NCBI GenBank assembly: GCA_030550395.1 | Contig: JAUQPL010000001.1 | Coordinates: 1-64,000 of the forward strand | DNA from: Bacteroidota bacterium | GTDB lineage: Bacteria; Bacteroidota; Ignavibacteria; Kapaibacteriales; HRBIN21 | Reading direction: 5' to 3' | DNA: 64,000 bases | Shown here: positions 1 to 64,000 of the stretch, one piece after another | Numbering within the stretch: the stretch's first letter is position 1 | Layout: the number at the start of each line of letters is the position of its first letter | The notes under the pieces: generated by a model | Seen by the model: the letters and a program-made list of their open reading frames with translations, nothing else | Told to the model about the DNA's origin: nothing | The model's database searches: none | Position numbers and translations under genes: made by a program

Positions 1-37
1 TGCGAGTGGTAAGGTAAGAGGAGAAGGGAAGGTGCCC

Positions 38-75
38 AACCGGCGGCGGTCTACCCAGACAGCCGCCGGTTTTTT
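38..75 (+). terminator. Rho-independent terminator of an upstream gene
   Basis: A perfect 10-bp stem (38-47 pairing with 62-71) is extended inward by gtct/agac after one mismatch and is followed by a T tract. It ends a plus-strand gene whose body lies before the window, and it shows that a GTG at 32 is not a real start. Confidence 0.85.
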
Positions 76-92
76 GTTTGTCTGGAAGACAG

Positions 93-1446
93 AGGTGAAT
101 TTTAGTGTCGGTAAGCTTTACACCATCTCAGCACGAATCCTGATTGAAGTACCGCCACCTGAGCTGGGGCAGCCCTTCTGTATACCGTTCGGGACGGCGG
201 CAACGATCGATGGGAGGATTAGCCGGGAGGAGTGGAGCGATGCAGACTCAGTCCGGATTGGACTTCCCGGCGGAATAACCCGCCAGACGGTGGTGAGGTA
301 CAAGCACGATGGCAAGAATCTCTACCTTGCATTTGAGGGGAACCTTGAGTCGGCTGGACAAATGCCAGAGCTGGTCATTGATGCGAGGAATGACGAGAGT
401 ATTGGCTGGCAACAGGATGATTGGGTTTCATGTGTCAGCAACGGACTGTGCGTCCCAAGGACGCCACAGTGATTACACAGACTGTCGGCGTGCCCATTCA
501 GATTGGGCGGCTGAGCCAAATATGAGCGGTACACTACCTTAGGCAGGTGAGTGAGGCAATCCGCTCTGTTCAACCAGATGCCCGGATTGGAATCTCTATT
601 CTTGGCGTCGACGAAGGAGTAGCTGCAAATCGGTGGTCGGAGAAAGTCCTCCGAGCTGCGGCTGGCTACTATGATTTCCTCGTGGGGCATTACTACGCTG
701 GGGGTCCTGGGGTCGTGTGTGATACATGCTTTGAGAGCTATACAGTGGCCTACAACTATGCGGTGTTACGTTCACAAGTGTACCGTCGGCAGCAAGCGGG
801 GAAATTCTCTGCCAGAGACGTTGTTCACTACGATACTGAGTGGGGTGGGTGGGCAACACGGGAGCTTGGAAACGACACGCCCAGTGTGGAGATGAGGAAC
901 GAGAACTCGTATGGAACACTCATGCACGCTGTCCGACTCATTTACTACCTGCGGGAAGGAATCGTGGACGGAGCAAGTCGTTGGGCACTGTTCTCACGAG
1001 ATACAAACCATATGGAGGGATTGTTGACGCACATGACTCCCGAAAAGCGCTCTATGGTTTAATGGCTATACCACTGCTTTCACCGTTTCCTGGGGGATTC
1101 TGTTGTTGACTTCTCAAGATCGGTGTTGTTCTTAGAGATAGTGGAGACTCCAGCGGCGGGAAGTAATGGTGATCAGGTGGCAAAGCAAGAAGTACAAGTA
1201 GAGCATAGTCCTAATCCCTTCAGCGGTACAACAACAATTCGGTTTGTCCTTGCAGACCCCAGGCATGTTACGCTCAAAGTATTTGATATGCTGGGTAGAG
1301 AAATCGTAACACTTGTAAATAGCCTCCTGCCCCCTGGTCAGCATTCGGTTGTATTTAGTGCAGGTGATTTACCAAGCGGTGTATACTACTACCGCTTGCA
1401 AGCTGGCGGCTGGGAGCACCGGCAAAGAATGATTTTAATACGATAG
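93..1446 (+). pseudogene. Decayed T9SS-secreted glycoside hydrolase (CBM9-like domain, GH remnant, sorting domain)
   Basis: Three coding remnants lie in one direction. About 93-425 in frame 2 reads like a CBM9-type sugar-binding domain (ATIDG, REEW, LVIDARNDES). The same domain continues in frame 3 to a stop at 540-542 (HVSATDC, DWAAEPN), so there is a frameshift near 425. From about 540 frame 1 resembles the second half of an arabinofuranosidase-like glycosidase (IRSVQPDARIGI, GHYYAGG, WALFSRDT), broken by a TAA at 1060-1062. The frame then continues to a typical T9SS type A sorting domain (SPNPFSGTTTIRF, LKVFDMLGREI, PSGVYYYRL) ending at 1446. The first half of the catalytic domain appears to be deleted. 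Start is uncertain. Assembly error is an alternative for single frameshifts but does not explain the missing middle. Confidence 0.75.
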
Positions 1447-1522
1447 TGAGAACGCTGGGGGGGATTAAGAGCACATGAGCTTGCCACATATATCCAGAGG
1501 ATTAGCAGTTTCGTGACGATTA

Positions 1523-2143
1523 TCAACGCACTTCGGAGGCAGTAGATAGCGTAGGAGATGGCTCGTGCTCTGGACACGGGAAGCGTAATTCGGCAAGCTC
1601 GAGGGGGGTTTCTAGGAGGCTGCAGAAGTACGCTGGTTGTCGGTCGGAAAGGACCTGGAAGAAGCGGCACGTCAAGCACGTGCGGGCAGCGTGGAGGAGC
1701 CCTTCCTCATAAGCAGCAGCGATGGTACGCAGGAGGAGGTAGAGGAGTTGGGAGAGTTCGACGGATGAGAGGTGGTTTAGTGAGTTCTCAAAGCGGCGAA
1801 CCTGTTGTTGCCAGAGCCGGCGGGCAATTGCTTTTCCCTTAGGGGTAAGCAGGAGAACTAAGGCGCGGCGGTCATCCTCACGGGGCAGTTTCTGTAGCAA
1901 TCCCTTACGCTGTAGGGTGGTGACTGCATCGCTGATCGTTGGCTGGGTAAGCTCTAACTCGCTAGCTAATTCGCTAATGCCGTATAGGCGACCGGGCTGG
2001 AGGTAGCATTGGAGCAGAATCTGGGCTTGCGTAATGCTAAGTCCTTCCGCTATTGCATCCGTCAATAGGAGGCTTCGGAGGACTTGCCCGAGGCGCTCTA
2101 GGGCAGCAACTATTTTGTGCGTCAATGGCATAGGATAGATCAT
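1523..2143 (-). CDS. MarR-family transcriptional regulator with C-terminal cysteine cluster
   Basis: This 206-residue protein has a MarR winged helix: recognition-helix region SELELTQPTISDAV (about 61-74), wing with REDDRR (88-93) and LTPKGKAI. MarR proteins are dimeric repressors or activators that respond to small ligands or oxidants. After the usual MarR core there is an extension with Cys156, Cys159, Cys174 and Cys190 plus His193, spacing suited to a bound metal or to redox sensing (inference). The start at 2143 is chosen because a TATCTTTG promoter box lies at 2179-2186, which rules out the longer frame to 2296; ATG at 2131 is a close alternative. Its upstream neighbour on the same strand is a cytochrome P460-like gene, separated by a terminator. 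Confidence 0.85.
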   Translation of the reverse strand: MIYPMPLTHKIVAALERLGQVLRSLLLTDAIAEGLSITQAQILLQCYLQPGRLYGISELASELELTQPTISDAVTTLQRKGLLQKLPREDDRRALVLLLTPKGKAIARRLWQQQVRRFENSLNHLSSVELSQLLYLLLRTIAAAYEEGLLHAARTCLTCRFFQVLSDRQPAYFCSLLETPLELAELRFPCPEHEPSPTLSTASEVR

Positions 2144-2178
2144 TGTGATGAGCCTTGAGGCAAGATGAGAAACTAGCG

Positions 2179-2186
2179 CAAAGATA
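2179..2186 (-). promoter_or_regulatory. Promoter -7 box (TATCTTTG) for the MarR gene
   Basis: CAAAGATA on the plus strand reads TATCTTTG on the minus strand, matching the Bacteroidota -7 consensus TAnnTTTG, 36 nt before the MarR start. No clear -33 TTG at the ideal spacing. Confidence 0.5.
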
Positions 2187-2250
2187 CAAAGTAGAAGGCA
2201 ATAGGACTCTTGGAAAAAAACAGTGCTGCCGCTATTGCAATGCCCCAAAC

Positions 2251-2292
2251 AGAAAGAAGAAAGAGGGTGCAGAAGCAATATTCTGCACCCTC
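2251..2292 (-). terminator. Rho-independent terminator downstream of the cytochrome P460 gene
   Basis: A perfect 12-bp inverted repeat (263-274 with 281-292 after 2000) has a 6-nt loop and, read on the minus strand, a pyrimidine-rich TTTCTTCTTTCT tail. It lies just past the stop at 2320 and separates that gene from the MarR gene. Confidence 0.8.
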
Positions 2293-2319
2293 CCACAGAT
2301 TAACCCACCAAAAGAGACC

Positions 2320-2826
2320 TTACGGTCGCCATTCACTGAAGACGTAGTCTTTATGAGCTTGTCCGGAGTGGCAGTTGTGGCATGCAGTCTTCATATCGGT
2401 GACAATCTGCTTTTTGGGGTCGCCACCAGCAAAGGCGGCATAACCCCATCCGTTAGTTTCGCGAAAACGTTTACTATCTTTCACCATGACAGCAAGTACC
2501 TTGCGTTTCCCTTCCCCGGTGGCATTGTTCTCTGTTGGAGATTCCAGAAGGTCAAAAACCAGTATAGATCCGTCGGGAAACTTCTTGGCCCCTTTTCGAA
2601 GGGCTTCAGCTGCAGTCTTGTTAGCATAAACATGGTGGATCCCACCAAAGTCGTTGTACAAAGGATGTCCGGGATGTAGGATAGCGGTCTTGACGTGGGT
2701 CCATGATCGATAACCTTCGGGATAACGTATTGTGTTAGCGAGGTTCTGCTGAGCGACGACGATGACCGATATAGTTCCAACGGCAGTAAGGGCGAACAGA
2801 AGGCTGAGCTTCAGAGTGTGCTTCAT
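2320..2826 (-). CDS. Cytochrome P460-family protein, exported
   Basis: This 168-residue protein begins with a signal or anchor sequence (MKHTLKLSLLFALTAVG, then a hydrophobic run to about residue 25) and ends with a c-type haem motif CHNCH at 149-153. The body (YPEGYRSWTHVKTA near 35-47, NKTAAEALRKGAKKFPDGS near 69-87, ETNGWGYAAF near 123-132) matches cytochrome P460 domain proteins. True P460s oxidise hydroxylamine or nitric oxide using a Lys-crosslinked haem; many relatives of this length have unproven roles, so only the family is claimed. Own promoter at 2880-2887 and own terminator at 2251-2292, so it is probably monocistronic. Confidence 0.85.
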   Translation of the reverse strand: MKHTLKLSLLFALTAVGTISVIVVAQQNLANTIRYPEGYRSWTHVKTAILHPGHPLYNDFGGIHHVYANKTAAEALRKGAKKFPDGSILVFDLLESPTENNATGEGKRKVLAVMVKDSKRFRETNGWGYAAFAGGDPKKQIVTDMKTACHNCHSGQAHKDYVFSEWRP

Positions 2827-2879
2827 TGTAATACCTCAGTAGTTGTGGGACATGAGGACATTTACTTCGGACTCCGATG

Positions 2880-2910
2880 CAAAAATACGCATTTGCCCGA
2901 TTTTGCGCAA
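2880..2910 (-). promoter_or_regulatory. Bacteroidota-type promoter for the P460 gene
   Basis: The minus strand reads TTG (2910-2908), 20 nt, then TATTTTTG (2887-2880). This is a full match to the TTG / TAnnTTTG architecture at the expected spacing, 54 nt before the ATG. Confidence 0.7.
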
Positions 2911-2992
2911 TTGGTAAATCGCGATGGAGGAGCCGGAGATTTAGGCATCCTTTGTTTTAAAGGAGAGGCTTCTGTAGGTGGAGGTAGAGGGG

Positions 2993-4138
2993 CTATGGTC
3001 GGGATTGAGGGTGGGTATTCTCGGTAGGATTGTCAATCCAATCTGCGATGAAGATGTTGATTTCGCCAGGATTTTGGGCATTACGGGTAGAGCAGAAAAC
3101 GAGTTTTTTGCCATTGCGGGTAAACATCGGGAAGCCATCGAAGCTGGCTCCATAGGTAATGCGTTTCAGCCCCGTACCATCTTCGTTGATGATGTAAAGG
3201 CTGAATGTACGCCGTGAAGGGTCATGCATGTTGGAGCTGAAGATGATGCGTTTGCCGTCGGGGTGAAAGAAGGGAGCAAAGTTTGCGGCGCCGTTGTTTG
3301 TCACTTGACGTATGCCGGAGCCATCAGAATTCATAACGAAGATCTCCGTGCGGTTAGGGCGGACCAATTGTTGATGGAGAAGCCGGCGGTACTCTTCCAA
3401 TTCAGCTTCAGTCTTGGGGTGGTAAGCTCGGTAGACGATCTTTGTACCGTCAAAGCTGAAGAAAGCCCCGCCGTCGTAACCAGGGGTAAAGGTAAGGCGG
3501 CGGAGATCAGTGCCATCCACCTTGCACGAGTATAGCTCTAGGTCCCCGTCACGGGCAGATGTAAAGACGATGTAATCTCCGCGGGGAGATACTGTCGCTT
3601 CGGCATCATAGCCATCGGTAGTGGTCAAGCGGTGGAGGAGAGTCATGGTGGCGGTATCTACTATGACTATGTCGTAAGTTGTGTAAATAGGCCAGACGTA
3701 GCCATGACGGCGGTCCGGAGGCGGCGGGCACATCGTGTCATACAGGTGGGTTGTGGCGTAGAGGAGGTGACCATTGGGGAGAAAATATGCACACGTAGTC
3801 CGTCCTGAGCCGGGGGAGATTTGTTTCCGGCGTCTTCCTGTTGTGTCCATGATAAAGATTTGGTCGCAATTGTAACCTGGGGGGGTTGCTTGGAAGCAGA
3901 GCATGTCTTCAGCAAAGGAGAAGTAGGCTTCTGCGTTTTTGCCGCTGAAGGTCAGCTGGCGAATATTCCGCAGATGGACTTCTCGGGGATCATGCAGAGG
4001 TTCTTGCATCAGTGCGACAAAAGGTGGGTCTGGACTCCAGGCGGGGGAAGCGGAGGAGGATATGGAGGAGAGCCAACCAGTGCATAGGAAGAAGGCCCCG
4101 AAGAGGAAGTCAAAGCGCTGGGAGGGTCTCATAGCCAT
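2993..4138 (-). CDS. TolB/PD40-type beta-propeller protein, probably periplasmic
   Basis: 381 residues with an N-terminal signal-like hydrophobic stretch (about 10-30) followed by repeated PD40 strands: SPRGDYIVFTSARDGDLELY, MNSDGSGIRQVT, HPDGKRIIFSSN, NEDGTGLKRIT and RNGKKLVFCSTRN. Such propellers occur in TolB and in secreted peptidase or surface proteins; the exact role is not evident. It is the last gene of the holB-ricT-acyltransferase operon. The ATG at 4138 lies inside the upstream gene, whose TGA ends at 4129; a second in-frame ATG at 4132 would make an exact ATGA overlap. Composition returns here to that of the rest of the window. Confidence 0.8.
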   Translation of the reverse strand: MAMRPSQRFDFLFGAFFLCTGWLSSISSSASPAWSPDPPFVALMQEPLHDPREVHLRNIRQLTFSGKNAEAYFSFAEDMLCFQATPPGYNCDQIFIMDTTGRRRKQISPGSGRTTCAYFLPNGHLLYATTHLYDTMCPPPPDRRHGYVWPIYTTYDIVIVDTATMTLLHRLTTTDGYDAEATVSPRGDYIVFTSARDGDLELYSCKVDGTDLRRLTFTPGYDGGAFFSFDGTKIVYRAYHPKTEAELEEYRRLLHQQLVRPNRTEIFVMNSDGSGIRQVTNNGAANFAPFFHPDGKRIIFSSNMHDPSRRTFSLYIINEDGTGLKRITYGASFDGFPMFTRNGKKLVFCSTRNAQNPGEINIFIADWIDNPTENTHPQSRP

Positions 4139-4869
4139 TTTAAGGCCTCTACCAGGGGACGGACTCGCTCGTCCAGGCTCCGCTGCCCTCGGAAGAGCTC
4201 CCGGAAGCCCTCCGGTACCTGGCGGGGATGGGTCCGGGCCAGGAGGGCATCCAGCTGGGTCAAGAGTTCCCCCAGGACCCTGGCGGGGTCTCGGTCCGGG
4301 GGGAGGGGTTCCCCCACCCAGAGGAAGGCCTCAGGGTGCTCGAAGCCCCTTAGGACCACCCGGCAGGCCACGGGGAGGAGGGGTACTCCAGCCTGGGCGG
4401 AGAGCCAGGCCGCCCCAGGGCGTAGGGAGCCCAGGGGTCCAAGGTAGCGCATCTCCCCTTCGGGAAAGACCGCCACCGACTCTCCCCGCTTCAGGCGGCG
4501 CAAGGCCTCCCGCACCCGCCCTGCCTCTAGGGCTCCTGCTAGGGCCAGGACGGGGAAGGCCTTTAAGTTCTCCTCCGCCACCAAGAGGCTCAAGGGGTGG
4601 TGGTGGAGCTGCCCCAGCAGCCAGACCAGGTGGCCGTCAAAGTAGCTGTGGTGGTTCATGGCCAGGACTAGGGGACCGGGCGGTACCTCTCCCCGCAGGT
4701 AGACCCCCCGGAGGCTTCGCCGGAGGGAAGCCCAGAGCATGCGCTCCACCAGGACCTTGAGCAGGCGGGCAAAGGGGCGTTCCGGGCTAAGCCTCATCGC
4801 AGGCGCCTCTGGGCCTCGGGGTGCCAGGCCAGGAGAGGATACCGGAATGAGGGTGAGGGGAAATCTCAT
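4129..4869 (-). CDS. PlsC-like acyltransferase of Thermus-like composition (likely horizontally acquired)
   Basis: 246 residues with the acyltransferase signatures NHHSYFD (72-78, the Hx4D catalytic pair) and FPEG (135-138), so it should transfer acyl groups to a glycerol-phosphate-like or lysolipid acceptor at the membrane. The sequence is far richer in G+C than its neighbours: 44 of 60 bases in line 4201 and 42 of 60 in line 4321, against 31 of 60 in line 3301. It uses Leu/Arg/Gly/Pro/Ala-rich protein and CTC, GGG, CCC, AGG codons as Thermus does. It overlaps both neighbours: ATGA with the gene before it (4866-4869) and about 10 nt with the gene after. The start at 4869 fits the overlap; Met25 at 4797 is the start expected for the plain family fold. 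Origin is inference from composition. Confidence 0.85.
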   Translation of the reverse strand: MRFPLTLIPVSSPGLAPRGPEAPAMRLSPERPFARLLKVLVERMLWASLRRSLRGVYLRGEVPPGPLVLAMNHHSYFDGHLVWLLGQLHHHPLSLLVAEENLKAFPVLALAGALEAGRVREALRRLKRGESVAVFPEGEMRYLGPLGSLRPGAAWLSAQAGVPLLPVACRVVLRGFEHPEAFLWVGEPLPPDRDPARVLGELLTQLDALLARTHPRQVPEGFRELFRGQRSLDERVRPLVEALKWL

Positions 4870-5948
4870 GTGAGCTCTTCTTCGGGAGGGAGACTTTCTT
4901 CCTCGTCTTTGCCAGGGGATTCGGCAAGCTCGGGGGTTGTAGGTATTTCGACGCGTCCCTGTTCTTGGAGTTGCTTGACTTGCTCTAGGGAGAGAGTTAG
5001 AGGAAGACCTGTTTCTAAGAGCTGGAGTTGAAGCTGTTGGCGCAGAATATCCAGTTTCACAATCTTAGCGGGACCGCCGTCGGTGTGTACGATAGCATTG
5101 AGCGGAGGATAGTGCTGGAGGGCTTCCCGGTAGAGCTGCAGTTCGTAGAGGAGACAACATTTGAGGCGTCCACAAAGGCCACTCAGGCGGAGGAGGTTGA
5201 ATTGAAGCTGTTGGGTTCGAGCAGCGTTCAGCGGAACGGGTTGACATTCGCGAAGGAAGGTTGCGCAACAGAGCTCGCGTCCGCAAGGTCCGATACCGCC
5301 GAGCCGGCGAGTTTCATCGCGAGCTTGAATCTGGCGAAGTTCAATACGGGTGCGAAAGCGCTGACTCATGAGGCGGACGTATTGGCGGAAGTCTACACGC
5401 TCGGGAGCAGTAAAGTAGAGGATAAGCCGGCGGCGATCCCATTGCCACTCGGCGTCGGTGAGCTTCATCTGCTCCAGCTCTGGTAGAGTTTTCGCTAAAC
5501 GACGAGCCTCGCGGAGGATGTCGAGCTCTTCTTGGCGGTTCTGGTTGTAGCGTTGAACGTCTTCGGGGGTAGCTTTCCGTAGGATAGTTTGCTCAGGTTC
5601 CGCTCCGTTGTAGAAGAGTTGTTGTTTCCGTTGTGCTTCTTTACCTAAGGCGCTGACGCGTCCGGCATCAGTTCCAAAGGGTGAGGTAACGAGGACTAGT
5701 TCCCCATACTGGAGGACAAGCTGCCGAGGGTTTGCGAAGAGAGCTTTACGGTGCCCTTTGAACTCTACCTCTACAATCGGTGAAGGCGGAGGAGGGGCGT
5801 CGGAGGGCGAAGGGGGAATGGTCAGTTCGCTGGTGCACGCCGTGCAGCCGCTCGGACGATGCTGGAGTGACGGGGCAATAGCGTCCGCAGCGCTGCTGGG
5901 AGTAGTACTGCCGGGGAGCGTAACGTTATGGACCGATAGGAAGAGCAT
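4866..5948 (-). CDS. PSP1-domain protein, RicT (YaaT)-like
   Basis: 360 residues with the PSP1/RicT core: VEVEFKGHRKALFAN near 59-73, VTSPFGTDAGRV near 87-98, TPEDVQRYNQNRQEE near 127-141, then the conserved cysteine blocks GPCGRELCC (220-228) and LCGRLKCC (258-265). In Bacillus, RicT works with RicA and RicF as an Fe-S complex affecting mRNA processing; outside Firmicutes its role is less clear. The protein is longer than the roughly 275-residue family norm, with a Ser/Pro-rich N-terminal tail containing an extra CTAC and an acidic C-terminal tail (EDEEE-like). It overlaps holB by 23 nt and the acyltransferase by ATGA. ricT-holB adjacency is a common bacterial arrangement, which supports both calls. 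Confidence 0.85.
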   Translation of the reverse strand: MLFLSVHNVTLPGSTTPSSAADAIAPSLQHRPSGCTACTSELTIPPSPSDAPPPPSPIVEVEFKGHRKALFANPRQLVLQYGELVLVTSPFGTDAGRVSALGKEAQRKQQLFYNGAEPEQTILRKATPEDVQRYNQNRQEELDILREARRLAKTLPELEQMKLTDAEWQWDRRRLILYFTAPERVDFRQYVRLMSQRFRTRIELRQIQARDETRRLGGIGPCGRELCCATFLRECQPVPLNAARTQQLQFNLLRLSGLCGRLKCCLLYELQLYREALQHYPPLNAIVHTDGGPAKIVKLDILRQQLQLQLLETGLPLTLSLEQVKQLQEQGRVEIPTTPELAESPGKDEEESLPPEEELT

Positions 5949-7110
5949 CTGGTTCTCCAGGATGAAGGGACGGAGTGGCTGCGTGTCGGCATCGCAAGAG
6001 GGCGGTCAATAGCAGCAGTGGGAGGTTCACGTGGCGGTAGAGCAACGAGAGGACAGAGTCAATAGCGGCGAGCATTGCCGGGATATCTGCATGGGGGAAG
6101 CGCTGGAGAAAACGGCGAAGGGTATCGCGGTGGTCAACGTTGAACAGGAGCTCTTCCGTACCTGTGTGTTGGAGGAGCAAAGCGTCGCGGAGCCAGAGCA
6201 GGAGGAGCTTGAAAAGAAATTCGATGTGAGAAGGGTTGTCTAAACTGGACAGTTCGTCAATCAGGTGGAGGAGTTCCTGACGGAACCGCTGGGGCTTCAG
6301 GGTAGTGCGGAGGAGGGCAAGGGCGCGCTGGCGCAGGGCTAACAGGTCATGTTCAATGAGAAGGAGAGCTTGGGCGTAACTCCCTTGGGCGAAGGCTGCG
6401 ATGAGACGAGCTTCCACTTCAGAGAGATGGTGACGTTGGCGGAGTGCAGGGATCAGGACCTCATCGGGTAAGGGTGGACAGTAGATCTGCTGGCAGCGGG
6501 AGAGGATGGTGAGGGGTAGTTGTTCACGACGGGATGTGGTGAGGATGAAGACAACATCGTCGTGGGGTTCTTCCAAAGTCTTCAAGCAAGCATTTGCCGC
6601 CTCGGCGCTCATGCGATCGGCTTCGCTGAGAATGACCACGCGGCGTCCATGCGATGGTGGAGCCATTGCCAGTGTACGTTGAAGGTCGCGGATGAGAGCA
6701 ATGGAGATTTGGAGTGCGTTCGGCAGGGAGATATTGTGGTAGGGGTTCTCCGCTTTGCGACGCAGTTCTTCCCGAAGGGCGCTAATCTGATCATCACTCA
6801 AGCCCAGCAACGGGGAGCTATCGTTTCGGGCTTTGGCAGGTGGTGGGAGGGCGAATATGAAGCGAATAGCCGGATGCTCAAGCTGGGTAGCCCTGCGGCA
6901 ATCGGGGCATTCGTCGCAGGCTTCGACGCCTGTTTTCGTTGAGCGAGATGCACGACAATTGAGCAGCTTTGCAAATTCCAAGGCAAGGGCGTCTTTGCCA
7001 ACGCCTTCCGGACCCCAGAAGCAGTATGCAGGGCTTATGCGGTGGTGCAAGAATGCTTGCTGAAGAAGATGCTTAGCGGCTTCCTGTCCGATGATAGAAC
7101 TCCATGCCAT
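5926..7110 (-). CDS. holB: DNA polymerase III delta-prime subunit
   Basis: 394 residues with the clamp-loader AAA+ organisation: IGQEAAKHLL near 7-16, P-loop GPEGVGK (33-39), cysteine cluster for the delta-prime/gamma zinc module (ACDECPDC), sensor region VVILSEADRMSAEAANACLKTLEEP, and the SRC motif in LSRCQQIY. It loads the sliding clamp together with gamma/tau and delta. The residue after the P-loop Lys is Asp instead of Thr/Ser, so ATP binding may be impaired, as in many delta-prime subunits. The start at 7110 (MAWSSIIGQ) is preferred over 7179 because the upstream part is Pro/Phe-rich and unlike the family and a promoter box lies at 7138-7145. First gene of the operon. Confidence 0.9.
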   Translation of the reverse strand: MAWSSIIGQEAAKHLLQQAFLHHRISPAYCFWGPEGVGKDALALEFAKLLNCRASRSTKTGVEACDECPDCRRATQLEHPAIRFIFALPPPAKARNDSSPLLGLSDDQISALREELRRKAENPYHNISLPNALQISIALIRDLQRTLAMAPPSHGRRVVILSEADRMSAEAANACLKTLEEPHDDVVFILTTSRREQLPLTILSRCQQIYCPPLPDEVLIPALRQRHHLSEVEARLIAAFAQGSYAQALLLIEHDLLALRQRALALLRTTLKPQRFRQELLHLIDELSSLDNPSHIEFLFKLLLLWLRDALLLQHTGTEELLFNVDHRDTLRRFLQRFPHADIPAMLAAIDSVLSLLYRHVNLPLLLLTALLRCRHAATPSLHPGEPDALPIGP

Positions 7111-7137
7111 CAGTGGCGGGGGGAGCAAGTGGAAGTA

Positions 7138-7145
7138 CAAAACTA
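7138..7145 (-). promoter_or_regulatory. Candidate promoter -7 box (TAGTTTTG) for the holB operon
   Basis: CAAAACTA on the plus strand reads TAGTTTTG on the minus strand, 28 nt before the chosen holB ATG. A TTG lies about 23 nt further upstream, slightly too far for an ideal promoter. Confidence 0.45.
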
Positions 7146-7244
7146 CGGGGAAAACGGTGGTCGGAGGACAAGGCTGCAATTGGAAGCAAAGGAGTGGCGT
7201 CTTTTTTGCCCGTCGTGCATGTGGAAAGGCACAAAGGGTCAGGG

Positions 7245-8711
7245 ATGAATCGGGAGTCCGTGGAATTCCGGCGAGAGCTACGCCTCTTTGATGCGACGAT
7301 GTTGGTCGTTGGTTCCATGATTGGCTCGGGGATCTTCATCGTTAGTGCTGATATCGCGCGCATGGTGGGAGCCCCGGGATATCTGCTCCTGGTATGGCTT
7401 CTGACAGGCATTCTGACATTGATTGCCGCGGTGAGTTACGGGGAATTAGCGGCACTCTTTCCACAGGCGGGTGGACAGTATGTATACTTGCAGCGGGCGT
7501 ATTCGCCTCTTGTAGGATTCCTCTATGGCTGGGCGCTCTTTCTGGTCATTCAGACTGGTTCCATTGCTGCTGTGGCTGTCGCTTTTGCCAAGTTTACAGC
7601 GGTTTTGATTCCATGGTTTTCCGAAGGTAATGTGCTCATGCAAATTGGCGGGCTCCGTATCAATGCTGGACAGGTGTTAGCAATTGTCAGTATTGCAGTC
7701 CTTACACTACTCAACCTCCGAGGAGTCCGGCTGGGCAAGCTCGTACAAGACACCTTTACAGTGACAAAGACGGCAGCACTTTTAGGACTGATTATTGTTG
7801 GGCTCACAATTGGGCTCAACGCTGATAGCATTGCTCGTAATTGGGCAGTATTCTGGGATGCTCAGCGGCTGTGGGAGGGTCTTGGAGAATGGCAGGCGGA
7901 GCCGCTAACGGGACTGGCGCTTCTATCGGCGCTTGGTGCGGCGATGGTGGGTTCGCTGTTTGCTTCCGATGCGTGGAACAATATTACCTTTGCCGCAGCA
8001 GAGGTAGTAGAGCCGCAGCGAACGATTCCCCGCAGCATGGCACTTGGGGTTTTGGTTGTTACGACCCTCTACTTGATGGCCAATTTCGCTTACCTGGCGG
8101 TGTTACCTCTGCGAGGGCAGCCTGATGGAGCTACGGTTTGGGAACGGGGTTTGCAATTTGCCCTCCAGGACCGAGTGGGAGCAGCGGTTGCGGAAGCCGT
8201 TTTCGGTCCATGGGGAGCAGCCCTAATGGCAGTCCTTATCATGGTTTCCACCTTTGGTTGCAACAACGGCTTGATCCTATCGGGGGCGCGGGTGTACTAC
8301 GCTATGGCCCGCGATGGACTCTTCTTCCAAGCAGCAGGGCGTCTGAATCGATATGCCGTTCCGGGAGTTGCATTAGTCCTCCAAGCAGTTTGGTCTAGCA
8401 TCCTCTGCTTGTCAGGGCGATACAGTGACCTGTTGGATTACATCATCTTTGCCGTATTGCTCTTCTACATCGCCACCATTGGGGGGATCTTTCTGCTGCG
8501 ACGCAAGATGCCCAATGCAGAGCGTCCCTATCGGGCGCCTGGATATCCCATCCTGCCGCTGCTTTACATCATTGCAGCAGCTGCTATTGCGCTCGATCTC
8601 CTACTAGTCAAACCACGATATACCGTTGCTGGACTGCTCATTGTGGCTACAGGAGTTCCGGTATACTTTTTCTGGCAGTGGTGGCAACGGCGTCAACATC
8701 GGGAGGGATGA
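7245..8711 (+). CDS. APC-superfamily amino acid permease
   Basis: 488 residues and about 12 hydrophobic segments. The N-terminal motif MLVVGSMIGSGIFIV (TM1 of the APC fold, GSGIF unwound region), the LTGILTLIAAVSYGELAALFP segment, and FAAAEVVEPQRTIPRSM in the TM6-7 loop are classic for the APC amino acid transporters (LAT/y+LAT-like subgroup). It should exchange or import amino acids across the inner membrane; the substrate is not readable. ATG at 7245 preceded by AAGGGTCAGGG is preferred over longer frames that run into holB. pdxJ follows 3 nt after the stop and is probably co-transcribed. Confidence 0.9.
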   Translation: MNRESVEFRRELRLFDATMLVVGSMIGSGIFIVSADIARMVGAPGYLLLVWLLTGILTLIAAVSYGELAALFPQAGGQYVYLQRAYSPLVGFLYGWALFLVIQTGSIAAVAVAFAKFTAVLIPWFSEGNVLMQIGGLRINAGQVLAIVSIAVLTLLNLRGVRLGKLVQDTFTVTKTAALLGLIIVGLTIGLNADSIARNWAVFWDAQRLWEGLGEWQAEPLTGLALLSALGAAMVGSLFASDAWNNITFAAAEVVEPQRTIPRSMALGVLVVTTLYLMANFAYLAVLPLRGQPDGATVWERGLQFALQDRVGAAVAEAVFGPWGAALMAVLIMVSTFGCNNGLILSGARVYYAMARDGLFFQAAGRLNRYAVPGVALVLQAVWSSILCLSGRYSDLLDYIIFAVLLFYIATIGGIFLLRRKMPNAERPYRAPGYPILPLLYIIAAAAIALDLLLVKPRYTVAGLLIVATGVPVYFFWQWWQRRQHREG

Positions 8712-8714
8712 GTG

Positions 8715-9455
8715 ATGGAACTCAGTGTAAATGTAGACCATGTTGCAACGGTACGTGAAGCTCGCGGTGGGACGCAGCCTGACCCAGTCTATGCGGCTTT
8801 AGTGGCAGAGCTGGCGGGAGCCTCAGGGATTGTCTGCCACCTACGTGAGGACCGGAGGCATATCAACGAACGGGACGTCCGCCTGTTACGGGAAGTGGTC
8901 AAGACGCGGCTGAATCTGGAAATGGCCGCAACGGAGGAAATGGTCCGTATCGCCCGGGAAGTCCTACCGGATATCGTTACGTTAGTGCCTGAGCGGCGAC
9001 AGGAGCGTACGACGGAGGGGGGACTGAATGTGGGTCAACAACGGCATTACTTGCGAACGGTGGTGGATATGCTCCACGAGTCTGATATTGAGGTGAGCCT
9101 CTTCGTGGAGCCAGTATTGGAGCAGATTGAGGCAGCGTTGGAGGTTGGAGCTGATCGGGTGGAATTGCACACAGGGCACTATGCCAATGCGACGACTTCG
9201 GAGGTTGCGCGTCAGGAACTGCAGCGTCTGCTCAATGCCGCAGAATTTGCCCGGACACTGGGACTGCGTGTGGCTGCCGGACATGGGCTGACGTATGAGA
9301 ACATTGTGCCGATTTGCCGGATTCGGGCAATTGAAGATGTGAGTATCGGACATGCTATTGTAGCACGGGCAATCTATGTCGGATTTGAGCGCGCCGTACG
9401 GCAGATGGTGGAGCTGATTCGTTATGGTTGCCTACTTCCACCTTTGGAAGGGTGA
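8715..9455 (+). CDS. pdxJ: Pyridoxine 5'-phosphate synthase
   Basis: 246 residues. PdxJ condenses 1-deoxy-D-xylulose 5-phosphate with 3-amino-1-hydroxyacetone 1-phosphate in the DXP-dependent vitamin B6 route. The N-terminus [18 protein letters not shown], the catalytic-loop region [42 protein letters not shown], and the C-terminal [11 protein letters not shown] and EVSIGHA-like [16 protein letters not shown] are all diagnostic. The stop of the permease is at 8709-8711; GTG at 8712 and ATG at 8715 are both possible, and ATG is chosen after a GGGAGGG sequence. rsmE follows 2 nt after the stop. Confidence 0.96.
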
Positions 9456-9457
9456 GG

Positions 9458-10171
9458 ATGGAATGCCTGTATGTACCAGTGCTGAACAGGGATCAGTTAT
9501 GCATTGAGCTTACGGAAGCGGAGGAGTTGCGCCATGTCCGAGCGTTGCGCCTCCGTATCGGAGAACGTGTAGCGTTGACAAATGGGCGGGGACTTCTGGT
9601 GGAGGCAGAGTTTCGTGCAATGAGGTTGCGCCCGGTAGCGGCGGTCTTTCAAGTTCTGAGAGAACTTCCCAATCCAGAGCTCCCCGTCCCTGTGGCTCTG
9701 GCACTGGGGATTCTCCAGGAGCGGGAGCGGCTGGAGTTCGCTTTGGAGAAAGCCGTTGAGCTTGGGGTACGGGAGATTGTCCTTCTGCGCACGCACCGTA
9801 CGCAACCGGTCTCTGTTCGGCTATCCCGGTTGCAAGGCAAGCTTCGTGCGGCAGTCAAGCAGGCACACCGTGCTTGGTTCCCTCAGCTTCATGAGCCGAT
9901 TGGACTCCAGGAATGTTGTCAACGGCTATTCCCGCTCTATCCCCGCCGATTGGTTGCCGATACTGGAGGGGTGCGACTGCAGTACCATGAATGCGTTCCT
10001 ACCCTCATTATGGTTGGGCCCGAAGGAGGCTGGGCTCCGGAAGAGCTGGAGCTCCTGCGAAGTCATGGTGCTACCATCTGGTCGCTCGGGATGAGGCGTC
10101 TTCGCAGCGAAACGGCAGTTGTTGCTACCCTCAGTCTTGTCAGCACAGCTCTGCTGGGTTTCTGTTCATAG
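9458..10171 (+). CDS. rsmE: 16S rRNA m3U1498 methyltransferase
   Basis: 237 residues of the SPOUT class. N-terminal PUA-like part (LTEAEELRHVRALRLRIGE near 19-37), then the trefoil-knot methylase: LGILQERERLEFALEKAVELGV, the RTHRTQ loop (usual RS.RS), KQAHRAWFP, and SAM-binding IMVGPEGGWAPEELELL, with final LGMRRLRSETAVVATLS. It methylates U1498 of 16S rRNA. Start at 9458 (MECLYVP) matches family N-termini; 9428 would overlap pdxJ. Third gene of the permease-pdxJ-rsmE run and convergent with the lipoprotein gene at 10177. Confidence 0.95.
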   Translation: MECLYVPVLNRDQLCIELTEAEELRHVRALRLRIGERVALTNGRGLLVEAEFRAMRLRPVAAVFQVLRELPNPELPVPVALALGILQERERLEFALEKAVELGVREIVLLRTHRTQPVSVRLSRLQGKLRAAVKQAHRAWFPQLHEPIGLQECCQRLFPLYPRRLVADTGGVRLQYHECVPTLIMVGPEGGWAPEELELLRSHGATIWSLGMRRLRSETAVVATLSLVSTALLGFCS

Positions 10172-10176
10172 GGAAT

Positions 10177-10884
10177 TCACTCACCCTTGCGGGGTAGCTT
10201 TGCCACGTCCTTTCGTAAGCTTTCCCCCAGTTTTTCGCCGGCGTTTTGGGCAGCGTACTCCAGAATACGGCGGATCTCCGTTACCTCAAGTGATAGTAGG
10301 CGCGTCGCGTTGAAAATGCTAGCGACAGTAGCGCCACCTGGGACGAGCACAGCGGCCATAGTGCGCTGAAGGGGAATCGTCTCTCTGGTGGAGTTTTCCC
10401 AAACTACCTCTGCACTGGGGCGGTGAAGGATGCGGGAACGCACAGCCACTTGTGCACGAACTCCAGTAGGGGAACTGGCAAGCCGGAATTCCTCCAGGAT
10501 TGTCTCTACCAGGAACGGGGGATCTGCCTGTAATGAGCGGACAGGCTGGAGCCGCAGGTAGGTTTCTGCCGCCTTCTGAAAGCCGCGACCGGCGGCGGCT
10601 GCTAATTCCTCCGGTACCAGTGCTTCCTGCAGCTTACGGGAAGCCTCGGCTTCGGCAATAATTTCTCCAGCCGCTCGCACAATCTCCAGTGCCCAACTAA
10701 CCGTTGTAGGACGGGCAGTATCAGATGGAGGTGGAGCAATCCATACGTCAGCGTCTATGGCTTTCGGTAGGACCCGTGTCTCGTAGAGGGCAAGATTGTT
10801 GAAGATGGGGTATTCGCTTAGGCGGTTTGTATGCCCACAACTGGCGAGGAAAAGAGCAAACGTGACAAGAAGGCACAGGTGCAT
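10177..10884 (-). CDS. Lipoprotein of unknown function
   Basis: 235 residues with a clear lipoprotein signal: hydrophobic LCLLVTFALF then lipobox LASC with Cys16. The mature part (DADVWIAPPPS, EIVRAAGEIIAEAEAS, RAQVAVRSRILHRPSAEVVWENS) resembles outer-membrane-associated lipoproteins of unknown role. It is predicted to be lipidated and exported by Lol/Sec. Start at 10884 is fixed by the lipobox and by a -7 promoter box at 10918-10925, which excludes the in-frame ATG at 10920. Single gene, convergent with rsmE. Confidence 0.8.
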   Translation of the reverse strand: MHLCLLVTFALFLASCGHTNRLSEYPIFNNLALYETRVLPKAIDADVWIAPPPSDTARPTTVSWALEIVRAAGEIIAEAEASRKLQEALVPEELAAAAGRGFQKAAETYLRLQPVRSLQADPPFLVETILEEFRLASSPTGVRAQVAVRSRILHRPSAEVVWENSTRETIPLQRTMAAVLVPGGATVASIFNATRLLSLEVTEIRRILEYAAQNAGEKLGESLRKDVAKLPRKGE

Positions 10885-10917
10885 TTCCAATGCTTGTGGG
10901 AGGTGATACAAACAATA

Positions 10918-10925
10918 CAAAAATA
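10918..10925 (-). promoter_or_regulatory. Promoter -7 box (TATTTTTG) for the lipoprotein gene
   Basis: CAAAAATA on the plus strand reads TATTTTTG towards the lipoprotein gene, 34 nt before its ATG. No convincing -33 TTG at 19-21 nt. Confidence 0.55.
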
Positions 10926-10956
10926 CGGCTCCTGAGGCAAGGGTATTTGAGGAAAA

Positions 10957-12126
10957 TCAGGTAGTTACCTGAGCGAGTTCTGGGATGGACTGTTGCACTC
11001 GGCGGAGGAGTTCAATCCACTGTTGGCGAATGCGGTCAGGGTGGAAGCGTTCTACAAACAATTGGCGGGCGGCACGAGCATGGCTGTACCACAAGTTGGG
11101 GTTGTGCCAATAGTGAGCGATTGCTTCGGCAATCTCCCGTGGGTGCTGTAATACCAGGAAGCCGTTGACACCAGGTTGTATGATTTCTGGAAGCGTTGCA
11201 TGGGGGGTCCCAATAACGGCGCAGCCGGCATTGAGGGCTTCTAAGATACTTGTCGGTTGGGCTTCAGTAGGGTGCTTCGTGGGAAGGAGGAAAAGGTGGT
11301 GGGATAAGTAGAGCTGACGCAGTGTCTCGGGGTCGCGGATGCTGCCATGATGCACTATTTGCCGGGAAAGACCAAGTTCGGCAATACGGCGGGTGAAGGC
11401 AGAGGCATCGTGGGACGTGACCCATCCGCCAACGTAGGTAAGCTGAAAAGGAACCCCGTGGCGGCGGAGGAGAAAGGCGGCTTCCAACAGCTGCCATCCA
11501 CCTTTTTCTGGGAGCATGTGGCCGACGAAAAGGAGGCGTAATCTGCTCGATACGTCTGCGTGGGCCAGTTTCCGTTCAACTTCCGTCTGCGAGCAGAGCA
11601 ATGCTCGGCGGACTAGGTTTGGAATGATGGCAATTTGTTCCTCTGGCAGGATGTCGCGCAGAGGCTCGTAGAGAGACCGTCCGGCGAAGACAAACAGAGT
11701 AGCCCGTCGGGTAAGCCAGTGCAGAGTACGGTGCCACAGCGGAGAAGCATGGAGGGAGAGGAGTGCATTGTGAGTCCACACAACTACGGGGCGTCTGCGG
11801 GGAATTGCCCAGGCAAAGGTAACGCAATCGCGTATATGTCCCAAGGGATTTCCTGAGAAGATGGCGTAGAGGATAGGCAAAGGGTAGCGTGTAGTGAGCC
11901 ACCGAAGATGGTGAATATACCGGAACATTTCTGGGATACGGCGTAAGCGCAGTCGTCCCGGCGCATAGATGCGTCCTTCGGGCGGACGTGCGGTAGCATC
12001 GGCGCGGATGAAGGAAAATTCCGGGGAGAGGAGCTCCAGAAGTTCTTGCGTCAAAAGGCTTTGTCCGTCATAAGGCGGTGGAAAACGCCCGGCACAGATC
12101 CACTGGGAGGGTTGGTGGGGCATCAT
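10957..12126 (-). CDS. GT4-family glycosyltransferase
   Basis: 389 residues with the GT-B fold of family GT4. N-terminal half: CAGRFPPPYDGQSLLT (about 11-26), VWTHNALLSLH. C-terminal half: LLFVGHMLPEKGGWQLLEA (acceptor/donor cleft), IVHHGSI, the EX7E region EAQPTSILEALNAGCAVIGTPHATLPEII and PGVNGFLV. It should move a nucleotide-activated sugar to a cell-surface glycan or lipid in the cytoplasm; donor and acceptor cannot be read. Start could be ATG 12126 or the adjacent ATG 12123. It is alone between the lipoprotein gene and the small-RNA-like locus, away from the main polysaccharide cluster. Confidence 0.85.
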   Translation of the reverse strand: MMPHQPSQWICAGRFPPPYDGQSLLTQELLELLSPEFSFIRADATARPPEGRIYAPGRLRLRRIPEMFRYIHHLRWLTTRYPLPILYAIFSGNPLGHIRDCVTFAWAIPRRRPVVVWTHNALLSLHASPLWHRTLHWLTRRATLFVFAGRSLYEPLRDILPEEQIAIIPNLVRRALLCSQTEVERKLAHADVSSRLRLLFVGHMLPEKGGWQLLEAAFLLRRHGVPFQLTYVGGWVTSHDASAFTRRIAELGLSRQIVHHGSIRDPETLRQLYLSHHLFLLPTKHPTEAQPTSILEALNAGCAVIGTPHATLPEIIQPGVNGFLVLQHPREIAEAIAHYWHNPNLWYSHARAARQLFVERFHPDRIRQQWIELLRRVQQSIPELAQVTT

Positions 12127-12150
12127 GCTGGGGGAAAAGGATTAATGTTG

Positions 12151-12246
12151 TATTTTTGCGTCTGAGCTGAGCGCTGCTCCCTCCCCTGAGCGGCGCGCCA
12201 GAGGCTCGAGCCTGGGGGTTCCCCAACGCCGCCGGGCTCTTTTTTT
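12151..12246 (+). ncRNA. Candidate small structured RNA between a promoter box and a terminator
   Basis: TATTTTTG at 12151-12158 matches the -7 box and points right, while both flanking genes are on the minus strand. About 50 nt later a strong terminator follows (12208-12246). The roughly 80-nt interval is very G+C-rich, contains no ORF on this strand, and can fold: gagc-gct-gctc hairpin, a perfect 12-bp palindrome at 12202-12213, and gcggcg/cgccgc pairing. I could not match it to SRP RNA (no GGAAGCA loop), tmRNA, 6S RNA or a tRNA. A -33 TTG at ideal spacing is missing, so the promoter is not certain. Confidence 0.4.
12208..12246 (+). terminator. Rho-independent terminator on the plus strand
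   Basis: Stem 12208-12215 (gagcctgg) pairs with 12232-12239 (ccgggctc) with one wobble, followed by seven T. It faces away from the minus-strand genes around it, so it must end a plus-strand transcript. Confidence 0.75.
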
Positions 12247-12255
12247 ATTCCGGGA

Positions 12256-13239
12256 TTATACTTTTGCTCTGTAGCGACGCTGGATATCGGCAATGATAGG
12301 TATGGCATGGGTACGCCCGTTCTCAATGAAGATATTCCACGTTTCGCAGCCGCAGACGACGGAACCGGCGACGTAAAGTCCAGGAACTGTCGTTTCAAAG
12401 GTCTCGGGGTTGTAGACCGGGATCAGAGAAGGGTAGTGGAGCTTGATTCCCATCGCTTCTAAGAAAGGTGCGTTGGGGCGGTAGCCAGTGTGGACGATAA
12501 CGAAGTCCACCTCAAGGGTAAAGCGGCGTTCTGTGGGAAGTTCTCGTAATATCAGGCGCTTGGGTTGGATTTCTTCTACAACCGTTTGGAAGAAAGCGCG
12601 GATTTCTCCACGGCGGATACGGTTTTCAATGTCGGGTTTTAGCCAATATTTGACCGATTCCCCAATCCACTCCCGGCGGTGGATCAGGAAGACGGTAGCG
12701 CCGTGCCGGTAGAGATCCAGGGCTGTTTCTACAGCCGAGTTGCGTCCACCAATGACAGCAACACGGGTGTGGACGTAGCCGTAAGGCTCCGTGTAGTAGT
12801 GCGTCACGTGGGACAAATCCTCGCCGGGGACGTCAAGCAGGTTGGGCTGATCAAAGTAGCCAGTAGCCACGATTACAGTGCGGCTCCATAGAACCTCTCC
12901 GTGAGCTGTAACGAGACGGAAAAGCTCTCCGTCGCGTTGGACGGCTACAACTGGTGTATAAAGGCGCAGTGGAAGCTGGAAGTACTCGCTGACGCGGCGG
13001 TAATATTGAAGAGCTTCAACTCGGGTCGGTCTGGGGTTTGCGCTAGTGAAAGGAATTCCCCCTAACTCCAAATTTTCTGCCGTGGAGAAGAAGGTCATGT
13101 TGGTCGGGAAGCGGCGGATGGACTCTACAAGTGCTCCTTTTTCCAGGATAAGGAAGTGCAGACCTGCGCGTTGCGCTTCAATGCCACATGCCAGTCCTGT
13201 AGGACCAGCCCCGATGATGAGCGTATCCCAGACCTCCAT
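12256..13239 (-). CDS. ypdA: YpdA-like FAD/NAD(P)-dependent disulfide reductase
   Basis: 327 residues with two dinucleotide-binding motifs: GAGPTG (10-15, FAD) and VIGGRNSAVE (162-171, NAD(P)H; the family motif is VVGGKNSA). It also has NMTFFSTAENLELGGIPF, ATGYFDQPN and the C-terminal GLYVAGSVVCGCETWNIFIENGR that typifies YpdA. In Firmicutes YpdA reduces bacillithiol disulfide with NADPH; relatives occur in Bacteroidota, but no bacillithiol biosynthesis gene is visible here, so the thiol substrate is inferred. It begins 3 nt after the stop of the large T9SS protein on the same strand and forms the end of an adk - T9SS protein - ypdA run. Confidence 0.88.
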   Translation of the reverse strand: MEVWDTLIIGAGPTGLACGIEAQRAGLHFLILEKGALVESIRRFPTNMTFFSTAENLELGGIPFTSANPRPTRVEALQYYRRVSEYFQLPLRLYTPVVAVQRDGELFRLVTAHGEVLWSRTVIVATGYFDQPNLLDVPGEDLSHVTHYYTEPYGYVHTRVAVIGGRNSAVETALDLYRHGATVFLIHRREWIGESVKYWLKPDIENRIRRGEIRAFFQTVVEEIQPKRLILRELPTERRFTLEVDFVIVHTGYRPNAPFLEAMGIKLHYPSLIPVYNPETFETTVPGLYVAGSVVCGCETWNIFIENGRTHAIPIIADIQRRYRAKV

Positions 13240-13242
13240 ATC

Positions 13243-16134
13243 TCAGCGCAGGATCAGCAGAGGAGCTATCCCTGTTGTCCCAAGCCGCAAATAGTAGAGA
13301 CCTGGTGGGAGGGTGTGGAGATTGCAGCGGATGACACGGGAACCATCGCCTCTCCTTTCTGCTTCCCAGACGGGGAGGGAGAGAGTCTGCCCTAGAGGAG
13401 TCACTATCGCCACGGATGTAGGTGGTGGGAGATGAGGTGGGAGTTCAATTTGCACCACATCCGTTGCTGGCTGTGGGAAGAGCCGCAGCGGCTTGCGCGG
13501 TTGCTCGGCGATATAATCTGGCTCGGCGGCGTCTAGGCGGACGTTGTCAATGTACCAGCCATCGTTGTTCCGGAGGGGATTGGAACGGAGGCGGAATCGG
13601 ATGTAGAGGGTATCACCGATGAAACGGCGTAGGTCCCGATGTTCCGTTACCCATGTGCTATTGCCAACACTGTCCCGGAAGCCAGGGGAACGACGGCGGT
13701 CAATAGCTTGGACGACATACCAGGTGCGCCCGAAGTCAGGGGAGACTTCTGTAATGGCAGTGTCGCTAATCTCCACCAGGGCAATGTTGTCATAACTCAA
13801 TGTTGCTGCGGTGTCCGAAACGATAACGGGGGGCAGTACAACCCATGTGTTAGAGCGGTTGGGGTACGGTCCATCGGGAGAGTCCGTCAGCGAATATGGT
13901 GGAGAGGCAGCAGCTCGGTCAGTCAATCCCCAAGTGCCGTTAGAAAACAGGGCTGGGGTGCTGAGGCTGTCGTCAAAGGTGACGGAGAAGTGGCGGAAAG
14001 GAGGGCCAGCGTAAGCGAGAATAGTGTCGGAGGGCTGGCTAAAGGTAAGGACGTTACTTCGGAAGCCCGCGGCGCGGAGGTAGAGTTGGTAGAAACGCCC
14101 AGTGGGGAGGCGGAGCAGGTGGGAGCTGATTGCTCCTGCTTGTACAGATGGTGGCTTTGCGCTATCGAGGGCAGCACCGGTGGCAGCATCGTGGATGGTA
14201 ACTCCAGCGAAGTCATATAGTTCGGTGCTGTCAATGTGAAAAGCGGGATTACGCCATTGCACCAGGATACCCTCCTCGTGGGGGCGAGCAACGATGTCTG
14301 TTGGAGGCAGTGGTTCCCGTGCACCCCCGACGAAACCAGAGATGCTCACTGGCTCGCTTTCCAGACTATCGGGAGTCATGGCGATAAGAGTGTAGGTGAA
14401 AGGAGCTCCATCGGTGAGTCCAGTATCGGTGAATTCTTGGGTTCCTTTGGGGACAGTGGCAATTAGAGACGACTGGCGGAAGATACGGATCGCGAAGTCC
14501 GTCAAAGGCTCGCCCAGAAGGTTCTCCGTTGGATCGCGCCAGCGTAGGCGGACAGCCCCTGTGGCAGGAAACTGGGCTCGGAGACTATCCGGTGGGCGAG
14601 GGGCAAAGCTAACGAGAGCGACGTAGGTATCCAGTGTACTTAAAGAGCCGCGAGGGGAGTCCGGCATCCAGAAGCAGGGATAAATGCGCCCGTTATAGGC
14701 AGCGATGCTGGTGTAATCTCCCCAGTAATAGTTGCCCGGACCTTGGTAGGAGACATCTTCGGGACCGTCAATGTAGAAGGTCCAGGGGGTCAGCCGGATA
14801 TGCCGCCATGTTTGGGCGTCGCGGGAGATGGCGAGGTAGGCGTCAACGCCTTGATTGTGGGGATCGTGTTGCGAGCTGTAATAGAGGACGGCGATCAACC
14901 CCGTGATAGGGTCTACAGCAATCGCAGGGAAGAAGACATCGTTGTGGAGCTGGTTATTGTCAATGCGTTGTGAGGGTGCCCAGATTGTGCCTCCGTTGGT
15001 GGAATAGGTGAAGAAGAGCCCACTCCGCCCCAGGTTATCTTTGCCTGCTTGTACCAAGTAGAGCCAGCCGCGGCGAGGACCTGAGGATAAATCCACGGCA
15101 ATGGCCGGATAGGAGCTTACTCGGATGTTTTGCTTATCGGGCAGAACCTGGCGTCCGCTACTGGAATGGATTGTCCCTAGCAATGTGACGGATTGGGCTA
15201 ATACGGGGACAGGACGCCACGTCTGTCCGCCGTCGGTTGAAATTTGCAATAGGGCATTTTCCTGCATGCCGAGACGCTGGCGCCATGCAAGGTACACCTC
15301 TCCTCTGGGCCCAATGGCAAGGATTGGGGCTTGCGTATCCCCACCGCTTCCCGGTAGCAAGGTGGGAAGACTCCAGCTTTGTCCTCCGTCTGTGCTCCGA
15401 GCCACATAGATACCAGGGGTTCCTCCGAAACGTCGCCAAGCGACATAGATTGTGTTGCGATATGGTGAATTGCTCACGGTATCCACCACCATGAGGCACT
15501 TATCATCGAAGGGCGCGTTCTGACCCTCATTCAGCGTTACGGGAGCCAGTTCCGTCCAGCTTTGTCCGCCGTTTGTTGAGATAGCCACAAAGACGCCGTT
15601 GGTCCCGGCTAATTGGTTATTGACAATTTGTGCCATGATGTGGGAATAGTAAGCGTTGCCATTGCGATCAAAGCTTAAGCCAGGATCGGCAATAGCAGCT
15701 CCGGTAGCCGTTGGAACGAAGAGATTGGCTGGAGTTATGGCAGAGCTCCAGGTCCGACCGCCATCGGTGCTGCGGTAGGAGACCATCCGGTAGTTGCCTC
15801 CGTAATTGTAACGGGAGTCGTTTGCTCCTGCCAAGAGGATTCGGGGATTGTGGGGGGCGATGGTAATCCATGTCTCACTTTGGTCCAGCGGATATGGAGA
15901 GATATTGACCAGCGGGATACCGCTCGGGGCGGTCAGGTACAGAGGTCCTGTATGGGGTTTGAGAAGCTCCTCAGGGCGGTAGTCGTGAGGGCTGACCCGT
16001 CGGATAGCACCCCATGTGACAGGGTGAGTCTCCCTGCCGGCATGGAGATACAGGGGAAGTTGGCGGGCGTCATACTGTCCCCATGCCGTGGAGATCAGGA
16101 AGAGGATGAGCAGCTTAGGATTGTTCGGTTGCAT
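13243..16134 (-). CDS. Secreted BNR/Asp-box propeller protein with fibronectin-like region and T9SS sorting domain
   Basis: 963 residues. Short signal peptide (MQPNNPKLLILFLISTAWG). Residues about 50-500 form a sialidase-type propeller with many Asp boxes ([50 protein letters not shown]). Then FN3-like segments (PDSLRAQFPATGAVRLRWRD), a jelly-roll-like region (WYVVQAIDRR, LYIRFRLRSNP) and a T9SS type A tail (LRLFPQPATDVVQIEL, GLYYLRLG). It is probably exported and anchored or released by T9SS; no sialidase catalytic set is claimed. Start at 16134 gives a good signal peptide and overlaps the adk stop by 20 nt. Confidence 0.85.
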   Translation of the reverse strand: MQPNNPKLLILFLISTAWGQYDARQLPLYLHAGRETHPVTWGAIRRVSPHDYRPEELLKPHTGPLYLTAPSGIPLVNISPYPLDQSETWITIAPHNPRILLAGANDSRYNYGGNYRMVSYRSTDGGRTWSSAITPANLFVPTATGAAIADPGLSFDRNGNAYYSHIMAQIVNNQLAGTNGVFVAISTNGGQSWTELAPVTLNEGQNAPFDDKCLMVVDTVSNSPYRNTIYVAWRRFGGTPGIYVARSTDGGQSWSLPTLLPGSGGDTQAPILAIGPRGEVYLAWRQRLGMQENALLQISTDGGQTWRPVPVLAQSVTLLGTIHSSSGRQVLPDKQNIRVSSYPAIAVDLSSGPRRGWLYLVQAGKDNLGRSGLFFTYSTNGGTIWAPSQRIDNNQLHNDVFFPAIAVDPITGLIAVLYYSSQHDPHNQGVDAYLAISRDAQTWRHIRLTPWTFYIDGPEDVSYQGPGNYYWGDYTSIAAYNGRIYPCFWMPDSPRGSLSTLDTYVALVSFAPRPPDSLRAQFPATGAVRLRWRDPTENLLGEPLTDFAIRIFRQSSLIATVPKGTQEFTDTGLTDGAPFTYTLIAMTPDSLESEPVSISGFVGGAREPLPPTDIVARPHEEGILVQWRNPAFHIDSTELYDFAGVTIHDAATGAALDSAKPPSVQAGAISSHLLRLPTGRFYQLYLRAAGFRSNVLTFSQPSDTILAYAGPPFRHFSVTFDDSLSTPALFSNGTWGLTDRAAASPPYSLTDSPDGPYPNRSNTWVVLPPVIVSDTAATLSYDNIALVEISDTAITEVSPDFGRTWYVVQAIDRRRSPGFRDSVGNSTWVTEHRDLRRFIGDTLYIRFRLRSNPLRNNDGWYIDNVRLDAAEPDYIAEQPRKPLRLFPQPATDVVQIELPPHLPPPTSVAIVTPLGQTLSLPVWEAERRGDGSRVIRCNLHTLPPGLYYLRLGTTGIAPLLILR

Positions 16135-16699
16135 GGCGGACGGGGACTCTCTGGGATACAATGTCTACGATTCGTTGGTGGACGGTTTCTATATCGGCGT
16201 TACCGTCAATGGCGATAAGCTTACCTTGGCAGGCGTAGTAATCCAAAACCGGCTGGGTCTGTTCGTTGTAGACGTGGAGGCGCTGTCGGATGACGGGTTC
16301 CGTGTCATCCGGACGTCCTCGCAGGAGGAGGCGACGCACGATTTCTTCCTCCGACACGATGAGGTTGATGACAAGGTCTACGTGGCGTCCCGAGCGCGCA
16401 AGGAGCTCATCCAATGCCTGTGCTTGGGTGAGAGTTCGGGGGAATCCATCTAGGATGCATCCATTCCGATACGGGGGGGCTTCCAGTGCCTGCTCGACAA
16501 CCGCTGTGACGAGTTCGTCGGGGACAAGCAATCCATTGTCAACGTAATGGCGCACTTGCTCGCCGAGGGAAGAGCCTTCGCGTATGGCCTGGCGGAAGGC
16601 TTCGCCTGTAGACAGATGGGGAATGCCGTAGCGCTCCGCTAATAGCTGTGCTTGCGTTCCTTTCCCAACGCCGGGGGCTCCAAAGAGGACAAGGATCAT
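16115..16699 (-). CDS. adk: Adenylate kinase
   Basis: 194 residues; converts ATP + AMP to 2 ADP in the cytoplasm. P-loop GAPGVGKGT (8-16), AMP site HLSTGEAFR (28-36), GCILDGFPRTLTQAQALD (80-97), LID start LRGRPDDTEPVIRQRLHVYNEQT. The LID is the short form without the zinc cysteines, accounting for the small size. It is the first gene of an operon-like run with the T9SS protein and ypdA, and has its own promoter box at 16741-16748, 42 nt upstream. Confidence 0.97.
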   Translation of the reverse strand: MILVLFGAPGVGKGTQAQLLAERYGIPHLSTGEAFRQAIREGSSLGEQVRHYVDNGLLVPDELVTAVVEQALEAPPYRNGCILDGFPRTLTQAQALDELLARSGRHVDLVINLIVSEEEIVRRLLLRGRPDDTEPVIRQRLHVYNEQTQPVLDYYACQGKLIAIDGNADIETVHQRIVDIVSQRVPVRHATEQS

Positions 16700-16740
16700 G
16701 AGTCTTCAGCTTTTCTGCCCAGGATTTTGCAGAGTAGAGG

Positions 16741-16748
16741 CAAAAATA
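16741..16748 (-). promoter_or_regulatory. Promoter -7 box (TATTTTTG) for adk
   Basis: CAAAAATA on the plus strand reads TATTTTTG towards adk, 42 nt before its ATG. No clear -33 element. Confidence 0.55.
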
Positions 16749-16773
16749 CGAAAGTCCCTCTGAGCTCCTATAG

Positions 16774-17910
16774 CTATGGAGTGTGTGGGCGATACAGGCG
16801 TCCTTTCCACTGAAGGCGACCGGTAATGCTCCAGCGGTAGGAGTTAAGAGCGATAGCGCACAGGAGAAGGGCTGCAAGGGGTTGGAACCATATTTGGGCT
16901 TTGGGGAGCTTGAACGTTTGGCTGACTTGCCATCGGAGAAGAACACTCATCCCGTAGCTAAGGAGTCCGAGAAGGCTCCAGAGAGCGTTGCCGTAGAGCA
17001 CACCTACTACAGCAGCTACGGGCGGCAGGACGAAAAACACCAGTAGGTGCAGCAGGAAGCCCCAGAGAATCCATGGTCGGTAGCCCATGGCGGGATACAT
17101 ATTTTTGGAAAATCCAGCGATCGCTTCGGCAGAACTTTCGTACATGCGGCAATGGACTAATCCGTTGCCATCGGCAATGGGGGCTTCTCCGATGGCACGG
17201 GCGACGCGCTGTCCTAAGGCGATATCCTCCGCCAGTTTGGCTCGCACGGCTTCGTGTCCGCCAATCTCCCAATATAGGCGGGCTTCCATCAGGAGGGCCT
17301 GGCCACTGGCGGCATGGAAGCTCGGCAAGAAGCGCCTCCAACTGTCCGGGATGTAGGCGAAGTAGATGATATACAGCTGAGGGATGATGAGGCGTTCGGC
17401 AAAGCTGTGCATGACTTCTGCTGGAAGAACGGATACGAAGCGCCATCGGTGCTGAAGACACTCCCGTATCAGCGAGGGGAGAGCAAGAGGATGGAAGACG
17501 GTATCGGCATCGGCGAAGAGAAACCACTCCCCACGGGCAGCTTGTGCAAGCTGCCAGCATGCCCAGGCTTTACCAATCCATCCCTCGGGAAGTGGGGCTC
17601 CACGGAGGACTCGCAGTCGCTCAGGATATTGGGTTCGGAGATGTTCAAGGATGTCCAATGTGGCATCCGTAGATTCATCATCCAGCACCACGACTTCGTA
17701 GGAGGGATATTCTTGGCGACAGAGGGAGTGGAGGCAGGGGGCAATGCGTTCGGCTTCGTTCCGTGCCGGCACTAATACCGAAATGAAAGGAGCCTCGCAC
17801 GAGGTGTCCCACCGCCCGGGCTCCAGACGAGGCAGACGCTGCAGATTCCGCCAACATGTTCCGTTGAAAAGCGCTAAGGCAGCGCTGGCGAGGGTGAGGA
17901 GCAGTTCCAT
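16774..17910 (-). CDS. Membrane GT2-family glycosyltransferase (CrtQ-like)
   Basis: 378 residues: N-terminal anchor (MELLLTLASAALALF), GT-A domain with ISVLVPARNEAERI, VVVLDDESTDAT, LFADADTVFHP (DxD), acceptor-side SGQALLMEA and LAEDIALGQRV (ED), and several C-terminal membrane helices (WILWGFLLHLLVFFVLPPVAAVVGVLY). This layout is that of CrtQ and related hopanoid/carotenoid glycosyltransferases; the acceptor here is unknown and no carotenoid genes are visible. Start 17910 is chosen over 17961 because a TAATTTTG box lies at 17935-17942, between the two. Its 3' end is 26 nt from the adk promoter box. Confidence 0.85.
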   Translation of the reverse strand: MELLLTLASAALALFNGTCWRNLQRLPRLEPGRWDTSCEAPFISVLVPARNEAERIAPCLHSLCRQEYPSYEVVVLDDESTDATLDILEHLRTQYPERLRVLRGAPLPEGWIGKAWACWQLAQAARGEWFLFADADTVFHPLALPSLIRECLQHRWRFVSVLPAEVMHSFAERLIIPQLYIIYFAYIPDSWRRFLPSFHAASGQALLMEARLYWEIGGHEAVRAKLAEDIALGQRVARAIGEAPIADGNGLVHCRMYESSAEAIAGFSKNMYPAMGYRPWILWGFLLHLLVFFVLPPVAAVVGVLYGNALWSLLGLLSYGMSVLLRWQVSQTFKLPKAQIWFQPLAALLLCAIALNSYRWSITGRLQWKGRLYRPHTP

Positions 17911-17934
17911 TAGAGGCTTCAAGTAGGTTGGCAA

Positions 17935-17942
17935 CAAAATTA
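17935..17942 (-). promoter_or_regulatory. Promoter -7 box (TAATTTTG) for the membrane glycosyltransferase
   Basis: CAAAATTA on the plus strand reads TAATTTTG towards the gene, 25 nt before ATG 17910; it decides the start. Confidence 0.5.
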
Positions 17943-18024
17943 CCCCTGTGCCATGGTTCAATGCCCATGAGCGGGCGTACCATTAAGGCGCAAGGGCAGT
18001 GTGGCCCTGGCTTTCTCTGTAGGA

Positions 18025-19044
18025 TCAGGGAACGGACCAGTAGTTCTTACCCCGCAGGAGAGCCTCTAAATCGGTGGGGTGCTCCTGGCTGAGCCGTTGG
18101 TGCTTTTCGGAGAGAAGTTCTTCGTACGTTGGGCGATCGGGGTTTGCGTAAATTACACCAAACGGTCGGGGAAATCCCGTTCCAGGTGCGTCCATTAGTT
18201 GGGTAAGAATGGCTGCCTTCCGGGGGTCAGTTTCATCATGGACCCATACTTCGGGTGGGATTTCCTCGGAGAGGGTAACTACTTTCGGCACCGTGCCTTC
18301 TAAGACGAGGGCTTTTTGGCGTTGGACTCCGAACAGTAGGGGCTGGCCATGTTCAACGAAGAGAGCGTTCTCAGGCTTACTTTCCTTCTCCGTGTAGGCG
18401 AAGAAGGCACCGTCGTTGAAGACGGGGCAGTTCTGGTAGATTTCTACGAAGGCTGCTCCGCGGTGCAAGGCTGCGCGGCTAAGGACTGAACGGAGGTGAG
18501 CCAGATCGCGGTCCATTGTGCGGGCAACAAAGGTTGCGCCAGCGGCGAAGGCGAGAGCTACAGGGTTGAAGGGATTCTCAAACGAGCCCCAAGGGGTTGA
18601 GGGGGTGCGCTGTCCGGGGCGGGAAGTGGGCGAAATCTGCCCTTTGGTAAGGCCGTAGACTTCGTTGTTAAACAGCAAGATGGTCACATCTACGTTCCGC
18701 CGGAGGATGTGGATGAGATGGTTGCCCCCGATTGAGAGTCCATCACCGTCGCCGGTGATAATCCAGACGTGGAGGTCCGGGCGGACGAGTTTGAGTCCTG
18801 TTGCGATGGCCGGAGCTCGCCCATGGATGCCATGCAGCCCATACGTTCCCATGTAGTATGGGAACCGCGATGAGCAGCCAATGCCGGAGATAAAGACCAC
18901 ATTCTCCCGGGGAATTTGGAGGTCTGCCAGGACGGTCTGGACCTGTTTGAGAATGGCGTAATCGCCACACCCGGGGCACCAACGCACCTCTTGGTCACTG
19001 GCGTAATCTTTCGGTGTAACCGGTGAGGAGAGAGTCTCAGCCAT
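18025..19044 (-). CDS. korB: 2-oxoacid:ferredoxin oxidoreductase, beta subunit
   Basis: 339 residues. Thiamine-diphosphate subunit: CPGCGDYA with Cys23 and Cys26, GIGCSSRFPYYMGTYGLHGIHGRAPAIATGLK, and the TPP/Mg motif GDGDGLSIGGNH, then LLFNNEVYGLTKGQISPTS. With KorA it oxidises 2-oxoglutarate (or a related 2-oxoacid) to an acyl-CoA with reduced ferredoxin, or runs in reverse in the reductive TCA cycle. Two-subunit KorAB enzymes of this type occur in Chlorobi and Bacteroidota. Overlaps korA by 8 nt, so translation is probably coupled. Confidence 0.93.
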   Translation of the reverse strand: MAETLSSPVTPKDYASDQEVRWCPGCGDYAILKQVQTVLADLQIPRENVVFISGIGCSSRFPYYMGTYGLHGIHGRAPAIATGLKLVRPDLHVWIITGDGDGLSIGGNHLIHILRRNVDVTILLFNNEVYGLTKGQISPTSRPGQRTPSTPWGSFENPFNPVALAFAAGATFVARTMDRDLAHLRSVLSRAALHRGAAFVEIYQNCPVFNDGAFFAYTEKESKPENALFVEHGQPLLFGVQRQKALVLEGTVPKVVTLSEEIPPEVWVHDETDPRKAAILTQLMDAPGTGFPRPFGVIYANPDRPTYEELLSEKHQRLSQEHPTDLEALLRGKNYWSVP

Positions 19045-20887
19045 GGCGCAATGTAGCTTGGATAAGCTCTACCAATTCGGAGATAGTCAAGGGCAATCCC
19101 TGGATTTTGCTGTATGGGTGGGCATCCACCAAGTAACGGGCACGGAGGAGCTGAGTTAGATGCCCGCTATTGAGTTCGGGGACGAGAATTCTGCGGAAGT
19201 TGCGGAGGAGTTCTCCCAAGTTGCGGGGAAGGGGATTCAAGTAGCGCAGATGGATGTGTGAAACGGAAAGTCCTTGGCGACGGCATTCCTGGACAGCGCT
19301 GGCCACGGCCCCATATGTGGAGCCCCAGCTCACTAAGAGCAGGTCTCCTTCGAGATCGCCCGAAGTAACAGTCTGCAGGGGGATTTCGTGGGCAATCCGC
19401 TCAATTTTGGCGGCTCGGAGGCGGACCATGTGCTCGTGATTGGCAGGATCGTAGGAGACATTGCCGGTGATGTGCTCTTTTTCTAATCCCCCAATCCGGT
19501 GCTCAAAGCCGGACATACCGGGGATTGCCCAGGGACGAACACCATGCTCGTTCCGCCAATACGGGTAGAAGGTACCATTGTGCTTGTGCTGTTCGGTGGC
19601 GAAGGGTGGGGTAATTGGAGGCAGCGTTTCGGGGTCAGGGATGCGCCATAGGTCGGTTCCGTTTGCCAGAAAGGCATCGGACAGGAGAATAACGGGAGTC
19701 ATGTAATGCAAGGCGATGCGGGCGGCTTCGTAGGCGGCTTGGAAGCAGTCTGCGGGAGTGGCGGCGGCAATAACTGGAATTGGAGCTTCTCCGTGACGTC
19801 CGTAGAGGGCTTGCAGTAAATCTGCTTGTTCAGGCTTTGTCGGCATACCGGTTGAGGGACCTGCTCGCTGGATGTCGCAGACGACAACAGGGAGCTCAAG
19901 CGCAACGGCTAATCCTAAGGCTTCGCTCATCAGAGAGAAACCGGGTCCTGAAGTTGCCGTCACCCCCAGATGCCCGCCGAAGGCGGCTCCGATAGCGGCG
20001 CAGAGAGCGGCGATCTCGTCTTCGGCTTGGAAGGGGTAGACTTCGTAGGGGAGAAGCGTGCTCATCTGGTGAAGGACTTCCGAGGCTGGGGTAATGGGGT
20101 AGCCGGCGTAGAACAGCTTCAGCCCTGCTTTCCGAGCTGCTGTAACGAAGCCCAGAACCAGTGCCTCGTTGCCTGAGATGCTTCGGTATGTTCCGGGAGG
20201 GAGGGGAGCTTGGGGAATCTCGTAACGGGGGGTCAGTAGTTCGGATGTTTCCCCGAAGTGGTATCCTGCTCGCAGGAGGCGCAGGTTTGCCGCGGCAAGC
20301 TCAGGATGGCGAGCGGAGAATTTGGCTGTTACCATCTGTTCGAGAACTTCCAACGGTCGATCAAAGAGCCATGCCAAAAGGCCTAAGACGAACATGTTCT
20401 TCATCCGCTCCTTCTCACGCACGGAGAGTCCCGTGTCTGCCAGGGCTGCTCCGACCAGCTGTGGGAGATTGAGGACAATGAGCTGGTAACCCGACAGGCT
20501 CCCGTCGGTCAGCGGATTCTCACTATAGCCAGCCAAGCGCAGATACCGTCGGTCAAAGCCAGCTTCATTGAGGATGAGAAGTCCACCGCGCTTGAGAAGA
20601 TGGAGGTGTGTTTTCAGTGCAGCAGCATTCATCGCTACTAAGACATCACAGGTGTCCCCGGGGGTTAAAACCTCGAAGCTACCGAAGTGCAGTTGGAAGC
20701 TGGAGACACCAGCGAGCGTTCCTTGGGGAGCGCGGATTTCGGCAGGATAATTCGGGAAGGTTGCGATATCGTTGCCGCGAAAGGCGCTGACATGGGCAAA
20801 CTGCATACCGCTGAGCTGCATGCCGTCGCCGGAATCACCAGCAAAGACGATGACCACATCAGGGACAACGACCCGTTGGGTGCTCAT
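19037..20887 (-). CDS. korA: 2-oxoacid:ferredoxin oxidoreductase, fused gamma-alpha subunit
   Basis: 616 residues. The N-terminal gamma domain (FAGDSGDGMQLSGMQFAH, about 15-190) is fused to the alpha domain starting near 225 (ISGNEALVLGFVTAARKAGLKLFYAGYPITPASEVLH, ATSGPGFSLMSEALGLA, QRAGPSTGMPTKPEQADL). This fusion is standard for two-subunit KorAB. The substrate preference for 2-oxoglutarate is inferred from similarity, not read from a residue. Start 20887 (MSTQRVV) is preferred to 20914. A plus-strand FAD oxidoreductase starts about 100 nt away in the opposite direction. Confidence 0.92.
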   Translation of the reverse strand: MSTQRVVVPDVVIVFAGDSGDGMQLSGMQFAHVSAFRGNDIATFPNYPAEIRAPQGTLAGVSSFQLHFGSFEVLTPGDTCDVLVAMNAAALKTHLHLLKRGGLLILNEAGFDRRYLRLAGYSENPLTDGSLSGYQLIVLNLPQLVGAALADTGLSVREKERMKNMFVLGLLAWLFDRPLEVLEQMVTAKFSARHPELAAANLRLLRAGYHFGETSELLTPRYEIPQAPLPPGTYRSISGNEALVLGFVTAARKAGLKLFYAGYPITPASEVLHQMSTLLPYEVYPFQAEDEIAALCAAIGAAFGGHLGVTATSGPGFSLMSEALGLAVALELPVVVCDIQRAGPSTGMPTKPEQADLLQALYGRHGEAPIPVIAAATPADCFQAAYEAARIALHYMTPVILLSDAFLANGTDLWRIPDPETLPPITPPFATEQHKHNGTFYPYWRNEHGVRPWAIPGMSGFEHRIGGLEKEHITGNVSYDPANHEHMVRLRAAKIERIAHEIPLQTVTSGDLEGDLLLVSWGSTYGAVASAVQECRRQGLSVSHIHLRYLNPLPRNLGELLRNFRRILVPELNSGHLTQLLRARYLVDAHPYSKIQGLPLTISELVELIQATLRHG

Positions 20888-20990
20888 CCGAGCGCAATGC
20901 GTTGTATTGACCAAGGCAGTAGACGCACAAGGATTAGGGGAAATTTCAGGAAGCCCATTATTTTCGCGTCGGTTCCTAAGCTGGGTTGCA

Positions 20991-22367
20991 GTGGTGGAGA
21001 AGGGGCACTACGTACTAGTTATCGGCGGTGCCGTTGCGGGGGCGGAGGCAGCAATACAATTTGCGCAGCGAGGTATCCGAGTGGCGGTGCTGGAGCAGAA
21101 CGCTCTGCCGTACGGCAAGATTGAGTACGGTTTGCCCAAATGGCATGTCAAGCTCCGGAACAAAGAGGAAGCAGCTATTGATGCGAAACTGCAGCATCCG
21201 CTTGTGCGTTATGTCCCTCTGACCCGGCTGGGGCGAGACGTGCGGCTTCCGGAGCTCCTTCGGTGGGGATTCAGCGCAGTTGTGCTGGCAAATGGAGCCT
21301 GGCGGGACCGACCATTCCCCGTGCCGGAGGCGGACGCATATATCGGACGTGGCTTTTACTACCAGAATCCGTTCATGGTGTGGTTCAACCAGATGCATGA
21401 CCCAAACGGCACGGTGGAGCCCTATGAAGTTGCCGATGGTGCCATTGTTGTCGGGGGAGGATTAGCCTCCATTGATGTTGCCAAAGCTCTCATGATGCTT
21501 ACTGTGGAGGAGGCACTCCGGAGATATGGAATCAGCACGCATGTGCTGGAGATGGAGCATGGTATTGATCGTCTGCTCCAGCGCCATGGGCTCACCTTGG
21601 AGGCATTGGGGGTGCGAGGCTGTACGCTTTACTACCGCCGTCGTGCTCAAGACATGCCTCTGACGCCGATGCCGACGGATACCCCGGAGCGGCTTGCCCG
21701 AGCACAGATGGTACGGCTTAAGGTCTTGCAAACAGCTCAGCGACGCTATCTGTTTAACTTCCAGGAGCTGTGCCTCCCTGTGGGTATTCTCACCGAAGGC
21801 GGGCGTTTGGTTGGGCTTGTCTTCTGCCGGACGCGCATAGACGGTGACCGCGCCGTGCCAATACCGGGGACGGAACATGAGGTGCGGGCTCCGTTGGTGA
21901 TCTCCTCCATTGGCAGTATTCCAGAAGTGTTGCCCGATATCCCTATGCGTGGCGAAACTTACGCCCTTGCTGACCCCGAGCTCTGCCGTGTTGAGGGGTA
22001 CGAGAATGTCTTTGTTGTGGGCAATGCCGTAACAGGGCGCGGCAATATTCAAGAGAGCCTGAACCACAGTCGTCGGATTGTTCAACGCATCCTGGAGCAG
22101 TATCTGGGATGGGATGCCCAGCTGTACGAGCACCTCAACCGCCAGCAGGAAAGTCAAGTTGCCGATGAAGTTGCTCGCATTGCTCGTCATCTTACTGCAA
22201 GACCGCCCCTTGAGGCAGAGCAGATTAGCCTCATAGATGATTACATCACGCAGCTGCAGCAGCGCGTGGGCTACGATGGTGATTATCCCCGCTGGATTCA
22301 GCGTCACTTGCCAAAACGGCTGGAAGATCTCCTGCATTTAGAGCTCCCGGACGCCGATGGTGAATAG
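20991..22367 (+). CDS. FAD-dependent pyridine nucleotide oxidoreductase (glutamate-synthase small-subunit type)
   Basis: About 458 residues from a GTG start. It has two Rossmann motifs: VLVIGGAVAGAEAA near 8-21 for FAD and AIVVGGGLASIDVAK near 150-164 for NAD(P)H. LANGAWRDRPFPVPEAD and the closing NVFVVGNAVTGRGNIQESLNHSRR fit the GltD/NfnB/adrenodoxin-reductase class. It has no N-terminal Fe-S domain. Position next to korAB suggests that it passes electrons between NAD(P)H and the ferredoxin used by KorAB, but this is inference. No ATG is available near the start; GTG 20991 or 20994 is used. A near-consensus TATTTTCG lies at 20959-20966. Confidence 0.8.
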   Translation: MVEKGHYVLVIGGAVAGAEAAIQFAQRGIRVAVLEQNALPYGKIEYGLPKWHVKLRNKEEAAIDAKLQHPLVRYVPLTRLGRDVRLPELLRWGFSAVVLANGAWRDRPFPVPEADAYIGRGFYYQNPFMVWFNQMHDPNGTVEPYEVADGAIVVGGGLASIDVAKALMMLTVEEALRRYGISTHVLEMEHGIDRLLQRHGLTLEALGVRGCTLYYRRRAQDMPLTPMPTDTPERLARAQMVRLKVLQTAQRRYLFNFQELCLPVGILTEGGRLVGLVFCRTRIDGDRAVPIPGTEHEVRAPLVISSIGSIPEVLPDIPMRGETYALADPELCRVEGYENVFVVGNAVTGRGNIQESLNHSRRIVQRILEQYLGWDAQLYEHLNRQQESQVADEVARIARHLTARPPLEAEQISLIDDYITQLQQRVGYDGDYPRWIQRHLPKRLEDLLHLELPDADGE

Positions 22368-22372
22368 CTCTG

Positions 22373-22936
22373 CTATGGGCTCTCCCACAGCAGACGTACT
22401 TCTGGTACGAAGGCGCTGTGGAGGGCTTTCGGGGAGCGGAAAAGCCAGCGTCCGCCGGCACATATATGAAGGTACCGCCCCTCAGGTAGGGGAATGCTAA
22501 GAGCGGCGAAAGTTCCAATATGCAGGGAGGCAAGCCCTGCCTGAAGCTCCATGCGTATGCCGTCTGTGGCGGGAAATCCAAAAGGAAAAGTCCACTCCAT
22601 GCCAATACTGGGGGACACTATGGGGTGAGGCCGGTAGCGCAGTTGGAGCAGAAGTCGGTACTGAAGTTCAGCCCAGACGATGTACTCCTCGTGCGTATCT
22701 ATCCGCATGCGTCCGCCGACGAGGAGCATGTCTAAGCTCAAGGCAAGGAAAGGGCGTACTCGTGCTCCTAACCCTATTCCAACCGAGGTCTGGGGGGAAA
22801 GTGCAGCCAGAGAGCTTGTTGGGAAACGTTCGGCAATGGTTCCGTACGAGCGGAAGTCAACAAAGAACTGCCCGTAAGTGCTGGAAAAGACGGTGGGGAA
22901 GATGCAGGCAATGGCTTTCAGTAATTTTGCGCTCAT
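22373..22936 (-). CDS. Small outer-membrane beta-barrel-like protein
   Basis: 187 residues with a signal peptide (to about residue 22, SSTYGQ) and alternating hydrophobic/polar strands (VGIGLGARVRPFLALSLDMLLVGGRM, WAELQYRLLLQLRYRP, YLHICAGGRWLF) typical of small OM beta-barrels. No specific family recognised. It has its own promoter-like box at 23001-23008 and is convergent with the FAD oxidoreductase, stop codons 5 nt apart. Confidence 0.65.
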   Translation of the reverse strand: MSAKLLKAIACIFPTVFSSTYGQFFVDFRSYGTIAERFPTSSLAALSPQTSVGIGLGARVRPFLALSLDMLLVGGRMRIDTHEEYIVWAELQYRLLLQLRYRPHPIVSPSIGMEWTFPFGFPATDGIRMELQAGLASLHIGTFAALSIPLPEGRYLHICAGGRWLFRSPKALHSAFVPEVRLLWESP

Positions 22937-23000
22937 TACATGAGCGGATGCTTTAACTTATGCGCACAGTGCGTGCAAGGGCATTCGCGATAGATGCCAC

Positions 23001-23008
23001 CAAAGATA
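23001..23008 (-). promoter_or_regulatory. Candidate promoter -7 box (TATCTTTG) for the small OM protein
   Basis: CAAAGATA on the plus strand, reading TATCTTTG towards the gene at 22936, 65 nt upstream. Confidence 0.4.
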
Positions 23009-23015
23009 CGGCGCG

Positions 23016-24059
23016 ATGGACGACTCTCCGCGGACGATCTTGGTAACCGGGGGGGCAGGTTTTATTGGGACGAATTTCGTAGAATACCTGCTCCGGCAGA
23101 CCGACGTTCGGGTTGTTGTAGTGGATGCGTTGACATATGCAGGGCAGCGCCATAATCTCGCTGCCTATGAGGGATCGGGACGGTACGTTTTCGTACACGG
23201 GCATATTGAGAATGCTCAGCTCCTCTACCATCTCTGCCGTACCTGTGAGGTTGATACCCTTGTTCACTTGGCAGCCCATACGCATGTAGATCGTTCCATT
23301 CTGCAGGCGCAGCCCTTTGTGCAGACGAATGTTCAGGGGACGGTGACCCTTCTGGAGGTTGCTCGCCAGATACGGCTTCGGCGCTTTGTGCAGATGTCAA
23401 CCGATGAGGTCTACGGTGAATGCCTCAGGGGGGAATGTGCTGAGGATACCCCTTTGCTGCCAAGCTCGCCATATGCGGCTTCTAAAGCCGCGGCGGATTG
23501 TTTCGTTCACGCTTACCGGCGGACGTACGGAGTGCCAGCCTTCATTGTGCGCAGTTGCAACGTCTACGGTCCTTACCAGTTTCCAGAGAAGCTGCTCCCC
23601 ATGAGCATTCTCTGTGCCTTGCATGACGAGCCAATTCCCCTCTATGGCGATGGGTCCCAGCGACGGCAGTGGTTGTACGTGGACGATCTTTGTAGAGCAC
23701 TCTGGTTGCTCTGTTGCATTGGCGAGCCCGGGCAGGTCTACCATGTTAGTAGTGGTGTGGAACTCACGAACCGAGAGTTAGTTGCTCAGATTCTCCAATT
23801 GCTGGGAAAGCCAGAGACGTTGATGCGTTCGGTTCCTGACCGTCCTGGGCATGATCGGCGGTATGCTCTGCGTTGGGAGCAGCTTCGCTGCTTTGGTTGG
23901 GAGCCGTCGGTGCAGCTGGAGGAAGGCTTACGTCGCACGGTTGCATGGTATCGGGACCACCGCAGTTGGTGGGAGCCGCTCTGGTACGGTGAGTATGCTC
24001 AGTACCGACGCCAGTGGTATGAGCAAGTTCTACAGTCGGGGGTCAGACAAGAAGGGTGA
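23016..24059 (+). CDS. rfbB: dTDP-glucose 4,6-dehydratase
   Basis: 347 residues, extended SDR fold. NAD motif TGGAGFIG (11-18), catalytic region MSTDEVYGE with Asp-Glu, and YxxxK in SSPYAASKAAAD; VRSCNVYGPYQFPEKLLP and QRRQWLYVDDLC are characteristic of RmlB/RfbB. It makes dTDP-4-keto-6-deoxyglucose, precursor of rhamnose and other deoxysugars. No rmlA, rmlC or rmlD is in the window, so the later steps must be elsewhere or differ. First gene of the polysaccharide cluster; its TGA overlaps the ATG of the dehydrogenase (TGATG). Confidence 0.92.
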   Translation: MDDSPRTILVTGGAGFIGTNFVEYLLRQTDVRVVVVDALTYAGQRHNLAAYEGSGRYVFVHGHIENAQLLYHLCRTCEVDTLVHLAAHTHVDRSILQAQPFVQTNVQGTVTLLEVARQIRLRRFVQMSTDEVYGECLRGECAEDTPLLPSSPYAASKAAADCFVHAYRRTYGVPAFIVRSCNVYGPYQFPEKLLPMSILCALHDEPIPLYGDGSQRRQWLYVDDLCRALWLLCCIGEPGQVYHVSSGVELTNRELVAQILQLLGKPETLMRSVPDRPGHDRRYALRWEQLRCFGWEPSVQLEEGLRRTVAWYRDHRSWWEPLWYGEYAQYRRQWYEQVLQSGVRQEG

Positions 24060-25408
24060 TGGCGAATCGGAAGGAAGCAGCGTTGAGGAAGCAGCTCCAG
24101 CGGCGAATTGCTCGGCGAGACATCACCGTAGGCGTTCTTGGGTTGGGCTATGTAGGGCTGCCGTTGGCGATAGAGTTCGCCCGAGCGGGGGTGCGAACGC
24201 TTGGGTTTGACATTAAGGTGGAGAAGCTCCGGCTCTTGCAGGAGGGGGGGTCATACATCCGAGACGTACCAGCAGATGCTGTTGCCGAGCAGGTTCATGC
24301 TGGACGGTTCCTGCCGACGGGAGATTTCCAGCAATGTGCCGAATGCGATGCTCTCTTCATCTGTGTCCCAACGCCCTTTACCGAGTACAAGGAGCCGGAT
24401 ATCTCCTTCATCCTGCAAGCGACGGATAGCATTGCGCAGACGTTGCGCCGAGGGCAGATTGTGGTGCTCAAGAGTACGACGTTCCCGGGAACCACGGAGG
24501 AGTATGTGCTGCCGCGGTTGGAACAGACAGGGCTCCGGGTAGGACAGGACTTCTTTTTGGCCTTCTCCCCTGAGCGGGTGGATCCGGGGAATAAGACCTG
24601 GACAACGGCCAACACTCCGGTGGTTGTCGGAGGAGTAACTCCGAGCTGCACGGAGCTGGCGGCGTTGGTGCTTCGGATTGCCGTGCAGACGGTGGTACCT
24701 GTCCGTTCCCCGCAAGTGGCGGAGATGGCGAAGCTATTGGAGAACATCTTCCGCAGTGTCAACATTGCCTTAGTCAACGAGCTGGCACAGTTGTGCGACC
24801 GCATTGGCATTAATGTGTGGGAGGTTGTGGAAGCGGCAGCGACCAAGCCTTTCGGTTTCCTTCCTTTCTACCCCGGACCTGGTATTGGGGGGCATTGTAT
24901 TCTGATTGACCCATACTACTTAGCCTGGGTTGCCCGGCGGTACGATTTTGTGACGAACTTCGTGACGCTGGCGGCAGAAGTCAATGAGGCGATGCCCTTC
25001 TACGTGCGGGATATGGTCATTCGCGAGTTGGCCCGCATGCCTGTACGTTTGGAGTCAGCACGGGTTCTCTTCTTGGGAGTTGCTTTCAAGCGAGATGTAG
25101 ATGATTTGCGGCATTCGCCAGCGCTCAAAATCATGGAGCTACTGCATCGCGATGGGGTACAGGCGCAGAGCTACTACGATCCTTACATCCACCGCATCGA
25201 GCTGCTGGGGCGGCCGATGGAATCACTCCCCAAGCTGACACCGCAGGTTTTACGGCGCTATCACTTAGTCGTCATCACGACGGACCATAGCTGCGTGGAT
25301 TACGAGTTGGTTTGTCGCTATAGCCGAGTCATTATTGACACGCGCAACGCCTGTCGTCGGGTTGCTCGCCCAAAGGCCAGGATTGTGCTGTTGGGAGGCG
25401 GGCAATGA
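24059..25408 (+). CDS. UDP-N-acetylhexosamine 6-dehydrogenase (WbpA/WecC type)
   Basis: 449 residues of the UDP-glucose/GDP-mannose dehydrogenase family. N-terminal NAD fold VGVLGLGYVGLPLAIEFA, FICVPTPFTEYKEPDISFI, STTFPGTTEE, FSPERVDPGN, catalytic Cys in GPGIGGHCILIDPYYL, and C-terminal FLGVAFKRDVDDLRHSPALKIMELL. It oxidises C6 of UDP-GlcNAc or UDP-ManNAc twice to a uronic acid using NAD. Because wecB follows directly (ATGA overlap), UDP-ManNAc is the likely substrate, giving UDP-ManNAcA for a surface polysaccharide (inference). ATG 24059 rather than GTG 24056. Confidence 0.9.
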   Translation: MANRKEAALRKQLQRRIARRDITVGVLGLGYVGLPLAIEFARAGVRTLGFDIKVEKLRLLQEGGSYIRDVPADAVAEQVHAGRFLPTGDFQQCAECDALFICVPTPFTEYKEPDISFILQATDSIAQTLRRGQIVVLKSTTFPGTTEEYVLPRLEQTGLRVGQDFFLAFSPERVDPGNKTWTTANTPVVVGGVTPSCTELAALVLRIAVQTVVPVRSPQVAEMAKLLENIFRSVNIALVNELAQLCDRIGINVWEVVEAAATKPFGFLPFYPGPGIGGHCILIDPYYLAWVARRYDFVTNFVTLAAEVNEAMPFYVRDMVIRELARMPVRLESARVLFLGVAFKRDVDDLRHSPALKIMELLHRDGVQAQSYYDPYIHRIELLGRPMESLPKLTPQVLRRYHLVVITTDHSCVDYELVCRYSRVIIDTRNACRRVARPKARIVLLGGGQ

Positions 25409-26514
25409 AGGCGAGAATTCTCTCGGTCGTTGGGGCGCGACCGAACTACATGAAGGTGGCACCCTTGCAGAAGGCGTTTGAGCGGTATAGCCACTGGGTC
25501 GAGCATCTTATCGTCCACACGGGGCAGCATTATGATGCCGAGATGTACGATGTTTTCTTCGCCGATTTGGATCTGCCAGAGCCGGCAGTCTTTTTAGGAG
25601 TGGGACCAGGAACCCATGCGCAGCAGACGGCTCGTATCATGCTTGCATTTGAACCTGTGTGCATGCAGATGCGCCCTCGGTTGGTTATCGTTGTCGGGGA
25701 TGTGAATTCTACGCTCGCTTGTACCTTAACGGCGGTTAAGCTGGGGATTCCCGTGGCCCATGTAGAGGCCGGACTGCGCAGTTTTGACCGAACGATGCCA
25801 GAGGAGATCAATCGGATCGCAACCGACGCAATTGCCGATTATTTCTTCGTGACCGAGCCCAGCGGGGTGGAGAATCTCCGGCGCGAGGGAGCTCCACCGG
25901 AGCGGATTTTCCTGGTGGGCAATACGATGATAGACTCGCTGCTCCTTGCACTGCCTAAGGCACGCCATCATCCGATTCGGGACCGCTTCGGATTGCGTCC
26001 GAAAGAGTATGTAGTCGTTACCCTCCACCGTCCCAGCAATGTGGATCATCCCGAACAATTGCGAATGCTTCTGGAGATTCTGTCCGAGGTAGCAACGTGG
26101 CGGACGGTTGTTTTCCCTCTCCACCCGAGGACGCAACAGGCGATAGACCGCTTTGGATTGCGGGAGTATCTCTGCTCTCTGCGGGCGCTCCCTCCACTGA
26201 GTTATGTGGAGTTCTTGGCGCTGTTAGTGGAAGCGGATTTCGTGATGACGGATTCGGGAGGTATTCAGGAGGAGACCACTTACTTGGGCATTCCTTGCCT
26301 GACATTGCGCACAACGACGGAGCGTCCGATAACGTGTCAAATAGGTACAAACCAGCTTGTCCCACCGCAAGCAGAGAACATACGGGCTGCCCTAGACAGA
26401 CTCCGGCGTGGGGAGCGCAAGCACGGGCAAGTGCCACCGCTGTGGGATGGACATGCGGCAGAACGCATTGCGGAAATTATCGTGCGCCATTGTTTGCGTC
26501 TGCCTCTGGAGTAG
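25405..26514 (+). CDS. wecB: UDP-N-acetylglucosamine 2-epimerase (non-hydrolysing)
   Basis: 369 residues, GT-B-like epimerase. GARPNYMKVAPL, VHTGQHYDAEMYDVFF, VVGDVNSTLACTL, HVEAGLRSFDRTMPEEINR, VTLHRPSNVD, and TDSGGIQEETTYLGIPCLTLRTTTERP cover the whole family signature. It interconverts UDP-GlcNAc and UDP-ManNAc. The ATG overlaps the dehydrogenase stop (ATGA) and the export gene begins inside its 3' end, so the four genes from 23016 form one operon. Confidence 0.95.
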   Translation: MKARILSVVGARPNYMKVAPLQKAFERYSHWVEHLIVHTGQHYDAEMYDVFFADLDLPEPAVFLGVGPGTHAQQTARIMLAFEPVCMQMRPRLVIVVGDVNSTLACTLTAVKLGIPVAHVEAGLRSFDRTMPEEINRIATDAIADYFFVTEPSGVENLRREGAPPERIFLVGNTMIDSLLLALPKARHHPIRDRFGLRPKEYVVVTLHRPSNVDHPEQLRMLLEILSEVATWRTVVFPLHPRTQQAIDRFGLREYLCSLRALPPLSYVEFLALLVEADFVMTDSGGIQEETTYLGIPCLTLRTTTERPITCQIGTNQLVPPQAENIRAALDRLRRGERKHGQVPPLWDGHAAERIAEIIVRHCLRLPLE

Positions 26515-28210
26515 TGCAGGCGCACAGGAAGTTCCGAAGTCCCTTCTCCCTCAATCGGTCTGGCAGCTTTTAGAGGGCACGGAGAACTTAGGAGCTATGC
26601 GGGATATGGTGCCGGAGCTGCCACCGTCCGATCGCACTGTATCGGCGGAAGAATACCGGCTCGGACCCGGGGATGTGCTCCTAGGGCATATTGTGGCACC
26701 GGTGGTGCAAACACACCGATTGGTGGTCTCAGTGACGGGAGAGTTGGTGATTCCCCGCTTTGGACTGTTGTCGGTGCAAGGTATGAGCCTAGCGCAAGCG
26801 CGCCGGAGCGTTGAGCAATTGGTGCAACAGCGCCATCCCGAAGCCAGAGTAGAACTCAATCTGCTCGTGCCTCGGCGGGTTGTTGTCACAGTCACCGGGT
26901 ATGTACGAGCACCGGGCATGTATGTGCTACCGGCCAGCGTGCGCGTTTCTACGGCAATTCGGATTGCGCTCCAAAGTGGGCAATCAAGTGTGTCGGCAGG
27001 CCAACGCTTATCCCTTCCGGGGGCAAGTTCACGCCAAGAAGTGGAATCCTACGAGTGGGAATCCAGTGCTATTCCACCGCTACCCAGCTATTGCACGCGC
27101 AACGTCTTGCTGCGCTTTGCCGATGGGCGGACGCAGACGGCCGATATTGAGCGGGGGCGAGCGATGGGGGATCTGACCGCAGATCCTTTAGTCAGTGAGG
27201 GCTTGGAGATCTTTGTTCCTCCGCCACCGCCGGAGGGCTATCCTACGGTGTCTATCGGAGGAGCAGTCGGGCGGATGCTTCGGGTAGCATACCGGGCAGG
27301 GGACAAGGTATCGTTTGTACTTCGCTTAGCTGGCGGACTCCGGCCGGAAGCCGAACCAGTAGTTTTCGTCCATGCTCCTGGGCAGCCACCTCAGCGTATA
27401 GAGCTGGACACGGTGGGCAATCCGGTGAAGGATTTAGACTTGGTGCCCGGGGCCAGTCTTCTTGTGCCTCAACGTCCAACACCTGGGGCAACTCGGTTGG
27501 GGATTGTCCGGGTGGTTGGGAGCGTTCTCCATCCTGGGGCATACGTTATTGAGCCAGGGCGTACGCGCTTACGGGAGGTCATCGAACGTGCTGGGGGACT
27601 TGCTCCCAATGCGGCCTTGGCGCAAGCGTATATCCAGCGAGTTCCCGCACCCTGGCTCCTTGCTTCTGATCCACGGATTCCTGCGGAGGTAGGTCTTTAT
27701 AGCCGATTTCTCTACAGTGACCTGCGCCTGGAGGATACAGTGCGCTATGCCTTGGACATGCGCTTGCAACGCTCTCTGGTGGTGTGCGACTTCGTTGCTC
27801 TCTTTCAGCATGGGGATACTCGGCAGGATGTGCCTTTAGAGGACGGTGACCTCATTGTGGTGCCGACGGCTTCGGAGGGGATATACCTCTGGGGGCAGGT
27901 GCGCCTGCCGGGCTATGTTCCGTTTGTACCAGGCAAGACAGTAGAATGGTACGTGCAGCAGGCAGGGGGATACAGTGTAGGAGCAGATCCCAAGCGTGTG
28001 CGTGTGCTACGAGGGCCGACTCGCAATTGGCTCTTGCCCGAGCAAGCGGGAGCGGTTCAGCCCGGTGATGAAATCTACGTCCCCCGTCGGTTAGATGTCC
28101 CTGCGTGGGCGCAGCAGCAGGCGGAACTTCAGTTCTACACGGTGCTGGTCGGTGCGGTCTCAACGCTGACGTTTGTTGTGACGACGATCTTCAACCTTTT
28201 ACGGCGCTGA
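26453..28210 (+). CDS. SLBB-domain polysaccharide export protein
   Basis: About 585 residues. Signal peptide (MRQNALRKLSCAIVCVCLWSSAGAQ), then a poly-saccharide export (PES) motif YRLGPGDVLLGHIVAPV near 62-78, VSVTGELVIPRFGLLSVQGMSLAQA, and repeated SLBB units (VRVVGSVLHPGAYVIEPGRTRLREVIERAGGL; WGQVRLPGYVPFVPGKTVEWYVQQAGGY). It ends with a hydrophobic helix (TVLVGAVSTLTFVVTTIFNLL), as in Wza-type channels that cross the outer membrane by a C-terminal helix. Role: export of the cluster's polysaccharide. ATG 26453 gives the best signal peptide and overlaps wecB by 62 nt; ATG 26447 is an alternative. Its last 20 nt overlap a convergent GT2 gene. Confidence 0.88.
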   Translation: MRQNALRKLSCAIVCVCLWSSAGAQEVPKSLLPQSVWQLLEGTENLGAMRDMVPELPPSDRTVSAEEYRLGPGDVLLGHIVAPVVQTHRLVVSVTGELVIPRFGLLSVQGMSLAQARRSVEQLVQQRHPEARVELNLLVPRRVVVTVTGYVRAPGMYVLPASVRVSTAIRIALQSGQSSVSAGQRLSLPGASSRQEVESYEWESSAIPPLPSYCTRNVLLRFADGRTQTADIERGRAMGDLTADPLVSEGLEIFVPPPPPEGYPTVSIGGAVGRMLRVAYRAGDKVSFVLRLAGGLRPEAEPVVFVHAPGQPPQRIELDTVGNPVKDLDLVPGASLLVPQRPTPGATRLGIVRVVGSVLHPGAYVIEPGRTRLREVIERAGGLAPNAALAQAYIQRVPAPWLLASDPRIPAEVGLYSRFLYSDLRLEDTVRYALDMRLQRSLVVCDFVALFQHGDTRQDVPLEDGDLIVVPTASEGIYLWGQVRLPGYVPFVPGKTVEWYVQQAGGYSVGADPKRVRVLRGPTRNWLLPEQAGAVQPGDEIYVPRRLDVPAWAQQQAELQFYTVLVGAVSTLTFVVTTIFNLLRR

Positions 28211-29003
28211 GTCGTGGTGAGCCCGTAGAAAGTAGGGCTTCCGGCAGTGTCGGTGGGCGACGGAGTAGTTGTCCAAGACGCCGGAGAGGTTTTGTCAGCG
28301 GGACGAAGAGACCTTGGAGCGTTAAGGAGTGCTGCCGCCATGCTTGCCAGCATTCACGATTGCCCTGCAGGATTGCGCGGAGCGAACCATTGCTTATTCC
28401 CCCTGCGTCCATGCAAAGTAAGATGCGGGGAATATAGTGCACGCGGATGTTCCCCAGGAAGAGAAAGCGAAACATCAGCTCGTAATCGGCCGCAATGGGG
28501 TAGGCAAGATTAAAGGTACCAAAGCGCTCGTAGAGGTGTCGTCGAGCGAAGAAGGTTCCGTGGGGTGGCATCCAGCCGAGGTAGTATTTCCAGCGGCGGT
28601 AGTTGCCGGCGCGCCAGTAGCGGATGATCCGCTCGCGATACCTTGTCACGAAGACAGCATCTCCGTAGCAGGCTTCTACCGTGGGGTCGGAAAAGGTGGC
28701 GACGACATCGCGCAAAACGAACCGATCGGCGTACCGGTCATCGGCATTCAGGAACCCGATGATGTCACCGGTGGCGTAGCGTAAGCCCTTGTTCATTGCA
28801 TCGTATAAACCACCATCGGGCTCGCTGATGAACACGGCAAGACGGGAACGATGTCGTTCAATGACCTCTAACGTCTCCCGTCCGGAACCACCGTCAATGA
28901 CGATGGATTCCACTTCCGCATCCGTTTCCTGGCTGAAAAGGGAGTCCAGTGCCCGTCCAATTCGGGGATCGTTGAGGACAACTGTGATGACGGAAACTCG
29001 CAT
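28191..29003 (-). CDS. GT2-family glycosyltransferase
   Basis: 270 residues with a GT-A fold. SVITVVLNDPRIGRALDSLFSQ (4-25), VIDGGSGRETLEVI, FISEPDGGLYDAMNKGLRYATGDIIGFLNADD (DxD-like ADD), and a C-terminal HGTFFARRHLYERFGTFNLAYPIAADYELMFR, matching the colanic-acid/EPS GT2 group (WcaA/WcaE-like). Transfers a sugar during repeat-unit assembly. It is the only minus-strand gene of the polysaccharide cluster, has its own promoter box at 29033-29040, and its 3' end overlaps the export gene antisense by 20 nt. Confidence 0.9.
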   Translation of the reverse strand: MRVSVITVVLNDPRIGRALDSLFSQETDAEVESIVIDGGSGRETLEVIERHRSRLAVFISEPDGGLYDAMNKGLRYATGDIIGFLNADDRYADRFVLRDVVATFSDPTVEACYGDAVFVTRYRERIIRYWRAGNYRRWKYYLGWMPPHGTFFARRHLYERFGTFNLAYPIAADYELMFRFLFLGNIRVHYIPRILLCMDAGGISNGSLRAILQGNRECWQAWRQHSLTLQGLFVPLTKPLRRLGQLLRRPPTLPEALLSTGSPRLSAVKG

Positions 29004-29032
29004 TGTTCCGATGACGTCAGGGGAAGCGACTG

Positions 29033-29040
29033 CAAAAATA
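29033..29040 (-). promoter_or_regulatory. Promoter -7 box (TATTTTTG) for the minus-strand GT2
   Basis: CAAAAATA on the plus strand, reading TATTTTTG towards the GT2 gene, 30 nt before its ATG. Confidence 0.55.
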
Positions 29041-29084
29041 CACTTCGCCTCAAAGGGGAAGGCGGCTTGCTCCGTTTGGGTCAG

Positions 29085-29092
29085 TAGTTTTG
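29085..29092 (+). promoter_or_regulatory. Promoter -7 box (TAGTTTTG) for the sugar transferase gene; near-leaderless start
   Basis: TAGTTTTG matches TAnnTTTG and lies only 10 nt before the ATG at 29103, so the transcript would start about at the start codon. A TTG lies at 29067-29069, closer than ideal. Confidence 0.45.
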
Positions 29093-29102
29093 TGCCCTGG
29101 CT

Positions 29103-30575
29103 ATGGTGACGGTACGTTTGCCATTGTTTCGGTCTCTTTCCGTAAGGCTGCCCCGCAGGTGGGGGATGGGGCGGTGGGGTCCTTCCTTGTTCCAGCTGGC
29201 TGCGGACGTGCTGAGTGTGACGATTGCTACAGCATGCTACCTCTGGGTGCGCTTTGCCAGTGGTTGGTTTGAGTCTGTAGTGATTCCAGAAGGAGGGGAA
29301 GTAATTGCTATTGTGGGGGCGCTGGATATCTACTGGGTGCTCCTGTTATGGCTTTTGGGGCTGTATCGGAATTGGTACATCCGCCCGCCGATGGAAGAGC
29401 TCTCAGCGCTTTTGCGGGCGGTATTGATTGGGATGGCAATCCTGCTGTTGCTTATTCTGGGCGACAGTGGCGATTTCTATCATGGTAACTTCCGGGCGGT
29501 TGCGGCGGTATACGTGGGGATACTCCTTGTGGCGCTCGGGACAGGAAGGTTACTTGTTCGGTCTGTACAGCAAGCGCTGCGGCGCCGCGGGGTTATCAGC
29601 ATTCCTGTGCTCTTGGTTGGCAATTGTGGCGGGATTGAACGATTACAGGCGGAGCTGTCCCGCCTTGACCATTGGGGATACCGACCTTTGGGCATTGTCA
29701 CAGAGGAGCTACTCGGGCAATCTGGGAGGAGGAACGGAGAAGTCCCTGTCGTTGGGACCCTGGAGGAATTGCCGGAGTTATTACGTCGCTTGAAGCCTAA
29801 GGAACTGTTGACAGCTTTCCATCCGCCGCAGTTGGAGTCGTTCTATCGAGTGATTGGGATTGCTGCAAAGGCGCGGGTAGGGGTGAAGATCTTGCCGGAG
29901 TTGTACCGTGTAGCTATGGGGCAGGCACGTATCCGGCGGCTCTATGGCACGCGGCTGCTGGAAGTGGACCCAGAATTGTTGCGACCGTGGCAGGCGTTTG
30001 TAAAGAGAGCGTTGGACATTGCCATTAGCATTGGAGTGCTTGTTGGGGGAGCTCCTCTGTGGCTTCTCATTGCTATTGCAATCTGGTTGGATAGCGGAAG
30101 GCCGATTCTCTTTGTTCAGGAGCGGGTAGGGAAGGATGACCGTTTGTTCCGATTGTACAAATTCCGGACGATGCTTCCTGAGGGAGATTCCGATCGGGCA
30201 TGGCGGCATCGTCATGATCCGCGCATTACCCGTGTCGGGCGTTGGCTTCGGCGCACGCATCTGGATGAGATCCCGCAGTTTTGGAACGTACTTAAAGGGG
30301 AAATGAGCATTGTTGGACCGCGGCCGGAGCGCCCGTACTACGTGGAGCTTTTCACTCGGATGGTTCCTGAATATCCGCGTCGGCACATTGTTAAACCGGG
30401 TATTACGGGCTGGTGGCAAGTGTGCCGTCGTCGAGAGCTGGACGCTCCTACTCCGGAGGGGGTGCGTCATCGGGTGGAGCTGGACTTTTACTACATTGAG
30501 AACCAGTCGCTGGCACTGGATTTTGAGATCATGCTTCGCACGCTTTGGGTGATGCTGACAGGCAAAGGGGTATAG
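29103..30575 (+). CDS. Polyprenyl glycosylphosphotransferase (WbaP-type initiating sugar transferase)
   Basis: 490 residues. N-terminal four-helix membrane region (about 30-150), a CoA-binding-like Rossmann region ([29 protein letters not shown]), a membrane re-entrant helix, and the full catalytic domain: [67 protein letters not shown] and [10 protein letters not shown]. It transfers hexose-1-phosphate to undecaprenyl phosphate, starting the repeat unit. DPM-like GT follows 3 nt after the stop. A second, degenerate copy of this domain is fused to the GT at 31288. Confidence 0.92.
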
Positions 30576-30578
30576 GTT

Positions 30579-31316
30579 GTGAGCGTACTTGTTGTCATTC
30601 CAACGTATAATGAGCGGGAGAACATTGCCGAGCTTATCCCAGCAGTGCTGAAGCTTCCCATTCAGGCGGAGATTCTCGTTGTTGACGATGCTTCTCCTGA
30701 TGGTACGGCAGAGGAGGTGTACCTGTGGCAGCGGCGGGTGCCCGGGCGGGTACACCTTTTACAACGTCCGGCGAAGCTGGGATTAGGTTCGGCCTATTGT
30801 GCGGGATTCCAATGGGCATTACAGCGGGGATATGAGGTTGTGGTCCAGATGGATGCCGATTTCTCCCACAATCCTGCTGATGTTCCTCGGCTGGTGGCAG
30901 CATTGCAGGAGGCAGATGTTGCGATTGGGTCGCGCTACATCAGCGGTGTCAATGTTGTGAATTGGCCGATGGGGCGGTTGCTGTTGAGCTGGCTAGCGAA
31001 CCGGTATACCCGGTGTGTGACGGGGATGCCTGTGGCCGATGCCACCAGCGGCTTCAAAGCTTTCTGGGCTCGTGTGCTGCGCCACCTCCGCTGGGAGCGG
31101 ATTCGCTCCAATGGATATGCCTTCCAAATTGAGGTGAGCTACCGCCTCTGGCGATTGGGCTGTCGGATTGTGGAGGTACCTATTATCTTTGTTGACCGCC
31201 GCAGTGGGATGTCAAAGCTCAATCGGGGCATTGTCTACGAAGCAGCATGGATGGTGTGGCGACTTCGACTTTCCAGCCTCTTAAGGGATGAACGCCGCTA
31301 CTACACAGACTCATGA
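30579..31316 (+). CDS. Polyprenol-phosphate mannosyltransferase-like GT2 (Dpm1 type)
   Basis: 245 residues, GTG start. VLVVIPTYNERENIAELI (4-21), LVVDDASPDGTAE, KLGLGSAYCAGFQWALQRGYEVVVQMDADFSHNP (DxD) and ATSGFKAFWARVL are characteristic of dolichyl/polyprenyl-phosphate mannosyl or glucosyl transferases. No membrane helices follow the catalytic domain. It probably charges a lipid carrier with a sugar from a nucleotide donor. Located between the initiating transferase and the GT2 fusion gene; the latter starts inside its last 29 nt. Confidence 0.88.
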   Translation: MSVLVVIPTYNERENIAELIPAVLKLPIQAEILVVDDASPDGTAEEVYLWQRRVPGRVHLLQRPAKLGLGSAYCAGFQWALQRGYEVVVQMDADFSHNPADVPRLVAALQEADVAIGSRYISGVNVVNWPMGRLLLSWLANRYTRCVTGMPVADATSGFKAFWARVLRHLRWERIRSNGYAFQIEVSYRLWRLGCRIVEVPIIFVDRRSGMSKLNRGIVYEAAWMVWRLRLSSLLRDERRYYTDS

Positions 31317-33306
31317 GCAAGCAGGAACGGGATTTTTGGCGGAACCGCCAAGTCTGGAGCTCTCCGTGCTGATTGTTAGTCACAATGTCCGAGAGCTACT
31401 GGCACAGTGCCTTCGCTCGGTGGAGCAAGCCCTCCAGGGTATTGAGGGGGAGATCCTCGTGGTGGACAATGCCTCGGAGGATGATACTGTGGAAACTCTC
31501 AGACCGCTCTTTCCTTCGGTTTACTGGATTCCACTGGAGGTCAATGTCGGTTTTGGGCGGGCAAATAACATAGGGATGTCCTATGCTCGGGGACGTTACA
31601 TCCTCCTCCTCAATCCTGATACGCTCGTTCACCCGGGTACGCTGCGCGCAATGCTGGACTACATGGAACACCATCCGGAGGTGGGCATCGCTGGATGTCG
31701 GGTTTTGAATCGGGATGGGTCTTTCCAAGAGACATGTCGGCGGGGATTCCCAACGCCGTGGGTAGCTTTTACACGTTTGTTCGGCTTAGAACGCCTCTTC
31801 CCGCGGTCGCCTCTTTTTGCGCGCTATTCTCAAAGATTCCGAAGTGAGTACGAAGTTGGCTATGCCGAAGTCATTTCAGGCGCCTTTATGTTCTGCCGTC
31901 GGGAGGTGCTGCGGGAGTTGCGCGGCTTTGATCCGGAGTACTTCCTCTACGGTGAGGATGTGGATTTATGCTATCGGGCGCATCGGGCGGGCTGGCGGAT
32001 TGGGTATGTGGGGACGGTTAGCATTTTGCACTTCAAAGGGGAGAGCACTCGCCGTTCCACAACCGATGCCGTGTACCATTTCTACAACGCTATGCACATC
32101 TTCGTGCGCCGCTACTATGGTGGGTCGCCACTGGTACCCGTTTTGCATGCTGGCATTAAGCTCCGGGAGTTCATTGCTCGGCTGTTTCGATATCCCTATC
32201 TTTGGCTGTTAGGGTTTGCGGATTTGGTCGGTGTTACAGCGGCGTTATTGGTAGGGACGCGCTTGCGCTTTGGGAGCTTCTTGGGATTGCCGTCGTATGC
32301 CTATCCGACGGTGTTTCTTGCCGTTGGTACGGTGGTGGTCATGCTTATGGTGCTATTCGGGGATTATTTGGAGCGACGGGTCCAAATTGCCCGGGCAGTA
32401 ATGGTCTATGGACTGTGCCTGTTTGTGGTGGCGTCCCTGACGTACTTTTTCAAGGATTATGCTTTCAGTCGCTGGGTGGTATTGGCCACAGCTGTCGGGG
32501 GAGCGGCATGGGGCGTTGGGGTGCGCATGGGGATACAGCTTCTGCAATGGCTCAAATATGAGATGCGACCGCGCCGGGTGGCCATACTGGGTAATGGGAC
32601 GTTAGTTCAAGCCCTTGCGACGACTTTGCGGCAGCAGCGGGATTCGGGGCTTGTCCTTGTGGGGGTTATTCATGAGGGTGAGGGAAAGCCGCCCTTGGGG
32701 GACGGTGTCCCGGTGTTAGGTTCCTACGAGGAATTACCGGAAGTGGTTGAGCGTTGCCAGATCCAAGAGCTTATCATTGCGACGGCGCAGCTTCCTCCTG
32801 GGGAGGTTGTAGCGCTAGCGGAGCGATTAGCCCGGTGGCGTGTGCGCCTTTCAATTGCCCACAGCTCCGATGAGCTATGGGCGCAGCGCTTTGTCCGGGA
32901 GCTTGTGGGACAGGAACCAGCCTGGGTGGAGTACCCACTGTTGCAGCCACGGCTGCGGGCACTCAAACGGGTCATGGACATTGGCGTAGCCGTCATTGCC
33001 CTGAGTTTCGGGATGCCACTTGTATTTTTGAGCTCCCGGCGTAGAGAACTTTTGCATTGCTGGTGGCGTGTACTGCAAGGACGATGGAGCCTTGTCGGTA
33101 TAGACCGACGAGGCGGAGGGGAAACAAATGTGTTCGCAAAACCTGGACTTCTTACGCTGGCACAACTCAGTGCTGAAAGAGAGCTGTCCCCGAGCATTGT
33201 GCGGGAGCTTAACCACTATTACATGCGTCACTATTCCCTTGCGCTGGATGTGGAGATTGTCCTGAAATATTGGGTTCGGAGACTTCGCCGTGAAGCACGT
33301 GCTTGA
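31288..33306 (+). CDS. GT2 glycosyltransferase fused to a degenerate polyprenyl glycosylphosphotransferase
   Basis: 672 residues. Residues about 25-270 are a rhamnosyltransferase-like GT2 ([80 protein letters not shown]-type). From about 305 the layout copies a WbaP-like protein: four membrane helices, then a Rossmann region ([28 protein letters not shown]), then [16 protein letters not shown]. The catalytic block is missing: no QxRxG, KFRTM or LDExPQ; only [24 protein letters not shown] and [14 protein letters not shown] remain. The second half is therefore probably a non-catalytic scaffold. accA starts inside its 3' end. Confidence 0.85.
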
Positions 33307-34240
33307 TTTTGAGAAGCCGCTTGTGGAATTGGAGCAGAAGCTGGCAGAGCTTCGTGCGGTTTCTGACCAGTTGGACATTCGGGCAGAGCTTGTTGAGTTG
33401 GAGCGCCAGGTTGAGCAGTTGCGGCGGCACATTTATGCTAATCTGACTCGGTGGCAGCGGGTGCAGATTGCTCGCCATCCTGAGCGTCCGTACACGCTGG
33501 ACTACATTCGGAATGTGTTTTCGGACTTTGTGGAATTGCACGGCGATCGATGCGTCGGTGAAGACGCTGCTATTGTTGGAGGCCTAGCGCATTTTGAGGG
33601 CATATCGGTTATAGTCGTCGGGCATCAGAAGGGGCGGACTACACAGGAGAACCTCCGCCGCAACTTTGGGATGCCGAATCCGGAAGGCTATCGGAAAGCA
33701 TTACGGCTGTTCCGCTTGGCGGAGAAGTTCGGCAAGCCCGTCATCACTTTCCTGGATACTCCCGGCGCCTTCCCAGGAATTGAAGCGGAGGAACGGGGGC
33801 AGGCGGAGGCGATTGCTCGGAATCTGTTTGAGATGGCACGCTTGCGGACACCGATTCTCGTCATTATCATCGGCGAGGGAGGATCGGGTGGAGCGCTTGG
33901 TATTGGAGTGGGTGATCGGATCCTCATGCTCCAATATGCCTGGTACTCCGTCATTGCCCCCGAGTCCTGTTCCAGTATCCTGTGGCGAAGCTGGGATTTC
34001 AAAGAGCAGGCAGCCGAAGAGTTGGAGTTGTGTGCAGAGGATTTGCTTCGGCTTGGAGTTATCGATCGTATCGTTCCGGAACCCATGGGAGGGGCTCACC
34101 GGGATCCCGAGGAAATGTATGAGATTATGCGCACGGTATTGCGTGAGGAGTTGTCGGCGATGCTGCGTATCCCTGTAGAGGAGTTGGTGCGGCGGCGTCG
34201 GGAGAAGTTTTTCGGCATGGGGGTCTGGAAGGAGGGATAG
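33290..34240 (+). CDS. accA: Acetyl-CoA carboxylase, carboxyltransferase subunit alpha
   Basis: 316 residues from GTG 33290. Typical AccA: N-terminal helical region [150 protein letters not shown]. With AccD it moves the carboxyl group from biocarboxyl carrier to acetyl-CoA, the first step of fatty-acid synthesis. accD, accB and accC are not nearby. It overlaps the end of the GT fusion by 17 nt; the next gene starts on the base after its stop. Confidence 0.96.
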
Positions 34241-34846
34241 ATGCTGAAGAGAGTGCGTCAGTGGCTGTGGCGACAGAAGTCCCACTTGGAGGCAGCGGCA
34301 GCGCGACCTGGGGCATTGTGGACCTTATTCGGTGTTGCCTTCGTTGAGTCATCGGTGTTTCCTATTCCTCCCGATGTCATGCTCATCCCGCTGGTGGTCC
34401 TGCGCCGGCAGCAGGCGTTTCTCATAGCTGCTGTCTGTACGGCTGGTTCTGTTCTCGGCGGACTCTTGGGCTATGCCATTGGTTATGGATTCATGGATGT
34501 CTTGGGCAGGCGTATTGTGGAGCTGTACCATGCCCAGGGGGCTTGGCAGCAGGTTGTTGGACTGTACCATAGTGAGCTTGGAGTTTGGTTCCTGGCTGCC
34601 GCGGCCTTTACGCCAATTCCGTACAAGGTTGCCACAATTGCCGCCGGAGCGGTTTCGCTACCGATTGTTCCCTTCGCGCTCGTATCCCTTGTCGGGCGTG
34701 CTACCCGCTTCTTTCTGGTCGCTGCGCTTCTATGGGCGTTCGGACCAGTGATGCGGCAGTGGATGGAGCGCTACTTTGATTGGCTTGCATTGGCATTTTT
34801 TGCACTTTTAGTGCTTGGATTTTTGGCTGTCCGCTATCTGATGTAG
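34241..34846 (+). CDS. YqaA-like (SNARE-associated/DedA superfamily) membrane protein
   Basis: 201 residues with four or five membrane segments and the superfamily marks: FVESSVFPIPPDVMLIPLVVL (about 34-54), GSVLGGLLGYAIGYGFM, and FTPIPYKVATIAAGAVSLPI followed by GRATRFFLVAALLW. The DedA/YqaA group includes polyprenyl-phosphate or phospholipid flippases, but for YqaA itself the substrate is not settled. Directly abuts accA; probably the last gene of that run. A role in lipid-carrier recycling for the polysaccharide cluster is only a guess. Confidence 0.85.
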   Translation: MLKRVRQWLWRQKSHLEAAAARPGALWTLFGVAFVESSVFPIPPDVMLIPLVVLRRQQAFLIAAVCTAGSVLGGLLGYAIGYGFMDVLGRRIVELYHAQGAWQQVVGLYHSELGVWFLAAAAFTPIPYKVATIAAGAVSLPIVPFALVSLVGRATRFFLVAALLWAFGPVMRQWMERYFDWLALAFFALLVLGFLAVRYLM

Positions 34847-34902
34847 ACGCCGTATCGGAGATTTTTCAGGGCATGTTCCACTCTTTGTAAAGGGGAGTAC
34901 TC

Positions 34903-43149: not shown

Positions 43150-45273
43150 CAGCAAGGAGGCTATAAGCAGCCAGGGGGAGTGCCATAGGCGGAATTCGTG
43201 GCGTGCGGTGGAGATGACGGGGGTAGAGCCAGGTAGACGTTCGATCCATCTCGGGGCGGCGGCAGCGGAGTCAGCAGGCAGAAAGATACCACCGGTGCGA
43301 TGAGCCAGGGCGCGGAGCAGATCGGCTTCTGCCCGTAAGGAGCGTTCCTCTAAGGTAACGTCGCCGACGCTCACAGTACCGTAGTCGCGACCGACTTGCT
43401 CCCCCTGGACAATAGCCTCGCCAACGAAGGTGTACTCTCCTGGTGGGGGACTTGGTAGGTACCCACGGTAAATGCCCGGTTCTGCAGGGGAGAGGATGAG
43501 CTCGCGGCTCTCGTTGCCCGATTTCAGAGAGAGCCGGACCAAAGCGGATTCCACGGGGTTACCCGCGGCGTCCGCTATAGATGCCCAGAAGTGCACCGGT
43601 TCTCCGGCTGCGTAGAAGCGTTTGAGCGGACGGATGCGGATTCGTCGTTCCCCCTCCTCGGTCAAGAGCCATTGAGTGAGGTTAGTGACGAAGGTAGCAA
43701 GGTAGTCTGTTGGCGATGGATGCTTGCGCGCAAGCTCGGCAGCATAGCCCATAAGCTTCCAGCGGTGGAGTCCGTACCCTAGGAGGACAAGGCTGCGGTT
43801 GGGTTGCTGTTGGGCGACAAGGAAAGGCTCCCGTAAGGCCCCGGAAGTTGCTACAGCCAGTATTTCCGAGGTGCTTTTCGGAGAGGCTGCATTGGCAAAG
43901 GCGAAGATAGGGGGCAGGGTGTGCCAAGTGGGAGGAGGGGCGTCGGAGGTGGGCAGCTGGAGAAGAGGGTGCAGAAGACCATCATGCGTGGGAGAGACCG
44001 TTGCGGCAAATTCGCGCAAAGCGCCCCCTGTGGACACACTAACCGGGAGCCATGGCTCTAAGAGGCGCAGCTTTGTCCGGTCTGTTTGAGGACCAAACAG
44101 AAGGACGCAGGGACGTCCTCGGGCAAGTTGTTCAGCGATGCTGGCAATCAGTGCATCGGGTGTGGAGCGGAGAGGGAAGTCTATGAATAAGAAAGCCTCA
44201 GCTTGCCTCAGGAGCGTTAGAGACGGTGTGCCTTCGTAGAACGAGGTAGCATCTTTGTGAACGAAGGTAGAAAGCTGAAGCCGTGGGTGTCGTTGGAGCT
44301 CGCGCCGGAGGAATGCCAGATCGGGGCTAGGGGAGCCGGCAAAAAGGAGGATGTGGTGTCGGAGCCGAGTGACCTCAACAAGTGCTGTGGCTTCATTATT
44401 GCGGGTGGACGCTTCCCCGGGGATAGGACGAACCCGGACTCGGAGGCGATGGACTCCTTCCGTTGTCGGCTGGTACCGGAAGGTGACCGTTATAGGAGCC
44501 TGTTGGGCACGCATGTAGAGGGACTGTTCCCCGATGCGACGAGAGTCTTCCCAGAATTCTACCCGTAGCTCCTGCTCGCCGAAACCTTCTACGCCGACTG
44601 TGGCATACACAAGGGTTGAGCTACCCAGAGGAATGCGTTCGTTGACCAGTAGACTGTGGACCGAGACGTCGGGTATGGCGGTAGTATCTCCAACGAGCAC
44701 GGTGACGATCGGTCGGCCTATAACTTCTGCCTCTGCAAGTGGGGATTGGCCAGCGTTCACGACACCATCGCTGAGAAGTAGGACGGCGCCAATATTTCTG
44801 TGCTGAGCTTCTGTTGCTACCCAGCGGAGAGCCTGACCGAGGTCGGTGGCGGGACCGTCTAAGGACAGTGAGTCCCAATGCCAACGCTCAAGCGGCTTTA
44901 CAGCGGCATCGAAGCGGAGGAGACGCACATGGGGGCTGCGGAGGAAGTCTGCAAGCTGTTGCAAGGCTTTTCGGTATTGAAGCTCCCGTGGGCCCGAAGC
45001 ATCCCGGAGGCGCATAGAGGCTGAATTATCCAACAGTACCGCAACTTGGGGTGTTTGGCGATAGGAAGTCATCGTTCCAATTACGGGTTGCCATAAAGCC
45101 AGAGCCAAGCTAAGCAGAGCTAAGAAGCGGAGAGTTCCTAGGAGCAGCCGATGCCGACTGGACAAGGCTTCTACGGGGCGACCGTACGCCCAGAGGGTAA
45201 TCCCCAGAGCAACTGCCAGAGTAGCCGGAACTAGCCACCAGGGTGTGAGGATATGGAATGTGTATGTGTTCAT
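43102..45273 (-). CDS. VWA-domain membrane protein
   Basis: 723 residues. Two N-terminal helices (WWLVPATLAVALGITLWAY, FLALLSLALALW), a von Willebrand A domain with MIDAS start VAVLLDNSASM (DxSxS), LLSDGVVNAGQS, then a long periplasmic part with a glutamine-amidotransferase-like region (LFAGSPSPDLAFLRREL) and beta-sandwich repeats (EPGIYRGYLPSPPPGEYTFVGEA), and a final helix (WLLIASLLLFSTEWIL). Proteins of this layout are common in Bacteroidota next to MoxR-type ATPases, but none is visible here; function is unknown. 3' end overlaps the metal permease by 48 nt. Confidence 0.82.
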   Translation of the reverse strand: MNTYTFHILTPWWLVPATLAVALGITLWAYGRPVEALSSRHRLLLGTLRFLALLSLALALWQPVIGTMTSYRQTPQVAVLLDNSASMRLRDASGPRELQYRKALQQLADFLRSPHVRLLRFDAAVKPLERWHWDSLSLDGPATDLGQALRWVATEAQHRNIGAVLLLSDGVVNAGQSPLAEAEVIGRPIVTVLVGDTTAIPDVSVHSLLVNERIPLGSSTLVYATVGVEGFGEQELRVEFWEDSRRIGEQSLYMRAQQAPITVTFRYQPTTEGVHRLRVRVRPIPGEASTRNNEATALVEVTRLRHHILLFAGSPSPDLAFLRRELQRHPRLQLSTFVHKDATSFYEGTPSLTLLRQAEAFLFIDFPLRSTPDALIASIAEQLARGRPCVLLFGPQTDRTKLRLLEPWLPVSVSTGGALREFAATVSPTHDGLLHPLLQLPTSDAPPPTWHTLPPIFAFANAASPKSTSEILAVATSGALREPFLVAQQQPNRSLVLLGYGLHRWKLMGYAAELARKHPSPTDYLATFVTNLTQWLLTEEGERRIRIRPLKRFYAAGEPVHFWASIADAAGNPVESALVRLSLKSGNESRELILSPAEPGIYRGYLPSPPPGEYTFVGEAIVQGEQVGRDYGTVSVGDVTLEERSLRAEADLLRALAHRTGGIFLPADSAAAAPRWIERLPGSTPVISTARHEFRLWHSPWLLIASLLLFSTEWILRRRWGQL

Positions 45274-45307
45274 GAGCGTGTCCGAGAGTTGTTCACAATG
45301 GGATTCC

Positions 45308-45315
45308 TAATTTTG
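45308..45315 (+). promoter_or_regulatory. Promoter -7 box (TAATTTTG) for tRNA-Pro
   Basis: TAATTTTG ends 8 nt before the tRNA, so transcription would start almost exactly at its 5' end. A TTG at 45289-45291 has 16-nt spacing. Confidence 0.5.
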
Positions 45316-45323
45316 CATGCCGT

Positions 45324-45397
45324 CGGGGTGTAGCTCAGCCTGGTAGAGCACTGTGTTCGGGACGCAGGGGCCGGAGGTTCGAATCCTCTCACCCCGA
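45324..45397 (+). tRNA. tRNA-Pro (anticodon CGG)
   Basis: 74 nt. Acceptor stem CGGGGTG/CACCCCG, D-loop AGCTCAGCCTGGTAGAGC, anticodon stem CTGTG/CGCAG with loop TTCGGGA (anticodon CGG, reads CCG), T-arm GGAGGTTCGAATCCTCT. Discriminator A397; the CCA end is not encoded. Followed 8 nt later by a terminator. Confidence 0.95.
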
Positions 45398-45405
45398 CTC
45401 AGGAG

Positions 45406-45436
45406 CGGGTATCTCCCCATGGAGATGCCCGTTTCT
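45406..45436 (+). terminator. Rho-independent terminator after tRNA-Pro
   Basis: An 11-bp stem (45406-45416 with 45421-45431, one wobble), loop ccat, then TTTCTTGTT. The remaining stretch to 45583 shows no gene or repeat that I can recognise. Confidence 0.8.
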
Positions 45437-45583
45437 TGTTGGAAGCCCTTTTCCCGTGGTCGGTTCGGATGTGACACTCCTGGGGAGCAGCGCCAGAGAT
45501 TCAACAGAGGGAGTATGCTCTGGACGGGGACGTCGATGAAGGGAGGGCTTTCAGGAGCAGAATCCAGACACTGTAGCATGAGC

Positions 45584-46684
45584 TTATGCAGGTGATGGAC
45601 TTTGTAGCTGTTGAAGTCGGGCGGTCTGTTCCAGCAGCTTTAACTGCTCAATGATCGGGTCCAGGTGCCCTTCCAGGACCTCGCTAAGGGCAAAGTTTTT
45701 GAGCTCGCCGGGAAGTCGGTGATCGGTAGCACGGTTTTGGGGAAAGTTGTAGGTGCGGATTTTTTCGGAACGGTCACCACTCCGGATCTGACTACGGCGT
45801 TGCTGAGAGAGTTGCTTCTCCTGTTGGCTGCGTTGGAGCTGATAAAGACGCGCCCTCAGCACTTTGAGGGCCTTTTCCCGATTGCGATGCTGGGAGCGCT
45901 CGTCCTGGCATTGGACAGTGATTCCCGTGGGAATGTGCACGATGCGGACGGCTGTCTCTACCTTGTTGACGTTTTGTCCTCCATGCCCGCTGGCACGGAA
46001 GACATCTATACGGAGGTCCTCATTGCGTAGTTCTACTTCTACCTCTTCCGGTTCTGGTAGTACGGCGACGGTGGCTGCAGAAGTGTGGATGCGTCCGCTG
46101 GATTCCGTGATGGGAACACGCTGGACTCTGTGTACACCGCTTTCGTACTTCATGGTGCCGTAGACGTTGTCGCCACTCAGGGTGAAGATGATTTCCTTAA
46201 AGCCGCCTAAGTCGCTTTCGCTGACATCGACGAGCTCCAGTTTCCAGCCCTTGCGTTCTGCATACCGCTGGTAGATGCGGAAGAGGTCAGCGGCAAAGAG
46301 GGCGGCTTCTTCCCCGCCTGTCCCCGCACGAATTTCCACAATACAGTTACGGCTGTCGTCGGGGTCAGAGGGAAGGAGTGCTCGGCGGAGCTTGTCGGTG
46401 GCTTCTTCTAACTGCTTTTCTACCTGCTCAAGCTCCTCCTCTGCCAGCTGTCGAAGTTCGGGGTCAGATTCAGTCTGGAGGAGCTCTTGTAGGGAGCGCA
46501 GTTCTTGGCAGAGCCGCAGGTAATGTTCGGCGCACTCTGCTGTTGGTTGGAGGCGTTTCAGCTCGCTGGCAAGCCTTGCGGCGCTCCGGGGATCGGCAGC
46601 GTAGGCAGGGGTATGGAGTCGGTTGAAGAGCTGCCGGTAGTGCTCAATGACAGCGTGGGCTGCCTGTTCCAAGGTCGGCTCCAT
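45584..46684 (-). CDS. prfA: Peptide chain release factor 1
   Basis: 366 residues. GGQ motif in [24 protein letters not shown], the codon-recognition motif as VPIT (RF1 PxT type, not RF2 SPF), [14 protein letters not shown], and [13 protein letters not shown], followed by [13 protein letters not shown]. It releases peptides at UAA and UAG. Start at 46684 (MEPTLEQ) matches usual RF1 length; 46720 is a longer alternative that would run close to the divergent gene at 46728. The methyltransferase prmC, often next to prfA, is not here. Confidence 0.96.
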
Positions 46685-46727
46685 AGTGAGTTCGTAATTT
46701 GCCGTTTGGTCCAGGAGCAAAAGACGG

Positions 46728-48662
46728 ATGAGAGGTCATAAGACACGTATTTCAGCCTCTGGATTTTGGGCATTGCCGGTGCTTGTGTTTTCAGGGTTAT
46801 TGGCAGGATGTCCGTCGGAGAATCCCGCCTTAGTGCAGCCGCCCGATTCGGTGGATAGTATGGTTGTGATGCTTCTCTCCGTTGTTCCCGATGGTGTGGT
46901 GCGCCAGGTAGAGATGGGGGACACAGCGATAGAGCTTCGTCCTGGCGAGCGGACGTCCCTGTTTCTCATGAACCGGGATTCCCTCCGGCTCCGCTTGTTC
47001 CGATTAGGGCAGCAGACAGGGCAGTTCCCTCTTCGATTGTTGCGGCGCATGAGACATCTTGTGGTCATCACAAGTCGGCAGGGGAGGGATACGTGTGCTG
47101 TTTTCCTACAGCCACTGGATATCTCGCCACAGGAAACAATTCGCCTCCTGCACGTTGCCGACGATGAGGCGCTTTACGGGCTTCAGTTGGGCTGTGCTCA
47201 AATACCTCCGACCTCGGGTTGGGTGGGACCATTACTGGAGTCAGGTCCTCTATCGCTGCCAGTGGGGAGGAATGTCGTGTTGTCGATTCTTCGCCTATCA
47301 GGGACACAGCATCAGTTGCTTGGGAGCTGGGAGTTAGCCTCGGGGGAGGGTTCCTCCCGATCCCTGGTCGTATGGGGCAGCCAGGGGGATATTCGGGTTG
47401 GTGTGTTGGAGGAAGAACAAGTAGCGCCGCGAAAGCTCGTGGAGCCTCCCCGGCTCGTTCATGCCACGAGCGCTGTTCGGTTGCTCAATCTGAGCCGTGA
47501 GCCCTTGACGCTCTTCCATCTTCCTGGTGGAGCCGTTGTGGCAACGGGGGTTGTTCCCCGCTCTGTAGGGGCCTATACGGATGTCCCTGTTTGCCGTGAG
47601 GTTATGGGGGACACGTTTTTGGTGCGTTCCGCATCGGGTCGGACGGTATTGCTGGTGGGCGGCTTAGAGCCGTTCCGACGGTACACGGTGGTCGTTGCCG
47701 ATTCCGGGGAGCAGCTCTGGGGGTGGTTCGGAACGACCGATGGAACGGTATCGGGCAAGGCACAAGCTCGCTTGCTCCACGCTGCTTTTCATATTCCGAC
47801 GGTGCGGGTCGTTCTTGGTGCCATGGGGACGGGGCAGGTTCAGAGTGGACGTGTTGTGGCGGAGGGCTTCTCGTTCGGGAGTGTAACGGACGTGCAGGAG
47901 TTTCCGCTTGGCAATGTTCCTCTCATGGTTCAAACGGTACAGCTACCGAGCTTCTTCCCCGCGGCTGCCTTTCTGGAGTGTGTCCCTGGGGTGAGCGGTC
48001 TCCTCTGTCTCTTACCGGAGCCAGCGTGGTATTCCGGTTTGGGCATCGCATGGGTAGATGATCGAGCAGAGAATGAGGCGGTGAGGCTGCTTTCGGAGGG
48101 CGCTCCAGTTCAGCTGATGCAAGGGGTTCCGGGGCCGCCGTTAAGGGTGAGCTTTTTGCCGGCGTTGGTAGAGGTTGGAATTCCTTACCGTACAGTCCTT
48201 GCAACGGCTATACCTCGGGAGGGTACCTCCCTACGGATTGGAGCAAGGGAATGGAGGATTCACATGCCAGCGGACTCCATTGGACTACTGGTTGCGATCC
48301 CAGGGGCAGATGTAGAGCTCTTCTGCTTCTCATCCCCCCGCCGTTGGGAAGGTCCTTGGGGGGCGCAGCGGCGCTTCATCAATGCAAGCGATGTTGCCGC
48401 TGTAGATGTCGTCATTGATACGGTCGTGTCAGGACAGCGCAGCGAGGTGGTTCGTATTTCTGCTTTGGCTCGTGGGGCTGCTTCCTTCTTTGAACTCCTT
48501 CCAGTGGAGTACCGATTTAGCTTCCGAATCCGTGATAGCCAAACGAGGAATGTCCTTGCGCGGGTGGATAATATCCTCCTCCCTCTGGGAGGGCGCTTCT
48601 CCATTATTTTCGCAGGGACGCGAGCTGATGGCTACGTCGTCCTTGTGCATCAAGAGTTGTAG
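46728..48662 (+). CDS. Large lipoprotein with DUF4397-like repeats, function unknown
   Basis: 644 residues. Lipoprotein signal with lipobox LLAGC (Cys28). The rest is beta-rich with short repeated modules resembling DUF4397 surface domains ([57 protein letters not shown]). It is predicted to sit on the outer membrane or in the periplasm. The S8 protease gene begins 19 nt after its stop and is probably co-transcribed. Divergent from prfA with only 43 nt between starts, in which I see no clear TAnnTTTG box. Confidence 0.7.
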
Positions 48663-48681
48663 CACGAAGAGATGGGAAGCC

Positions 48682-51600
48682 ATGTTTCTCGTTGTCCTGT
48701 TTTCGCTCGTTGTTCTTGAACTTCAGGCCATCCTTCCTCCGGAACGGCAGCTTGGCGGGGGAAGGATTCCGATTTTCGTGGAAGCTCGTTCCTTGCCAGC
48801 GGGGATGAGCACGGTTCCGATGGTGTTTTGGATCCAGCGTAACCCTGAGCATTACGTTCCGGGGGTTGTTTTGGTCAAAACGCGACAGACTTTCCTCCTT
48901 CCCAAAGGTGCTCGGGGATTTACTTCATCGGCGCTGACGCGAGCTCTGGAGCCTCTGAATGTCTATTCCGTGCGCCAGCTGTTTCCTGAGTATGCCACCA
49001 CCTTGCAAAGCCAGGATCTCTTTGGCTTGGGGCGGGTATATGAGGTTCGCTACGCGGCTCCTGTTGATCCTTACGACGCCTGTCGTGAACTCTGGGGACA
49101 TCCCGAAGTGGAGTATGCCGAGCCTCTTTATTGGCGTCATCCCCTCTATACGCCGAATGATCCTCGCTATCCCAACCAGTGGCATCTGGCACGGATAGCA
49201 GCTGCAGGAGCATGGGATGTGACGCGAGGGGATACAACGGTCCTGATTGCTGTCATCGACACGGGAACGGATTGGGAGCATGAGGATTTAGCAGCCAATA
49301 TCTGGGTGAACCCACGGGAGGTTCCCGGCAATGGAGTCGACGATGACGGTAATGGGAAGGTGGACGATGTGCGAGGGTGGGACTTCGTCGGCAACGTCTC
49401 CTTGCAGGAAGCGTTGAACGGACAGTTCCGGGAGGACAATGACCCCAAGGTTCGCCCAACCGCATCGGGGGTGCTAGCCCATGGGACTCAGACTGCCGGC
49501 TGTGCAAGTGCGGTGACCAATAATGCTACGGGTGTGGCTTCACCTGGATTCCGCTGCCGCATTGTCCCTATCAAGTGTGCCTCTGACAATCCCCAGACAC
49601 CAGGGGTTTGGCGGGGTTACGAAGCCATCCTTTATGCAGCTCGCTTAGGGGCTCAGATTATCAACATCAGTTGGGGAGGGAGCGGGGGTAGTGCAACGGA
49701 ATATCAAGTCATCCAGCAAGCCCTTGCTTTGGGCTCCCTCGTGGTTGCCGGTGTGGGGAACAACGGGGTGAATGTGGATGTGGCCCCCTTCTATCCGGCT
49801 TCGTATCCTGGGGTGCTCAGCGTTGGCGGGACAACGGCGTCCGACCAAGTCGCCGGCTGGAGTAACTATGGGGTAAGTGTGCAGTTGTATGCGCCGGGGG
49901 AGGACATCCTGAGTACAACACCGGACAACCGATATGGGGCAGCAACGGGGACCTCATTTTCCTGTCCTATTGTTGCCGGAGTTGCTGCGCTTGTTCGCTC
50001 GCTCCATCCCGACTGGTCTCCTTACCAGCTCTTCCATCAACTTCGGAGCACAGCTGAGAACGTATTGGTCACAAATCCAGCACAACGTCCCCTCTATTAC
50101 GGACGGGTCAATGCCCAGAGAGCAGTTTCCATCAATCGCCGATTAGACCAGGGGGTGCGTATCCCCGGTATTGGGTTGGCGGAGCGGGATGCCATTTTGA
50201 TTGATTCCCCTGCGGGAGCCCTGAGCAGCTATGAGCCGCATACAGTCGTGCTGCTTCTCAAAAACTACCTGGGTCCGGCAACCAATGTCTCTGTGCAAGT
50301 GCAGTCCGTTGACGGCTATGCAACCGTGGCACCAAGCATGACAACCTTGGGGGCAATGGGGAGCGGAGAAATCAAAGCAGATACGCTAACGGTTCAACTC
50401 CGCCCTACGAACCCATGGTATTGGGGTACGGCAGACTTTTTGGTGACAGTACAAGATGCCAGTGCCGGCTATGTGAACTACTTCTATATCAGTTTGCCGA
50501 TCCGGTTGCCCAGTCAGAATGTGTACACACCACTTTTCGGTGTGCCGGGGGCGTATCTCTTCTTTTCTGCCCATGCCCCACAATCAAATACGCTCTGGGC
50601 TGTGGGGACATATAACCAGCAGCAGGGAGTCTTCTTGCGACATCTTCTTGGGACGGACCCCATTGCCGGACCAATTGCTTCGGTACCGACCTATGCTATC
50701 TTTGCACTGGACGAGCAGCGGGCATTTGCCGGGAGCGGTCCTTCCAATGGACAAGCGGCCATTTATCGGACACAGTCCGGAGGTAGCTCATGGCAGAGTG
50801 TCTCTGTTGCCTCCATAACACCGTTTGTCAATGATATCCACTTCTTCAGCGATGTAGAAGGTGTCTTCCTCGGCGATCCGCTCGGTTCTGCCTGGGGGAT
50901 TGGGCGGACAACGGATGGGGGACAGACCTGGCGGCGGGTGACAGCAGTCCCGCCCCCACTCAGTGGCGAGGCAGGATTGGTGGGATCCGTGTGGTGGCTG
51001 GGGGATACGTGCTGGTTCGGTACGACGGTGGGACGGGTCTTCCGGAGTGTGGACCGAGGACAGAGCTGGCAAGTAAGTCAGCTGCCGGGAGTTTCAGGGT
51101 ATGTCACACAGGTAGTCTTCCGAAACGGGAAGGAGGGAATAGCTGTCTACCGTCCTACGAATGCTCAGAATGCCCCGTACATGGTTGCCTCAACAACCGA
51201 TGGAGGGGTGACATGGCAGGTCAATGTAGCAAATTTGACAAGCTTGGGAATTGTGCCCGTCTATGGATATTCGCCTCCGAATTCATGGGAGCTCTTCCTA
51301 CTCAGTGTGAATGGAGCTGTTGTTGGCACGGCAAATCTGGGGCGCGACTGGCGTCCTGTGCTGACGATGGAAACAGGTGCCGTTATGACAACTGGAGCCG
51401 GGGTGACTCTAACACCGCGGGCACGGCTGTGGACCGTCGGTGGTGTAGTTGGATACCTGGACTTTGACTACTCCCGGACGAATGTGCGGAAAGAGCTATC
51501 AGCACCGCCGAGAGTGGAATTTGATACCGTAGAGCTTGGCTTTTCGCGCACGCGGCTCCTCACCCTCCAGAACACGGGTGATACGACGCTTCGGATTACA

Positions 51601-52092
51601 GCGATAGAGCTCCTACCTATCACAGCGACAGCTGGTGAGTACGAGATCCTGAACGCCCCCACGCTTCCGGCAGAACTACAACCCAATGCAACCCTCACGC
51701 TTCGGGTGCGCTTTACCCCGGCTTCCAATGGAGAGCGTACGGCTATAGTTCGTATTGTGAGTACGGCGACGAATTCGCCAGCCGATGTCCTTCTCCATGG
51801 TGTTGGACAGGGAGGGTCTGCTATAGCGGAGTTTGGGAATCTCCTGACAGCTCGTTGGATATCATCACCTGGGGTAGGGTTCACTGTAGAAGTCCATGCC
51901 GCTGAGCCATGTCCGATATCGGTAGAGGTCAGAGACCTCTTGGGACGTCTGCTAATGTGGACGAGTGTGCAGGTATCTGCGGGAACCTCATATGTAAGTC
52001 TCCCCTGCCAGGGCTGTGCCGGAGGAGTCTATCTCTGGCGTGTCCAGGCGTATGGGCGGATGCAAAGTGGGACGGTGCTGTATCTGCCGTAG
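48682..52092 (+). CDS. Secreted subtilisin-like (S8) serine protease with propeller, ASH-like domain and T9SS tail
   Basis: 1136 residues. Signal-like start ([16 protein letters not shown]), N-terminal propeptide region (about 60-155), S8 catalytic domain with Asp193 ([11 protein letters not shown]), His267 (AHGTQTAG), oxyanion Asn360 and Ser425 ([11 protein letters not shown]). Calcium-site-like [10 protein letters not shown] lies at 220-229. Then come CARDB-like repeats, YCF48-type Asp boxes ([22 protein letters not shown]), an ASH-type domain ([28 protein letters not shown]) and a T9SS-like C-terminus ([25 protein letters not shown]). It should be exported by T9SS and act on extracellular protein. 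Start is taken as the first ATG giving a signal peptide. Confidence 0.9.
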
Positions 52093-52100
52093 AGTACACC

Positions 52101-52955
52101 ATGGAGCCGGTTCCGCAGCCAGAAAGGGGGAGGGGAGCATCGGGTGAGCGGGAACGCCCTCGGCGAGTGACCACGCTCCGTTTGCGCCAGATGAAGCAGG
52201 AAGGGCAGAAAATTGCCTGCCTGACGGCTTACGATGCTTTGATGGCGCGCATCTTTGATGAAGTCGGCATTGATGTCATTCTGGTTGGGGATTCCCTGGG
52301 GAATGTCGTCCAAGGACACGAAACCACAATCCCTGTCACGTTAGAGGACATGATTTACCACACGAAAGCTGTCGTCCGGGGAGTACGCCGGGCATTGGTG
52401 GTGACGGATATGCCTTTCATGAGTTACCAGGTCTCTGTTGAGGAAGCCTTCCGTAATGCTGGTCGGCTTATGAAAGAAGGGGGAGCAGGAGCAGTGAAAC
52501 TGGAAGGAGGTGAACGAATTATTGAAACAGTTGCCCGCATGACGGCGGCTGGAATCCCCGTGATGGGACACTTAGGGTTGACACCACAGAGCATCCATCA
52601 GTTTGGGTCTTATCGGGCTCGGGGGACTGATCCGAAGGAAGCTGCGCAAATCCTCCGTGACGCCAAGCTGCTTGAGGAAGCAGGGGCATTTGCGATTGTG
52701 CTGGAAAAGATTCCAGCTGAGCTGGCCCGTAAGGTGACTGAATCCCTGTCTATCCCCACGATTGGCATCGGTGCTGGGGTTCACTGCGATGGGCAGATCT
52801 TGGTGTACACTGATATGCTGGGGCTGACGGTGGATTTCCATCCTCGCTTTGTGCGCCGATACGAAAACCTCTATGAGCGTATCCGACAAGCTGTTGCTCA
52901 GTATGCTGACGATGTCCGTGCACAACGGTTCCCCTCAGAGGAGGAAAGTTATTGA
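52101..52955 (+). CDS. panB: 3-methyl-2-oxobutanoate hydroxymethyltransferase
   Basis: 284 residues. Makes ketopantoate for pantothenate and Co[137 protein letters not shown] are all standard PanB. An extra 20-residue Pro/Arg/Glu tail precedes the core. ATG 52101 lies 8 nt after the protease stop. The next gene starts inside its 3' end. Confidence 0.96.
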
Positions 52956-53334
52956 GCGTGGCTGTGCTTTTCTTCTGGGAATGCTTCTCCTGGGGGGATG
53001 TAGGGAATCAGCCGTACAACCTCATCCTCCGGCGGTTGTTTTTCCAGATAGCAATGTGAGTTTCCGACTTCACGTTCGGCCGTTCCTCCGGCACAGTTGT
53101 GCACTCGTTGGCTGTCATAGTAGTGATACTCGGGGGGGCGGCGTGGCTTTGGAGGAGTACGAGCAGCTGTGGGAACGTCCTGGCTTGATTATTCCAGGGC
53201 AGCCCGATGCCAGTGTGCTCCAGCAAGTTCTGGAGGGACGGCTTCCCCATTTACCAGATTTACGGACACTGAGCACGGAGAATCAGCGTCGCGGGATGCG
53301 GCGTTGGATTACCGAAGGCGCCCGCAACAATTAG
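52912..53334 (+). CDS. Small lipoprotein with a CX4CH haem-like motif
   Basis: About 140 residues. Lipobox LLGGC after a hydrophobic run, then [17 protein letters not shown], which has the position and context of a cytochrome c haem site (as in PSCyt1-like RPILARNCFACH) but with four instead of two residues between the cysteines (CALVGCH). It also has [17 protein letters not shown] and [12 protein letters not shown] at the C-terminus, typical of such domains in FCB bacteria. Whether haem is attached is open. The only ATG that gives the lipoprotein signal is 52912, overlapping panB by 44 nt. The stop overlaps the convergent aldehyde dehydrogenase by 4 nt. Confidence 0.75.
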
Positions 53335-54698
53335 GCAACGCATACAGTCTTGATGTTGACAAACTCCCGAATGCCGAAAACCGATAATTCCCGTCCCCAG
53401 CCGGAGTGTTTAATTCCCCCGAAGGGGAGGCGTGGGTCAGAGCGGACGTATGCGTTCACAAAGCACGAACCTGCCTGCAAGAGCTCGCGAGCAATGTATT
53501 CGCCACGGTCGCGGTCCCGTGTGAACACGGCGGCGCCCAGGCCGTAGGGTGAGGCATTGGCAAGAGCAATAGCTTCACGTTCGTCCCGTACAGGTACAAT
53601 GGCAGCAACGGGGCCGAATGTTTCTTCGTCAAATACAGGCATCCCGGGGTGCACGTCCGTTACAACCGTTGGGGGATAGAACCAGCCCGGAAGTGGTGGA
53701 ATCTCTCCCCCTAACAGCAGCCGGGCACCGCGACGGAGGCTTTCCTGCACCTGCTGATGTAGTTTTTCCCGAAGGTCTCGTCGGGCTAATGGTCCGAGGG
53801 TTGCCGAGCGATCACTGGGGGCTCCCATTACTTGGCGACGCATTGCAGTAACAAAGGCTTCCTCAAAAGCGGAGCGGATGCGTTCGCATACGATAAAGCG
53901 CTTGGCAGCAATGCAGCTCTGTCCACTGTTTATGAGGCGAGCAGTGACGCAGGTTTCGACCGTTTGCTCGAGATCGGCATCCTCTAAAACGATGTATGGA
54001 TCGCTTCCACCTAGTTCCAACACCGTCTTCTTAAGGGCTGCCCCAGCTAGGGCAGCAACGGTGCGCCCAGCTTGCGTGCTTCCGGTAAAGGTAACAGCAG
54101 CAATAGCAGGGTGCTCAATAACACTACGGGCACGTTCCACCGGTACTAAGAGCACTTGGAAGACAGCCTCGGGAAATCCCGCTTCCCGGAAAAGCCCTTC
54201 CAGGGCGAGAGCTGTTGTCGTAACATTGGGAGCATGTTTCAGTACGACAACATTACCTGCCATCAGCGCGGGGGCGGCAAATCGGAAGATCTGCCAGAAG
54301 GGGAAGTTCCAAGGCATGATAGCGAAAATGCAGCCCAACGGCTGAAAAGCAACATAGCTCCGACGAAACTCTGTTGCCACAGGCTCGGGGGCTAAAAAGC
54401 GTTCAGCGTTATCGGCATAGTAATCACAAACCCATGCGCATTTTTCTACCTCAGCGATTCCTTGGGGGATGAGTTTCCCCATTTCTTCTGCAAAGAGCTC
54501 CGCATACTGCTGAGCTCGTTGTCGGAGGAGATTTGCCAACCGACGGAAGAGAGCGGCACGGTCAGGAAAGCTTAGAGCTGCCCACCGAGCTTGCTCAGCC
54601 GACGCTCGCTGAAGTCTTTGCTCCACTTCCGCCGGAGTGTGCTCCGTGTAAGAGCGCAGAACTTTCCCCGTCAAGGGAGAAATGCTAACAAACTCCAT
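53331..54698 (-). CDS. NAD(P)-dependent aldehyde dehydrogenase (succinate-semialdehyde dehydrogenase-like)
   Basis: 455 residues. ISPLTGKVL, GCIFAIMPWNFPFWQIFRFAAPALMAGNVVVLKHAPNV (NAD binding, catalytic Asn in PWNFP), FTGSTQAGRTVA, catalytic Glu in LELGGSDPYIVLEDAD, catalytic Cys in NSGQSCIAAKRFI, and EETFGPVAAI. The short length and the FPFWQIFRFAAP segment are those of GabD/Sad-type enzymes that oxidise succinate semialdehyde to succinate. The substrate is inferred. Single gene; no clear -7 box upstream. Confidence 0.88.
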   Translation of the reverse strand: MEFVSISPLTGKVLRSYTEHTPAEVEQRLQRASAEQARWAALSFPDRAALFRRLANLLRQRAQQYAELFAEEMGKLIPQGIAEVEKCAWVCDYYADNAERFLAPEPVATEFRRSYVAFQPLGCIFAIMPWNFPFWQIFRFAAPALMAGNVVVLKHAPNVTTTALALEGLFREAGFPEAVFQVLLVPVERARSVIEHPAIAAVTFTGSTQAGRTVAALAGAALKKTVLELGGSDPYIVLEDADLEQTVETCVTARLINSGQSCIAAKRFIVCERIRSAFEEAFVTAMRRQVMGAPSDRSATLGPLARRDLREKLHQQVQESLRRGARLLLGGEIPPLPGWFYPPTVVTDVHPGMPVFDEETFGPVAAIVPVRDEREAIALANASPYGLGAAVFTRDRDRGEYIARELLQAGSCFVNAYVRSDPRLPFGGIKHSGWGRELSVFGIREFVNIKTVCVA

Positions 54699-54747
54699 GG
54701 GATGTCTGACTTCAATGGACCAAGCCCAAAGACGAACGAGGGTGGAG

Positions 54748-54779
54748 TTGGTAGATAGGGGCTATACTGTGTATTTTTG
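54748..54779 (+). promoter_or_regulatory. Bacteroidota-type promoter for the large T9SS protein
   Basis: TTG at 54748-54750, 21 nt spacing, TATTTTTG at 54772-54779. It implies a 5' leader of about 110 nt before the ATG at 54897. Confidence 0.65.
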
Positions 54780-54884
54780 TATAAATCTTGAATGGTGAAG
54801 CAGGGAAGGGTGGGGATTGGCTTAGATACTGTAAGTTTGTGTGTGTTTTGCGTGGAAGGGGTGGTATCCATGTGTCATCAAAAG

Positions 54885-54899
54885 GGAGGAACGGTTATG
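54885..54899 (+). promoter_or_regulatory. Strong Shine-Dalgarno deciding the start at 54897
   Basis: AAGGGAGGA lies about 7 nt before ATG 54897, in a window where most genes have weak sites; with the signal peptide it rejects the longer frame from 54792. Confidence 0.7.
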
Positions 54900-57857
54900 A
54901 AGCGACTGACTACGTTGATGATGGTGTTCTCCACTGCAGTCTTTGCCGGACAGAAGGTTTGGTCGCCACCGGTGAGCAATGAGGTCCGTCCTGAACTTCA
55001 GCAGTGGCACGATCCGGCAAATTGGCGTCCGTATGGTGTCCCTACTCGTTACGATGATGTCGTCATCCACACGTGGGTTTTTGTCAACCAGCCGGCAGAG
55101 TGCCGGAATCTGACCATTTCGCGGGCAACGATGACGCTTAATGCTCCGTTAACCGTTGGAGGGGATGCTCTAATAACCAACTTTGCTCTCATCCATCCTC
55201 ACGCGTCATCAGCATATCTAGAGGTCCGGGGTACTGTGGAACTGAATGGGACACTGCTTGTACCGGAGGAGCGCTCCTTTGAGGCCTGCTACCGCATTGT
55301 GCCGGAGCAGCTTGTTGTGCGTGATCTTGGTGTTGTACTTCCTATGTCTGAAGGACGTGAGTATGCAGGTGTCCCGGGTCTTGCACCTGTGAAGGATTGG
55401 CAAAAGGTCCGTGTCCCGGAGGGGATTGCCGTACTCCGCACATGGGATGGCGGAGCCGGAACAACGAACTGGAATGATGCAGCGAACTGGAATCCCGACG
55501 GCGTTCCCGTTAATGGGGACAACGTTAGCATTAATACCAGTGTGACGATTAACGTAAACCTGGCGGCTTCGGTTTCTCTTTCGGGGGGAGCGAATAATAT
55601 TGCTACAGCCAACAACACAAATGTCACGCTGAGTATGAATGCTGGTGGCGCTTACTTCCTAATGTTCAGCGCTGGGAGTGTGACGCATAATTACGGGACA
55701 GGGACAAACTCTTCTGTTACCTTCACTCAGGCAGCGGATAACGCGTCGGGGCGGTTCTCCTTTATAGGGAACTTGGCTACTCACAACTTCGGGGTGGTTA
55801 CGTTTGAGGTCCGAGGGCTTGCTTTTACGGGTGGCGCTGGTTCCAACTACTCTTTTGGGGCGAGTTCTTCTTACACGTGGGGGACGACAACGGTTTGGTA
55901 TCGCCGCAATGGAGATCAGTCCGTCGATGTATCCCTTCCGGATGGGAGCGCCTATCAAACCCTTCGCTTCAGTGGCTCGGGAACGAAGACGTTAGAACCC
56001 GGAACGTGTTCTGTCAACACTCTTACGTTGGATAACGATAACTTCACACTGGACACACAGTTTGACACAGACGGCTTTAGTGTAACCAATATGCCGACGA
56101 CACAATCAAACAATGTTTACATTGTTCGCGGGTGGATTGGCACAAACTATAACGGCTTCCCCACAACGTGGAATGGAACCGTGCGCTTTATCGCCTTCAA
56201 TGCCAACCAAAACCTTCCGAGTGGCTATACGTTCAACGGTACAGTGAAATTGGAGGGGAACAATACCACCAAGAATATGACAGGGAATTTCTCGGCTGCA
56301 ACAGTTATTGTGGGAACTGGTAGCGATAACCCTGTGCTGAATATGGCAGGATATAAGATTAACCCTGTTCCGCCTTCCAATTCCAACAGTGTCACCGTCA
56401 AGTCGGGAGCGACTCTTCAAATCCCCAACGCTCCAGGTGCAAGTCCCGATTTGCCGGGGGTAGGATTTACGAGTTTGACAACAGAGCCGGGCTCGACAGT
56501 AATTTATAACCGCAATGGCGATCAGCATATTTTCAACACCACCTACCACAACTTGCAGCTGACCACTGGTGGGACAAAAACCTTCCCGCAGGCGGATGTC
56601 ACAGTAAAGGGAACCCTTACGGTTAGTAGCGGGGCAAAAGGGACTACACAAGGGACATACAAGGTAATCCTGGACCGCTCTGCCGGTGCAACCTTATCAG
56701 AGACATCTACAGGGAGCGACGGAAAGCTCTATGGCACTGTAGAGGCGACGGAAGATATTAATGCTGCTGCGACGACATATTCTTTCGGTAATGTGGGGCT
56801 TAGCATTACGACTGCGGCAAGTGCAACGAGCTTTCTGGGAGCAACGACTGTGACGCGCTACTTAGGGTCTCCCTTTGTGCGTGATTTCTCTAACGTACTC
56901 GGTCCAGGAGTTCCAGGAAACGTGCTGCGGGGATACAAATTAGTGGCGACTAACCAGGGTAATACGGCCGACCACGATATTACGCTGAGTTATAACCCCA
57001 ACAACAGCGTTGAGCTCAATGGACAGAACGCTAATGCAATGCGAGTTTACCGCTGGGTTGGGCATGGTTTTACAGATCTCTTCCCCCGTGCCAGCGATTT
57101 GAGCTCGTTTGGCTATGCGATGGGCTCAGCAAGTTCGGTTACGGTGTCACTGTCCACGTTCCAGGGTGTAGGGCAAACACCAATTGATGCAAACTACGGA
57201 AATATCAATGGAGAGTTCTACTTCTCTAACGGACGCACTGGTGATTTTGCCCTGCCGGTCCAGTTGGAGTTCTTCCACGTGCAGCCCTTGCGGGGGGAGA
57301 TTGTGCTAACATGGCGTACGGCGTCGGAACAGAATAATCGTGGATTCCGGCTCTGGCGGCGAGATGATACCATGGGAGACGAGCCTTTTGTGCTGTTAGA
57401 CTCCTATGAAACGCATCTTGGGCTGCAAGGCGCGGGCTCTTCCCCGCTTGGGCGTGACTATCGGTATAGTGACCGCCGGGAGCTCCAGCGGGGACATTGG
57501 TATACGTATGTTCTGGAAAGTGTGGATGAGGACGGTACCGTTCACCTCTTGCGCTCGGTGAGAGTTCTCTACGACTACCCTGAAGAGTTCCAGGCGCAAA
57601 TTGTTCCCAGTGTCTCCGATGGACGTGAGGTAACACTACGCATACGGATACCCGCTCGGGGTGCAGCGGAGGTGAACCTTTACGATGCTGCAGGACGTCA
57701 AGTATGGAGTACACAGCGGTCTGTCGGTGGGCAGGCAGAGATTTTGATCCCGGTCGTTTCGGAAATGGCAGGAGGGGCGTATTCGTACCTTATTCAAGTC
57801 CGCACCGACGAGGGACAGATTCTGCGATCCGAGGGTCGCTTCGTGCTGCTGCGGTGA
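54897..57857 (+). CDS. Large secreted beta-repeat protein with T9SS sorting domain
   Basis: 986 residues. Signal peptide (MKRLTTLMMVFSTAVFAGQ). Two G8-like or adhesin-like openings with NWND modules (WHDPANWRPYGVP and TNWNDAANWNPDGVP) and a beta-helix-like middle with repeats of the form Y-RNGDQ...NL..GTKT.. (WYRRNGDQ near 376, IYNRNGDQ near 573). An FN3-like domain (LPVQLEFFHVQPLRGEIVLTWRTASEQNNRGFRLWRR) and a T9SS type A tail (EVNLYDAAGRQVWST, GAYSYLIQV) close it. Asn, Thr and Ser richness and lower G+C than its neighbours fit a surface adhesin. Its own promoter, leader, strong ribosome site and terminator suggest high expression (inference). Confidence 0.85.
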   Translation: MKRLTTLMMVFSTAVFAGQKVWSPPVSNEVRPELQQWHDPANWRPYGVPTRYDDVVIHTWVFVNQPAECRNLTISRATMTLNAPLTVGGDALITNFALIHPHASSAYLEVRGTVELNGTLLVPEERSFEACYRIVPEQLVVRDLGVVLPMSEGREYAGVPGLAPVKDWQKVRVPEGIAVLRTWDGGAGTTNWNDAANWNPDGVPVNGDNVSINTSVTINVNLAASVSLSGGANNIATANNTNVTLSMNAGGAYFLMFSAGSVTHNYGTGTNSSVTFTQAADNASGRFSFIGNLATHNFGVVTFEVRGLAFTGGAGSNYSFGASSSYTWGTTTVWYRRNGDQSVDVSLPDGSAYQTLRFSGSGTKTLEPGTCSVNTLTLDNDNFTLDTQFDTDGFSVTNMPTTQSNNVYIVRGWIGTNYNGFPTTWNGTVRFIAFNANQNLPSGYTFNGTVKLEGNNTTKNMTGNFSAATVIVGTGSDNPVLNMAGYKINPVPPSNSNSVTVKSGATLQIPNAPGASPDLPGVGFTSLTTEPGSTVIYNRNGDQHIFNTTYHNLQLTTGGTKTFPQADVTVKGTLTVSSGAKGTTQGTYKVILDRSAGATLSETSTGSDGKLYGTVEATEDINAAATTYSFGNVGLSITTAASATSFLGATTVTRYLGSPFVRDFSNVLGPGVPGNVLRGYKLVATNQGNTADHDITLSYNPNNSVELNGQNANAMRVYRWVGHGFTDLFPRASDLSSFGYAMGSASSVTVSLSTFQGVGQTPIDANYGNINGEFYFSNGRTGDFALPVQLEFFHVQPLRGEIVLTWRTASEQNNRGFRLWRRDDTMGDEPFVLLDSYETHLGLQGAGSSPLGRDYRYSDRRELQRGHWYTYVLESVDEDGTVHLLRSVRVLYDYPEEFQAQIVPSVSDGREVTLRIRIPARGAAEVNLYDAAGRQVWSTQRSVGGQAEILIPVVSEMAGGAYSYLIQVRTDEGQILRSEGRFVLLR

Positions 57858-57880
57858 GTAGCTACGGGAAGCTTTCCCAA

Positions 57881-57914
57881 GCCGTTCCCTGGGTGTGCGG
57901 GAACGGCGTTTTTT
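57881..57914 (+). terminator. Rho-independent terminator after the large T9SS gene
   Basis: Perfect 9-bp stem gccgttccc/gggaacggc (57881-57889 with 57899-57907), 9-nt loop, then GTTTTTTAT. It lies at the 5' edge of the next reading frame. Confidence 0.85.
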
Positions 57915-59809
57915 ATCTCCGGCGGATTACACGTAGCATTGTCCTGGTACAGTGTCTGCTGGGTTTGGGGTTAGGCACAGTTCTGCCCTGCCGTGGAGTG
58001 GCTGGGGAAAAGGGTGCAAGAGCTGACACGTCAACTTCTTCTCCAGCGCTTTTCAAGCGAAGTTTTTCCGCTCCGGTGGGCAAGACATTGCTTGGCGATA
58101 CGTTGGGAATTTCCTTGTTGCGGAAGGTTGATATTCCATGGCAGCCTTTTATCGGATTGTCGGAACTCTTCCACCACCCGGCTGTCATGCTATTCCATAC
58201 GGGGGAGGCTGGAGGATGGCATCAGATTGGCGTGGGGAGGCTCCAGCCCTCGAGTGTTGGGCTCTCTCTAAGCGGACGTGTGTGGCACGGCCTGGAGGGG
58301 GGAACGGTTTCTCCGGAGTTTTATCCGCCAGAGTGGGTGGAATCGGTGGAAATGCTGCGTGGAACGGAGGCCGCTGTCTTTGGAGGGAATGCCCTGGGAA
58401 GTGCCTTCAATGTTGTAGAGCCGGTCTGGCGGACGGGAGCTGTGATTTCTCGTCTGTGGTATTTGAACGCGGCTTATGGGGTAGGAGGCTCCAGCGGTTT
58501 GCTGGTGCTCAGCCCTCATCCAGCATGGGAGTTTGCAGGGGGATATCGGCGAGTCAGTTCGGAAGGACGCTTTCCCAATGGCTGGAGCAATGGATGGAAT
58601 GCGTGGTTGCGATTCCAGTGGACGCCGACGGAACGATTTACACTACAGTTGAGCGAGCTCTTTACCCACTGGGTTGCAGGGCTGAATGGAGGCGTTGATG
58701 GGAGAGGTACGGCGCAGTGGTGGGATGAGTTCAATGCTCATCCTATCTGGGACGAGCTGAATGAGCGCTTCTACCGTCATGATGTAACGCTAACGGGGGT
58801 GTGGCGTTACGATTCTACCGGCTGGGTGTTAGGGCAGGTGTGGTACTCTCCAGTCCTATGGGAATCCCATTACGGTAGGTTGCTGCACGATAGCACAATG
58901 GGAGCGTTTCCCGTGGACTTTTCTTGGCAGCAGTGGCAAGCTGGAGGGCGAGTACAGGGTGAGCTTCGCTCTGGACATGAGTTGTGGGTAGCAGGTCTTG
59001 CTGCCTTCAGTGGAGATAGCCCGCGGACACCAACTGCGCCTGCTGTGCGGCGGAGGCAAGGGGCGGGATATGTCTTCCATCGGCGCTCTATACTGGGGAT
59101 GCGGGTGTGGAGCGGAGGCAAGGTGAGTATAGAACAGGATCAGCTCGGTATCAATGGAGGAATCGGAGCAAGTGGTGTTCTCTTGGGGGCGGAATGGTGG
59201 GTGGATGTATCTCGGAGCGTGCGGGTTCGGCAGAGGGAGTCCGGAAAGATGAGGGAGGAACTACTCCAAGCTTGGGGAGAAGTGAAGTGGAGCGGGAAAT
59301 GGTGGCAGACAGGATATGGAATTGTGGCTCAGCGACTTGTTAGTTCCGTTATTGCAAGCTGGCTCCCACAACCCTCCCAAGACAACGGTTCCACTTTCGC
59401 ACTCCTTAGCTGGGGAACCTTCCGGTATCGTTCCCCTCTCGGATGGGTAGAGTTGCTTGCAACGGGATTACCTGTGGCAGAGCGAGGGTGGAGAAGCTTT
59501 CGGATTATCGTAGGGCTGGGAGCAGACCGAGAGATTGGTAGGGGCCGTGTGCAGGGCGAGGTTCGCTGGGAACTCTTGCGGGTTCCCGCGGTTCGGGTTT
59601 CTCCGCTACGGTGGGAGCTGCAGGAGATTGGCATAGCGCAACAGCTCCAACACTCGGGGGGAGAATTGCGTATTGCCGCCCGTCTGGGGATGGCGTATGT
59701 TCGCCTCTGTCTGCGGAATGCGCTGGACGTACCGTGGTACCGTATGCCGTGGTATCCACAACCGGGACGTAGCCTTGTGTTTGGGCTGACGTGGGGATTT
59801 GCAGACTAA
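57893..59809 (+). CDS. TonB-dependent-receptor-like outer-membrane barrel protein
   Basis: About 638 residues. After a signal-like stretch (SIVLVQCLLGLGLG), the region WVESVEMLRGTEAAVFGGNALGSAFNVV is a plug-domain motif (VESIEVLKG...YG..A.gGVInI). The rest is amphipathic strands rich in Trp, Tyr and Gly to a barrel-like end (GRSLVFGLTWGF). It lacks the usual N-terminal carboxypeptidase-like domain and a clear TonB box, so it may be a reduced receptor. There is no ATG near the start. The earliest sensible codon is GTG 57893, in the loop of the preceding terminator; ATT or TTG further in are alternatives. Confidence 0.7.
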   Translation: MCGNGVFYLRRITRSIVLVQCLLGLGLGTVLPCRGVAGEKGARADTSTSSPALFKRSFSAPVGKTLLGDTLGISLLRKVDIPWQPFIGLSELFHHPAVMLFHTGEAGGWHQIGVGRLQPSSVGLSLSGRVWHGLEGGTVSPEFYPPEWVESVEMLRGTEAAVFGGNALGSAFNVVEPVWRTGAVISRLWYLNAAYGVGGSSGLLVLSPHPAWEFAGGYRRVSSEGRFPNGWSNGWNAWLRFQWTPTERFTLQLSELFTHWVAGLNGGVDGRGTAQWWDEFNAHPIWDELNERFYRHDVTLTGVWRYDSTGWVLGQVWYSPVLWESHYGRLLHDSTMGAFPVDFSWQQWQAGGRVQGELRSGHELWVAGLAAFSGDSPRTPTAPAVRRRQGAGYVFHRRSILGMRVWSGGKVSIEQDQLGINGGIGASGVLLGAEWWVDVSRSVRVRQRESGKMREELLQAWGEVKWSGKWWQTGYGIVAQRLVSSVIASWLPQPSQDNGSTFALLSWGTFRYRSPLGWVELLATGLPVAERGWRSFRIIVGLGADREIGRGRVQGEVRWELLRVPAVRVSPLRWELQEIGIAQQLQHSGGELRIAARLGMAYVRLCLRNALDVPWYRMPWYPQPGRSLVFGLTWGFAD

Positions 59810-59812
59810 GAT

Positions 59813-60703
59813 TCAATGGCTCAGTTCTCGCTCGTAATCGGTACCGTGTTTAGGGTCTAAAGCGCGCAGGCGCTGGAGGAGGGTTGGAGATTTCCAGCCA
59901 CGGAAAAGTTCGATAAGCTCTCGGTACTTAGCATCAAAGAACAGCTGCATCACCAAGCTGGGAATGCCTAACTGATTTCGGAAGAGGAGCAGTCCGGTCA
60001 GGAGGCTATCAAGGGTTTGCAGGGCGTGGTTGCGGTTTGTGGCTATTTGTTCTAGTCCATCCACGTGGTAAGCGAAGAGGAAACGTCGGAAGGGTTCGAG
60101 GCGGGGATGGAGGAGTTCTTGGGCTAAAGCGAAGCGGCTGAATTGACCGGGTTCAGTAAAGGAGGCAAATCCTGGGGCATTCTGTGCGGCGGCGGTTTGG
60201 GCGATTTGGTGAGCTTTCTGGAAGTAGGAGGTGCCCCCGAGCTCTTCGTAAGTATCAACGTCCAAGCCAATGGCGAGCAGAGCGTAGAAATCGATGGGGG
60301 TGAGAAGCGGATCGTAGCGGAAGGGCTGATAGGTAAGGAAGGTCCCACGGGAATAAGTGAAGCTCCATTCGGGGTCAATGACAGATAGCAAAGGGGTAGT
60401 CCCGCCAGAGAGTAAGCGACGTGCGGACTGAAAAAGAAGGCGGGCTGTATACCAGGAACCGGTCTTCCCGGTGACGATAATAGTGACCTCCACTGGTATG
60501 GGGTCACCTTCCCAGTCCTGGTTCCCGAAGCGTTGGGAGTTAAGATACTGCTCCAGGTCCTGCTGGAGCGTTGCGATATCGTAGCGATGTTCCGGTGGGA
60601 GAGCGTCTAAAAGCACGGAAACCCGTGCTTTTAACTCTTGTGTTCTGAGCAGAGAAGGGGCGCAAACGAGTACGACGAGGAACAGGGGGCGTATTTTTGT
60701 CAT
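59813..60703 (-). CDS. porD: PorD-like (DUF4835) type IX secretion protein
   Basis: 296 residues with a signal peptide (MTKIRPLFLVVLVCAPSLLRTQ), then ELKARVSVLL (family: EL.akV.v), DIATLQQDLEQYLNSQRFGNQDW, PVEVTIIV, GGTTPLLSVIDPEWSFTY, LLAIGLDVDTYEELGGTSYFQKAHQIAQTAA, and FFDAKYRELIELFRG. These are the hallmarks of DUF4835/PorD, an accessory component of the T9SS needed for sorting of C-terminally tagged proteins. Four apparently intact CTD-tagged genes in the window would be its clients. Its stop lies 3 nt from that of the barrel gene on the other strand, and its start overlaps a promoter for the divergent gene. Confidence 0.85.
   Translation of the reverse strand: MTKIRPLFLVVLVCAPSLLRTQELKARVSVLLDALPPEHRYDIATLQQDLEQYLNSQRFGNQDWEGDPIPVEVTIIVTGKTGSWYTARLLFQSARRLLSGGTTPLLSVIDPEWSFTYSRGTFLTYQPFRYDPLLTPIDFYALLAIGLDVDTYEELGGTSYFQKAHQIAQTAAAQNAPGFASFTEPGQFSRFALAQELLHPRLEPFRRFLFAYHVDGLEQIATNRNHALQTLDSLLTGLLLFRNQLGIPSLVMQLFFDAKYRELIELFRGWKSPTLLQRLRALDPKHGTDYERELSH
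60692..60699 (+). promoter_or_regulatory. Promoter -7 box (TATTTTTG) inside the porD start region, reading right
   Basis: TATTTTTG, 29 nt before ATG 60728. The same bases encode Lys-Ile-Arg at codons 3-5 of porD on the other strand. Confidence 0.5.
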
Positions 60704-60727
60704 GGTAGGAAGGGTGTTGTAACACGA

Positions 60728-61513
60728 ATGTTAGCTCCACCTTCAAAAATACGAGCTCTGCTTGTTGTGGGCGCATTTTGGGGGCATCTACAAGTGGGCC
60801 AAGCGCAGTACAGTGGTGGTGGGGTTTTCACGCCCGTGCGACTTCGTAATCCTGCATTGCTGGCTGATATGCCGTACGAGTGGATCTGGGTAGGATACGA
60901 GCCTACTCGCTTTGGTCTGCCAGAGCTGCACTGGGTGTATGTAGGGGCGGCACTTTCAGTCGGGCGGCCATGGCGAACGATGCTGGAAGTATGGGGGCGA
61001 AGTCAACGGCAGTTTACTCATTTGCATCTGCGGTCGTTGTTGGGATACAAGGTGACGGAGTTTGTTGCAGTAGGAGTCACAGCAGAGGCGATCCACTTAT
61101 CCGTTCCAGGGGTGTCAGCGCAGTGGTGGGGGATTATGGACGTTGGTATGGCTATAGACGGCGGGGAAGAGGTTTATGGTGGGATTGTGGCGCAGAATGT
61201 CCTCCCGATAGGATGGAAGGGGGAGATGGTTCCGCAGCAGGTAGGGATGGGGATAGGGTGGAGGAGTGAAGGATGGGGGCTTTCCATTGATGCCGTTATT
61301 GCAAACTACATTTCCCCAACCACCACACTCTCCCTCCACACCCACCCCATCCCCCAACTCAACGCCCAACTACGCATAGGCATGTTACCACCACAGATTC
61401 AAGCGCAGACGGCATGGATAGTAGAGCATGTTGGGGCAGAGTTGTCCGTTGCCTTCCATACTGTGCTGGGGTGGCACTATGCTCTAACGGTATTTTACCG
61501 ATGGGGGCATTGA
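60728..61513 (+). CDS. Outer-membrane PorQ/PorV-like protein
   Basis: 261 residues. Signal sequence (ALLVVGAFWGHLQVGQAQ), then RLRNPALLADMPYEWIWVGYEPTRFGLPELHWVYVGAALSV resembling FadL-fold OM proteins of the PorV/PorQ/PorP group, and repeated strands (LLGYKVTEFVAVGVTAEA, VGMGIGWRSEGWGLSIDAVIANYI). The family is a tentative reading; a role near T9SS is suggested by divergent pairing with porD. Start 60728 is set by the signal peptide; the HHH-barrel gene follows with TGATG overlap. Codons in 61302-61363 contain no G on the coding strand. Confidence 0.65.
   Translation: MLAPPSKIRALLVVGAFWGHLQVGQAQYSGGGVFTPVRLRNPALLADMPYEWIWVGYEPTRFGLPELHWVYVGAALSVGRPWRTMLEVWGRSQRQFTHLHLRSLLGYKVTEFVAVGVTAEAIHLSVPGVSAQWWGIMDVGMAIDGGEEVYGGIVAQNVLPIGWKGEMVPQQVGMGIGWRSEGWGLSIDAVIANYISPTTTLSLHTHPIPQLNAQLRIGMLPPQIQAQTAWIVEHVGAELSVAFHTVLGWHYALTVFYRWGH
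60744..60751 (-). promoter_or_regulatory. Promoter -7 box (TATTTTTG) inside the first codons of the divergent OM gene, reading left to porD
   Basis: CAAAAATA on the plus strand, 41 nt before the porD ATG at 60703. Same bases encode Lys-Ile-Arg of the OM protein. Confidence 0.5.
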
Positions 61514-63420
61514 TGAACAGATGGATCGTGGCAAGCTGTCTTGTTACTTCTGTTCTTTGGGGACAGACATGGGAGGCAGCAGAAGAAGAGATCGGATTGG
61601 GATCAGAAGAAGATGCCCTAAGCACGCTGGAATACTTTGATTTCTATCGTCAACGCCCAATGTGCTTGTATCGGGCATCGGTGTCCCAGTTATGTCGCCT
61701 TCCTGGAATAACGGTTCGGGTTGCGCGGGCAATTCAAGAACTTCTGCGGCGCTATCCGCATCTGTCCTATGCAGAGTTGAGTGATAGCCTGGGGTTAACA
61801 CCTGAACAGGGGTGGGTACTTCGGCAGGCGACGACATTTGACTGTTTGCCGAGTCCGGATTGGGCGATTTCACTACGTTCTTCGCTAACGCTACCGCTGG
61901 CGCGTACTGTAGAGCGTAGGAAGTATCAGGGCAGTTTTCTTCGGCAGCAGGGATGGGTTCAGGCGCAGTGGCGATGGATGCAGGGTAGCGTTGCATGGGA
62001 TAAGGATGCCGGTGAGCCAGATATAGCAGATTTCCTGACAGCGTCTCTGTTAGCGGAGCCGTTTGAGGGGGTGCGGTGCATAGTGGGAGACTTTCGGGTA
62101 AGCGTGGCTATGGGGTCGTTGGTATGGGGTGGCGGCGGGTTCCGGTATCCCAGTTTAGCAATAGGAGCTCCGCTGCAGTGGAAGACAGAAGTTTCGCCAT
62201 GGGGTTCGGTGGCAGAGTATGGTTTTTTTCGTGGAATCGCACTGCAGTGGGAGCCACAGTGGTTAGGATTGCGCGGATGCATTGTAGGCTGGTTCTCTTC
62301 GGTTCGCCGCAGTGGGAGCGTAGATACGACGGGGATGGTGAGAAGTGTTGTTACAGATGGCATATTTGCCACGCCGTCGGAGCGAGAGCGTCGGAACCGT
62401 TTCCGGGAGCTTGCTTCTGGAGTAGCCATTGAAGTAGAGCGGGCGCAGATGCGGGCTGCCGTGACGGTAGTGGGATTGGACTACTCGCATCCACTGGCAA
62501 CACGGAGTCGGAGACAGTTTCTCGGAGATGCAGGGGTTTTGGTTTCCGCATCCGCCCGTTGGCAGGTGGGGGAGGGGGAACTTAGCGTAGAGTGCTCTCG
62601 GGATGCGCAAGGATGGTGGGCATGGCACGGGGCTGTATCGTTCCAGAAAGAGGCATTTCAGGCGGTTTGCGCTCTTCGGAACGTACCCGATTCCTTCCGC
62701 TCCCCGTATGGCAGCATCGTTAGTCAAGGTGGAGCGGTAAGCAACGAGATTGGGGTGTATCTGGGTGCTGCTTGGGGTATTAAGAGGCATCGTTTCCAGG
62801 TCTATGGCGACCTTTTCCGGACTTTCGCGCCCCCCTATGGAATGCCCGTCCCACGGTATGGTGCCGAAATTGCATCCCGCTGGATGTGGCGCATCGGCAA
62901 GGATGGAGAACTCTGGTTACAGGGGACATGTCGCCGTCGCTTAGAGGCGCACTGGATAGAGGAAGAGGAAGGATGGCGGCTTCCTGAACAGGCACTTATG
63001 CGCCTTCGCGGGGATGTCCTGGGCACCCTGAACCGACGGTGGCGGTGGCGTCTGCGCTGCGATATCCAGCGACGGTATACCTCTAGTGCCGTTGCTTCCT
63101 TAGTGCTGGTAGGCTGCAGAGGGGAAATATACCCGTGGCTTGTACAAGTCTGGTTTGGAGTCTACCGAGTTCCTGCCTCGGATTTGGGTTTTTGGATCTA
63201 TGAAGAGGTAGCTGAACGACTGCCGCGATTGCATTTCGTCACGGGGTATGGAGCTTATGGCAGTATCCGACTCCGATGGGAGCTCGTCAAAGGGATGGTG
63301 TTGGAGGCAACGGTAACCTCCCTGCGCCGCAGCAGTCCTCTGCCGTTAGAGCTATGGGGGAACCTTGTGGAGGGGAAAACAGTTACGACGTTGGCAATCA
63401 CAGGCCAATGGCGCCTCTGA
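61513..63420 (+). CDS. Helix-hairpin-helix domain outer-membrane barrel protein
   Basis: 635 residues. Signal peptide (MNRWIVASCLVTSVLWGQ). The N-terminal soluble part has a ComEA-like helix-hairpin-helix (RASVSQLCRLPGITVRVARAIQELLRRYPHLSYAELSD, about 54-91, with LPGI), followed by a long, Trp- and Gly-rich beta-barrel of about 500 residues to the C-terminal TVTTLAITGQWRL. HHH-plus-barrel proteins are common in Bacteroidota and of unknown role; DNA uptake and contact with surface proteins are ideas only. TGATG overlap with the preceding OM protein, so they share an operon. Confidence 0.8.
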   Translation: MNRWIVASCLVTSVLWGQTWEAAEEEIGLGSEEDALSTLEYFDFYRQRPMCLYRASVSQLCRLPGITVRVARAIQELLRRYPHLSYAELSDSLGLTPEQGWVLRQATTFDCLPSPDWAISLRSSLTLPLARTVERRKYQGSFLRQQGWVQAQWRWMQGSVAWDKDAGEPDIADFLTASLLAEPFEGVRCIVGDFRVSVAMGSLVWGGGGFRYPSLAIGAPLQWKTEVSPWGSVAEYGFFRGIALQWEPQWLGLRGCIVGWFSSVRRSGSVDTTGMVRSVVTDGIFATPSERERRNRFRELASGVAIEVERAQMRAAVTVVGLDYSHPLATRSRRQFLGDAGVLVSASARWQVGEGELSVECSRDAQGWWAWHGAVSFQKEAFQAVCALRNVPDSFRSPYGSIVSQGGAVSNEIGVYLGAAWGIKRHRFQVYGDLFRTFAPPYGMPVPRYGAEIASRWMWRIGKDGELWLQGTCRRRLEAHWIEEEEGWRLPEQALMRLRGDVLGTLNRRWRWRLRCDIQRRYTSSAVASLVLVGCRGEIYPWLVQVWFGVYRVPASDLGFWIYEEVAERLPRLHFVTGYGAYGSIRLRWELVKGMVLEATVTSLRRSSPLPLELWGNLVEGKTVTTLAITGQWRL

Positions 63421-63437
63421 GCTTATAAGGGTTTCCG

Positions 63438-63445
63438 TACTTTTG
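63438..63445 (+). promoter_or_regulatory. Candidate promoter -7 box (TACTTTTG) for mreB
   Basis: TACTTTTG matches TAnnTTTG, 49 nt before the mreB ATG; no -33 TTG seen at ideal spacing. Confidence 0.4.
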
Positions 63446-63458
63446 TACTCGTTGGTAG

Positions 63459-64000
<542 letters not shown>

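Follow-up and report, generated by a model that had tools for sequence, protein, structure and literature searches.

How did a gene resembling those of Thermus come to sit, with reading frames overlapping on both sides, among the native genes of a bacterium from another phylum? The window (the whole 64-kb stretch of DNA analyzed here) carries a T9SS sorting domain (TIGR04183) that points to the FCB group, and also a 246-residue acyltransferase ORF at 4129-4869. An initial annotation of this ORF noted its raised G+C and its overlaps with both adjoining genes, and both observations hold. The ORF overlaps the upstream ricT gene by an ATGA (4866-4869) and the downstream PD40/TolB-like ORF by 10 nt (4129-4138), where a second ATG at 4132 produces another ATGA. 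Its core coding sequence (4132-4797) has a GC content of 0.688 and a GC3 of 0.815, compared with GC3 values of 0.51-0.60 in five native neighbor genes. Across the 64 kb (500-bp windows: mean 0.563, sd 0.026, peak 0.702), the acyltransferase region alone exceeds 0.63 GC. Elsewhere in the window, a gene for a T9SS-sorted protein at 32-1446 is apparently broken into ORFs 32-472, 547-1062 and 1123-1446, and is perhaps a pseudogene.

The protein belongs to the LPLAT/PF01553 acyltransferases. In a Pfam profile search, the translation of 4129-4869 scored 43.9 bits against PF01553 (gathering cut-off 23), and its catalytic motifs NHX4D (as NHHSYFD) and FPEG are intact. Against the PlsC model TIGR00530, it reached 34.3 bits, below the curated cut-off of 102.95. 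In a scan of public genomes, its nearest homologs were from Thermus; a few from Bipolaricaulota/Acetothermia and one Caldipriscus record were more distant. The best of 27 Thermus-genus genomes (G048) encodes a protein 87% identical. A phylogeny placing the protein within the FCB bacteria would have argued for a native gene; instead, the protein tree separates Thermus and the window protein from the native PlsC homologs of the host's order (support 100/99), with the window sister to Thermus G048 (support 74/91). In the nucleotide tree of the core, the window is again sister to G048 (support 100). The protein thus groups with the acyltransferases of the Thermus crt operon and not with the host PlsC, and we call it CruD-like; its description as Thermus-like was correct.

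Some homologs occur in other settings. In a Bipolaricaulota MAG, an acyltransferase of this kind with 60% identity (L008, 3492-4136; GC 0.70) adjoins an apparent oligopeptidase gene outside any carotenoid cluster, and this is perhaps another lone transfer among thermophiles. Within Thermus, the acyltransferase of G060 (C2:108943-109625) is apparently split into two overlapping fragments that contain stops, and a close copy is missing from G046, G054, G061 and G064; the gene can thus be lost in Thermus.

The foreign DNA does not coincide with the ORF. In contrast to the earlier view that composition changes at the two ORF ends, sequence matching Thermus begins at 4835, roughly 34 bp downstream of the 5′ end of the ORF, and stops about 106 bp past the 3′ end (4023), in the next gene. 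The features of the locus, as we read them, are as follows.

4866..5948, minus strand: native ricT (PSP1/RicT family), the upstream neighbor, from an NF041131 match above cut-off and synteny
4840..4869, minus strand: first ~10 native PD40 codons (MRFPLTLIPV), with the ATG overlapping the ricT stop, from congeners G001-G003
4129..4869, minus strand: acyltransferase ORF, 246 aa, PF01553
4023..4835, minus strand: foreign segment (crtY tail, cruD-like acyltransferase, cruC head), from blastn to Thermus
4797..4835, minus strand: Thermus crtY 3′ remnant, last 12 or 13 codons, 97% identical to L129
4129..4797, minus strand: full-length cruD-like acyltransferase CDS of Thermus type, beginning at the original Thermus ATG and running to the stop
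4023..4132, minus strand: Thermus cruC 5′ remnant (GT2 glycosyltransferase) with its own ATG and a net 7-bp deletion
2993..4021, minus strand: native PD40/TolB-like beta-propeller body, from FVALMQEPLHD onward, from identity to congeners

The segment is 813 bp long, its junctions can be placed to within a few bases (4836-4839 and 4022), and it matches positions 6436-7255 of L129, a locus of Thermus G048, with 88% identity over 820 blastn columns. This is one continuous collinear match over three consecutive Thermus genes that ends inside both outer genes, which also establishes that the transfer ran from Thermus to the host. In Thermus, the corresponding stretch opens with the 3′-terminal 12 or 13 codons of a lycopene cyclase gene (domain TIGR03462/PF18916), continues through the acyltransferase and ends ~38 codons into a family-2 glycosyltransferase gene. 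In the window, the acyltransferase still lies between remnants of crtY and cruC. The same Thermus operon includes a phytoene desaturase and a cytochrome P450 that is CYP175A1-like by position. In the host, the original acyltransferase start at 4797 has become internal to a longer ORF, which runs from the native PD40 start through the crtY remnant, now read in a different frame as part of an N-terminal extension, and into cruD.

We also considered transfer of the whole operon and rejected it, as the host genome holds only these 813 bp of the 12-kb Thermus operon region. The segment is the only strong match to that region in the entire recipient genome; a second match covers 92 bases at 71% identity (17504-17595) and lies inside a native glycosyltransferase gene.

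The same locus in four congeners (G001-G004) shows what preceded the insertion. In all four, a PD40/TolB-like gene directly follows ricT with no acyltransferase between them, and in G001-G003 the PD40 ATG overlaps the ricT stop as ATGA and leads into an uninterrupted signal peptide. The PD40 gene is single copy in the host genome, and its body is 74-82% identical in the four congeners from query residue 40-43 onward and strongly constrained (dN/dS 0.05-0.11). The MRFPLTLIPV codons, native judging by where they lie and how they read, are severed from their own gene and now open the acyltransferase ORF. The native flanks remain in phase, and rejoining the 10 codons to FVALMQEPLHD gives a leader of 21 residues, compared with 22 in G003 (MRWVLLSLLLCYIGYAQEPLHD). 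The insertion therefore struck PD40 within its signal-peptide region, between about codons 10 and 11, and cost it one codon or so at most. The insert is present in the host (G000) only. Thus, the site is empty in relatives and the native sequence is preserved around the insert, as in gene acquisition by illegitimate recombination.

These comparisons bear directly on the earlier proposal that a native plsC-like gene had been precisely replaced by homologous or in-frame exchange. Overlaps on both sides and an operonic position would suit such a replacement, and comparison of the locus in relatives does support a foreign insertion. It lends nothing to a native plsC there: the site is empty in four congeners, the PlsC of the genus is encoded at a different locus that the host has kept (G000:C9), and the junctions lie inside the neighboring genes, neither of them at a gene end. 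We rejected replacement on the basis of the empty sites and regard it as the least credible of the explanations weighed here. The foreign gene is indeed translationally coupled at both borders, but the overlaps pre-existed and are no sign of precise exchange. Both borders look precise because the upstream ATGA is that of the host ricT and PD40 genes, while the downstream ATGA is that of Thermus cruD and cruC. Our preferred reading, which we consider very probable from the sequence comparisons, is that 813 bp from a Thermus carotenoid operon (thermozeaxanthin-type) were inserted into the PD40 gene, with no native gene lost.

Could Thermus DNA instead have been falsely joined into the contig during assembly or binning? 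The insert is known from a single genome, the habitat is probably shared with Thermus, and 4 kb separates the locus from the end of its 465-kb contig. However, a chimera would need two joins in the same native gene with no native codons lost, around a fragment of merely 813 bp, while the rest of the 12-kb Thermus region is absent from the host genome. It would also have to accommodate a frame-correcting 7-bp loss and a level of divergence unlike the product of an assembly join, distributed unequally over the parts of the segment (identity to G048 of 97% for the crtY tail, 89% for cruD and 83.5% for the cruC head). Finally, third positions have shifted to host composition: counted against outgroups, the window lineage shows 16 S>W changes and 1 W>S. 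We consider a chimera very improbable.

The third positions of the segment have ameliorated towards host composition, as the GC3 of the window core (0.815) lies between that of G048 (0.887) and that of the native genes (0.51-0.60). The core of 222 codons contains no stop or frameshift, about 16 synonymous and 6-8 non-synonymous codon changes are unique to the window lineage, and omega to G048 is 0.23-0.29, so the acyltransferase frame is intact and under purifying selection. Because third positions drifted hostwards while the frame stayed intact under selection, we take the segment to be, in all likelihood, a genuine and established integration and not an assembly join. Part of the divergence on the window lineage may predate the transfer, as the nearest available Thermus, at 88%, is not the true donor strain. 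With dS of 1.5-3.3 to the congeners (near saturation) and about 0.26-0.32 to G048, the transfer is much younger than the split between the host and these congeners.

The PD40 ORF now starts at the old cruC ATG (4132), or at a new upstream ATG at 4138. Compared with its nearest relative in Thermus, the segment has a single indel region, where the cruC remnant is a net 7 bases shorter (one event or two); the lost bases are present in G048 and in all six Thermus sequences first aligned. A loss of seven bases shifts the reading frame: were those bases still present, the cruC start and PD40 would be read in different frames, and with the loss the two are in frame. The resulting leader, MRPSQRFDFLFGAFFLCTGWLSSISSSASPA-WSPDPPFVALMQEPLHD, has a basic start, a hydrophobic core and a small-residue end. 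Its hydrophobic stretch, FDFLFGAFFLC, has a mean hydropathy of 2.0 (congener leaders, 1.7-2.7); SSISSSASPA comes next, where positions -3 and -1 carry small residues. Judged by hydropathy and the small-residue rule, the new leader is probably a working signal peptide.

We then asked what the acyltransferase might do in this host. The CrtI family had no hit over cut-off in G000 or the three congeners searched, which makes a carotenoid substrate unlikely, and we disfavor carotenoid acylation in the host on the same grounds. For the two SQS_PSY genes of G000, the best-matching models are HpnD and HpnC (squalene/hopanoid synthesis), with scores slightly short of the curated cut-offs. A native GT2 glycosyltransferase gene (16774-17961), conserved in the genus, encodes a protein 39% identical to a Thermus CruC-like enzyme; among NCBIfam models, it matches the hopene-associated HpnB best, although its 193 bits fall short of the cut-off (379). 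The acyltransferase might make an acylated glycolipid other than a carotenoid, a guess that we rate as doubtful.

Alternatively, the same insertion could have left a decaying passenger, with the acyltransferase or the hybrid PD40 leader non-functional and PD40 made from an internal start and unexported. The probable absence of a carotenoid-glucoside substrate, given no crtI-family hit above cut-off in the congeners searched, fits this scenario, as do changes at 5 of the 99 columns invariant in 14 Thermus homologs, more than in most homologs (mostly 0-4, one 8). Against it, the catalytic motifs are kept, the 222-codon frame is intact with 16 synonymous and 6-8 non-synonymous changes on the window lineage, and without the 7-bp loss the hybrid leader would not be in an open frame with PD40. 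We consider a non-functional passenger unlikely, but far less so than a chimera or a replacement.

For a functional insertion, we propose the following course. Free Thermus DNA would have been taken up and integrated by illegitimate recombination, either non-homologous or at microhomology; the junctions are ambiguous by about 4 bases, which masks any microhomology or anchor. Viral contigs scanned for the left junction yielded no match. As the locus now stands, the native start coupled to ricT opens the acyltransferase ORF, and the old cruC start, ATGA-coupled to the acyltransferase stop as in Thermus, opens the PD40 ORF. The 7-base loss would have followed the insertion, selected for restoring PD40 translation and export, and the acyltransferase would be made in the host and acylate a glycosylated or lyso-lipid other than carotenoid glucoside. 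Taken as a whole, the idea that a random piece of a foreign operon in an export signal became a new signal peptide through one small deletion, while the captured enzyme gained a native start and a new lipid substrate, is one that we advance tentatively, at somewhat less than even confidence. If true, a single event would have added a gene and rebuilt one of the host's own, each translationally coupled. In literature searches, we came across no relevant precedent in which a frameshifted piece of foreign DNA had given rise to a signal peptide.

By the time most transferred genes are observed, their junctions have been erased; here the donor operon, the empty site and both junctions are identifiable. 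The locus thereby lets one read the entry of a non-homologous fragment, the takeover of translational coupling and the use of foreign sequence to repair an interrupted gene. The case shows, too, that a gene may be tightly coupled through ATGA on either side without having precisely replaced another.

Among known systems, the closest is the crtY-cruD-cruC operon of Thermus thermophilus HB27 (TT_P0060-TT_P0062); a metabolic model (PMC4021367) gives these genes the names CrtY, CruD and CruC. The window shares its gene order and ATGA overlaps, and the fragment is 88% identical in DNA to a Thermus genome carrying this operon. We equate TT_P0061 with the same acyltransferase by gene order and by those names, not by direct comparison. 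In contrast to the Thermus operon, the window has only 813 bp, with cruD whole, crtY and cruC cut, and the rest absent from the host. PlsC-type 1-acylglycerol-3-phosphate acyltransferases (PF01553/TIGR00530) have the fold family, HX4D and FPEG in common with the window protein, but its 34 bits against the TIGR00530 cut-off of 103 and the tree part it from host PlsC. As for mechanism, double illegitimate and homology-facilitated illegitimate recombination have been described in natural transformation (Hulter and Wackernagel, 2008, and de Vries and Wackernagel, 2002, both as cited in PMC4437187). The window resembles such events in that a short, non-homologous foreign fragment was added at a chromosomal site and Thermus DNA accounts for almost all of the bases between the native flanks. 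It differs from them in being a natural, inter-phylum event that has diverged since.
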